From assembly GCA_018711135.1 (NCBI GenBank), contig DVIS01000014.1, forward strand, positions 1-38,431: a stretch of 38,431 bases of DNA. Direction: 5' to 3'. The notes below the pieces were generated by a model, which worked only from the letters and a program-made list of their open reading frames with translations, was not told where the DNA came from and searched no databases. This DNA comes from Candidatus Onthousia faecavium (GTDB taxonomy: Bacteria > Bacillota_I > Bacilli_A > RF39 > UBA660). Position numbers and translations under genes: made by a program. Below, in pieces: positions 1 to 38,431 of the stretch (position 1 is its first letter; each line of letters begins with the position of its first letter).

Positions 1-30
1 CCTGAGCCAGGATCAAACTCTCAATAAAAA
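1..30 (-). rRNA. 16S ribosomal RNA, 5' end only (partial)
   Basis: The first 22 bases are the reverse complement of the universal 16S 5' segment GAGAGTTTGATCCTGGCTCA, so a minus-strand 16S gene runs off the left edge. The mature 5' end cannot be placed exactly and 30 is an estimate. The leader to its right carries boxA and three promoters. Confidence 0.95.
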
Positions 31-51
31 TTATTATTATTATTATTATTT
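31..51. repeat. ATT trinucleotide run next to the 16S 5' end
   Basis: About seven ATT units lie between the rRNA leader and the mature 16S start. It is a simple sequence repeat inside the precursor rRNA, likely near the processing stem. Copy number may vary between rRNA operons or strains. Confidence 0.8.
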
Positions 52-88
52 GAATTAATCCCGACAACTCAAAATTGACGTTTTGCTT

Positions 89-103
89 AGTTTTCAAAGA
101 ACA
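89..103 (-). promoter_or_regulatory. rRNA leader boxA-like antitermination element
   Basis: On the minus strand this reads TGTTCTTTGAAAACT, the form commonly seen upstream of 16S genes in Bacilli and regarded as the NusB/NusE-binding boxA. It lies about 60 nt before the 16S 5' end, downstream of all three promoters, as expected for a transcribed leader signal. Confidence 0.7.
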
Positions 104-131
104 TTTTGTTTCTTTCTCAAGTTGCGTTTCT

Positions 132-160
132 AATATACCAAATTTTTTTTGCTTTGTCAA
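132..160 (-). promoter_or_regulatory. rRNA operon promoter, proximal (P3)
   Basis: Minus strand: TTGACA (155-160), a 17-bp spacer and TATATT (132-137). It is the closest of three tandem sigma-A promoters to the 16S gene. Its -10 region shares a GGTATATTAGAAA context with the distal promoter, which suggests duplication of the promoter unit. Confidence 0.85.
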
Positions 161-244
161 CACATTTTTTTATTTTTTTGTTTTATTTTTTTTGTATGTT
201 TTTTGTGTTGTTGCTAATTGCTCTTTTTTGGTTAACGCTCTTTC

Positions 245-273
245 ACTATATCAATTTTAGCTTTTACTGTCAA
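245..273 (-). promoter_or_regulatory. rRNA operon promoter, middle (P2)
   Basis: Minus strand: TTGACA (268-273), 17-bp spacer, TATAGT (245-250). A-rich sequence upstream could act as an UP element. Confidence 0.85.
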
Positions 274-340
274 GCTTTTTTTTGAATTTTTTTCATTTAT
301 TTTTTAAGCTTTTTTGCTAAAATTTCAAGCGACGTTTTCT

Positions 341-369
341 AATATACCAGAGCTCTATTTTCCTGTCAA
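341..369 (-). promoter_or_regulatory. rRNA operon promoter, distal (P1)
   Basis: Minus strand: TTGACA (364-369), 17-bp spacer, TATATT (341-346), then TTAGAAAACG as in P3. A-tracts lie just upstream. With P2 and P3 this gives three tandem consensus-like promoters spaced about 100 bp apart. Nothing else is seen between 31 and 425. Confidence 0.85.
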
Positions 370-425
370 CACTTTTTTTAAAAAAAATTTACTTTTTTCT
401 TGAAAGTATCATTTTACTTATATTT

Positions 426-983
426 TTACTTTCTTTTAACTGGTATTTGGGCTTTTTTTTCTAAATAAATTTTAACCCATTTTTCAATTTGCTCATCTTT
501 AAAATAATTATCCCTAGTTCTTACCTCATTTATTAAATCAGATAATTGTTTTTTTATAATCTTATCTAAGAGAACAGGATAAGCGTATTTATTCTTATGA
601 TATTTATATTCATTTTTATCTAAAATTTTAAAGCTTCCATTGGGAAACACTTTTAGATCTAAATCATAATCTATATATTTGATTGTATTATCTTCTATAA
701 TTATTGGGCTTGCCATATTGCAATAATAGTATATTCCTCTTTGCTTATATTGTCCGATTATATTAAACCAACGATTTAAAAAAAAGTATAATACAGCTGG
801 TTCTTTTGTTTTCCAGGTATGACCATCTTTTTCAGTAACAGTAGTACAATTATTACCAAAAATTAAAATACCATTTTTAAAATCATAATGTAAAAGAATC
901 GCTTCATCCCACGCTTTATAAATATCACCATTATGTTTATAACTATGAATTTTATAATTTTTCCCTATTTTTAAATATTCCAT
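426..983 (-). CDS. DUF402 / Ntdp-like nucleotide phosphatase family protein
   Basis: A 185-residue protein resembling the DUF402 family, which includes the Bacilli Ntdp/YgaC nucleoside tri- and diphosphate phosphatases. Family hallmarks visible are an aromatic-rich N-terminal beta region, a segment WFNIIGQYKQRGIYYYCN (about 72-89), and the acidic stretch IKYIDYDLDLKV (about 101-112), where family members bind divalent metal. The start ATG at 983 has a clear GGAGGTG Shine-Dalgarno site 5-6 nt upstream. The gene stands alone between the rRNA promoters and an IS element and shows no obvious terminator before the rRNA promoters. The family assignment is fairly secure; substrate is inferred only from the family. 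Confidence 0.75.
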   Translation of the reverse strand: MEYLKIGKNYKIHSYKHNGDIYKAWDEAILLHYDFKNGILIFGNNCTTVTEKDGHTWKTKEPAVLYFFLNRWFNIIGQYKQRGIYYYCNMASPIIIEDNTIKYIDYDLDLKVFPNGSFKILDKNEYKYHKNKYAYPVLLDKIIKKQLSDLINEVRTRDNYFKDEQIEKWVKIYLEKKAQIPVKRK

Positions 984-1107
984 TTTTTCACCTCCATTAA
1001 ATTTTGTTTTTACTTTATTTAGCTTCTAACTATATTTAGTTATTGATAGTCATTATTATTTTATAACATTTTTTATTTTTTTAATAGACGAACTTTTAAA
1101 TAAATTT

Positions 1108-1126
1108 CCACTAGCTTAGCTAGTGG
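1108..1126. repeat. Right-end hairpin of the IS200-type element
   Basis: CCACTAGC - TTA - GCTAGTGG forms an 8-bp perfect stem with a 3-nt loop, downstream of tnpA and followed by T residues. It is a candidate TnpA recognition hairpin and may also act as a terminator on the plus strand. Confidence 0.6.
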
Positions 1127-1207
1127 TTTTTATTTTTCGCCTAAAAGGCTATACTAATGGCACTCACTAAAGTGCCTAACACGACTGCCAAAAGCATCTA
1201 TTACTTA

Positions 1208-1671
1208 CTACCCTTTAAAAGGGTCAAAATCTTCAAGTGTCATCTGACAGCTTAATTGATCTTCTTTTAACTGATTTGCTATATATTCCTTTATTTTTTT
1301 GTATTTTTTCCAACTCTATCTACATAATATCCTCTACACCAGAACTCTCTATTCCTATACTGATATCTCATATTTGCCCATTTACTATATATCATCAAAC
1401 TACTCTTTCCTTTTAGAAATCTCATGAATGATGACACACTATATTTTGGTGGTATTTCCAATAACATATGTATATGATCAGGACAAACCTCTGCTTCTAT
1501 TATTGTTACCCCTTTCCATTCACATAATTGTCTTAATATTTGTCCTATTTCTAATCTTTTACTAGCATAAAAAACTTTTCTTCTATATTTTGGTGCAAAT
1601 ACTATGTGATATTTACAATTCCACGTTGTATGTGCTAAACTTTTAATGTCATTTATTTTGATTTCTTTCAT
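1208..1671 (-). CDS. tnpA: IS200/IS605 transposase TnpA, split by a -1 frameshift at an A7 run
   Basis: Single-stranded DNA transposase of the Y1_Tnp HUH family. Starting at ATG 1671 (AGGAGG just upstream), frame 0 reads MKEIKINDIK and runs 126 residues to TAA at 1291. The metal-binding HUH motif HIH is at residues 66-68. Frame 0 ends directly after a run of seven A (1294-1300). In the -1 frame the protein continues IKEYIANQL and ends at TAG 1208, giving about 154 residues, the normal family length. The catalytic tyrosine of this family lies in the last helix, so the Tyr of IKEYI (about residue 130) is encoded only after the shift. The heptamer A AAA AAA is in the correct phase for -1 slippage, with a stop codon immediately after. 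Alternatives are a one-base deletion that kills the gene, or a homopolymer sequencing error. Confidence 0.85.
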
Positions 1672-1775
1672 TATAAATGTCCTCCTTCTAATATATATGG
1701 TTGCTTCTTGGCAGTCGCAACACATATTATATTAGAAGGAGTTTTTATTTTCAACTCATCGCTAAAGCTTTACTG

Positions 1776-1798
1776 AACCCCTAGACTATCTAGGGGTT
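1776..1798. repeat. Left-end hairpin of the IS200-type element
   Basis: A 10-bp perfect stem (AACCCCTAGA / TCTAGGGGTT) with loop CTA, about 105 nt upstream of the tnpA start. Position and form fit the left-end imperfect palindromes recognised by IS200-type TnpA. In related elements such hairpins also limit read-through into tnpA. Confidence 0.6.
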
Positions 1799-1811
1799 TT
1801 CCCTAACAACG

Positions 1812-1836
1812 AAAAAAGCACTCCCAGGAATGCTTT
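1812..1836 (-). terminator. Terminator of the gpsA operon
   Basis: Minus strand: AAAGCA stem arm (1831-1836), a loop, then TGCTTT (1815-1820) running into a six-T tract. It lies 44 nt after the stop of the last small gene and closes the minus-strand operon that begins with gpsA. Confidence 0.65.
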
Positions 1837-1879
1837 ATTTTAATTTTCTATTATTTAATAGTTAGATAACATTATAATT

Positions 1880-2038
1880 TTATTTTTTGCCAAAGTAATT
1901 TATAGCCCAGCAGCAGATTAAAAATAGTAAAAGAGCGGTTGCAACCCAAAAAATAGGAGATGAAGAATAGTTTTCTACGAGGTCATAGATTTTATCACCT
2001 AAGTCTTCTAAAAAACTTTTGATACTTAATACAAGCAT
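1880..2038 (-). CDS. 52-residue single-span membrane peptide
   Basis: A short ORF whose ATG (2036-2038) overlaps the stop of the DUF308 gene in a TAATG arrangement, a typical sign of translational coupling. It begins MLVLSIKSFLEDLGDKIYDL, has a polar middle, then one hydrophobic span (about residues 29-46, including FWVATALLLFLICCWAI) and a short basic tail. An intrinsic terminator follows at 1812-1836. I do not recognise a family; position suggests a partner of the preceding membrane proteins. Confidence 0.6.
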   Translation of the reverse strand: MLVLSIKSFLEDLGDKIYDLVENYSSSPIFWVATALLLFLICCWAINYFGKK

Positions 2039-2667
2039 TACTCATCCTCTTTTTCTACTTCTCTAACAACTTTAGCTTCTTTAGTATGGTTACGTTTTCC
2101 TTTTACATTAGTACTTATTTCAACACTTATACTATTGCTTTTTCTTAATATAATTGTATTAACAAGATCAAGTATAGCATAAATAGCAATAAATAAGCCA
2201 ATAATTTTGGTAACAATAACAGCACTTTTAAAAGGATTAAATAAGATGATAACACCACAAATTAAACATATAAGGGCTGTAATTAAAGAAGCAACAAAAT
2301 ACCTACTACCAAGATTCTTTAAAATTAAGGCCTGCTGTATTTTCATAGAACTACTTATTATTATTATAATTCCCACAATAATCGGGATAGCACTACCTAT
2401 TGCTTCTGGCATTGTTATTAAAAATATGCCGGCAAGAATACTGATAACACCATAAACAATATTTAGTTGATTAAAAATATCGCGGTTACTATTTCTGATA
2501 AATCGTATGATAGCAATAATGCCAATTGCCATTAAGATAGCCCCAATAAAATAAGAAATAGCCATTAATGTCGCTCCAGATTTAAAAAACAAGAAAAGGC
2601 CTAGTATTAAAAGTAAACTTGAACTAATAACTGAAGGCATCATTATTTTCTTAATTTCCACTTTCAT
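2038..2667 (-). CDS. DUF308 (HdeD-like) six-span membrane protein
   Basis: Integral membrane protein with about six hydrophobic spans arranged as three hairpins, the pattern of the DUF308/HdeD family. The start ATG at 2667 follows AGGAGG by 6 nt; an in-frame ATG 15 nt upstream lacks spacing to a good site. The gene start lies inside the end of the preceding VanZ/RDD gene, and its stop overlaps the start of the 52-residue peptide, so three membrane genes are tightly coupled behind gpsA. The tail after the last span is highly charged (about 30 residues of K, E and R). HdeD itself is an acid-resistance protein in enterobacteria; that role cannot be carried over here. Confidence 0.75.
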   Translation of the reverse strand: MKVEIKKIMMPSVISSSLLLILGLFLFFKSGATLMAISYFIGAILMAIGIIAIIRFIRNSNRDIFNQLNIVYGVISILAGIFLITMPEAIGSAIPIIVGIIIIISSSMKIQQALILKNLGSRYFVASLITALICLICGVIILFNPFKSAVIVTKIIGLFIAIYAILDLVNTIILRKSNSISVEISTNVKGKRNHTKEAKVVREVEKEDE

Positions 2668-3790
2668 TATCTTCCTCCTCACTTATTGTATAGTTTACCA
2701 TATTTTCTTTTTTTTGACTAGATTTTGGAGTATAACTTATCATACTAATATTTTCTGTTTTTGTAAGATGCTCATAAAACAAAGGCTTTTTGTAACCTAA
2801 GAACCTTATAAAAATTGTAAAATAGCTATAAATTAGGAAAAGAGCATATAATAATATGATGAAATCTGGTAAATAATTTAGATAATTAATAAAGAAAACA
2901 GGGCCAAAAACAATTAGAAAATATAATAATGCTTGTCTTATAAAGATTGCAAGAACTGGATATTTAGCTGTTGATAATAACTTAATCTTAACGACTAATT
3001 TACCAATAGTCGTTTTCGTAAATATCGGAATAATTACATAATATATTAATATTAAAATAAATGTTAATAAATAATAGTTATTATTTCTTGATATTAATAT
3101 GGTTATAAAGAAGATAATCATAAAAAAGAAAAGATCCACTAGAAAAGCAAGAAAACGGCGATAGATAGAAACCGTTTTACCTTTTAGGTAAGAAATTTCA
3201 TCTATTTTATCTCTTTTAGGTAATAAAATGGTAATAATAGGTGTGAAAAGATAACCTAAAAAACCTCCTAAAGTATTAATAATTAAGTCATCAACATCAA
3301 AAAGACGATAGGCTTTATCATAAATACCATACAACCCAGTTAACTGGGTTAGTTCAAAAAAAAGACTAAGGCCCAAAGTTGCAGGAATGATAAAATACCA
3401 TTTCTTTTTAAAATAATAACGTAAATAAACACCAAAAGGAAAAGTTAAAAGGAGATTAAAGAGAATGGTATAAACAATTGGCGCAGTAAAAAATGATAAG
3501 TTGTTACTGGTTTTAATAGCATCAATAAAGTCTGCAAGAAAACTAAATGGAATTAATTGCGGTGTTTTAGGAGCCATAATAGCAACAGCTTCCCTGGTTG
3601 GTAAAGGAAGAATTACTAAGAAATAAGCTGCTAAAAGATATAAGATAAAGGTATAAATAATTACACTTCTTATTAGAGGAACAGAGCCATATTTACGATA
3701 CTGAAAAATCAAATATGGTATTGTTATTAAAAAAGCTAAGAAAGGAAAAAGAAGAATTGCAGTTTTTATAGATTCTAAATATATTTCCAT
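2651..3790 (-). CDS. VanZ-like plus RDD-domain membrane protein
   Basis: A 379-residue polytopic protein. The N-terminal half is a VanZ-like domain: several spans with VILPLPTREAV (about 60-70), the FELTQ stretch at about 146-150 and the VDDLIINTLGGFLGY segment (about 166-180), which are family signatures. The C-terminal half has the RDD pattern: YRRFLAFLVDLFFF (about 210-223) and TTIGKLVVKIKLL (about 260-272). VanZ/RDD fusions are common in Bacillota; VanZ proteins are linked to teicoplanin and lipoglycopeptide tolerance in some hosts, but the RDD fusions are uncharacterised. It starts 5 nt after gpsA and overlaps the DUF308 gene. The Shine-Dalgarno site is weak, which fits coupling to gpsA translation. 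Confidence 0.8.
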   Translation of the reverse strand: MEIYLESIKTAILLFPFLAFLITIPYLIFQYRKYGSVPLIRSVIIYTFILYLLAAYFLVILPLPTREAVAIMAPKTPQLIPFSFLADFIDAIKTSNNLSFFTAPIVYTILFNLLLTFPFGVYLRYYFKKKWYFIIPATLGLSLFFELTQLTGLYGIYDKAYRLFDVDDLIINTLGGFLGYLFTPIITILLPKRDKIDEISYLKGKTVSIYRRFLAFLVDLFFFMIIFFITILISRNNNYYLLTFILILIYYVIIPIFTKTTIGKLVVKIKLLSTAKYPVLAIFIRQALLYFLIVFGPVFFINYLNYLPDFIILLYALFLIYSYFTIFIRFLGYKKPLFYEHLTKTENISMISYTPKSSQKKENMVNYTISEEEDNESGN

Positions 3791-3795
3791 ACTGA

Positions 3796-4770
3796 TTAAA
3801 ATAACTCTATTACTTTATCTAAAGAATCCCTACCATTAAAGTAGTTAGTCATATTTTTTAAAACTGCAATAATATTAGGACAGATATCATTTATCTTAGT
3901 TATTCTTTCTTGCAAAGCCTTTAAAGCTACTACTCCTTCAACAGTAAAATGATCTAAATACTCTTTTGCTTCTTCTTTATTAAGATATAAAAGAGTCCCA
4001 TAGGTGTAATTACGACTATTTTTACTATTACAAGTTAATAAAATATCTCCTAAGGCCCCATAACATGTAGCAGTTTTTTTAGATCCACCTAACGAATTGA
4101 CTAATAAGACGGCATAATTATAAATTTTAGTAAGATAATAAGCATTGGTAGAATCTTTTTGATACTTACTATTTATACTTCCCATTAAAATAGCAAGAAT
4201 ATTTTTTATAACTCCATACAATTCTAACCCTATTATATCTTCTGTTATTTCTATTTCAACATTAGTATCTTTAAATAGATTTAAAACAATATTTTTAGTC
4301 ATTTCATCTTTGGTAGCTAAAGTAAGACCACAGCGACTATTTACAATTAATTCTTTAGCAAAAGTAGGTCCTGCTAAATAAGAAACATGACCTTTTAAAT
4401 TCAAGTCTTGGTAAATTTCATGCATTAGATAATTAGTACTCTTTTCTAGACCTTTAGAAACTAAAAGAACACGGCTATTAGAATTTAGATAGTCTTTTAA
4501 TTTTATTAAAACCTCTCTTACATAATTACAGGGAATGGCAACGATGATTAAATCAGGCTTTTTTAAGGCTTCAGTTAAACTCAGCGTTACTTTTAAATCA
4601 GAGGCAAGTTTTATACCAGTTAAAACTTTGTCATAAGTATTATTGGAGGTTATTTCTAAATACTCTTCTTCAAAGGTTGTCCAAAGAGTAATTTTTCCTT
4701 TGCTTTTATCATGTAGTAAATTTCCTAAGGCAAGACCAAAAGCTCCTGTTCCTAATATTGTTATATTCAT
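3796..4770 (-). CDS. gpsA: NAD(P)-dependent glycerol-3-phosphate dehydrogenase
   Basis: GpsA reduces dihydroxyacetone phosphate to sn-glycerol 3-phosphate, the backbone for membrane phospholipids, in the cytoplasm. The chosen ATG (4770) gives 324 residues beginning MNITILGTGAFGLALGNLL, with the Rossmann GxGxxG dinucleotide site at the very N terminus as expected. AAGGAAGGTG lies 6 nt upstream; upstream in-frame ATGs would add an unneeded basic extension. Other family features are VSKGLEK and the SYLAGPTFAKEL substrate-binding stretch, with the catalytic Lys in ELYGVIKNI. It is the first gene of an operon with three membrane-protein genes, and a sigma-A promoter lies directly upstream. Confidence 0.95.
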   Translation of the reverse strand: MNITILGTGAFGLALGNLLHDKSKGKITLWTTFEEEYLEITSNNTYDKVLTGIKLASDLKVTLSLTEALKKPDLIIVAIPCNYVREVLIKLKDYLNSNSRVLLVSKGLEKSTNYLMHEIYQDLNLKGHVSYLAGPTFAKELIVNSRCGLTLATKDEMTKNIVLNLFKDTNVEIEITEDIIGLELYGVIKNILAILMGSINSKYQKDSTNAYYLTKIYNYAVLLVNSLGGSKKTATCYGALGDILLTCNSKNSRNYTYGTLLYLNKEEAKEYLDHFTVEGVVALKALQERITKINDICPNIIAVLKNMTNYFNGRDSLDKVIELF

Positions 4771-4789
4771 TTTCATCACCTTCCTTATA

Positions 4790-4818
4790 ATCATACTAAT
4801 TAGTTTACTTTTTGACAA
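4790..4818 (-). promoter_or_regulatory. Promoter of the gpsA operon
   Basis: Minus strand: TTGTCA (4813-4818), 17-bp spacer, TATGAT (4790-4795). Transcription would begin near 4783, leaving a very short leader that still contains the Shine-Dalgarno site. Confidence 0.65.
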
Positions 4819-4823
4819 GAAGA

Positions 4824-4856
4824 ATCATCTTACAATTTAGTAAGATGATCTTTTTT
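4824..4856 (+). terminator. Perfect 10-bp hairpin with T tract between gpsA and xre
   Basis: ATCATCTTAC (4824-4833) pairs perfectly with GTAAGATGAT (4840-4849), followed on the plus strand by C and six T. It lies between divergent genes, so no known plus-strand gene ends here. It may stop antisense transcription coming out of gpsA or form part of the xre leader. Confidence 0.5.
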
Positions 4857-4954
4857 ATGTATAAGTTACATTTTATAGAACATATTATTAGTGGTTATAT
4901 AGCCAGTAGTCGTACAACCAAATTTATTGTTAGAATTAATTTGAGGGCGATATT

Positions 4955-5206
4955 ATGAGTAAAGATGGTATTGAGGTTAGAATTGGAAAAAGTTCTTTCT
5001 ACTTTAAACTCAGTAATTTACTTGATAAGAAAAAAATTAGTAGAAATAAACTTGTCCAAGACACAGGTACTGATTATAAAGTTGTAACTAGATACTTAAC
5101 TGGAGATCTTGAAAGAATTGATTTAGTTGTTCTAGAGAGATTTTGTAATTATTTAGACTGTGATATAACTGATATTATCGAACTTAAAAAGAACAAATCT
5201 AGATAA
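4955..5206 (+). CDS. Xre/Cro-type helix-turn-helix regulator
   Basis: An 83-residue protein that is almost entirely a Cro/C1-type helix-turn-helix domain. The segment from FKLSNLLDKKKISRNKLVQDTG through DYKVVTRYLTG gives helices 1 to 3, with recognition helix near residues 41-49, and it ends with LDCDITDIIEL, the usual close of single-domain Cro-like repressors. GAGGGCGAT precedes the ATG. The upstream sequence contains a near-palindrome GGTTATATAGCC (about 4893-4904) that could be its own operator; this is inference. The gene ends in a bidirectional terminator shared with the convergent membrane-protein gene. Confidence 0.8.
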   Translation: MSKDGIEVRIGKSSFYFKLSNLLDKKKISRNKLVQDTGTDYKVVTRYLTGDLERIDLVVLERFCNYLDCDITDIIELKKNKSR

Positions 5207-5239
5207 AAGCTTAAGGTTTAACTTTCCTTAAGCTTTTTT
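5205..5239. terminator. Bidirectional terminator between xre and the membrane-protein gene
   Basis: A 12-bp perfect stem (AAAAGCTTAAGG 5205-5216 / CCTTAAGCTTTT 5226-5237) with a 9-nt loop. The A/T ends give U tracts in both directions. The stop codon of the minus-strand gene (5218-5220) lies in the loop. Confidence 0.85.
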
Positions 5240-5907
5240 CTTTTTGGAATAAAGTGTTCTATTCCTTTATATTTATCCCGTTTATGAATGTAGAAATATC
5301 CCAAAGTTGAAAAGGTAATAGCCCCAATAAAATTAACGAGTAAATCTTCAATTGTATCAATTAGACCAATATCTAAATAACCATTAGGAATAATGATGCT
5401 TTGATTATCACCATAATAAATAACTGTTTTAGAAATATCATTAATAGTTTTAGGGTTAAAGCCTTCTGCATCATCTAAACTAACGGAAGATATTCTAGTT
5501 ACAATAGTATCTTTTTGCATATCAGATTTAAAAAGAGTATCAGCACTATATTCAAAAAATTCCCAGACTACACCGACGGTCATTGAAAAGCAAAATGAGA
5601 CTAAAGCTACAAAAAGAGGACTCATTTCAAAGTTTATTTTTTCGGTTCGATTTAAAATATCAATTAAGGAAAAACCAATAGCAGCGGCAAGAAAACCATT
5701 TAGAGTATGTAAAATCATGTCCCAATTAGGAAAAATATTATAAAAGTTTTGAATTTCACCTAGTATTTCAGCCGAAAAAATAAATAGGAGAATTATTATT
5801 TCTAGAACACTGGGAATACTTACTTTAAATTTTTCTTCAATAAAGAAAGGAATAATAAAAAGAACTAAGGTCAGAACGCAAAGGAAAACATTATGATAAT
5901 TTCCCAT
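5218..5907 (-). CDS. Polytopic membrane protein, DUF2238/YjdF-like
   Basis: A 229-residue membrane protein with about five spans. Visible conserved-looking motifs are NWDMILHTLNGFLAAAIGF (about 61-79), carrying D, H and N in a membrane context, and VGVVWEFFEYSADTLF (about 112-127). Such D/H and WEFFE patterns occur in the DUF2238/YjdF group of small membrane proteins, and I assign it there with moderate confidence. A soluble segment (about 128-185) separates the last spans. It follows a 40-residue ORF by 10 nt and ends in the shared terminator at 5205-5239. Confidence 0.55.
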   Translation of the reverse strand: MGNYHNVFLCVLTLVLFIIPFFIEEKFKVSIPSVLEIIILLFIFSAEILGEIQNFYNIFPNWDMILHTLNGFLAAAIGFSLIDILNRTEKINFEMSPLFVALVSFCFSMTVGVVWEFFEYSADTLFKSDMQKDTIVTRISSVSLDDAEGFNPKTINDISKTVIYYGDNQSIIIPNGYLDIGLIDTIEDLLVNFIGAITFSTLGYFYIHKRDKYKGIEHFIPKRKKLKES

Positions 5908-5917
5908 AAAAATCTCT

Positions 5918-6040
5918 CTAATTAAGCAAATTATGACTAAAAATCTCAGCGTTACATAAAAAAATGGCTACTTTCTTATTTTCCTCTTCTTTATAATAGG
6001 CAGCTAGTTTTTTCTTAAACTCTTTTGCTTTTTTAAACAT
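5918..6040 (-). CDS. 40-residue basic small protein
   Basis: A short ORF starting ATG 6040 with AGGAAGTG 5 nt upstream. It begins MFKKAKEFKKKLAAYYKEEE and ends at TAG 5918, 10 nt before the start of the membrane-protein gene, so the two are likely cotranscribed. The N-terminal half looks like a charged amphipathic helix. No family is recognised. It could be a real small protein or a translated leader for the next gene. Confidence 0.5.
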   Translation of the reverse strand: MFKKAKEFKKKLAAYYKEEENKKVAIFLCNAEIFSHNLLN

Positions 6041-6095
6041 AATATCACTTCCTTTTCTATTAATTATAGTTTATATTTAAAATTGTGTAAAGGTG

Positions 6096-6104
6096 TGATA
6101 CAAT
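6096..6104 (+). promoter_or_regulatory. Extended -10 promoter of der
   Basis: TGATACAAT gives an extended -10 (TG at 6096-6097, TACAAT at 6099-6104). No good -35 is visible, as is usual for extended -10 promoters. It lies 20 nt before the der start. Confidence 0.5.
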
Positions 6105-6124
6105 ATGAGAAATGAGGAGGTGGT

Positions 6125-7435
6125 ATGATGAAATTACCTATTGTTGCAATAGTTGGACGACCTAATGTGGGGAAAAGTACATTATTTAATAAAATTGCTG
6201 GAGAAAGAATTGCTATTATTGAAGATACACCTGGAGTAACTAGAGATAGACTTTATCAAGAAACAAGTTATTTAAATAAACCTTTTTATTTAGTTGATAC
6301 TGGTGGAATTGATTTAGGTAATGAGCGTTTTAACGAAGAAATTAAAATGCAAGCGGAAATTGCTATTAACGAAGCAGATGTTGTTATTTTTGTTGTTGAT
6401 GGCAAAGAAGGAATTACTAGTAATGACTTGGTAGTTCGTGATATTTTAAGAAAGAGTAAAAAGCGTATTATCGTTGCGATTAATAAAGTAGATAATAAAA
6501 GTAGTCTTGATAATATCTATGATTTTTATGAATTAGGTTTTGATACTTATATTCCTATAAGCGCTATTCATAATACTGGCTATATTGAGCTAATGGATGA
6601 GGTTACAGAAGGTTTTAAAGAAAAAGATAGTGAAGAGATTGATCCAAGAGTTCATATCGCTATTATCGGTAGACCTAATGTGGGGAAAAGTAGTCTTACT
6701 AATGCTATTTTAAATGAAGAGAGAATGGTGGTTAGCGATGTAGCAGGTACAACAAGGGACTCAATAGATTCTGTTTTTAAATATCATGATGAAGAGTTTG
6801 TATTGATAGATACTGCTGGAATGAGAAAAAAAGGTAAAATCTATGAAAATGTTGAAAAATATAGTTTATTTCGATCAATGGCAGCAATAGATCGAAGTGA
6901 TATATGTCTTTTAGTTATTGATGCAGCTGATGGAATTAAAGAACACGATAAACATATTGCAGGATATGCGATTGAAAAAGGAAAAGGATTAATAATTGTT
7001 GTTAACAAATGGGATATAGCAAAAGAAGAAACTATTAGTGAATATAAGAAATTAATAAAAGCAGAATTTCAGTTTGCTACTTATGCTCCAATTGTATTTT
7101 TGTCAGCGTTGACCAAGAAAAGGATTCATACGTTAATGCCTGAAGTTATAAAAGTAAAAGAAAATATTAAACGAGAAATAAAAACAAGTATTTTAAATGA
7201 TGTAATCATTGATGCTTACCAATTAAATCCAGCACCTAGTTATAAGGCAAAGAGATTAAAAATTTATTTTACTAGTCAAACAGGAATTAAACCACCTAAA
7301 TTTACTTTTAGAGTAAATGATAAAGGATTAGTGCATTTTTCTTATAAACGTTATTTAGAAAATAAAATTAGAGAGAATTTCGATTTTGAAGGAACGCCAA
7401 TTATTTTACAATTTAAGAATAGAAACGGGGAATAA
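6125..7435 (+). CDS. der: Ribosome biogenesis GTPase Der (EngA)
   Basis: Der has two tandem GTPase domains and a KH-like C-terminal domain and acts in 50S subunit maturation. Both G1 motifs read GRPNVGKS (residues 11-18 and 182-189). G3 appears as DTGG and DTAG, and G4 as NKVD (120-123) and NKWD. The KH-like end contains FTFRVNDKGLVHFSYKRYL. Length 436 is normal. ATG ATG at 6125/6128 follows GAGGAGGTG; 6128 has the better spacing, so the true start may be one codon later. A 61-residue ORF follows by 2 nt. Confidence 0.97.
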   Translation: MMKLPIVAIVGRPNVGKSTLFNKIAGERIAIIEDTPGVTRDRLYQETSYLNKPFYLVDTGGIDLGNERFNEEIKMQAEIAINEADVVIFVVDGKEGITSNDLVVRDILRKSKKRIIVAINKVDNKSSLDNIYDFYELGFDTYIPISAIHNTGYIELMDEVTEGFKEKDSEEIDPRVHIAIIGRPNVGKSSLTNAILNEERMVVSDVAGTTRDSIDSVFKYHDEEFVLIDTAGMRKKGKIYENVEKYSLFRSMAAIDRSDICLLVIDAADGIKEHDKHIAGYAIEKGKGLIIVVNKWDIAKEETISEYKKLIKAEFQFATYAPIVFLSALTKKRIHTLMPEVIKVKENIKREIKTSILNDVIIDAYQLNPAPSYKAKRLKIYFTSQTGIKPPKFTFRVNDKGLVHFSYKRYLENKIRENFDFEGTPIILQFKNRNGE

Positions 7436-7437
7436 AA

Positions 7438-7623
7438 ATGTTATTTAAACAAAAAGATCCTAAAACGGAAATTGAAGGCTTAGATAAAGCGCTTGAAATA
7501 CTCAATGATAGATATCAGAAAAAGTTAATAAGCATTGAAGAATTTAATAAAAAATCGATTTTATTTGGAAAAAGACGAGCTAAATATTTAAAAAAATTAG
7601 CGCAACAAGAAAATAAACGCTAA
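7438..7623 (+). CDS. 61-residue charged small protein, cotranscribed with der
   Basis: A short charged ORF starting 2 nt after the der stop, with GGGGAA 6 nt upstream of ATG. The middle (ILNDRYQKKLISIEEFNKKS) resembles the short helical hairpin of SHOCT-type oligomerisation modules, but the match is loose. It ends in a strongly basic tail. Codon use matches der. Function unknown; tight spacing argues that it is a real gene translated with der. Confidence 0.65.
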   Translation: MLFKQKDPKTEIEGLDKALEILNDRYQKKLISIEEFNKKSILFGKRRAKYLKKLAQQENKR

Positions 7624-7633
7624 ATAAATTTGG

Positions 7634-7661
7634 AACTTTAATATTAAAACCTCATACTATA
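7634..7661 (+). promoter_or_regulatory. Candidate sigma-K-type promoter of spoVIF
   Basis: CATACTATA (7653-7661) matches the sigma-K -10 consensus CATANNNTA exactly, with AAC (7634-7636) about 16 nt upstream as a -35. In Bacillus subtilis spoVIF is, to my recollection, a late mother-cell gene, which fits. The same bases could also serve a weak sigma-A promoter (TTGGAA - CATACT). Confidence 0.5.
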
Positions 7662-7677
7662 GAAGTAGGAGGTTTTT
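7646..7677 (+). terminator. Hairpin covering the spoVIF ribosome binding site, likely der-operon terminator
   Basis: AAAACCTC (7646-7653) pairs perfectly with GAGGTTTT (7669-7676), followed by T and C. The right arm contains part of the AGGAGG site of spoVIF. A transcript from der would form the hairpin; one started at the spoVIF promoter, near 7668, would lack the left arm. Confidence 0.55.
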
Positions 7678-7679
7678 CT

Positions 7680-7919
7680 ATGTTTGGTGATAGTTTTTTT
7701 AAAAAAGTAGAACAAAAAACTAATGTTAGTAAAGATACAATTTTATCTTTAGCTAATAAATTACAAAATGGAAATATGAAAGATGAAAAAGTCTTAAGTG
7801 AGGTGGTTGATGAAATTGCTAATATGACAGGAAAAGAAATAAGCAATGAGAAAAAAGATAAAATCATTAAGACGATAATTAAGGATGAAGTTCCTGATAA
7901 TGTTGATAGCATGTTTTAA
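7680..7919 (+). CDS. spoVIF: SpoVIF-family sporulation protein
   Basis: A 79-residue protein matching the pattern of stage VI sporulation protein F: N-terminal FFKKVEQKTNVSKDTILSLANKLQNGNMKDEKVL followed by a second helical half around MTGKEISNEKKDKIIKTIIKDEVPDNVDSMF. In B. subtilis SpoVIF (YjcC) is needed for spore coat assembly late in the mother cell. Length and the order of short helices fit. ATG 7680 follows AGGAGG by 8 nt. A sigma-K-like -10 lies upstream and a strong terminator follows at 7923-7960, so it is probably monocistronic. Family assignment is good; coat function is by homology. Confidence 0.8.
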   Translation: MFGDSFFKKVEQKTNVSKDTILSLANKLQNGNMKDEKVLSEVVDEIANMTGKEISNEKKDKIIKTIIKDEVPDNVDSMF

Positions 7920-7922
7920 AGT

Positions 7923-7960
7923 AAAATAAGGATAATCCTTGAGTTTATCCCTATTTTTTT
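7923..7960. terminator. Bidirectional terminator between spoVIF and the convergent gene
   Basis: AAAATAAGGATAA pairs with TTATCCCTATTTT with one mismatch, giving U tracts in both directions. It overlaps the stop codon of the convergent minus-strand gene. Confidence 0.75.
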
Positions 7961-8754
7961 TGATAAATTTCATTGCCTAAATTACTTTTTCTTGATGTAC
8001 CTTTAATTGTTCCATCTTTACGGTAATAGATAGTTTCACCAAAATTACCTTTTTTAGAATAAGCAACATCATCACTAATAGTACCATCTTTTTTATAGTA
8101 AATTGTCTCTCCAGAGTTGCCTTTCTTAGAATATGCAATATCTTTATTTTGCGAACCATTTTTATCATAGTATACAGTGTTACCAAAATTATCTATTTTA
8201 GCAAAACCTTTTAAAGTTCCATCTTTATGGTAATAGTTTTGATTACCAAAATTGCCAGAACGAGAATAATCGCTAAATAAACTATTAGAGGATTTAGTCT
8301 TTTCTTTATTCACTGTCCTACTATTAATTTCTTTAGAGTCATTACTTGCTTCACCATGTGCCATAATATTAACAATAAATGCCGGTACTGTTAGTAAAAC
8401 TCCAGCTAAGATAGAGCTAATCCAACCATCATCATTGGCAAAGTGAATAATTAAAGTTAAGACAAGTAGCAAAGTAATAGTATATAAAACATTGCTAAAA
8501 AAACGTTTGTCTATATCATCACCATGGTAATTTCTACCTACCTTTTTTATTAATGCTTTTTGAAAAAAGTAAATTGATAGTCTTACTACTATACAATAGA
8601 TAAATAAATAGCCCATATATTGAAAAAATGATAGATTACCTTTAGCTGGAAACAAACTAATAATTGGAAGAGCTAAAAGTCCCATTAAAATTCCAAATAC
8701 TAACGTTACAACATCTATTTTTGTAGTTATATTTTTACTTTTCTTCTTAGCCAT
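7951..8754 (-). CDS. Membrane protein with C-terminal YY-x-KDG tandem repeats
   Basis: A 267-residue protein starting at ATG 8754 (GAGGAGT upstream). The N-terminal half has about four hydrophobic spans (roughly 19-35, 42-62, 91-107 and 113-131). After a polar linker, the C-terminal ~100 residues hold four and a half repeats of 21-24 residues built on N-[FS]-G-[NE]-x-x-YY-x-K-[DN]-G-[ST], near 168, 189, 213, 237 and 258. The pattern recalls MORN-2-type repeats and probably makes a short beta structure, most likely cytoplasmic. Expression is from a good sigma-A promoter with an ~85-nt leader that carries a conserved element also found at 27416-27459. Function unknown. Confidence 0.7.
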   Translation of the reverse strand: MAKKKSKNITTKIDVVTLVFGILMGLLALPIISLFPAKGNLSFFQYMGYLFIYCIVVRLSIYFFQKALIKKVGRNYHGDDIDKRFFSNVLYTITLLLVLTLIIHFANDDGWISSILAGVLLTVPAFIVNIMAHGEASNDSKEINSRTVNKEKTKSSNSLFSDYSRSGNFGNQNYYHKDGTLKGFAKIDNFGNTVYYDKNGSQNKDIAYSKKGNSGETIYYKKDGTISDDVAYSKKGNFGETIYYRKDGTIKGTSRKSNLGNEIYQKK

Positions 8755-8762
8755 AATAATTC

Positions 8763-8807
8763 ACTCCTCGTATAATAGTTTTTGTAAGTGAAAAACTCAC
8801 TTATATT
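8763..8807 (-). promoter_or_regulatory. Conserved 5' leader element, copy 1
   Basis: A 45-nt leader segment reading AATATAAGTGA, a T run, ACTTAC, AAAAACTATTAT and AGGAGT, which ends in the Shine-Dalgarno site of the 8754 gene. TAAGTG/CACTTA can form a 6-bp hairpin. A near-identical copy stands before an unrelated gene at 27416-27459, so this looks like a dispersed RNA regulatory element. Confidence 0.6.
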
Positions 8808-8846
8808 AACTATTTTTTATTTATTCTTTAATTCTTATTCGCTTTG

Positions 8847-8875
8847 ATTTTAACCTCATGCCATATATTTGTCAA
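8847..8875 (-). promoter_or_regulatory. Promoter of the repeat-tailed membrane protein
   Basis: Minus strand: TTGACA (8870-8875), 17-bp spacer, TAAAAT (8847-8852). Transcription would begin near 8840, giving an ~85-nt leader. Confidence 0.75.
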
Positions 8876-8966
8876 GAGCGTAAGATAAGTTTTAAAATTT
8901 ATCGTGGAATGTTAAATTGTAGCTGTTAAAATGTAAGTTATAAGTTTTAAAAAGTGTAAAGTTTAA

Positions 8967-10025
8967 TCATTTTAAGCATCTTAAATTCTTAAGGAAAGTA
9001 ATAATTAAAGCTTTAAAAGTTTTAACTAAATACTTTTTATGTTTACAATCAAGGGTGTAAATTGTTTTTATCATGATGGGTAATTTCAAATACCAGGAGG
9101 AAGCTAATTCGTCTAAAGTTGTTAAGTTAGTAGAATTTAACACTTTAAACAACGTATCTATAAAAATATTCCTTTCTTCTTTAGATAAACTACTAATCCA
9201 GTCATTTATGACTTTATTGGTATAAATAGTCCCATCATCTAATTTTTTTAATTTTATAAAAGCATTATTCTCTATTTCCCAAGAAAATTGATCATGTTCT
9301 AAAAGACCTTGATTACTACTTTTTATAATAGTATATTCTTCATTTGTGGTTAATAACATCCCAATTATTGAAGCGGCAGGGACAGTTTTTGAAATCTTAG
9401 GAGTAATAGTTAGATAGTTAGAACTGTATAAAAATTCTTTTAAAAAGCCAGGACCATCATGGGAATAGACTTTAATTAGACGGGTTTCTGTTGATTTATT
9501 AAGAAGACTGGCAGCATAGACTGCTAAATTTCCACCTTTAGAGTGCCCACCTAAATAGAATTTTCGAGGATATAGTTTTGTTACTTTTTCAGCATAGATT
9601 AAAGCTTCTTGTTGGGAAGGAATAGGAAGGAGAAAAGCCATATTAAAATCTTCTTTCCAACCAACAAAAGTAGCGTCTGTACCTCTAAAGGCGAGATACA
9701 TCTTATTATCTGGTAAAAGAAAAGTTAAAGCCGAAAATTGTTTTTCTTCTTCTTTATTGGTATCTTCTACTTGAAAAACAATTTCAACATCTTGGTATCT
9801 ACTACTCTTAGTAACGGCTTCTAATAGTGCTAAATTATTGTGCTGATTTCCTTTTATGTATTTCGTTAATGACTTGGATGGTAAATCTCTGATTTTATTA
9901 TGATACTTAATGTCATTAAAATGAAGATAAGCAAGGGATGAAAGAATAAGACTATCTACCTCATTTAGAGGTAAGTCAGAGAAGCTTTGGGAGCAATTTT
10001 TGAGATAACTTAGAAAATTAGGCAA
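8967..10025 (-). CDS. DUF2974 (Mbeg1-like) alpha/beta hydrolase
   Basis: A lipase-like alpha/beta hydrolase of the DUF2974 family, cytoplasmic by lack of signal peptide. The nucleophile elbow GGHSKGGNLAVYAA carries the catalytic Ser, preceded by LAFRGTDATFVGWKEDFNMAF, where FRGTD is typical of class 3-like lipases; an Asp/His completing the triad is expected nearer the C terminus. I choose a TTG start at 10025, giving a protein that begins M-PNFLSYLKN like other members, with AAAGGATG 6-8 nt upstream. The in-frame ATGs at 10034 and 10046 have no usable ribosome site. It is divergent from spoIVA. Natural substrate unknown. Confidence 0.8.
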   Translation of the reverse strand: MPNFLSYLKNCSQSFSDLPLNEVDSLILSSLAYLHFNDIKYHNKIRDLPSKSLTKYIKGNQHNNLALLEAVTKSSRYQDVEIVFQVEDTNKEEEKQFSALTFLLPDNKMYLAFRGTDATFVGWKEDFNMAFLLPIPSQQEALIYAEKVTKLYPRKFYLGGHSKGGNLAVYAASLLNKSTETRLIKVYSHDGPGFLKEFLYSSNYLTITPKISKTVPAASIIGMLLTTNEEYTIIKSSNQGLLEHDQFSWEIENNAFIKLKKLDDGTIYTNKVINDWISSLSKEERNIFIDTLFKVLNSTNLTTLDELASSWYLKLPIMIKTIYTLDCKHKKYLVKTFKALIITFLKNLRCLK

Positions 10026-10042
10026 AAAAATCATCCTTTCTT

Positions 10043-10071
10043 TCATATTTAAATTTTTTTAGAATATGTTT
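10043..10071 (+). promoter_or_regulatory. Possible sigma-E-type promoter of spoIVA
   Basis: TCATATT (10043-10049) matches the sigma-E -35 consensus (KMATATT). About 13-14 nt further on is AATATGTT, a poor match to CATACANT. spoIVA is a classic sigma-E gene in Bacillus, which is why the weak -10 is worth recording. Confidence 0.3.
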
Positions 10072-10099
10072 AATTAGAACAAAAGAAAAGGTGATGGTT

Positions 10100-11575
10100 A
10101 TGGATAAAACGGAAATTATTAAAAATATAGCACTTAGAAGTGGAGGTGATATTTATCTTGGCGTGGTTGGAGCAGTTAGAACAGGAAAAAGTACTTTTAT
10201 TAAAAGAATGGTGGAAACTTTGATAGTTCCCTATATTGAAGATGAATATGAGAAGAAAAGAACTTTAGATGAGATACCACAGTGTGCAGCTGGAAAAACG
10301 ATTATGACAACAGAACCTAAGTTTATTCCTAATCAAGCAGCCAAAGTTAATATTGATGATTTTAGTTGTAATATTAGACTTGTTGATTGTGTTGGGTATG
10401 TAACTCCTAATGCTTTAGGAGCAAGTGATGAAAATGGGCCAAGAATGGTTAAGACACCTTGGTATGATGAAGAAATACCATTTAGTGAAGCAGCAGAAAT
10501 AGGGACAGAAAAAGTTATAAAAGATCATTCAACTATTGGAATAGTTGTAACAACTGATGGCTCAATTGGAGAATTCAATCGCAGTGACTATCAAGACGCC
10601 GAAGAACGAGTTATTGAAGAGTTAAAAGCAATTGGTAAACCTTTTATTGTAATTTTAAATACTACACATCCAACGTTACCAGAGACAGTTAGATTAGCTG
10701 AATCCATTAATGAAAATTATGATGTTCCTGTGTTACCAATAAATGTTGATCAAATGAATGAAAGAGAAATGACGGCAATCTTAAGAGAAGCATTATATGA
10801 ATTTCCTGTCTTAGAGGTTAAAGTAAATATGCCAGAATGGATTGCTATATTAAATAGTAATAATAAGATTAAAAAAGATTATATTGAAATGATTAGAGAA
10901 AGTGTTATGGAGGTAGATAAATTAAGAGATATTGAAAAGATTACTGAACATTTTAGAGATTGTGAAAATATAGAAAAAGCTTATCTTGCTGAGGTTAATC
11001 CAGCGACAGGCATCGTTACAATTAATTTAGAAGCGCCTAGCAGTTTATATAATAATGTTTTAAAAGATATTATTAAAATTGATGTTACTAGTAAAGCAGG
11101 ATTGCTTTCTTTATTCCAGGATTATGAAGAAGCTAAGAGTGAGTATGATCAGATTAAATATGCTTTAAAGATGGTTAAACAAACCGGTTATGGTGTAGCG
11201 ACACCAACTCTTGCTGATATGAAATTAGAAAGTCCAGAAATAATTAAGCAAGGTCCTAGGTATGGTGTTAAACTTAAAGCAGTTGCTCCTTCTATTCATA
11301 TGATTAGAGTGGATGTTAATTCAACTTTTGAACCAATAATTGGTAGTGAGGTACAAAGTAAAGAATTGATCGATTATTTAATGCGAGATTATGAAAATAA
11401 TCCTGGGGAAATATGGAAAAGTGAAATATTTGGAAGAAGTTTAGATAATATTGTTCAAGAAGGTATTCAAGCAAAAATAAATTCTATGCCTGATAACATT
11501 AGATATAAACTACAACAAACATTATCAAAGGTTGTTAATAAAGGTTCTAGTAATATGATTGCAATAGTTCTCTAA
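10100..11575 (+). CDS. spoIVA: Stage IV sporulation protein A, spore coat morphogenetic ATPase
   Basis: SpoIVA is an ATPase of the TRAFAC GTPase lineage that polymerises on the forespore surface in the mother cell and forms the base layer of the coat. From ATG 10100 the protein has 491 residues (B. subtilis 492). Walker A GAVRTGKST is at residues 24-32, and the extended region ECAAGKTIMTTEPKF-like stretch is present as QCAAGKTIMTTEPKFIP. The C-terminal end (RYKLQQTLSKVVNKGSSNMIAIVL) is the conserved membrane-targeting region. The start follows AAGGTG by 6 nt; upstream GTG and ATG codons at 10091 and 10094 overlap that site. The stop lies within a terminator hairpin. Its presence is strong evidence for endospore formation. 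Confidence 0.97.
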   Translation: MDKTEIIKNIALRSGGDIYLGVVGAVRTGKSTFIKRMVETLIVPYIEDEYEKKRTLDEIPQCAAGKTIMTTEPKFIPNQAAKVNIDDFSCNIRLVDCVGYVTPNALGASDENGPRMVKTPWYDEEIPFSEAAEIGTEKVIKDHSTIGIVVTTDGSIGEFNRSDYQDAEERVIEELKAIGKPFIVILNTTHPTLPETVRLAESINENYDVPVLPINVDQMNEREMTAILREALYEFPVLEVKVNMPEWIAILNSNNKIKKDYIEMIRESVMEVDKLRDIEKITEHFRDCENIEKAYLAEVNPATGIVTINLEAPSSLYNNVLKDIIKIDVTSKAGLLSLFQDYEEAKSEYDQIKYALKMVKQTGYGVATPTLADMKLESPEIIKQGPRYGVKLKAVAPSIHMIRVDVNSTFEPIIGSEVQSKELIDYLMRDYENNPGEIWKSEIFGRSLDNIVQEGIQAKINSMPDNIRYKLQQTLSKVVNKGSSNMIAIVL

Positions 11576-11591
11576 ATGAGAACTATTTTAT
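11563..11591. terminator. Terminator at the spoIVA end
   Basis: AATAGTTCTC (11563-11572) pairs perfectly with GAGAACTATT (11578-11587) around the spoIVA TAA in the loop, followed by T-rich sequence. It also serves the convergent gene that ends at 11583. Confidence 0.75.
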
Positions 11592-11972
11592 AGTTAATTC
11601 TCCATGTTCAATTAGAGTTAAAAACGTATGATATGATATGGTGTCTAAATCAACTTTAGAATCTTTAAAAGCAAAGTCTATTGGATTATCTAATTGCAAA
11701 TATAGTTTTAGATGATCTTTAATGCTTACTTTTAAATCAACCTCGCTAGTAAAATCAAAACGATCAATTAACTCAATGCTTAAAATAGTTCCTAACAATT
11801 TATGAGGGTAAATTTTGACATCGTAGAAACCTGGTTCTAAAAAATGATACTTATCATGATACTTTAAAAATAAGTCTTTAATTTCACTAACAGTTATATC
11901 TTTAGTTTCTTTGATTAGATTTATAGGAATAACCAGATAGAATAAATCTTCTTTTTCTTTAATTAATTTCAT
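11583..11972 (-). CDS. Conserved-looking hypothetical protein, 129 residues
   Basis: A soluble protein of 129 residues starting ATG 11972, with AGGTG 6 nt upstream (a GTG nine bases earlier is less likely). It has alternating beta-rich segments such as FYDVKIYPHKLLGTILSIELI and FTSEVDLKVSIKDHLKLYLQL, suggesting a compact alpha/beta fold. No family recognised. It lies between convergent spoIVA and a codirectional engB, 33 nt after the engB stop, and could belong to the ackA-nrnA-engB transcription unit by read-through. Confidence 0.6.
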   Translation of the reverse strand: MKLIKEKEDLFYLVIPINLIKETKDITVSEIKDLFLKYHDKYHFLEPGFYDVKIYPHKLLGTILSIELIDRFDFTSEVDLKVSIKDHLKLYLQLDNPIDFAFKDSKVDLDTISYHTFLTLIEHGELTIK

Positions 11973-12000
11973 AAACAGCACCTATTATAGGGTATGTAAA

Positions 12001-12031
12001 AGGACTTAAATCGTGTCAACGACTAAGTCCT
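12001..12031. terminator. Hairpin at the engB end
   Basis: AGGACTTA (12001-12008) pairs with TAAGTCCT (12024-12031), with further pairing inside the loop. It overlaps the engB stop (12006-12008). The minus-strand T tract is short (four), so termination may be partial and allow read-through to the 11972 gene. Confidence 0.5.
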
Positions 12032-12599
12032 CTATTTTTTTTAGTATCTCTTCTCTACCTTCTTTAGTAACACTTGAAAAAATTACAATGTCATCACCTA
12101 CAACGAGATCTAAAGTATCAGTAATTTGCTTTTTACATTTTTCTCTTTTACTAGTACCAATCTTATCAGCTTTAGTAGCAACAATGGTAACTTTTAAGTT
12201 GTAGTACTTTAAAAAGTTATACATCAAGACATCATCTTCCGTAGGTTTATGACGAAAATCTACTAGCATGAAAACTCTTTTTAACTCTTGTCGTGTTTCT
12301 AAGTATTCTTCAATCATTAGACCAAATTTAGCTTTGGTTTTTTTATTTACCTCAGCATATCCATAGCCAGGAACATCAATTAAGTAGAAGTCATCATTAA
12401 CAAGGTAAAAGTTTAAAGTTTGAGTCTTACCAGGATGACTAGAGGTTCTAGCTAAGTTTTTACGATTTAGTATTGTATTAATAAAGCTACTTTTACCCAC
12501 ATTACTACGTCCTACTAATAAAAATTCACTAAGCAAATTAGTTGGATATTGGCTTCTTCTAGTAGCAATTATTTTTAATTCAGCACTTGTTATCTTCAT
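12006..12599 (-). CDS. engB: Ribosome biogenesis GTP-binding protein YsxC/EngB
   Basis: A TRAFAC GTPase required for 50S assembly in Bacilli. G1 GRSNVGKSS is near residues 30-38. The switch region ARTSSHPGKTQTLNFYLV, G3 DVPGYGYAEV and G4 ATKADKI follow in order. Length 197 is typical. ATG 12599 has AAGGAG 8 nt upstream and lies within the last codons of the DHH gene (20-nt overlap), so translation is coupled. Confidence 0.95.
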   Translation of the reverse strand: MKITSAELKIIATRRSQYPTNLLSEFLLVGRSNVGKSSFINTILNRKNLARTSSHPGKTQTLNFYLVNDDFYLIDVPGYGYAEVNKKTKAKFGLMIEEYLETRQELKRVFMLVDFRHKPTEDDVLMYNFLKYYNLKVTIVATKADKIGTSKREKCKKQITDTLDLVVGDDIVIFSSVTKEGREEILKKIEDLVVDTI

Positions 12600-13545
12600 T
12601 TTCTTTTCTCCTTAAATACTCTTCTGTGGCCATATCAATATCATTAATTAAACTTTCAGCTTCGTCTAAAGAAGAAAGACGAGCTCCACTGGCAAAAGCA
12701 TGTCCACCACCATTGTATTTTTCAGCGATTTTATTTATTTCTGGTCCCCTACTCCTAATATTAACTCTAACATTATTGTTTTTGGTATCTTCGGTTACAA
12801 TAATCCAGACAATAATTTCGTCAATAAAATTAAAATTATTTACTAAGTTACCAGCAGAAGCACTATCTGCTTTGAATTTAGCGATGATATCATCTGTTAA
12901 AATGATATAACCAACACCATTTTCGGTAACTTTCATATTTAAAGATATATATCCTTCAAGTCTTATTTCTTTTAAGGGACGAAGATAGAGTTTTTTATAT
13001 ATATCAGATATTTTGACTTGATAACTGTTTAGATAGGAACTAACTAAGTAAAAGGTTTTAGCAGTAGAACTATCAAAAAGGAAACGATTAGAATCAGAGA
13101 CAAGACCACAGTATAAGAGTCTAGCAATCTCATCGTTACATTTTAGTTTCGTTCGAAGAAGAATTTCCATTAAGATTTCACAAGTACTACTTGCTTTATC
13201 ATCGATATATTCTAAGCCACCAAAAGACTCAATAAAAGGATGATGGTCTATTTTAATAACTGATTTAGCATTAGCAATGTCTTTGAAATCAATTCTTTTC
13301 TTATCTGGAGTATCTAGTACGATAAGAAGGAAATTAGAAAAATCTTCTGTTTTATCTAATCTTCCAAGATATGAAAATTTGGTAGAGCCATTACCAACAG
13401 CATATACTTGTTTCTTAGGAAATGATAGTTTTATTGCTTCTTTTAAAGCTAATTGACTTGCTAGGGCATCGGGATCAACCCCAATATGACGAGCAATAAC
13501 TATAGTATCGTATTTTTTTATTTCTTTATATATTTTTTTAAACAT
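12580..13545 (-). CDS. DHH/DHHA1 phosphoesterase, NrnA-like nano-RNase/pAp phosphatase
   Basis: A DHH-DHHA1 phosphoesterase of the NrnA/bifunctional oligoribonuclease type, which degrades short RNA and 3'-phosphoadenosine 5'-phosphate. Motifs: HIGVDPDALASQLAL near the N terminus (family DxD metal site), LDTPD, the DHH motif in VIKIDHHPF near residue 100, and GGGHAFASGARL of DHHA1 near the C terminus. I choose ATG 13545, with GGATGA upstream; ATG 13557 is possible but has no ribosome site. It directly follows an acetate kinase gene and overlaps engB. About 321 residues, normal for NrnA. The exact substrate within the family is not certain. Confidence 0.85.
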   Translation of the reverse strand: MFKKIYKEIKKYDTIVIARHIGVDPDALASQLALKEAIKLSFPKKQVYAVGNGSTKFSYLGRLDKTEDFSNFLLIVLDTPDKKRIDFKDIANAKSVIKIDHHPFIESFGGLEYIDDKASSTCEILMEILLRTKLKCNDEIARLLYCGLVSDSNRFLFDSSTAKTFYLVSSYLNSYQVKISDIYKKLYLRPLKEIRLEGYISLNMKVTENGVGYIILTDDIIAKFKADSASAGNLVNNFNFIDEIIVWIIVTEDTKNNNVRVNIRSRGPEINKIAEKYNGGGHAFASGARLSSLDEAESLINDIDMATEEYLRRKENEDNKC

Positions 13546-13558
13546 TATATCATCCATT

Positions 13559-14737
13559 CTAATGAATTAATTTCATCGTATCTAAAGCAATCATTAACTC
13601 TTCATCAGTTGGAACAACATAAACAAGGCAACTAGAGTCATCGGCACTTATCTTTTTTAATTCACCCATAACTTGATTAGCATTGTCATCTATTTTTATT
13701 CCTAAAGCTCTTAAATTTTCACAAACTTTTTTTCTAAAGGGAACGCTGTTTTCACCAAGACCAGCAGTGAAGCAAATAACATCAGCTTTATCTAAAAGAA
13801 CATAGTATGAAGCAATATAATTAGTTACAGTACGAGCATATTTATCAAAAGCTAGTTTAGCTTGCTCATTACCTTCTTCCATTTTAGCAATAACATCACG
13901 CATATCACTACTTATTTCACTTAAACCAAGTAAGCCAGACTTTTTATTTAAAATATCTATTACCTCTTTGGCATTAAGACCTTCTTGTTCCATAATATAA
14001 GTGATGATAGATGGATCAATATCACCAGATCGTGTTCCCATCATAATACCTGCTAAAGGAGTAAATCCCATAGAGGTATCAACACATTTACCATCTTTGA
14101 TAGCAGTAATAGAACCTCCATTACCAACGTGACAACTGATTATTTTTAAATGGTCATTATTTAGAACCTCACTAATTGTTTTAGCAATATAGCGATGTGA
14201 CGTACCATGAAAACCATATTTACGAACTCCATGCTCTTTATACCAACTATAAGGTACAGGATAAAGATAAGCTTCTTCGCTCATAGTTTGGTGAAAAGCC
14301 GTGTCGAATACTCCAACCATTGGTACATGTGGTAGAACCTCTTTGAAAGCTTTTATACCTAAGACATTAGCAGGATTATGTAAAGGCGCAAAGTCTTTAA
14401 ACGCAATTAAATCTTCAATAACTTCATTAGTGATAAGACATGATTCTTTATATTTGTCTTTACCATGAACAAGACGATGTCCAACACCATCAATTTCATC
14501 TAAGGAGTTAATAATATTAAGACTTAATAATTTGTCAAGAAGAATCTTAACTGCATCAACGTGATCATTTAAAGTTATTTCTTCTTTTATTTTTTCACCA
14601 TTGTATTTTATGGTATAATTACTACCTTCAATGCCAATACGTTCAAAAAGTCCATTAGCAATTACACTTTTATTATCCATATTAAAAAGTGTAAATTTTA
14701 GGGAACTACTTCCAGCATTAATTGCAATTATTTTCAT
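13559..14737 (-). CDS. ackA: Acetate kinase, copy 1
   Basis: Acetate kinase interconverts acetyl phosphate plus ADP and acetate plus ATP, and is central to fermentation. From ATG 14737 (GAAGGA upstream) it has 392 residues. It begins MKIIAINAGSSSLKF, the first signature, and contains HRLVHG, VFDTAFHQTM with the catalytic Asp, RKYGFHGTSH and FTAGLGENS, all in normal order. It has its own promoter at 14766-14793 and is followed within 2 nt by the DHH gene, so it heads an ackA-nrnA-engB operon. A paralogue lies immediately upstream with its own promoter and terminator. Confidence 0.95.
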   Translation of the reverse strand: MKIIAINAGSSSLKFTLFNMDNKSVIANGLFERIGIEGSNYTIKYNGEKIKEEITLNDHVDAVKILLDKLLSLNIINSLDEIDGVGHRLVHGKDKYKESCLITNEVIEDLIAFKDFAPLHNPANVLGIKAFKEVLPHVPMVGVFDTAFHQTMSEEAYLYPVPYSWYKEHGVRKYGFHGTSHRYIAKTISEVLNNDHLKIISCHVGNGGSITAIKDGKCVDTSMGFTPLAGIMMGTRSGDIDPSIITYIMEQEGLNAKEVIDILNKKSGLLGLSEISSDMRDVIAKMEEGNEQAKLAFDKYARTVTNYIASYYVLLDKADVICFTAGLGENSVPFRKKVCENLRALGIKIDDNANQVMGELKKISADDSSCLVYVVPTDEELMIALDTMKLIH

Positions 14738-14765
14738 TTTATTCCTTCTTTCTTTGATCAATAGT

Positions 14766-14811
14766 ATTATACTATAGATTGCTGTTTTTTCAAAGCAGAA
14801 GATGCTTTGAA
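14766..14811 (-). promoter_or_regulatory. Promoter of ackA copy 1 with an overlapping inverted repeat
   Basis: Minus strand: TTGAAA (14788-14793), 16-bp spacer, TATAAT (14766-14771). A perfect 9-bp inverted repeat, TTCAAAGCA (14789-14797) and TGCTTTGAA (14803-14811) with a 5-nt centre, overlaps the -35. It is not followed by a T run, so it is more likely an operator than a terminator. Confidence 0.6.
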
Positions 14812-14814
14812 TAT

Positions 14815-14848
14815 AAAACCTCGTCTCTATTTAAAAAAACGAGGTTTT
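14815..14848. terminator. Terminator of ackA copy 2
   Basis: AAAACCTCGT (14815-14824) pairs perfectly with ACGAGGTTTT (14839-14848), 7 nt past the stop of the upstream ackA. It separates the two acetate kinase genes into different transcripts. Confidence 0.8.
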
Positions 14849-14855
14849 AGCTTAG

Positions 14856-16046
14856 TTAAGAATTTTTAGTAAGATTATATGTATCTTTGGCAATAACAAG
14901 TTCTTCATCGGTTGCTAAAACATAACTTGGAATAAGAGAGTTATTAGTAGTAATTAGACCCTCTTTATCTTTTCTAACAATAGTTTCTTCATTTAGTTTT
15001 TCATCAACCTCTACACCTAAAGGTTTTAGTTTAGTTAGAACCTCTTTTCTAATAATAGAGTCATTTTCACCACCACCAGCGGTAAAGATAATAGCATCTA
15101 CTTTACCAAGTTTAATAAAGTATTTAGCGATATATTCAGCGATACGTTCCGTATACATATCAATAGCAAGTATTACTTTATTTTCTTTAGCTTCAAAGGC
15201 TCTATCAATATCTCTTAAATCACTCATACCTGCTATACCTTGAAGACCACTTTTTTTGTTTAAGATATTATCTATTTCTTCATAATTAAGACCAGTTTTT
15301 TTCATAATGTAGCCAATAATACTATAGTCAATATCGCCAGATCGTGTTCCCATCATAATACCAGCATTAGGAGTAAAACCCATAGAAGTATCAACACATT
15401 TGCCAGCACTAACAGCAGAAATACTTGCACCATTACCGATATGACAGATGATTAAATTACCATCATAATCTAAAATGTCATGCATTCTACTTGTGATATA
15501 TTGATGTGAAAGGCCATGAAAACCATATTTACGAACATCATATTTAACATACCATTCATAAGGTACCGGGTATAAAAAGTCTTTCTCTTTAATAGTCTGA
15601 TGAAAAGCCGTATCAAAGCAAGCTACCATTTTAGCAGAAGGTATTTCTTCCATAAAGGCTTTAATACCAACTAAAGCAGCAGGATTATGTAAAGGGGCTA
15701 AGTCTTTAATTTTATCTATTTCTTCGATAACCCGAGGGGTAATCAAAACAGAGTGAGAATATAGTACTCCCCCGTGAACAACTCTATGGCCTATAGCTTC
15801 AATATCATCTAAGGTTTTAACAATTCCTTTTTCAACAAGCAATTTCAACAATGTGTTAACTGCTTCTTGATGATTTTTAATACTTGCTTTTTGATAGACC
15901 TTTTCACCATTTATTCTGATTGTATAGTCACTATCTTCTCCCCCAATACGTTCAAAGCTTCCTTTCGTAATAACTTTTTCACTAGGCATTTCATAAAGTC
16001 TAAATTTCAAAGTACTGCTGCCTGAATTAACAGCCAATAATAGCAT
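14856..16046 (-). CDS. ackA: Acetate kinase, copy 2
   Basis: A second acetate kinase (396 residues) in tandem with copy 1. It begins MLLLAVNSGSSTLKF and has HRVVHG, CFDTAFHQTI, RKYGFHGLSHQY, GTRSGDIDYS and FTAGGGENDS, so all catalytic segments are present. Its start follows AAAGGAGA. It has an independent near-consensus promoter and a terminator. It differs from copy 1 throughout, so this is an old duplication or a separate acquisition, not a recent repeat. One copy might prefer propionate or butyrate, since the acetate, propionate and butyrate kinases are related; the sequence read here does not decide this. Confidence 0.93.
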   Translation of the reverse strand: MLLLAVNSGSSTLKFRLYEMPSEKVITKGSFERIGGEDSDYTIRINGEKVYQKASIKNHQEAVNTLLKLLVEKGIVKTLDDIEAIGHRVVHGGVLYSHSVLITPRVIEEIDKIKDLAPLHNPAALVGIKAFMEEIPSAKMVACFDTAFHQTIKEKDFLYPVPYEWYVKYDVRKYGFHGLSHQYITSRMHDILDYDGNLIICHIGNGASISAVSAGKCVDTSMGFTPNAGIMMGTRSGDIDYSIIGYIMKKTGLNYEEIDNILNKKSGLQGIAGMSDLRDIDRAFEAKENKVILAIDMYTERIAEYIAKYFIKLGKVDAIIFTAGGGENDSIIRKEVLTKLKPLGVEVDEKLNEETIVRKDKEGLITTNNSLIPSYVLATDEELVIAKDTYNLTKNS

Positions 16047-16067
16047 AAATCATCTCTCCTTTTACTT

Positions 16068-16096
16068 ATTATATAATAATAACAGGAAAGAGACAA
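16068..16096 (-). promoter_or_regulatory. Promoter of ackA copy 2
   Basis: Minus strand: TTGTCT (16091-16096), 17-bp spacer, TATAAT (16068-16073), 22 nt before the start codon. Confidence 0.75.
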
Positions 16097-16104
16097 AAGT
16101 TTTT

Positions 16105-16722
16105 TTATTCGGTTATACGAAATATAAGACTACCATTTAATTTATTCTTAAAGTAATCCCTTTTAAACCAGTTTAGTAAACATATTAATTCTGTTTCATC
16201 CTCACTAGATACTTTGCTAATATTTAGAAACAAATCTATTCCTTCAATATCAAAAAAATAATCGCTCCATTCCTTTATATCTCTTCTTAATAATGGAGAA
16301 AAACCAAACCAACTTAAGTCTCGACAAACAGGATCATTATCATAAGAATTTTCTGATAGTTTTACCATATACTTTTCATTATTATATTTTTTTTCTTCTT
16401 CATCATCTTTTGTTTCTATTAAGGTAATAGGCCACTCTTCCTTAGGCTTATTTAAGTAGTCGTCTTCATAAAGAAGAAATGATGATTGATATAATGAATT
16501 ATTTAGTTCTACACATAATTCATGAATATTATTATCAAAGACATCTTTTTTTATTTCCAAACTAATGAAGTCCTCATTTTCTTCTACATTATATAAGTCA
16601 TAGTCGAATAATCTTTTTATTGAATATTTTAATTTATCTAATTCTCCTTTTTCAAAAGGTTTATTATCTTTTTTTCCAACTTTTATTGATGTAGCAATAG
16701 CACAACTTAAATATCTTCCCAT
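16105..16722 (-). CDS. Unrecognised acidic soluble protein, 205 residues
   Basis: A soluble, acidic protein beginning MGRYLSCAIATSIKVGKKDN, with AGGAGG 10 nt before ATG 16722. Acidic stretches include ETKDDEEEKKYNNEKYM in the middle. Aromatic-rich segments such as DLSWFGFSPLLRRDIKEWSDYFF suggest a globular domain. No family recognised; the layout recalls immunity or phage-inhibitor type proteins, but nothing specific supports that. A promoter at 16974-17002 gives it a ~240-nt leader that contains a 10-codon mini-ORF. Confidence 0.6.
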   Translation of the reverse strand: MGRYLSCAIATSIKVGKKDNKPFEKGELDKLKYSIKRLFDYDLYNVEENEDFISLEIKKDVFDNNIHELCVELNNSLYQSSFLLYEDDYLNKPKEEWPITLIETKDDEEEKKYNNEKYMVKLSENSYDNDPVCRDLSWFGFSPLLRRDIKEWSDYFFDIEGIDLFLNISKVSSEDETELICLLNWFKRDYFKNKLNGSLIFRITE

Positions 16723-16918
16723 ATATTATCTTTCCTCCTTCTAATTTACTTACTATTTCTTCCATCTTTTAATAAGAATCAACTGTTAACATGGATTAAG
16801 TTTCATACTTATTGTTTCCACTATACTTTATACCTTTATAATTTAAAAGATATATTTATAATCTTTATAGAACTATTTGAAATGTTCATCTTTAAGTATA
16901 ACTTTGCAGTTATCTCTA

Positions 16919-16951
16919 TTAATAATGTACTAAATTTTGGTATTTCATCAT
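16919..16951 (-). CDS. 10-codon leader ORF with strong ribosome binding site
   Basis: ATG ATG (16946-16951) opens a peptide MMKYQNLVHY ending at TAA 16919. AAAGGAGG stands about 6 nt upstream, and a good promoter lies 25-50 nt further up. The full initiation signal on so short a frame suggests either a leader peptide for the 205-residue gene or the surviving start of a lost gene. Confidence 0.4.
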   Translation of the reverse strand: MMKYQNLVHY

Positions 16952-16973
16952 TGAGTTCCTCCTTTCTGCAATA

Positions 16974-17002
16974 CTTATAGCATAGTCTAAAAATCAATGC
17001 AA
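16974..17002 (-). promoter_or_regulatory. Promoter upstream of the mini-ORF
   Basis: Minus strand: TTGCAT (16997-17002), 17-bp spacer, TATAAG (16974-16979) with an extended TG two bases before the -10. Confidence 0.6.
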
Positions 17003-17337
17003 AAAGAGAATTTTTTAAATTAGTCCCTATTTTTAAAGTTAATTTTTAAAATTCACCCATAGAAAATAAAAATTTCAGCACAAATTATATCGCAATTTTA
17101 AAAAATAGCATTTTTTAAAATAATTTTCTAATTTCTCTTTTCGTAGTTTAATTTAATAAGTCATTTCATATCTTTAATGTATAATGTTACTTTTCATATT
17201 CTAAAGTTTTTCTAAATAGATATGTTTAAATTTAAAATTCTGTTTCAACTTTTTAAAACCATTATTTTTATATACCATTTTATAGACATTATTTTATTAT
17301 TGCTAGTAACTATTTATTAACGATACTATAAAAATGC

Positions 17338-17377
17338 ACAAAAAAGGGAAAATAAAAATATTTTTTGTTTTTCCCTT
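17338..17377 (-). terminator. Terminator of the triple-repeat gene
   Basis: Minus strand: AAGGGAAAA (17369-17377) pairs with TTTTCCCTT (17344-17352), then runs into T residues. It lies about 50 nt past the stop of the 571-residue gene. Confidence 0.7.
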
Positions 17378-17426
17378 CTAAATATACTTTATCCTTACTA
17401 TTCTTACTTTAGTTTTATATGTTAAT

Positions 17427-19142
17427 TTATTTTTTTCTTAAAACTTTTACAGTTTCATTAATCTTTTCCCTCGAGTTATTGATGTAGTAAAGTTCTTCTT
17501 TAGTAAATGTACTTTGTAAATCATCTTTTTCTTCATCAGTAAAATAGTCCCAATCGATAATGTATTGTCTTAATAGTTGACGTCTTTTATATAACTCACT
17601 TTGACGACCTAATAATACACCTTGATCAAATGCTAAAGGAACAAAGAAACTTTCTTCTATTTCTTCAGCGTTTAAATTATATTTAGTAATTTTCTTAATT
17701 TTTTTTCCTTCTTTAGTTTCTAGTCCTACATCAACGATTTGATACTCTCTCATGACGTTGATATATCTTGTAATACTATTCTGTAGGACTTTAGACTCTA
17801 CTTGAGTTAAATTATATTTTTTTACAAAATCAGAAAAGTAAATTACTAAATCTTGCTCATTTTCTTCTTTACTTTTATTATTATCAATTCTTGCTATGAA
17901 ATAATTAAATGGTTCTTCTAACCAGGTAGTAACGGTATTCTTTTTTTCTTTTAAAAAGATATCATGACGGATCGCTTCTTCTAAAGAAATAACATTTTGA
18001 CGCATATTTTTTAAAATTGCATTACTATCTAAACCAAGATAGATTAGAACTTGACCAATTAAATTGCCATATTTTTCATATATCCAAGTTGAGGGAGTAT
18101 TTTCATCTTGTTTAGATGTAATTAGAACACGATTTATTAGTTGATCAAAGGTATCATGTTTACAAAATTTATAAAGACGAATAGCTTTTTTTACAATATC
18201 ATAATTATATCCTTGTTCTAAACAATAAGAACGTAATGTTTTACCACGATAATCTATTGGTTTAGAAATGTCTATTTCTTTATTTATTCTAATTTTCTCA
18301 AGATAGAAATTCAGTTCATCAATATTAAGGTTGAATTTTTTTAAGACTTTGTCAATAGTTAGATGTCGTTTCTTTAGCATAATTTCTTCTTCATATGTAT
18401 CTAAAGGTTCTTCCTCTTTGCTATTTGGAATTTCCATTAAATTCTCATCAGTATAAACTTTATTGTTTTTAAAATGTTTGGGATATAATGATATAACAAA
18501 TTCTTTTAAATCTTCTGAAATATTATATCCTTCACTTTTAATGTTATTTCCCCAGGTTCCTAAGCGTATATTAGTTCCGTCTTTTAAGGTTACAACTGTT
18601 TTTTGAGGAATGTAAGTACTTTCCTGGTGTTCATTTTTATAAATGAGTAAAGCTTCTTTTAGTTGTTCTTCTTTATAAACTCTAGCATTATTTTTTAGTT
18701 GGTTAGGAAATAAGGATAGAATATATGAACTTAAATCCGCTGATATGTTAATATTCCCACGTTTTATAATATATCCCAAATTGCCTAAATTTATTTTAGT
18801 ACCATCTTTTAAGGTTACAACTGCTTTTCTTGGAATATAAGTACTTTCTTGATGCTTCTTTTTGTATATAGTTAAAGCTTCTTTTATCTGTTCTTCATTA
18901 TAAGTTTTTCTATTATTTTCAAATTGATTGGGAAATAACCCAATAATATATTCTCTTAATTCTCCAGATATTTCAGTATTTCCGCTCTTTATACTATTTA
19001 ATAAATTACCCAAATTTACTATAGAACCATTACTTAAAGTTATAGTTGTTCTAGCAGGAACATATTTAGCTGCCTCATGATTTTTCTTGTATAATTCTAA
19101 AGCTTCTTTTACTTGTTCTTTTGTATATTTCTTATTAGCCAT
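17427..19142 (-). CDS. Unrecognised 571-residue protein with three N-terminal repeats
   Basis: ATG 19142 follows AGAGGTG. The first ~224 residues are three repeats of ~74 residues (about 3-74, 75-149, 150-224). Each starts YxxEQ(I/L/V)KEAL-x-(I/L)YK, continues YIP or YVP, then (S/D)G(S/T)-x-x-LG, and ends (L/F)xxYIxxL(F/Y)P-x-x-(F/L)-x-NN. The LG-x-W or LGN core after a DG turn loosely recalls helicase-associated repeats. The rest (225-571) is helical and charged and includes WLEEPFNYFIARID and a basic end. No transmembrane span, signal or enzyme motif is seen. A -10 TATAAT at 19166-19171 lies just upstream and a terminator follows, so it is its own unit. The repeats are alike enough to suggest internal duplication. 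Confidence 0.7.
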   Translation of the reverse strand: MANKKYTKEQVKEALELYKKNHEAAKYVPARTTITLSNGSIVNLGNLLNSIKSGNTEISGELREYIIGLFPNQFENNRKTYNEEQIKEALTIYKKKHQESTYIPRKAVVTLKDGTKINLGNLGYIIKRGNINISADLSSYILSLFPNQLKNNARVYKEEQLKEALLIYKNEHQESTYIPQKTVVTLKDGTNIRLGTWGNNIKSEGYNISEDLKEFVISLYPKHFKNNKVYTDENLMEIPNSKEEEPLDTYEEEIMLKKRHLTIDKVLKKFNLNIDELNFYLEKIRINKEIDISKPIDYRGKTLRSYCLEQGYNYDIVKKAIRLYKFCKHDTFDQLINRVLITSKQDENTPSTWIYEKYGNLIGQVLIYLGLDSNAILKNMRQNVISLEEAIRHDIFLKEKKNTVTTWLEEPFNYFIARIDNNKSKEENEQDLVIYFSDFVKKYNLTQVESKVLQNSITRYINVMREYQIVDVGLETKEGKKIKKITKYNLNAEEIEESFFVPLAFDQGVLLGRQSELYKRRQLLRQYIIDWDYFTDEEKDDLQSTFTKEELYYINNSREKINETVKVLRKK

Positions 19143-19182
19143 AGCTTCACCTCTTTTTTTCGTTTATTATAACTCAAAGGGC

Positions 19183-19210
19183 AAAAAAAAGATAGGCTTT
19201 TTAGCCTATC
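19183..19210 (-). terminator. Terminator of the SASP gene
   Basis: Minus strand: GATAGGCT - AAAA - AGCCTATC (19191-19210) followed by eight T (19183-19190). It is a textbook intrinsic terminator 17 nt past the SASP stop. Confidence 0.92.
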
Positions 19211-19226
19211 GAGTAAGTTATATCAC

Positions 19227-19442
19227 TTATTTATTAGTATAACTTCCACTAACTTGATTTAATCCGTTTTGTACTAAACGTCTAGTGATTTCACCACCAA
19301 CTGAACCGTTAGCACGGCTAGTAGCATCTGGTCCTAAATTAACACCGAATTCATTAGCTATTTCATATTTCATTTTATCGATAGCTTGTTTAGCACCAGG
19401 AACTCTCATTTTCATTGAAGAATTATTTGAGTTGTTGTTCAT
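19227..19442 (-). CDS. Alpha/beta-type small acid-soluble spore protein
   Basis: An alpha/beta SASP, a minor DNA-groove binding protein that coats spore DNA and converts it to an A-like form, giving UV resistance in dormant spores. Seen: [10 protein letters not shown] at the germination-protease (GPR) site and [10 protein letters not shown] near the C terminus, the two most conserved family segments. ATG 19442 follows AGGAGGTG; the GTG within that site is not a plausible start. The protein has 71 residues. The N-terminal Asn/Ser-rich segment is usual. A sigma-G-like promoter lies upstream and a strong terminator downstream. Confidence 0.95.
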
Positions 19443-19463
19443 TTGTTTCACCTCCTACACTAG

Positions 19464-19493
19464 TAGAATGTGAATTTTTTGAAATTTAATACA
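19464..19493 (-). promoter_or_regulatory. Candidate sigma-G (forespore) promoter of the SASP gene
   Basis: Minus strand: CATTCTA (19464-19470) fits the sigma-G -10 consensus CATWHTA at every position. TGTATT (19488-19493), 17 nt upstream, matches four of five core positions of the -35 (GHATR). SASP genes are sigma-G dependent in Bacillus. Confidence 0.65.
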
Positions 19494-19516
19494 TATTTTT
19501 TATTGGTAATTTTTAC

Positions 19517-20707
19517 CTATAATAAATCTTGGTAAGAATCTTTAGCATTTTCTTTAGTTTTTAAAACGAAAGTATTTGCAATAGTTTCATCTAAAATTTC
19601 TTGATAATTAGGAATTTTAGCTTCTTCTTTTAGAGTTTCTTCTAACGTTGGATTAATAATAGGATGTTTAGGAACAAAGACAGTACAACAATCTTCATAT
19701 GGTAAAATACTTGTCTCATATGTATCAATCTTTTTAGCAAGATCAATAATTTCTAGTTTATCAAGACAAGCGACAGGTCTAATTACAGGAATGGTAGTAA
19801 CATTATTAATAACATACATACTATTTAAAGTCTGACTTGCTACTTGACCAATAGATTCACCATTAATTATAACTTTAGCTTTTTGTTTTTGACATAAACT
19901 TGTCATAATTCGATACATCATTCTGCGCATAATGGTAATGACATAATTTGGAGAAACATTTTTATAGATTTCTTCTTGAATTTTAGTAAAAGGTACAATA
20001 TGTAATTTAATGTCGGTTGTATACTTTTCTAGTTTTTTAATTAAAGTAATTACTTTTTCTCTTGCTTCTAAACTAGTATGAGGTATAGCTTCAAAGTAAA
20101 CCGCTTCTATTTTTATACCACGTTTCATAGCAAGAAAACCAGCGACAGGAGAATCAATACCACCACTTAGCATTAGAAGTCCTTTGCCTTGAATGCCCAT
20201 CGGATATCCTCCTAAACCTTTATAAGCGTTATAGTAAATATAGGTATGTTCTTTTCTGATTTCAATGTGAATAATAGTGTCTGGATTATTTACATCAACT
20301 TTGATATTGTTTTTATTTTTTAAAACAACACTACCAAAGATGGGAGCAAGTTCTATACTGGTTTTAGGAAATGATTTGTTACTTCTTTTGACCTCAATTT
20401 TAAAAGTTGAAAAGTTTTGTTCTTGTAATGTACTAATTAGAGCTTGTTTTATAGATTCTAAATCACTTTTAGTTACATAAGCGATATGATATGAATGAAT
20501 ACCAAAGATTTGGTGAATACTGTTAATGATTGTAGTTTCAACTGAATCCTCATAGTGGATATACATTCTGGAATTATCTTTTTCAATCGTAATGGGAAAA
20601 CCTTTTAGCTTAGTTTCAATATTTTTAGTTAGAGTTTTAACAAAAAAGTTACGATTACCTTTTTTAGTTGTTAATTCACCATATTTAATCAATATTACCT
20701 TTTCCAT
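19517..20707 (-). CDS. thiI: tRNA uracil 4-sulfurtransferase ThiI
   Basis: ThiI adenylates U8 of tRNA and inserts sulfur to make 4-thiouridine. Order of domains: N-terminal ferredoxin-like region, THUMP (about 60-165), then the PP-loop ATPase with SGGIDS at 181-186. GESIGQVASQTL (about 283-294) and PYEDCCTVF with Cys340/341 follow. The C-terminal rhodanese domain of the enterobacterial enzyme is absent, as is normal in Bacilli (396 residues). It starts 2 nt after the cysteine desulfurase, which supplies the persulfide. Without a rhodanese domain a role in thiamine thiazole synthesis is less likely. Confidence 0.96.
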   Translation of the reverse strand: MEKVILIKYGELTTKKGNRNFFVKTLTKNIETKLKGFPITIEKDNSRMYIHYEDSVETTIINSIHQIFGIHSYHIAYVTKSDLESIKQALISTLQEQNFSTFKIEVKRSNKSFPKTSIELAPIFGSVVLKNKNNIKVDVNNPDTIIHIEIRKEHTYIYYNAYKGLGGYPMGIQGKGLLMLSGGIDSPVAGFLAMKRGIKIEAVYFEAIPHTSLEAREKVITLIKKLEKYTTDIKLHIVPFTKIQEEIYKNVSPNYVITIMRRMMYRIMTSLCQKQKAKVIINGESIGQVASQTLNSMYVINNVTTIPVIRPVACLDKLEIIDLAKKIDTYETSILPYEDCCTVFVPKHPIINPTLEETLKEEAKIPNYQEILDETIANTFVLKTKENAKDSYQDLL

Positions 20708-20709
20708 TA

Positions 20710-21810
20710 TTATAGTATTTCCTTTCTTAATATTTTTATAAATTCTTTTGCTTCTTCAAGGGTATTATCTTTTCCTAAGGAAAGACGAACTGAGGTTTTA
20801 CTTAGTTCTTTGTTATTTGTTAATTGATATATAGTTTTAGAGTAATCTTCTTTCGCTGAGCATGCTGTTTTAGTCGATAAAATTACATCTTTAGCTTCCA
20901 ATTTATGGATAAATGTCTCTGGTTTAATACTTTTAACACTAAAATTTAAAATATAAGGCGAAGCATCAGCAGGGGAGTTTATTGTAATATTAGTCATTGG
21001 TGCTAACTCTTGTCTTAAATAGGTATTAATCACTTTTATCTTATTGTATGTGTCTTGCTCTTTTACTAAGGCAAGGCGTAAGGCTTTAGCGAAAGAAACA
21101 ATTAAAGGAACAGCAGGAGTGCCAGCACGATAAATAGTTTGAGAAGCACCACCAGATATTAGAGGGGTTAAACCTATTTTTTCTTTTTTTACTAAAATAG
21201 CAATTCCTTTAAGGCCATTAAATTTATGAGCAGCAGCACTAAAAAGATCAACATTTGTTAAATTAACAGGGATTTTTGTTAAGCTTTGTGTCCCATCGAC
21301 ATGAAAGATAGCTTTACTATTCTCTTTAATAATTTTTCCTATTTTACTTATATCTTGAATAACACCTAATTCACTATTAACATGATTTATAGTTACTAAG
21401 ATAGGATCTAATTTTAATTTTTCTTTTAGATCTTCTAAGTCGACATGATAATTTTGGTCTAGTTTTAAATAGACTATTTCAACGTCCTCATTTTCTAAAG
21501 TCATACTAATAGATGGGTGTTCTAATATAGTTGTTAGTATAAGCCGATGTCGTTTAGGATAAAAGGCTAAAACTCCTTTAATGGCAAGATTATTAGACTC
21601 ACTACTACTACTTGTAAAGATAATCTCTTGCGGTTTAACATTTAGAAAGGTTGCTACTTGGTTTGTAGCAGCTTGCATGATTTTTTTACTTTCTAATCCT
21701 AATTTATGAAGAGAATTGGGATTAGCAAAAAATTGGTCATTAGTCTTAATAAAACTATCTAAAACCTCTTTTGAGACTTTCGTAGTTGCACTATTATCAA
21801 AATAAATCAT
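20710..21810 (-). CDS. Cysteine desulfurase (NifS/NifZ-type) paired with ThiI
   Basis: A PLP-dependent class V desulfurase that passes sulfur from cysteine to ThiI. Seen: YFDNSATT at the N terminus, LEHPS with His98 over the PLP ring, VDGTQS (Asp172, Gln175 region), AAAHKFNGLKG with the PLP lysine at about 196, and TKTACSAKED with the sulfur-carrying Cys near 317. In Bacillus the dedicated NifZ-ThiI pair is arranged the same way. ATG overlaps the stop of the preceding ORF (TAATG). Length 366 is normal. Confidence 0.93.
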   Translation of the reverse strand: MIYFDNSATTKVSKEVLDSFIKTNDQFFANPNSLHKLGLESKKIMQAATNQVATFLNVKPQEIIFTSSSSESNNLAIKGVLAFYPKRHRLILTTILEHPSISMTLENEDVEIVYLKLDQNYHVDLEDLKEKLKLDPILVTINHVNSELGVIQDISKIGKIIKENSKAIFHVDGTQSLTKIPVNLTNVDLFSAAAHKFNGLKGIAILVKKEKIGLTPLISGGASQTIYRAGTPAVPLIVSFAKALRLALVKEQDTYNKIKVINTYLRQELAPMTNITINSPADASPYILNFSVKSIKPETFIHKLEAKDVILSTKTACSAKEDYSKTIYQLTNNKELSKTSVRLSLGKDNTLEEAKEFIKILRKEIL

Positions 21811-22112
21811 TATATCCCTCTTTTCTTCTTTATTATACCATATTTAGTTTTAGTTAAAATATTAATCGTCCGCTTATAATCTTGTTCTTTATTAAACGTA
21901 TTAGATATTTTTTTGGCAAGGTAATAGATATCAGCTTTGAATAAATAAGAGTTTTCTTTTAGATAAGTATTTAAATCTTTTATGCTAAATTCATCTAAAA
22001 GACTTAAGAGTTCTTCAAATTTATTATAGGTGATATGGTGTTTTTCAATCAGCTTTAATCGCTCTTTATCAGAAAAAACCAGTGAGTGACAATGTTTATC
22101 GTTATATTTCAT
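21810..22112 (-). CDS. Unknown 100-residue protein, first gene of the desulfurase-thiI operon
   Basis: ATG 22112 follows GGAGG by 8 nt, and the stop overlaps the desulfurase start. The protein is hydrophilic and helical, with His-rich start (KHCHSLVF), LLSLLDEFSIKDLNTYLKENSYLF and a very basic end (KYGIIKKKRGI). No family recognised. Coupling to the desulfurase suggests a role in, or coexpression with, tRNA thiolation. Confidence 0.65.
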   Translation of the reverse strand: MKYNDKHCHSLVFSDKERLKLIEKHHITYNKFEELLSLLDEFSIKDLNTYLKENSYLFKADIYYLAKKISNTFNKEQDYKRTINILTKTKYGIIKKKRGI

Positions 22113-22166
22113 CCATAAATCCTCCGGTAATTCACTATACTACTAGTTTTTTTGATGAAAAGCAAG

Positions 22167-22196
22167 AAAAAAATGTCTTATTCGACAAAGACATTT
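22167..22196 (-). terminator. Terminator of the pcrA-ligA operon
   Basis: Minus strand: AAATGTCTT (22188-22196) pairs perfectly with AAGACATTT (22171-22179), followed by T residues. The stop codon of the last gene sits in the loop. Confidence 0.8.
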
Positions 22197-22771
22197 GAGA
22201 TTGTTAGTTCTTTCTCTTTAAAATCATAAGAAGAAATTGTACCAATTAGACTAACAGGAGCATTTTCATTTAATTTATTAAGATTTTCACTAATAACGTA
22301 GGCCTTGATGGTTAAATCATATTTTCCTTTTAAATTATCTTGATAAGATAAAGAGATAGTATTATTTTCAAGATCTATTTTAGCAATAGTTCCAGTCAAT
22401 CTAATAAAGTTACCACTATAATTTTGACTACTATTATTAAGAGCATATGATAGAGTTTCAACAGTATAATTAGTTGGAGTTGTATCATATTTTAGATTAT
22501 AAGAACCAATAACGGTATCACGCCGACCTATTTCTTGATGATATTTTATTACTTTATAGAAAAGGCCATAGTATTCTTGGGTACCACCATCATCATAGAC
22601 TTTAGTTCTAATAGCGAAAAAAGGACCAATATTAGCTTTTTTTACTAGTATTATATCTGTAGTTACTAAAAGGCCTACTATGATGATAATAGCCATAATA
22701 ATAGTAGTGATTAACTTAATTCTTTTCTCGGTTTTTATACTAATACTTTTATTTGTTTCTTCCGTTTGCAT
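22178..22771 (-). CDS. Membrane-anchored protein with an OB-fold-like extracellular domain
   Basis: A 197-residue protein with a short cytoplasmic N-terminal tail, one transmembrane span (about 19-43) and an outside domain. The outer part has YYGLFYKVIKYH (about 67-78) and a beta-rich C-terminal half, with VRLTGTIAKIDLENNTISLSY-like strands (FIRLTGTIAKID, VSLIGTISSYD), which resembles tRNA_anti-like OB folds found in anchored proteins. No lipobox Cys. It starts 10 nt after ligA with GGGAGC upstream, as the last gene of the operon. In B. subtilis a lipoprotein gene follows pcrA-ligA, so an envelope gene in this position is a familiar theme. Function unknown. Confidence 0.6.
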   Translation of the reverse strand: MQTEETNKSISIKTEKRIKLITTIIMAIIIIVGLLVTTDIILVKKANIGPFFAIRTKVYDDGGTQEYYGLFYKVIKYHQEIGRRDTVIGSYNLKYDTTPTNYTVETLSYALNNSSQNYSGNFIRLTGTIAKIDLENNTISLSYQDNLKGKYDLTIKAYVISENLNKLNENAPVSLIGTISSYDFKEKELTISNVFVE

Positions 22772-22781
22772 ATTAAGCTCC

Positions 22782-24791
<2,010 letters not shown>

Positions 24792-25709
24792 TTAATAATT
24801 ATTTTTCCACAATGTATGTGGATAAACTCCCATCATAGTAAGATTAGTTAAAGCGGTCTTAACCTCATCTTTATCTTCTTTATAAGTTACACCATACCAA
24901 GTAGCATCTGTTTCGATGATATCAATAGTTTTAATGTTTTTTCTTAAACACATATCTAAAATATCAGGAACTTGATATTCGACTGTACTTAAATCTAATT
25001 GATTTCTAACAAGGAAAAAGTTTAATTCTTCTTCAAGAATAGAAAAGATATCTGGTGTAAATAGTAGTAAATTCATACTTACAATTGTATCTTTATTTAT
25101 TTCTACTACTTTTTCACTTGTTAAAGCTTGAGCGATGATTTTATGATGTTTTAGGGTTACTTTACTTTCTGTTATTTTAAGTAATTTATTGTTATCTACC
25201 TCACAAAGACCTCTTTTTACAACACCGTTGGTTGTTAGGGTATTTGCTACTTTATAACCTACAATGCCGTAGTGATTATAAATAATGTGATCTAAATAGT
25301 CATAGGCTTTAATATAGGCGTCTCTTCCATAAAAGTCATCAGCATTAATAACAGCGAAAGGCCCATTTATTTTATCTTTAGCGCAAAGAATAGCATAAGC
25401 AGTACCTAAAGGTTTAGTTCTTTGTTTTAAGTAGGCTAAATATTTTTTAGGAATAAAAGAGTTATCTTGAAAAGCATATTCAGTTTTAATATGCGGTTCT
25501 ACTCTTTTACCAATTGTTTCTTTAAAGATTTGATAATTTTCTTTTTTTATTACAAAGACTACTTTTGTAAAGCCAGCAACAACAGCATCGAAGATAGCAT
25601 AATCAATTAAAAATTCTCCCTGAGGTCCTAAAGGTTCAATTTGTTTTAATCCCCCAAATCTACTGCCCATACCAGCAGCCATAATCAAAAGGGTTTTCTC
25701 TTTAGTCAT
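24792..25709 (-). CDS. NTP-transferase family protein (sugar-1-phosphate nucleotidyltransferase-like), paralogue B
   Basis: A nucleotidyltransferase of the NTP_transferase fold. It begins TKEKTLLIMAAGMGSRFGGLK, a glycine-rich nucleotide-binding loop of the LxAGxGxRxxxxK type, followed by IEPLGPQGEFLIDYAI and the metal-binding NADDFYG segment. The C-terminal half is specific to this subfamily (DATWYGVTYKEDKDEV). ATG 25709 follows GGGGTG and overlaps the stop of paralogue A by 8 nt. About 305 residues. The family activates sugar or alcohol phosphates with NTPs; the substrate is not evident. Confidence 0.8.
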   Translation of the reverse strand: MTKEKTLLIMAAGMGSRFGGLKQIEPLGPQGEFLIDYAIFDAVVAGFTKVVFVIKKENYQIFKETIGKRVEPHIKTEYAFQDNSFIPKKYLAYLKQRTKPLGTAYAILCAKDKINGPFAVINADDFYGRDAYIKAYDYLDHIIYNHYGIVGYKVANTLTTNGVVKRGLCEVDNNKLLKITESKVTLKHHKIIAQALTSEKVVEINKDTIVSMNLLLFTPDIFSILEEELNFFLVRNQLDLSTVEYQVPDILDMCLRKNIKTIDIIETDATWYGVTYKEDKDEVKTALTNLTMMGVYPHTLWKNNY

Positions 25710-26619
25710 TAAAATCACCCCAAAGATTTTCTTTGTATATCCCTTCTTTAGTTAATGATCCTAAAGCCTTAACAACATCATCTTTATCTTCTTTATATGT
25801 TATACCATACCAAGTAGCAGTAGTTTCAATGACATCAACGGTGACTAGTTTTTCATTTAAACAGTCATTTAAAACAATAGGAATTAAGAATTCACAGCTT
25901 GATAAGTCATTTTTATTTTCTTCTAAGAAGGTAATAAGTTTTTCTTCTAAGATCTTAAAAAGACTTGGTGTAAATAATAAGAAATTCATAGAAACAGTTG
26001 TATCTGGACTTGTCGTAAACATAGGACTACCATCTAAAGGTTTAACTTCAACTTTATCTTCAACTCGTGTAACACTACTTTCAATTAAAGCGGTAAGAGT
26101 ATTGTCTTCATTCACTTTACATATTCCTCTTTTAGCAGAACCGTTAGGCGTTAGAGTATTACCCAAGCGGTAAGCGATAAGACCATAATGATTAGAAGCA
26201 ATATTATCAAGGTATGAAGAGGCTTTAAAATAAGCATCGCTTCCATAAAAATCATCAGCATTGACAATTGCAAAAGGTTCATTTATTTTATCTTTAGCAC
26301 AAAGAATAGCATGAGCAGTACCTAAAGGTTTAATCCGATCTTTCAAAAGAGTTTTATAATTTTCAGGTATATTATCTAGATTTTGAAAAACATATTCTGT
26401 TTTTATATATGGTTCTACTCTTTTACCAATTGTTTCTTTAAAAGTTTGATAATTTTCTTCTTTAATGATGAAAACCACTTTCGTAAAACCTGCCTCTTTA
26501 GCATCATAGATAGAGTAATCAATTAAAAATTCTCCATGAGGCCCTAAAGGTTCAATTTGTTTTAATCCCCCAAATCTACTGCCCATACCAGCAGCCATAA
26601 CTAATAATGTCTTTTCCAT
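25702..26619 (-). CDS. NTP-transferase family protein (sugar-1-phosphate nucleotidyltransferase-like), paralogue A
   Basis: A tandem paralogue of the next gene, nearly colinear along the full length: MAAGMGSRFGGLKQIEPLGP, GEFLIDYSIYDA, NADDFYGSDAYF and ATWYGITYKEDKDDV. Its catalytic motifs are intact. The two differ most between about residues 150 and 240, where acceptor specificity would be expected. ATG 26619 follows GGAAAGGA and overlaps the preceding ORF by 19 nt. Paired paralogues could form a heteromer or make two different nucleotide sugars; both are inference. Confidence 0.8.
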   Translation of the reverse strand: MEKTLLVMAAGMGSRFGGLKQIEPLGPHGEFLIDYSIYDAKEAGFTKVVFIIKEENYQTFKETIGKRVEPYIKTEYVFQNLDNIPENYKTLLKDRIKPLGTAHAILCAKDKINEPFAIVNADDFYGSDAYFKASSYLDNIASNHYGLIAYRLGNTLTPNGSAKRGICKVNEDNTLTALIESSVTRVEDKVEVKPLDGSPMFTTSPDTTVSMNFLLFTPSLFKILEEKLITFLEENKNDLSSCEFLIPIVLNDCLNEKLVTVDVIETTATWYGITYKEDKDDVVKALGSLTKEGIYKENLWGDFND

Positions 26620-27407
26620 TTTTTTAATTCCTTTCCTTTTGTTTTTGTTTCTTTTATACTTGTATCCATTATTCTTAAAGTAGTTGATAATTCCTTAGCT
26701 TTACTCATATAAAGAGTTTCCCAATCTAGTGAATTATCTTTAGAATCTTCATTTATTTTCGTTAAAAAGGCAAGATACTCTTTAACAGCAGTTGAGTAAT
26801 AAACTCGTAAGTTAAGAGGCACTCTTGATGATATTATCTCTTTTCTTAATGCATCATAATTTTCCATAATAGGGGTAACAAGAGAATTTCCATTTTTAAA
26901 GGTATAAATATTAGAGTTATCACTATAAATAAGAGCACTTTCTAATTTATTTTCTTCATCTCGATGAGTAACTAAGACATAACCATTTTTTAGGCTGTCG
27001 CCTAATTTTTTAATATAATTTTTAGTATAATTACTAGCTAAATATTGTTCTTCTAGATTCATTAAAGCTGCTTCTAAATCAGAAGCTGTAGCGGTAAGTA
27101 AAGGCTTATAGCCACTAGATTCACAATATGGTCCTGTAAATGTTTCTTGCTCAAGAGAGGCTTTATATTCATAGCATCTATATTTATTGATATCACCAGT
27201 TACAACTAGTCTTGTATTAAAATCTTTAAGTTGATCTTTACTAGTTGGCATAACTATTTTTAAATAATTTAAGGTTGAAGCAGAAGCTTCTTTTATATCA
27301 TTAATAGTTCCATCATAATTGTATTTAATAAAGGATCCGTTAAGGTGATGAGTGTCAGGGTTTAAATTCATAATTAGATGATACCCTGCTATTAATTTTT
27401 CTTCCAT
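26601..27407 (-). CDS. Unknown 268-residue protein with the shared leader element
   Basis: A soluble protein of 268 residues, first residues MEEKLIAGYHLIMNLNPDTH. It has mixed alpha/beta character, two cysteines in a short segment (YRCYEYKASLEQ...PYCESSGY) and a strongly charged C terminus. No signal peptide and no recognisable family. AAGGAGT precedes ATG 27407 as part of a 44-nt leader element shared with the gene at 8754. It lies between pcrA and the NTP-transferase pair and overlaps the next gene, so it belongs to the operon. It may relate to the substrate of the transferases, but that is a guess. Confidence 0.6.
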   Translation of the reverse strand: MEEKLIAGYHLIMNLNPDTHHLNGSFIKYNYDGTINDIKEASASTLNYLKIVMPTSKDQLKDFNTRLVVTGDINKYRCYEYKASLEQETFTGPYCESSGYKPLLTATASDLEAALMNLEEQYLASNYTKNYIKKLGDSLKNGYVLVTHRDEENKLESALIYSDNSNIYTFKNGNSLVTPIMENYDALRKEIISSRVPLNLRVYYSTAVKEYLAFLTKINEDSKDNSLDWETLYMSKAKELSTTLRIMDTSIKETKTKGKELKKWKRHY

Positions 27408-27415
27408 AATTTTAT

Positions 27416-27459
27416 ACTCCTTGGATAATAGTTTTGTAAGTTAAAAAATCACTTATATT
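27416..27459 (-). promoter_or_regulatory. Conserved 5' leader element, copy 2
   Basis: A 44-nt segment between pcrA and the 268-residue gene, matching 8763-8807 at most positions: AATATAAGTGA, T run, ACTTAC, AAAACTATTAT, AGGAGT. The potential hairpin TAAGT/ACTTA is preserved with a different loop. Both copies end in the Shine-Dalgarno site, so an effect on translation is likely. Confidence 0.6.
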
Positions 27460-27478
27460 TAGTTTTTTATTTTTTTAT

Positions 27479-29569
27479 TTATACTTTCGCTAGACTTTTA
27501 TGATTTTTCATTAATTTCTTAATCCCATAAGGATGTTTAAAGGCAACTGTAACAAGAGAATTAGTTACCTCTAAGACCTTACCAGTACCAAAGTTTTCAT
27601 GAACAACATAGTCTCCTACTTGATAATCAACATCTTCAGTTCTAATAAGATTTTCTTTATTAAGCTTCTTAGGTTCTTGTTCTTCTTTGGAATTAGTTTC
27701 AATTAAGTCTTGAGCAATTTCTCCTAAAAATCTGCTTGGAGGATTTATCCCTTCTTTACCAAATAGAACACGACGTCTCGCATTGAGAAGGTATAGTTTT
27801 TCTTTCGCTCTTGTAATAGCAACATAACATAGTCTTCTTTCTTCTTCGGTTTCACTATTACTCATAAGGGAATTTAGATGGGGAAATATTCCTTCTTCTA
27901 AACCAACAACAAAGACGGTATTATATTCTAAGCCTTTAACAGAATGAATAGTCATTAAACTAACTTTATTACGACTATCTTTATATTCATCTTTATCATT
28001 AACAAGACTTACTTCATAAAGAAAATCTTCAAGGGATACAAGTCCTTCACGTTCTTCAAAGGCTTTAGTTATTGATTTAAATTCTTCAAGGTTTTCTAAC
28101 CTTATTTCACTTTCAAGAGTCTTTTCACTGACGAGTTCCGCTTTCATTCCAGTAGCATCTAAAACTTTATCAATTAATTCTGTTAATGTAATAGACTCAG
28201 CTATTTTTTGTAATGATATAATTAGGTCTTGAAATTTTGCTTCTTTACCACCTGTTATTGCTTCAAAAAGACTAGTATTTTCGTAGTCAGCTTTAGTGGT
28301 TAACGTTTCTATGCTTTTAAGTCCAATACCACGTTTAGGAGTATTAATAACTCTTAAAAAACTTATATCATCTTTAGGATTATAGATTAATTTTAAGTAA
28401 GCAAGCAAGTCTTTGATTTCTTTTCTTTGATAGAAACTAAAGCCACCAACAATTCGATAAGGAATATTATCTTTTAAAAGTTCTTCTTCAATAACTCTTG
28501 ATTGGGCATTAGTTCGATATAAAACTGCAATCTCACTTGCATCATAATTGTCATTTAACATTTTTTTAATTGTTTTAGAAACATAATGAGCTTCATCTCT
28601 TTCATCATAAGCTCGATAATAGGTAATTTTTTCACCTTCTTCTTTAGTAGACCAAAGGTTTTTAGATTTTCTTTGCTCGTTATTTCTGATAACGCAATTA
28701 GCAGCGGCAAGGATATTTTTAGTAGAGCGATAGTTTTGTTCAAGTTTAATACTTAAGGCTTTTGGATAATCTTTTTCAAAGTTTAAAATGTTTTTATAGT
28801 TAGCACCTCTAAACCCATATATAGCTTGATCAGCATCACCTACAACACAGATATTCTGATATTTAGCACTAATCATTTTTGATAAAATATATTGAGCTTC
28901 GTTTGTATCTTGATATTCATCTATTAAAATATATTTATAGCGATTTTGATATAGTTCTAAAACATGAGGATATTTACGAAATAATTTAATTGGTAATAAG
29001 AGGAGGTCATCAAAGTCAACTGCATTATTTTGTTTTAATTTCTCCTCATATTTGTAGTAAACCTCATTAACAACTTTCTCATAATCGCCTGCAACGTATT
29101 TTTCATAGTCTCTTGGGGTTAATAATTCATTTTTACAGTTACTTATTTTATTTCTTATCGCTTTGGGATTATAAATCTTAGGATCATAGTTAAGGCTTTT
29201 CAAGATTTTTTTGACAATGGTTAGAGAATCATCACTATCCATAATAACAAAGTTGTTTTGATAGTCTAACTTTTCGTAATTTTCTCTAAGTATTTTAAGG
29301 CCAAAAGAATGAAAGGTTGATATTTGTATTTCTTTAGCTTTAGAACCTATCATGTTATAAACACGTTCTTTCATTTCTAAGGCAGCTTTATTAGTAAAGG
29401 TTATCGCTAATATTTCATAGGGTAACACATTTAATTCTTCAATTAAGTAAGCTATTTTTGTCGTTAAAACTTTAGTCTTTCCTGAACCAGCACCTGCTAA
29501 TATTAAAAGAGGTCCTTCATTATATAAGACTGCTTCTTTTTGTTCTTTGTTTAAGTTATCTAATTCCAT
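27479..29569 (-). CDS. pcrA: ATP-dependent DNA helicase PcrA
   Basis: A superfamily 1A 3'-5' helicase of the UvrD/PcrA group. LNKEQKEAV (Q motif), GAGSGKT Walker A at 26-32, ITFTNKAA (Ia), LIDEYQDTN (II), VVGDADQAIYGFRGA (III), QNYRS (IV), SLMTIHSVKGLEY (V) and YVAITRAKEKLYL (VI) appear in order. The C terminus has the RNA polymerase-binding tail (VHENFGTGKVL). Length 696 is slightly shorter than B. subtilis PcrA. It heads the operon that ends in ligA. Confidence 0.95.
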   Translation of the reverse strand: MELDNLNKEQKEAVLYNEGPLLILAGAGSGKTKVLTTKIAYLIEELNVLPYEILAITFTNKAALEMKERVYNMIGSKAKEIQISTFHSFGLKILRENYEKLDYQNNFVIMDSDDSLTIVKKILKSLNYDPKIYNPKAIRNKISNCKNELLTPRDYEKYVAGDYEKVVNEVYYKYEEKLKQNNAVDFDDLLLLPIKLFRKYPHVLELYQNRYKYILIDEYQDTNEAQYILSKMISAKYQNICVVGDADQAIYGFRGANYKNILNFEKDYPKALSIKLEQNYRSTKNILAAANCVIRNNEQRKSKNLWSTKEEGEKITYYRAYDERDEAHYVSKTIKKMLNDNYDASEIAVLYRTNAQSRVIEEELLKDNIPYRIVGGFSFYQRKEIKDLLAYLKLIYNPKDDISFLRVINTPKRGIGLKSIETLTTKADYENTSLFEAITGGKEAKFQDLIISLQKIAESITLTELIDKVLDATGMKAELVSEKTLESEIRLENLEEFKSITKAFEEREGLVSLEDFLYEVSLVNDKDEYKDSRNKVSLMTIHSVKGLEYNTVFVVGLEEGIFPHLNSLMSNSETEEERRLCYVAITRAKEKLYLLNARRRVLFGKEGINPPSRFLGEIAQDLIETNSKEEQEPKKLNKENLIRTEDVDYQVGDYVVHENFGTGKVLEVTNSLVTVAFKHPYGIKKLMKNHKSLAKV

Positions 29570-29670
29570 AAAACCTACCCTCTTTCTATATCATTATACA
29601 TCTTGTTATATAACTTTTCTAGTTATTTTGACATGTTTGACATACTTATGATTATTTATATTAAGTTTAT

Positions 29671-29697
29671 TAGATAGAAAAAGAGCTTAAAGCTCTT
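29671..29697 (-). terminator. Terminator of the island operon
   Basis: Minus strand: AAGAGC - TTTAA - GCTCTT (29681-29697) followed by TTTTTCT. It lies about 260 nt past the stop of the last island gene. Confidence 0.55.
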
Positions 29698-29814
29698 ATC
29701 TAAAGGTCAAATAAAATCAGTCATGCAAGTTTATAAATATTGTATAATTCCTTATAAAATAAGACTTTTATTAATATTCACTTTTAACTATATAATGACT
29801 ATTTTTAATACTTT

Positions 29815-29863
29815 GGGTACCTAGCTGGGTACCTAATTTTTTATGAGAACTTTTGGGTACCTA
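29815..29863. repeat. Three copies of GGGTACCTA
   Basis: GGGTACCTA occurs at 29815-29823, 29827-29835 and 29855-29863. Copies one and two share the self-complementary GGTACC core, can form a hairpin with loop TAGCTG, and are followed by six T on the plus strand. Function unknown. Confidence 0.75.
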
Positions 29864-29956
29864 AAATTTAAAACTAATTAATTTATTAATAAACACTTTT
29901 ATAATAAATCTAAATTCTTTAACAAAAACTATAAAATAAATTTTTTCTACATAGCC

Positions 29957-30682
29957 TTATTTACTACTAGGATATAATATTTTCAATACTTCTCCTACCG
30001 TTTTATTATCATTTAACAAATCTTCTTCAATTTTATTAAGTTCTTCCAAAGATTGACTAACAAAAATTATATTATCATCTTCATCATCTATTTTTAATAC
30101 TTTATGAAATTGTTTATTTAATTCATCAAATATATGACTGACAAGCATTTTTTGATATTTTCTTTTTCTTATTTCTCTAAACAAAATATATTGATCAGTA
30201 CACTTTTCTAAATTAGTGTTAACTGATACATATTTTTTAGTCAATTTTAAAGATGCTTTTCCCATAAGATTCATAAGAAAAAAACTATCTCTAGGATAAT
30301 TTTTATCTACAACATTGTCACCTTGCGGATAAGTCATTTTTTTTAAACTATTGAGAATCCTCTTCCTTGTAAAAGTAGTCATAACTTTTTTGGGAAATCT
30401 AATTGTAAATTTTCTATCAATTTTTTCATTTTCATAAAATTTTAATGAAACTACAATTCTAGTATTTTTATCATATAAATATATTACTTGCTTACCATTT
30501 ATTAATAAATTATAAGCAATACGTGAAATTATATTGTCAATATTACTATAATCAAGTTTCTTTTCTAAAATACTATCTTTTTTATTAAATGAAATATATT
30601 TATTATAATCACAATTTAAAGATAATAAAATATTCTCTACAAAATTTTTAATGAATAAAGTATATTCCCAACTATTTTCCAA
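29957..30682 (-). CDS. Unknown island protein, partner of the four-span protein
   Basis: A soluble protein of about 241 residues, rich in Lys, Asn and Ile. I favour a TTG start at 30682, with AGGTGA about 5 nt upstream; a GTG at 30691 is possible. Either overlaps the end of the upstream 819-residue gene, a strong sign of a two-gene module. The sequence has basic stretches (FTIRFPKKVMTTFTRKRILNSLKK) and an acidic C terminus (DDEDDN, IEEDLLNDN). No nuclease, helicase or nucleotide-binding motif is seen. It ends 260 nt before a terminator. Confidence 0.65.
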   Translation of the reverse strand: MENSWEYTLFIKNFVENILLSLNCDYNKYISFNKKDSILEKKLDYSNIDNIISRIAYNLLINGKQVIYLYDKNTRIVVSLKFYENEKIDRKFTIRFPKKVMTTFTRKRILNSLKKMTYPQGDNVVDKNYPRDSFFLMNLMGKASLKLTKKYVSVNTNLEKCTDQYILFREIRKRKYQKMLVSHIFDELNKQFHKVLKIDDEDDNIIFVSQSLEELNKIEEDLLNDNKTVGEVLKILYPSSK

Positions 30683-33131
30683 CTTTATCACCTACTTTTT
30701 TTATTTTTAACCTACAATTGCATTTATCATTTTCATTCAAAAACGGATTAACATAATATACAACAAATATTTCATAAAACCTATAATTAAAATCAATATA
30801 ATCATCAAACATTATTTTAGTAAATTTTTTTACCAACTCATCATCACCATTAACTTCTTTATATTCAAAAAACGTGTTATCACTATTCTTTATTTTTATT
30901 AATTTTTTTCTTGATAAATATGATGCGTATCTTTGATTAATATTAATTGTCATATCATTCATATCAAAACTGTTTAAATCGATAGAAGCATATAATGCCA
31001 TTCTCTTTAAAATTTCCTCCTTATTTTTTGACTTTAGCAAAATATCATTAATAGCATTTTTTACAATTTCTTCCCATCTATTATCATTAGTGATATGTGA
31101 ATGATATATAATACATCCGCTTAATTCCATAAACATGATAATGGGAATCTTATATTTAGAAATTAAATAATTTAAATTATAGTTTTTGTCTAAATTACTA
31201 AATAAAAACTTTTCTGACATAAAACATATAACCGGATAATAATGATATAATTTTTTAAAATTATCATAATCATTATTCAATATAGTTTCAAATATAGATT
31301 CAGAAAAATTATAAAAAATTCCTCCACCAAAATCTATTTTTGAATTCTCATAATCACATTCTACCGAAGTTAAATACACTTTTACATATTCTATTAAATT
31401 TAAATAATGCGTTTTATGAATTTTATTAATTAGATCATCTACATTCAATTTTTCAAACTTTAGATTATATTGATTACCAATTAATACTTCGTAGATTGAA
31501 AGGAAATTATTTAAAACCATAACTGATTTATTTTCAATTTCTATAATTCTAGAATAAATTAGGCAAGCCGATAAATTAAGCTTTTTTTCATTTAATTTTT
31601 TTGCTAGAGAACATATATCATCATAATTAAATTCTATACTTTTTATCAAAGAATATATTTCTTGTATAAAACAAGATATTAAAACTTCATAAACATATTT
31701 ATCTGACGATATTATTTTTCCTTCTAACTTATTTTCATGTTTAAGTTTTTGAATCAAATCAACAATATATTGGTTTGTAAATAATATGTTGTTTTCAGGT
31801 TTTTTTATCAAATCTTTGGTATTAAATTTCCCGTTTTTGAAATATTCATCATATGTTTTGTTTATATATTTTTGTGAATCTAATATAATAGTAACTCTAA
31901 TTAAACCTAACAAATCGATTATGGCCAAATAATTATCATCCTCAATAAGATTACTTTCTAGTACTAATTTTTCGATATTTTTATTAAATTCTATCCAATA
32001 AGTAAAATCGCCACTATTTTCCAAAATATGTTCAAAGAATAAGTAGTAATTATTAATAACTTTAAATAATTCTTCTGATTTTCTGTAATTAATTAAATAT
32101 TTAATAGATTGTATATATAATTCTTTTATATAATCCTCTAGGAAATAATGGTCATATATAGGTTTATTGTTTATTGTTGTTCCTGTTTTTATTCTTGCAT
32201 TAACTTCATAAAAATTCGCTTCAAACCAATTAATAGGATCATATTTAATACGATACCATTTACAGTCTACTGGAATAAGATTCTTAAACTCAGTGTATCG
32301 TATCACAATAGCAAGTAAATATTTTGTAAATTCTGGTATATCATTGATATTTTTTTCAACCATCATTTGTTCTTGCAATGCTTTTAATGTAGCTATTAAT
32401 TGCATTAACTGATTACCATAAGAATAAAAAATACTATCAGCTTTATTTTTTGCAATTGCTTTTCTTAAATATTCAAATCTAATGTTTATTTCCTGATATA
32501 TTGCTTTTGTAAGTGTATTTATATCAGAAAACAAAAATATTCTTAATGCTAATCGAAAGTAAATAATAACAATTCTCATTGTTAAAAAGATTGTTAATAA
32601 AGCTACAATAGAATTTATTTTTATACTAAATAGCAAACATAATAATTGAATAATAATTACAAATAAATAATTAATCATTGATTGAAAATATTTTCTATTT
32701 TCATATTCATTTATAACAGATACTGAAACTTTGGAAACTATATTCATATATTTAGCTGTTATAATTCCAGATAAATTTGAAAGAAACATTGCTATCAAAA
32801 ATCCACCAACACCTAAACAAGCTAATAAATATTGATTATAATTATCCACTATAAATGTTAGAGAATCCAATATTATAGTTATTATTTCTATTTTTCTAAA
32901 AATATTATTAGAGAGCAATATACTTCCTAAAAAATTAACCATACCAAGAGTTAATGTAATATACAATATTTTTTTAATTGTTTTCCAAAATACATATTTA
33001 TCTAATTTAATAAATCTTAAACTATCTTTGACTCTTAAAATTATGTTTTCTAATTTTATTAGTATTTTTTCAATTATTGAGATTTTTTTAAAATGTAATT
33101 TTGCTCGATTAAGACTATATTTATTAAACAT
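30672..33131 (-). CDS. Unknown 819-residue island protein with four N-terminal transmembrane spans
   Basis: ATG 33131 follows GGAGG by 6 nt; the open frame extends ten codons further to a GTG without a ribosome site. A basic N terminus (1-50) is followed by four hydrophobic spans (about 54-74, 99-121, 151-170, 174-193). The remaining ~620 residues are cytoplasmic by charge, helical and Asn/Ile/Lys-rich. They include a conserved-looking aromatic segment WYRIKYDPINWFEANFYEVNARIKTGT. No kinase, nuclease, STAND or TIR motif is evident. The gene overlaps the next ORF by 11 nt and stands directly divergent from the restriction endonuclease gene. Layout (membrane anchor, large helical domain, small partner, RM neighbour) suggests a defence role; this is inference. 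Confidence 0.75.
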   Translation of the reverse strand: MFNKYSLNRAKLHFKKISIIEKILIKLENIILRVKDSLRFIKLDKYVFWKTIKKILYITLTLGMVNFLGSILLSNNIFRKIEIITIILDSLTFIVDNYNQYLLACLGVGGFLIAMFLSNLSGIITAKYMNIVSKVSVSVINEYENRKYFQSMINYLFVIIIQLLCLLFSIKINSIVALLTIFLTMRIVIIYFRLALRIFLFSDINTLTKAIYQEINIRFEYLRKAIAKNKADSIFYSYGNQLMQLIATLKALQEQMMVEKNINDIPEFTKYLLAIVIRYTEFKNLIPVDCKWYRIKYDPINWFEANFYEVNARIKTGTTINNKPIYDHYFLEDYIKELYIQSIKYLINYRKSEELFKVINNYYLFFEHILENSGDFTYWIEFNKNIEKLVLESNLIEDDNYLAIIDLLGLIRVTIILDSQKYINKTYDEYFKNGKFNTKDLIKKPENNILFTNQYIVDLIQKLKHENKLEGKIISSDKYVYEVLISCFIQEIYSLIKSIEFNYDDICSLAKKLNEKKLNLSACLIYSRIIEIENKSVMVLNNFLSIYEVLIGNQYNLKFEKLNVDDLINKIHKTHYLNLIEYVKVYLTSVECDYENSKIDFGGGIFYNFSESIFETILNNDYDNFKKLYHYYPVICFMSEKFLFSNLDKNYNLNYLISKYKIPIIMFMELSGCIIYHSHITNDNRWEEIVKNAINDILLKSKNKEEILKRMALYASIDLNSFDMNDMTININQRYASYLSRKKLIKIKNSDNTFFEYKEVNGDDELVKKFTKIMFDDYIDFNYRFYEIFVVYYVNPFLNENDKCNCRLKIKKVGDKVGK

Positions 33132-33148
33132 AGTGAACCTCCAATCTA

Positions 33149-33195
33149 AAAAATAGAGCACACTCCATCATTAAATGAAATGTAACTCTATTTTT
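33149..33195 (-). terminator. Terminator-like hairpin in the leader of the 819-residue gene
   Basis: Minus strand: AAAAATAGAG (33186-33195) pairs perfectly with CTCTATTTTT (33149-33158) across a 27-nt loop, and the right arm ends in a T tract. Since it precedes the start codon and follows the likely promoter, it could act as an attenuator. Confidence 0.5.
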
Positions 33196-33199
33196 ATCT

Positions 33200-33228
33200 A
33201 TTATAACATATTTTTTTAAACACTTAAA
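33200..33228 (-). promoter_or_regulatory. Probable promoter of the 819-residue gene
   Basis: Minus strand: TATAAT (33200-33205) with TG two bases before it (extended -10) and a weak -35 TTTAAG (33223-33228) at 17 bp. Transcription would start at about 33193, at the foot of the leader hairpin. Confidence 0.5.
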
Positions 33229-33280
33229 TTTAATTATTTGAATCATATAGTATGTCAGCATTTTAGATAATTTATTAATG

Positions 33281-33289
33281 TGATATAAT
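33281..33289 (+). promoter_or_regulatory. Extended -10 promoter of the restriction endonuclease gene
   Basis: TGATATAAT (TG 33281-33282, TATAAT 33284-33289). No clear -35. The transcript would start near 33296, only about 10 nt before the ATG, so the mRNA is nearly leaderless. Confidence 0.55.
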
Positions 33290-33305
33290 TATATTGGTGA
33301 TGTTT

Positions 33306-34691
33306 ATGAGTACCAAAAAAAATTGTAGTCCAAAATTTGTTGAATATATGAATTTTATTGTTAATCATCCAAATTATAAGGGTTTAGCCATTAATAAAAC
33401 TGATGATTCTTATGGTTGGGTAACTACTAAAAAAAGCGATATAGGAAAAAGGCGATTGGAATGGGCTAATAAAAAAGCTAAAGAATTAAATATTAAGCAA
33501 AAACCTGGATATTTAAGAAAAGTAATGTTTAAAGTTCATCCAACCAAAATGAAACCATGCCAAATATGTGGGAAAGTTTTATCTCTCAATTATATCTACC
33601 TAAATAAACCGTTTGTTAATTTACTTAATAAAAAATTTAATTATAATTTCAATGAATTAGATTCTATTTATGATGTTGCTGATATTTTAAAAAGGAAAGG
33701 TGTTAACGAAGATTTAATAAAAAAATATTTCATTTCCTTATTCAAATTAAATAATGATTGTGATAATTCAATGGATATTATAATAAAAGAATGTATACAA
33801 AAATGCTCCGATGGCTTTTCAAAATATTTAGGTCCTGGGGCTATGTCTAATTTTCCAGATAGATTTGATGGATTCCATAGCTATAATAGATGTTGTAGAA
33901 GTAAAGAAGATACTGGTCGCTCTAAAGAAAATTTAAGTACTTATAATAAAGATAGAAGAGCATATGAGTATTGGAGTGACGGAAATATTTTTGCTGCTAA
34001 CAAGTTTATGAAATCAAATTTTTTCAGGGGAACAAGTGCAGATCATATTGGCCCAATTTCTCTTGGCTTTATACACGATCCACGGCAATTAAGAAAATTA
34101 AATAAAAAAGATAATTCTGCAAAGAGAGATAGACTTCAATATAATGATATTATTGAATTAGAAAAGATTGAAGATATAAATAATATTTGTGTTATAAATT
34201 GGTACTCTGATTTAATTTGGGAGTTTATTAAGAAAAATTTAGATAAGTCTTCTGATCTAGAGTTATTTAGAAAAATGTTAAAAACAAATCTTCATTACTA
34301 TATGGAATTATTATGGCATATAATTAATAAATGTAACGATAAAGGAATAAAATTTTTAACTAAAAAATTTCTAGAACCTAAGTATAGAGATTTTAAATTT
34401 GATTATGAATTTAATAATTTAGGGCAAATAATTAACAAATACCCTAGACATGAAACAGATGCTTCTCATAAAGAATTTGATAGATTTGTTAGAATATCTT
34501 TTGAATCAGTAAAAAAATTCCATGAAAAAGAAAACAGAAAAACAAATATAAAATTTAGTCCTGAACAAATGGTTACTGTTAATTTGATATGTGAAATGAT
34601 TAATGATGATAATAATGACGAATTAATATTTGATGTAATGAAAGAATTTGTATCAAGCATTGAATTAAATATAATTAAAGCCAAGGAATAA
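33306..34691 (+). CDS. Alw26I/Eco31I/Esp3I-family type IIS restriction endonuclease
   Basis: A 461-residue protein matching the HNH-type type IIS enzymes of the Alw26I/Eco31I/Esp3I group, which recognise sites with a GTCTC core and cut a few bases to one side. Seen: KPCQICGK zinc pair (C85, C88), the family block FHSYNRCCRSKEDTGRSKEN (190-209), YNKDRRAYEYWSDGN, and the HNH region SADHIGPISLGFIHDPRQL with Asp246/His247, then Asn270 in KKDNSAKRDRL. Eco31I is an established HNH enzyme. ATG 33306 has GGTG 6 nt upstream; the open frame extends upstream to TTG 33294, which is not needed. It converges on its methyltransferase gene. Recognition of a GTCTC-like site is inferred from the family. Confidence 0.85.
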   Translation: MSTKKNCSPKFVEYMNFIVNHPNYKGLAINKTDDSYGWVTTKKSDIGKRRLEWANKKAKELNIKQKPGYLRKVMFKVHPTKMKPCQICGKVLSLNYIYLNKPFVNLLNKKFNYNFNELDSIYDVADILKRKGVNEDLIKKYFISLFKLNNDCDNSMDIIIKECIQKCSDGFSKYLGPGAMSNFPDRFDGFHSYNRCCRSKEDTGRSKENLSTYNKDRRAYEYWSDGNIFAANKFMKSNFFRGTSADHIGPISLGFIHDPRQLRKLNKKDNSAKRDRLQYNDIIELEKIEDINNICVINWYSDLIWEFIKKNLDKSSDLELFRKMLKTNLHYYMELLWHIINKCNDKGIKFLTKKFLEPKYRDFKFDYEFNNLGQIINKYPRHETDASHKEFDRFVRISFESVKKFHEKENRKTNIKFSPEQMVTVNLICEMINDDNNDELIFDVMKEFVSSIELNIIKAKE

Positions 34692-34711
34692 TAACTATTC
34701 CTTGGCCTTTT
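34680..34711. terminator. Bidirectional terminator between endonuclease and methyltransferase
   Basis: GCCAAGGAATA (34680-34690) pairs perfectly with TATTCCTTGGC (34696-34706), with T residues following on the plus strand. Both stop codons lie at or within the hairpin, a compact convergent RM layout. Confidence 0.85.
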
Positions 34712-37637
34712 TATATTCAGAAAGCAAATAATCTAAAAATTTATTATTTTTATAAGACTCAAATATATATTTTGCATTTTCGGAACATTCTATATTTTCT
34801 AAATCTTTAATTGCTTGATTAGCCGTTACCATATCTTCAGTTTTTGTAGTTGTTTTTATTGGAAATAATTCGCTCGGTTCTACTTGTAAATCATTCCTAA
34901 CTGCTATTATGATAACCCTTTTCCGTTTTTGAGGAACACCATATTCACTTGCGTTCAATAAGCGTCCCTCAACCTTATAATTCATTTCTTTATATAAACT
35001 TATAATTTGATTATAAATATTTCCATTTTGAAAGGTTAATAACCCTTCAACATTTTCCATGATAACTAATTTGGGATTTATTTTATTAACAATACAAATA
35101 TAGTGTTTAAACAATTGATTCCTGGGATCATCTATAAACCTTTTACCGGCTAATGAAAAGCCTTGACATGGAGGGCCACCACAAATAATATCAACATTAT
35201 TTTTACTTATATAGTTTATTATATTGCTTTTAGTTTCATCATTTGTTATGTCAGCGCATAACACATTTGATTGAGTATTGTTAATTTTAAAAGTAATACA
35301 TGCACTTTTATCAAAGTCACTTCCCATTACACATTTAATGCCTGCTTTTCTAAATCCAGATGTTAATCCTCCAGCTCCACAAAATAAATCTAGGCTTTTA
35401 TTCAAACCTGTTTTTTTTATGATTTGTTCTCCAATTGCTTTTCCCAATAATACTGGTACAGCATTTCCAACTTGCTTTAATAGTGAAGTTTTATTTCCAT
35501 AGAAATAATACGAATCATCAAAACTTTGAAATCTTGCTGCTTCTCTTACCGATATGACCCTATTATGTATTGGATGCACATAAGTTCCATTGCCAGGTCT
35601 ATTGAAATATGTAGTAATTGTATAGGATGGTTTATTATAATCAATTCTTCCATATAATGTTGTTCTCCCACCAGTTTTAGCTATCTTCTTTAATCTTTCT
35701 GATTTATTTACAGTTTCTATTGGAATATTTTTCCAATTTCCACCCTGCGGAACATTTTTGATCATTTCCAAATCCAAATCACTTAACTTAAAAGTAGTAT
35801 GATTTAAAATTTCATTTTTAAAAACTTTTTGATATTTAAAAATCAATCCAATTATAACTTCTCTTGTAAAATTATCTTTTATACCATATTTAAAAAGTAT
35901 ATTTTCAGCTGTATTTTGTTCTTTTAGTACCTCTAGGCATTCATTATAAGTAATGGCAGGTAATAAATTATGAAAATCATTATAGAAATCATTAATAACT
36001 GTATCTTTTATTTGAACACTTTTATTTAAGGCTTCATAATCATCTAAGGTAAGTTGAATATTTATTCCAAAAAGTTCTTCCACTAAATTATTAATTTTAA
36101 TTTTTTTTGATATATCATGATCTTTTAGCAGTTTTTTTGTGAGAGAACTAATTTTTTTTATTTGATTCCCTTCCAAAGGAATTGGAAACTCATCTATTTC
36201 ATAATTACTAATATGGTTATTTGAATTAAAAAACTTAAAAAACCAATTTATAATATTTGAGTTTAACAAACCTAGTAAATAATAAATATCAATATTATAG
36301 GAATTTTTTTCAATTGATATAAAATTACAAGAATTAGCTAGCACATGATTCTTGGGTATATATGCAAATTGAACTCTTTTTTCTTTTGAAATATTTGATA
36401 TTTGTTGACAAGCGATTCGCTCATTTACGATATAGTTTCTTTTAGGTGTTTTCTCAACAAAATTTTCATTGACAAAATCTATATCATCCAATAATTCATA
36501 ATATTCAGATATATTTCTTCCTCTAATTAAAGGATATTGTGTTTGTGTCGAACCAAATTCATCTTTATAAAGAGTTAAATCTAATTCTCCTCTATAATTA
36601 TTAATAAAATCTAAATTTTTAATTTTTGAAAAACTAGATAACTTAGTTAATATATACTCTTCATAATCATTTAACTTAAAAATAGAATTTCCATTTTGGA
36701 CTTTCAAAAGTAAATTAATATCCACTTTACAAATTTTATTTTCATTATTACGCATTAATATTTTTGTTGTTTTTTGATTTTTTTGAATCAACAGCGTACA
36801 TAAAGCTTGTTGTGCATCTAAATATTTATTATTTTCATCAAATGTATTAATGCTTACTATTTTGTGATTATCCAGTATATATTGTCTTAATTTTTCACAA
36901 GATTTATCTGAAAGAATAGTATTTGGAATGAGAAGATTAACGATTGCATCATCAGATGTATAATTACATAAGATCTCTTCCACAAATAATTTATAAATAT
37001 TTATAACTCCACTTGAAGCATAGAAAAATCTTTTCTTTGCATCACTGCTAATTTTAGAATAATAATCTTTATATTTCTTTGACAAATCTTTATTATTATA
37101 TTCTTTTGCATCAAACTTTAAATTTTTATATGGAGGATTGGTAATAACAATATCAAATTTTATATTGGTATATTTGTTTAGTGGTATGTATTCTTCATTT
37201 AAATTTGTAATATCATAATTCAAATAATCAAAAATATGACTATCAAAATATTTGTTATCTAAATTGTTTTTTAGTATTGTTACAGAAAATTGTTTCAGAT
37301 GTTCAATATAGAATTTTTTTGCGTCACTATTCACTTCACTTATATATATATTATTAATAATAGATACAATATCTTTGCTTTTATAATTATTATCTAGAAG
37401 ATATTTTAAAATTGCAAAAACAAATATTCCGGTACCATTACAAGGTTCTAATATTTTCATATTTATTAATTTACTACAATCAATTTGGTTAAACATTTCT
37501 TTAACCATTTTATATGCTAAATTAAAATCAGTATAAAAACTCCCCGTAACCCTTTTATATGAATAAGTTAATGTGGATTCATATTCTTTGCTATCGATTA
37601 TATAATTTTCAAAAAAAGTATCTTGGTTGTTTCTCAT
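34695..37637 (-). CDS. Bifunctional DNA methyltransferase: N6-adenine domain fused to a circularly permuted C5-cytosine domain
   Basis: ATG 37637 follows GAGGTG by 6 nt and gives 980 residues (numbering from it). Residues ~1-520 form an N6-adenine MTase: AdoMet motif LEPCNGTGIF (63-72), catalytic NPPY (167-170), and a target-recognition region near 340-490 typical of Eco57I/TaqI-like enzymes. From ~610 the protein is a C5-cytosine MTase with motif order changed: target region LDLEMIKNVPQGGNW (~621-635), motif IX (HPxxxR, VREAARFQSF, ~688-706), motif X QVGNAVP (722-728), then motif I DLFCGAGGLTSGF (750-762), PCQ with Cys824, ENV (861-863) and VIII QKRKRV (903-908). Both catalytic sites are intact. 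Alw26I-type systems are known to need adenine and cytosine methylation on opposite strands; here one polypeptide would do both. It pairs with the convergent endonuclease gene. Confidence 0.93.
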   Translation of the reverse strand: MRNNQDTFFENYIIDSKEYESTLTYSYKRVTGSFYTDFNLAYKMVKEMFNQIDCSKLINMKILEPCNGTGIFVFAILKYLLDNNYKSKDIVSIINNIYISEVNSDAKKFYIEHLKQFSVTILKNNLDNKYFDSHIFDYLNYDITNLNEEYIPLNKYTNIKFDIVITNPPYKNLKFDAKEYNNKDLSKKYKDYYSKISSDAKKRFFYASSGVINIYKLFVEEILCNYTSDDAIVNLLIPNTILSDKSCEKLRQYILDNHKIVSINTFDENNKYLDAQQALCTLLIQKNQKTTKILMRNNENKICKVDINLLLKVQNGNSIFKLNDYEEYILTKLSSFSKIKNLDFINNYRGELDLTLYKDEFGSTQTQYPLIRGRNISEYYELLDDIDFVNENFVEKTPKRNYIVNERIACQQISNISKEKRVQFAYIPKNHVLANSCNFISIEKNSYNIDIYYLLGLLNSNIINWFFKFFNSNNHISNYEIDEFPIPLEGNQIKKISSLTKKLLKDHDISKKIKINNLVEELFGINIQLTLDDYEALNKSVQIKDTVINDFYNDFHNLLPAITYNECLEVLKEQNTAENILFKYGIKDNFTREVIIGLIFKYQKVFKNEILNHTTFKLSDLDLEMIKNVPQGGNWKNIPIETVNKSERLKKIAKTGGRTTLYGRIDYNKPSYTITTYFNRPGNGTYVHPIHNRVISVREAARFQSFDDSYYFYGNKTSLLKQVGNAVPVLLGKAIGEQIIKKTGLNKSLDLFCGAGGLTSGFRKAGIKCVMGSDFDKSACITFKINNTQSNVLCADITNDETKSNIINYISKNNVDIICGGPPCQGFSLAGKRFIDDPRNQLFKHYICIVNKINPKLVIMENVEGLLTFQNGNIYNQIISLYKEMNYKVEGRLLNASEYGVPQKRKRVIIIAVRNDLQVEPSELFPIKTTTKTEDMVTANQAIKDLENIECSENAKYIFESYKNNKFLDYLLSEYKKAKE

Positions 37638-37650
37638 ATTTAACACCTCA

Positions 37651-37908
37651 TTATAATGTTATCACAAAAAGGCTTATCGAGACAAGAAAAATGAGACAAA
37701 ACTGAATCCTATTTAAAAGTATTGCAAATAATAAATATTGTTTATTAACTTCACTAATTTTTACAAAAAGTCCATATGTTAACATTAACCTTCTAAAAGC
37801 CAATACTATTAAATCATTTAATTGTTTAATTATATTAGAAAAATCTAGGGATTGGGTTCTCCCATCATAGGAAATTATAGCAAATTTCCAAGTGCTATAC
37901 ATTTCCAT
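37651..37908 (-). pseudogene. Possible remnant of an HsdS-like coiled-coil segment
   Basis: An 85-codon open frame upstream of the methyltransferase, without a ribosome site. The stretch SNIIKQLNDLIVLAFRRLML is reminiscent of the helix that ends type I specificity subunits (KQLDDLI-x-L-x-x-RKL). The rest is hydrophobic and unlike any family I know. It may equally be a chance frame in AT-rich DNA. If real it is the relic of a type I RM locus. Confidence 0.2.
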
Positions 37909-38056
37909 TGCTTGCTAATAACTTACATTTATAAAAATAAGCGATAACTTCTTCCCCATTGGGGAAAAAATCGGTAATTTTTTTGGAAATAAAAATACAA
38001 AAATTGGAAAGTTTTTTGAATGCTTTTCGGAATATAAAATGAGATAGTTTTGGTCA

Positions 38057-38084
38057 TTGATTTACCAACTTGCTATGTTAAAAT
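38057..38084 (+). promoter_or_regulatory. Promoter of the right-edge gene
   Basis: TTGATT (38057-38062), 16-bp spacer, TAAAAT (38079-38084) with TG at 38076-38077 as extended -10. Transcription would begin near 38091, about 90 nt before the start codon. Confidence 0.6.
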
Positions 38085-38133
38085 ATAGTAGAATAGCAAA
38101 AATTATAAAATTTAGTGAAACAAAGCAAATTTT

Positions 38134-38159
38134 GAGAAGTTCATGACTTCTCTTTTTTT
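38134..38159 (+). terminator. Intrinsic terminator inside the leader of the right-edge gene
   Basis: GAGAAGT - TCATG - ACTTCTC (38134-38152) followed by seven T (38153-38159), only 12 nt before the AGGAGG site. It lies after the promoter and before the gene, so it is positioned as a transcription attenuator. Confidence 0.8.
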
Positions 38160-38180
38160 ATTGTAAGAAAGGAGGATATA

Positions 38181-38431
38181 ATGGATAACTTTATTATGAT
38201 TCCTACAAGTTTAATTACTTTTAAGATGCCTAGAAGTGCAATGTTACTTCTAGGTATTTTATATTCTAATTCAAGGCAATTAGGTTATGCTTACGGAACG
38301 AATAAGTATTATGCTAAACAATTAAGTTGTTCTACTAGGACTATTACTAACCTATTAAAGTATTTAGTAAATAACAATTATATTACTATTGTTAATGGAA
38401 ATAGTTTTAAAAGAAAAATATATATTAGAAA
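38181..38431 (+). CDS. Winged-helix replication/regulator-type protein (partial, runs off the right edge)
   Basis: ATG 38181 follows AGGAGG by 5 nt; 83 codons are seen before the window ends. The protein begins MDNFIMIPTSLITFKMPRSA, followed by a helix-turn-helix: YYAKQLSCSTRTITNLLKYLVNNNYITIV, with beta-wing residues after it. This 'P-x-x-(L/I) ... (S/T)xRTITNxLKxLxxxxYI' layout is typical of the N-terminal domain of phage or plasmid replication initiators. The leader terminator is also common in front of replication genes. The gene could be the start of another mobile element, or a host regulator. Confidence 0.6.
   Translation, partial: MDNFIMIPTSLITFKMPRSAMLLLGILYSNSRQLGYAYGTNKYYAKQLSCSTRTITNLLKYLVNNNYITIVNGNSFKRKIYIR

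What the first reader, a model, noticed from the sequence alone, without database searches (positions are those of the whole stretch)
33306..37637. Type IIS RM system with one fused m6A/m5C methyltransferase whose cytosine half is circularly permuted
The endonuclease reads as an Alw26I/Eco31I/Esp3I-type HNH enzyme. The cognate methyltransferase is one 980-residue protein with NPPY (167-170) for adenine and PCQ (Cys824) for cytosine. In the cytosine half, the target region and motifs IX-X come before motif I, and motif VIII with the TANQAIKDL segment is at the C-terminal end. The break lies inside the variable target-recognition region. Circular permutation of C5 MTases has precedent (M.BssHII), and Alw26I-type systems are known to methylate C and A on opposite strands. 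The combination of fusion and permutation in one chain is unusual and explains how asymmetrical sites could be protected by a single gene.
Basis: partly seen in the sequence, partly recalled or inferred. Interest (0 to 1): 0.85.

Follow-up and report, generated by a model that had tools for sequence, protein, structure and literature searches.

The report
Self-regulated Alw26I-type restriction–modification system
This is a DNA-cutting defence enzyme with a single two-headed protective methylase of an already known design, but its methylase gene carries, in its own promoter, two copies of the very site it should modify, at a fixed spacing kept in distant relatives, which suggests that it switches itself down.

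Summary
Window 33306-34691(+) encodes an Alw26I/Eco31I/Esp3I-family HNH endonuclease. Converging on it, 37637-34695(-) encodes a 980-aa methyltransferase: an m6A half (NPPY 167-170) fused to an m5C half (Cys824) whose motifs run target region-IX-X-I-...-VIII. Un-permuting the m5C half by computer turns two reversed Pfam stretches into one full-length match. It is a new member of a known kind.

New here: (1) two GTCTC sites exactly 14 bp apart lie over the -35 region of the MTase gene. The pair occurs once in the 1.28-Mb genome and recurs at the same place in three relatives (40-62% identical MTase), with unalignable flanks. This suggests autoregulation at the cognate site, a type known for CfrBI, LlaDII and AhdI; I found no report of it for this family. 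(2) Specificity can be read without a methylome: bases flanking GTCTC vary, and two genomes carrying sister systems have lost GTCTC 14-20-fold. The likely site is GTCTC. Methylation, cleavage and regulation are untested.

The parts
33306..34691 (+). Type IIS restriction endonuclease, Alw26I/Eco31I/Esp3I family, 461 aa (ATG start; an upstream in-frame TTG at 33294 gives 465 aa)
   Evidence: PF09665 2.5e-86 and TIGR02986 3.8e-124. HNH-like residues D246 H247 N270 align with D311 H312 N334 of the E. coli Eco31I-type enzyme.
34695..37637 (-). Fused m6A + circularly permuted m5C DNA methyltransferase, 980 aa
   Evidence: TIGR02987 412.5 bits plus PF00145 in two stretches of reversed order; motif positions.
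36012..37637 (-). m6A half (gamma class), about residues 1-542; motif I LEPCNGTG, motif IV NPPY 167-170
   Evidence: TIGR02987 match to residues 34-545 of the 983-aa reading; conservation in A2.
34695..35831 (-). m5C half, about residues 603-980, order TRD-IX-X-I-IV-VI-VIII; catalytic Cys824
   Evidence: Native order 2 PF00145 stretches, rejoined order 1 full-length stretch; Foldseek of the AF2 model to M.HhaI E 6e-14, Rossmann core only.
37693..37697 (-). Distal GTCTC site in the MTase promoter (-60 to -56 from ATG)
37679..37683 (-). Proximal GTCTC site (-46 to -42), over the -35 region; starts 14 bp from the distal site
   Evidence: unique pair in the 1.28-Mb genome.
37650..37661 (-). Candidate -10 elements: TGA-TAACAT (extended -10, 17 nt after the proximal site) and TATAAT just downstream
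   Evidence: Read from the sequence by alignment to TGn-TATAAT/TATACT in L004, L005, L023 at 15-17 nt. The generic promoter scan did not list it, so this is inference.

Best explanation
A complete, probably recently acquired Type IIS R-M system of the Alw26I family. The nuclease should cut next to unmodified GTCTC/GAGAC. One MTase protein protects both strands of this asymmetric site: by analogy with M.Alw26I, its m6A half methylates an adenine of GAGAC and its permuted m5C half a cytosine of GTCTC. Two GTCTC sites 14 bp apart lie over the -35 region of the MTase gene. As MTase accumulates it binds and/or methylates them and lowers its own transcription. This leaves a window of high MTase synthesis on entry into an unmethylated host, then a low steady level that still permits restriction. 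Shown here: gene content, family membership, motif order, and conservation and uniqueness of the site pair. Inferred from sequence statistics: the GTCTC specificity. Inferred by analogy: the methylated bases, cleavage and repression.
For: Families and motif order. Same layout, MTase converging with the endonuclease, in L004, L005, L024, L025, L026, L032, L156, L157; also in L023, where an in-frame TGA sits at the invariant Trp. Site pair: GTCTC-N9-GTCTC at -60/-46 (window), -76/-62 (L004), -62/-48 (L005), -58/-44 (L023). The ten site positions are identical, the spacer 76% alike, the flanks 26-37%; chance expectation is about 1e-5 per locus. It occurs once in the own genome and once in the 4.5-Mb genome holding L023, both times at the MTase promoter. 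The tree puts L004/L005 on the other side of the deepest Firmicutes fork from window/L023 (94/95 for the fork joining window/L023 with the clade lacking the pair), so the pair is old or arose twice. Specificity: 5'-flanking bases of the eight sites are T,T,C,G,T,G,C,A, so neither GGTCTC nor CGTCTC is the unit. GTCTC is the most depleted 5-mer in genomes G791 (24 seen, 501 expected) and G792 (17 seen, 248 expected), roughly evenly over all flanking bases. Precedent for promoter self-site methylation: CfrBI, LlaDII, AhdI (PMC12707154; PMC3874152).
Against: No methylome, expression or cleavage data. G791/G792 carry the sister systems without the pair, so their specificity is carried over to the window by homology (46-48% MTase identity). 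The own genome shows no GTCTC avoidance (O/E 1.02), which fits recent acquisition but gives no direct support. The promoter is read by eye. The E. coli Eco31I-type locus has no site pair, and no GGTCTC in 9 kb, so the feature is not family-wide. The pair could serve another regulator. AF2 models were weak (pLDDT 58 and 52).
Confidence: 0.72

Rival explanations
1. The R-M system is as described, but the GTCTC pair is the operator of a separate repressor or a promoter element, not a target of the system's own MTase.
For: The T-rich spacer is also partly conserved (76%), as for a protein operator. Sister systems use a linked HTH_17 gene (L024, L025, L032), so this family can be controlled by a dedicated regulator.
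Against: The conserved unit is exactly the family's core recognition sequence, twice. No regulator gene is shared by the four pair-bearing loci near the MTase. Flanks outside the pair are unconserved.
Confidence: 0.2
2. The site is a 6-bp one (GGTCTC as Eco31I, or CGTCTC as Esp3I).
Against: The promoter sites have T,T in the window and varied bases in relatives. Avoidance in G791/G792 runs over all four preceding bases.
Confidence: 0.1
3. The MTase is active but the m5C or the m6A half has lost activity, so that one strand is protected only.
For: No activity data; a fused protein can lose one domain.
Against: All catalytic motifs (NPPY; PCQ Cys, ENV, QxRxR, motif IX/X) are intact and conserved in 8 homologues, and an apparently intact nuclease sits beside it.
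Confidence: 0.07

Closest known systems
Esp3I / BsmBI R-M system (M.Esp3I)
   Same: One fused gamma-m6A plus m5C MTase (PMC3874165) whose m5C half is circularly permuted in the variable region (PMC5944983); same nuclease family.
   Different: Site CGTCTC; here the evidence favours GTCTC. No promoter site pair is on record that I could find.
Alw26I / BsmAI / BcoDI R-M systems
   Same: GTCTC specificity and family. M.Alw26I is permuted, and the literature names a single M.Alw26I (PMC5944983).
   Different: Their reference sequences were not in any held collection, so no direct comparison could be made.
Eco31I / BsaI (E. coli locus L153)
   Same: Same nuclease family with HNH residues at the matching places; permuted m5C MTase 41% identical to this one.
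   Different: m6A and m5C MTases are separate genes; GGTCTC; no site pair upstream.
CfrBI, LlaDII, AhdI promoter-methylation control
   Same: Cognate sites in the MTase promoter whose methylation changes its expression (PMC12707154; PMC3874152).
   Different: These are not Alw26I-family Type IIS systems. Here there is a fixed-spacing direct pair of an asymmetric site, kept across divergent members, and regulation is not demonstrated.

Membership tests
Alw26I/Eco31I/Esp3I Type IIS R-M | Endonuclease of PF09665 / TIGR02986 | tested here: met
   PF09665 2.5e-86, well over its gathering score; TIGR02986 3.8e-124 but 415 bits against a curated cut-off of 444.
Alw26I/Eco31I/Esp3I Type IIS R-M | HNH active-site residues (D311, N334 of Eco31I; residue numbers from memory, HNH assignment cited in PMC2816704) | tested here: met
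   D311/H312/N334 found in the E. coli protein, D246/H247/N270 here.
Alw26I/Eco31I/Esp3I Type IIS R-M | Adenine MTase of TIGR02987 | tested here: met
   412.5 bits against cut-off 353.5.
Alw26I/Eco31I/Esp3I Type IIS R-M | Partner m5C MTase with permuted motifs | tested here: met
Alw26I/Eco31I/Esp3I Type IIS R-M | Recognition of (N)GTCTC with m5C on one strand and m6A on the other | tested here: inconclusive
   Indirect only: promoter site pair and GTCTC avoidance in two sister-carrying genomes; no methylation data.
Alw26I/Eco31I/Esp3I Type IIS R-M | Cleavage outside the site | not testable with these tools
   Needs purified enzyme.
Circularly permuted C5-MTase, variable-region break (PMC5944983 type H) | Motifs IX-X precede I-VIII with TRD first | tested here: met
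Circularly permuted C5-MTase, variable-region break (PMC5944983 type H) | Complete C5-MTase fold | tested here: inconclusive
   Core matches M.HhaI (E 6e-14), but the TRD/IX region has pLDDT about 30; sequence profile complete when rejoined.
Promoter self-methylation control (CfrBI/LlaDII type) | Cognate site(s) inside the MTase promoter | tested here: met
   Pair conserved in 4 loci, on the reading that the site is GTCTC; promoter elements inferred.
Promoter self-methylation control (CfrBI/LlaDII type) | Methylation changes transcription | not testable with these tools
   Needs a reporter assay.

The most novel reading that the evidence does not exclude
A clade of Type IIS systems controls its fused two-base MTase through a fixed-spacing (14 bp) direct pair of its own asymmetric recognition sites over the -35 box. 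Each site can carry m5C on one strand and m6A on the other, so one promoter could read two methylation states. A sister clade replaced this switch by a linked HTH protein, and two of its host genomes have been almost purged of GTCTC.
Probability: 0.55. Interest if true: 0.55.

Novelty: new member of a known kind. Interest (0 to 1): 0.42.

Why it matters
The enzyme layout itself adds only another member. The promoter pair would extend self-site control of R-M systems to a widely used Type IIS family and gives a simple, testable switch. It also shows that the specificity of an uncultured organism's enzyme can be read from its promoter and from site avoidance in sister genomes. [quoted passage not shown]

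Tried and rejected
A second m5C MTase elsewhere as the real partner: found on contig C38 but rejected, because it sits in its own LlaJI-type operon. The in-frame stop in L023 as a natural split of the fusion: rejected in favour of TGA read as Trp (or a nonsense mutation), since it falls on the invariant Trp of GGNWK. m5C deamination as the cause of GTCTC loss in G791/G792: GTTTC is only 1.1-1.3-fold over expectation and not singled out among one-step neighbours, so not supported, though the test is weak. Pattern scan of viral contigs for GTCTCATTTN5GTCTC: unspecific; tblastn of the MTase found no full-length fused relative among the held hits, only one partial m5C match. Genome-contig scan with the single protein found nothing; with the m6A alignment it found four relatives. 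More members by family search in Firmicutes genomes: none above cut-off besides the own genome in 395 of the class, 392 of the phylum and 288 of the order. Whole-protein structure prediction: too poor to use.
Full report
What is there. Two genes converge with 3 bp between their stop codons: an endonuclease on the + strand (ATG 33306, 461 aa) and a methyltransferase on the - strand (ATG 37637, 980 aa). The endonuclease matches PF09665 and TIGR02986, the MTase TIGR02987 and PF00145. The HNH-type residues D246, H247 and N270 align with D311, H312 and N334 of the E. coli Eco31I-type protein.

The permutation is real. In native order the m5C half matches PF00145 in two stretches whose profile order is reversed. 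Rejoining the pieces as I-VIII plus TRD-IX-X gives one stretch covering 2-324 of 324 at 265 bits. DNMT1 chains in the PDB show the same reversed segments. An AlphaFold2 model of the half, from six sequences, is weak (pLDDT 58), but its core matches M.HhaI at E 6e-14; the TRD/IX part is not modelled with confidence.

It is not new as an architecture. PMC5944983 names M.BssHII, M.Alw26I, M2.Eco31I, M.Esp3I and M2.BsaI as permuted, all broken in the variable region. PMC3874165 describes M.Esp3I as a gamma-MTase fused to an m5C-MTase and contrasts Eco31I/BsaI, where the two are separate. I found the same fused and permuted protein with a converging family endonuclease in a Lactococcus plasmid (L004), E. 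faecalis plasmids (L005), three Firmicutes MAGs (L024, L025, L026) and three viral-collection contigs (L032, L156, L157), and again in a contig filed as Gallicola (L023), where the gene beside it is cut by the contig end. Split versions occur in L158 and in E. coli (L153; its m5C gene is present in 631 of 5426 E. coli genomes). In the tree the split E. coli and L158 proteins group with the fused L156/L157, apart from the eight Firmicutes-type fusions (midpoint root, L158 a long branch), so fusion or splitting probably happened more than once.

The site pair. Upstream of the MTase ATG lie GTCTC at -60 and GTCTC at -46, same orientation. The pair occurs once in the window against 0.03 expected in shuffles, and once in the whole 1.28-Mb genome. 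L004, L005 and L023 have GTCTC-N9-GTCTC at -76/-62, -62/-48 and -58/-44. Aligned on the pair, the site positions are 100% identical, the 9-bp spacer 76%, the sequence before it 27-35% and after it 26-37%; chance expectation per locus is 1-2e-5. In all four, an extended -10-like element (TGn-TAACAT, TGT-TATACT, TGC-TATAAT, TGG-TATACT) lies 15-17 nt after the proximal site, so that site sits over the -35 position. This promoter reading is mine and was not picked up by the generic scan. No GTCTC lies before the endonuclease gene. Reviews list promoter methylation at cognate sites for CfrBI, LlaDII and AhdI; my searches found no such report for the Alw26I family, and most subscription papers are not held.

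A sister clade does it differently. L024, L025 and L032 lack the pair. Instead a small HTH protein (HTH_17, 9.3e-17 for the L024 copy; the other two were recognised by their sequence) and a 157-165-aa ORF of unknown family precede the MTase. L026 lacks the pair too; I did not identify an HTH there.

Specificity. The bases before the eight promoter sites are T,T / C,G / T,G / C,A, which argues for GTCTC itself. Independently, in 500 kb of the genome holding L025 GTCTC occurs 24 times against 501 expected, and in 375 kb of the genome holding L026 17 times against 248 (third-order Markov). It is rank 1 of 512 by O/E in both, over all flanking bases; in the genome of L024 O/E is 0.60 and in the own genome 1.02. 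I read this as long association in the first two and recent arrival here. Consistent with that, no other genome among 288 of the order, 395 of the class and 392 of the phylum has the endonuclease above cut-off. Avoidance in kin without the system was not tested.

How it most likely works. On entry into a naive cell the unmethylated promoter drives the MTase. As the protein accumulates, it methylates both strands of GTCTC genome-wide, including the two promoter sites, and occupies or modifies the -35 region, so that its own synthesis falls while the endonuclease, with no such sites before it, continues. Shown: genes, motifs, site pair, its conservation and uniqueness. Inferred: specificity. By analogy only: methylated bases, cleavage, repression.

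Verdict. The enzyme is a new member of a known kind. The promoter pair and the site avoidance are the parts worth following.

Noticed in passing
G000 contig C38 (L002 1486-3915; L022 71-5498): A second fused MTase in the same genome: m5C part in canonical order (PF00145 at residues 6-380) followed by an NPPF m6A-like part, 809 aa, with a 248-aa unknown, an AAA protein and an LlaJI-type nuclease (PF09563, 5e-40). Published LlaJI uses two separate MTases, so a fused m5C+m6A one may be unusual.
   Followed up: partly
L025 genome G791 and L026 genome G792: GTCTC is depleted 20-fold and 14-fold genome-wide, the most avoided 5-mer of 512, in genomes carrying the sister system.
   Followed up: partly
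L032 10036-11433 and 11450-12841 (-): Two tandem Alw26I-family endonuclease genes beside one fused MTase on a viral-collection contig.
   Followed up: no
L024 about 6290-6974, L025 about 3940-4641, L032 about 6270-6957: A small HTH protein and a conserved 157-165-aa ORF without Pfam match precede the MTase in the clade that lacks the GTCTC pair.
   Followed up: partly
L023 3385-3387: In-frame TGA at the invariant Trp of GGNWK in a contig binned as Gallicola; suggests a TGA=Trp organism wrongly binned, or a nonsense mutation.
   Followed up: partly
window 29957-33161: 829-aa membrane-like protein and 244-aa protein beside the R-M genes without any Pfam or NCBIfam match.
   Followed up: no
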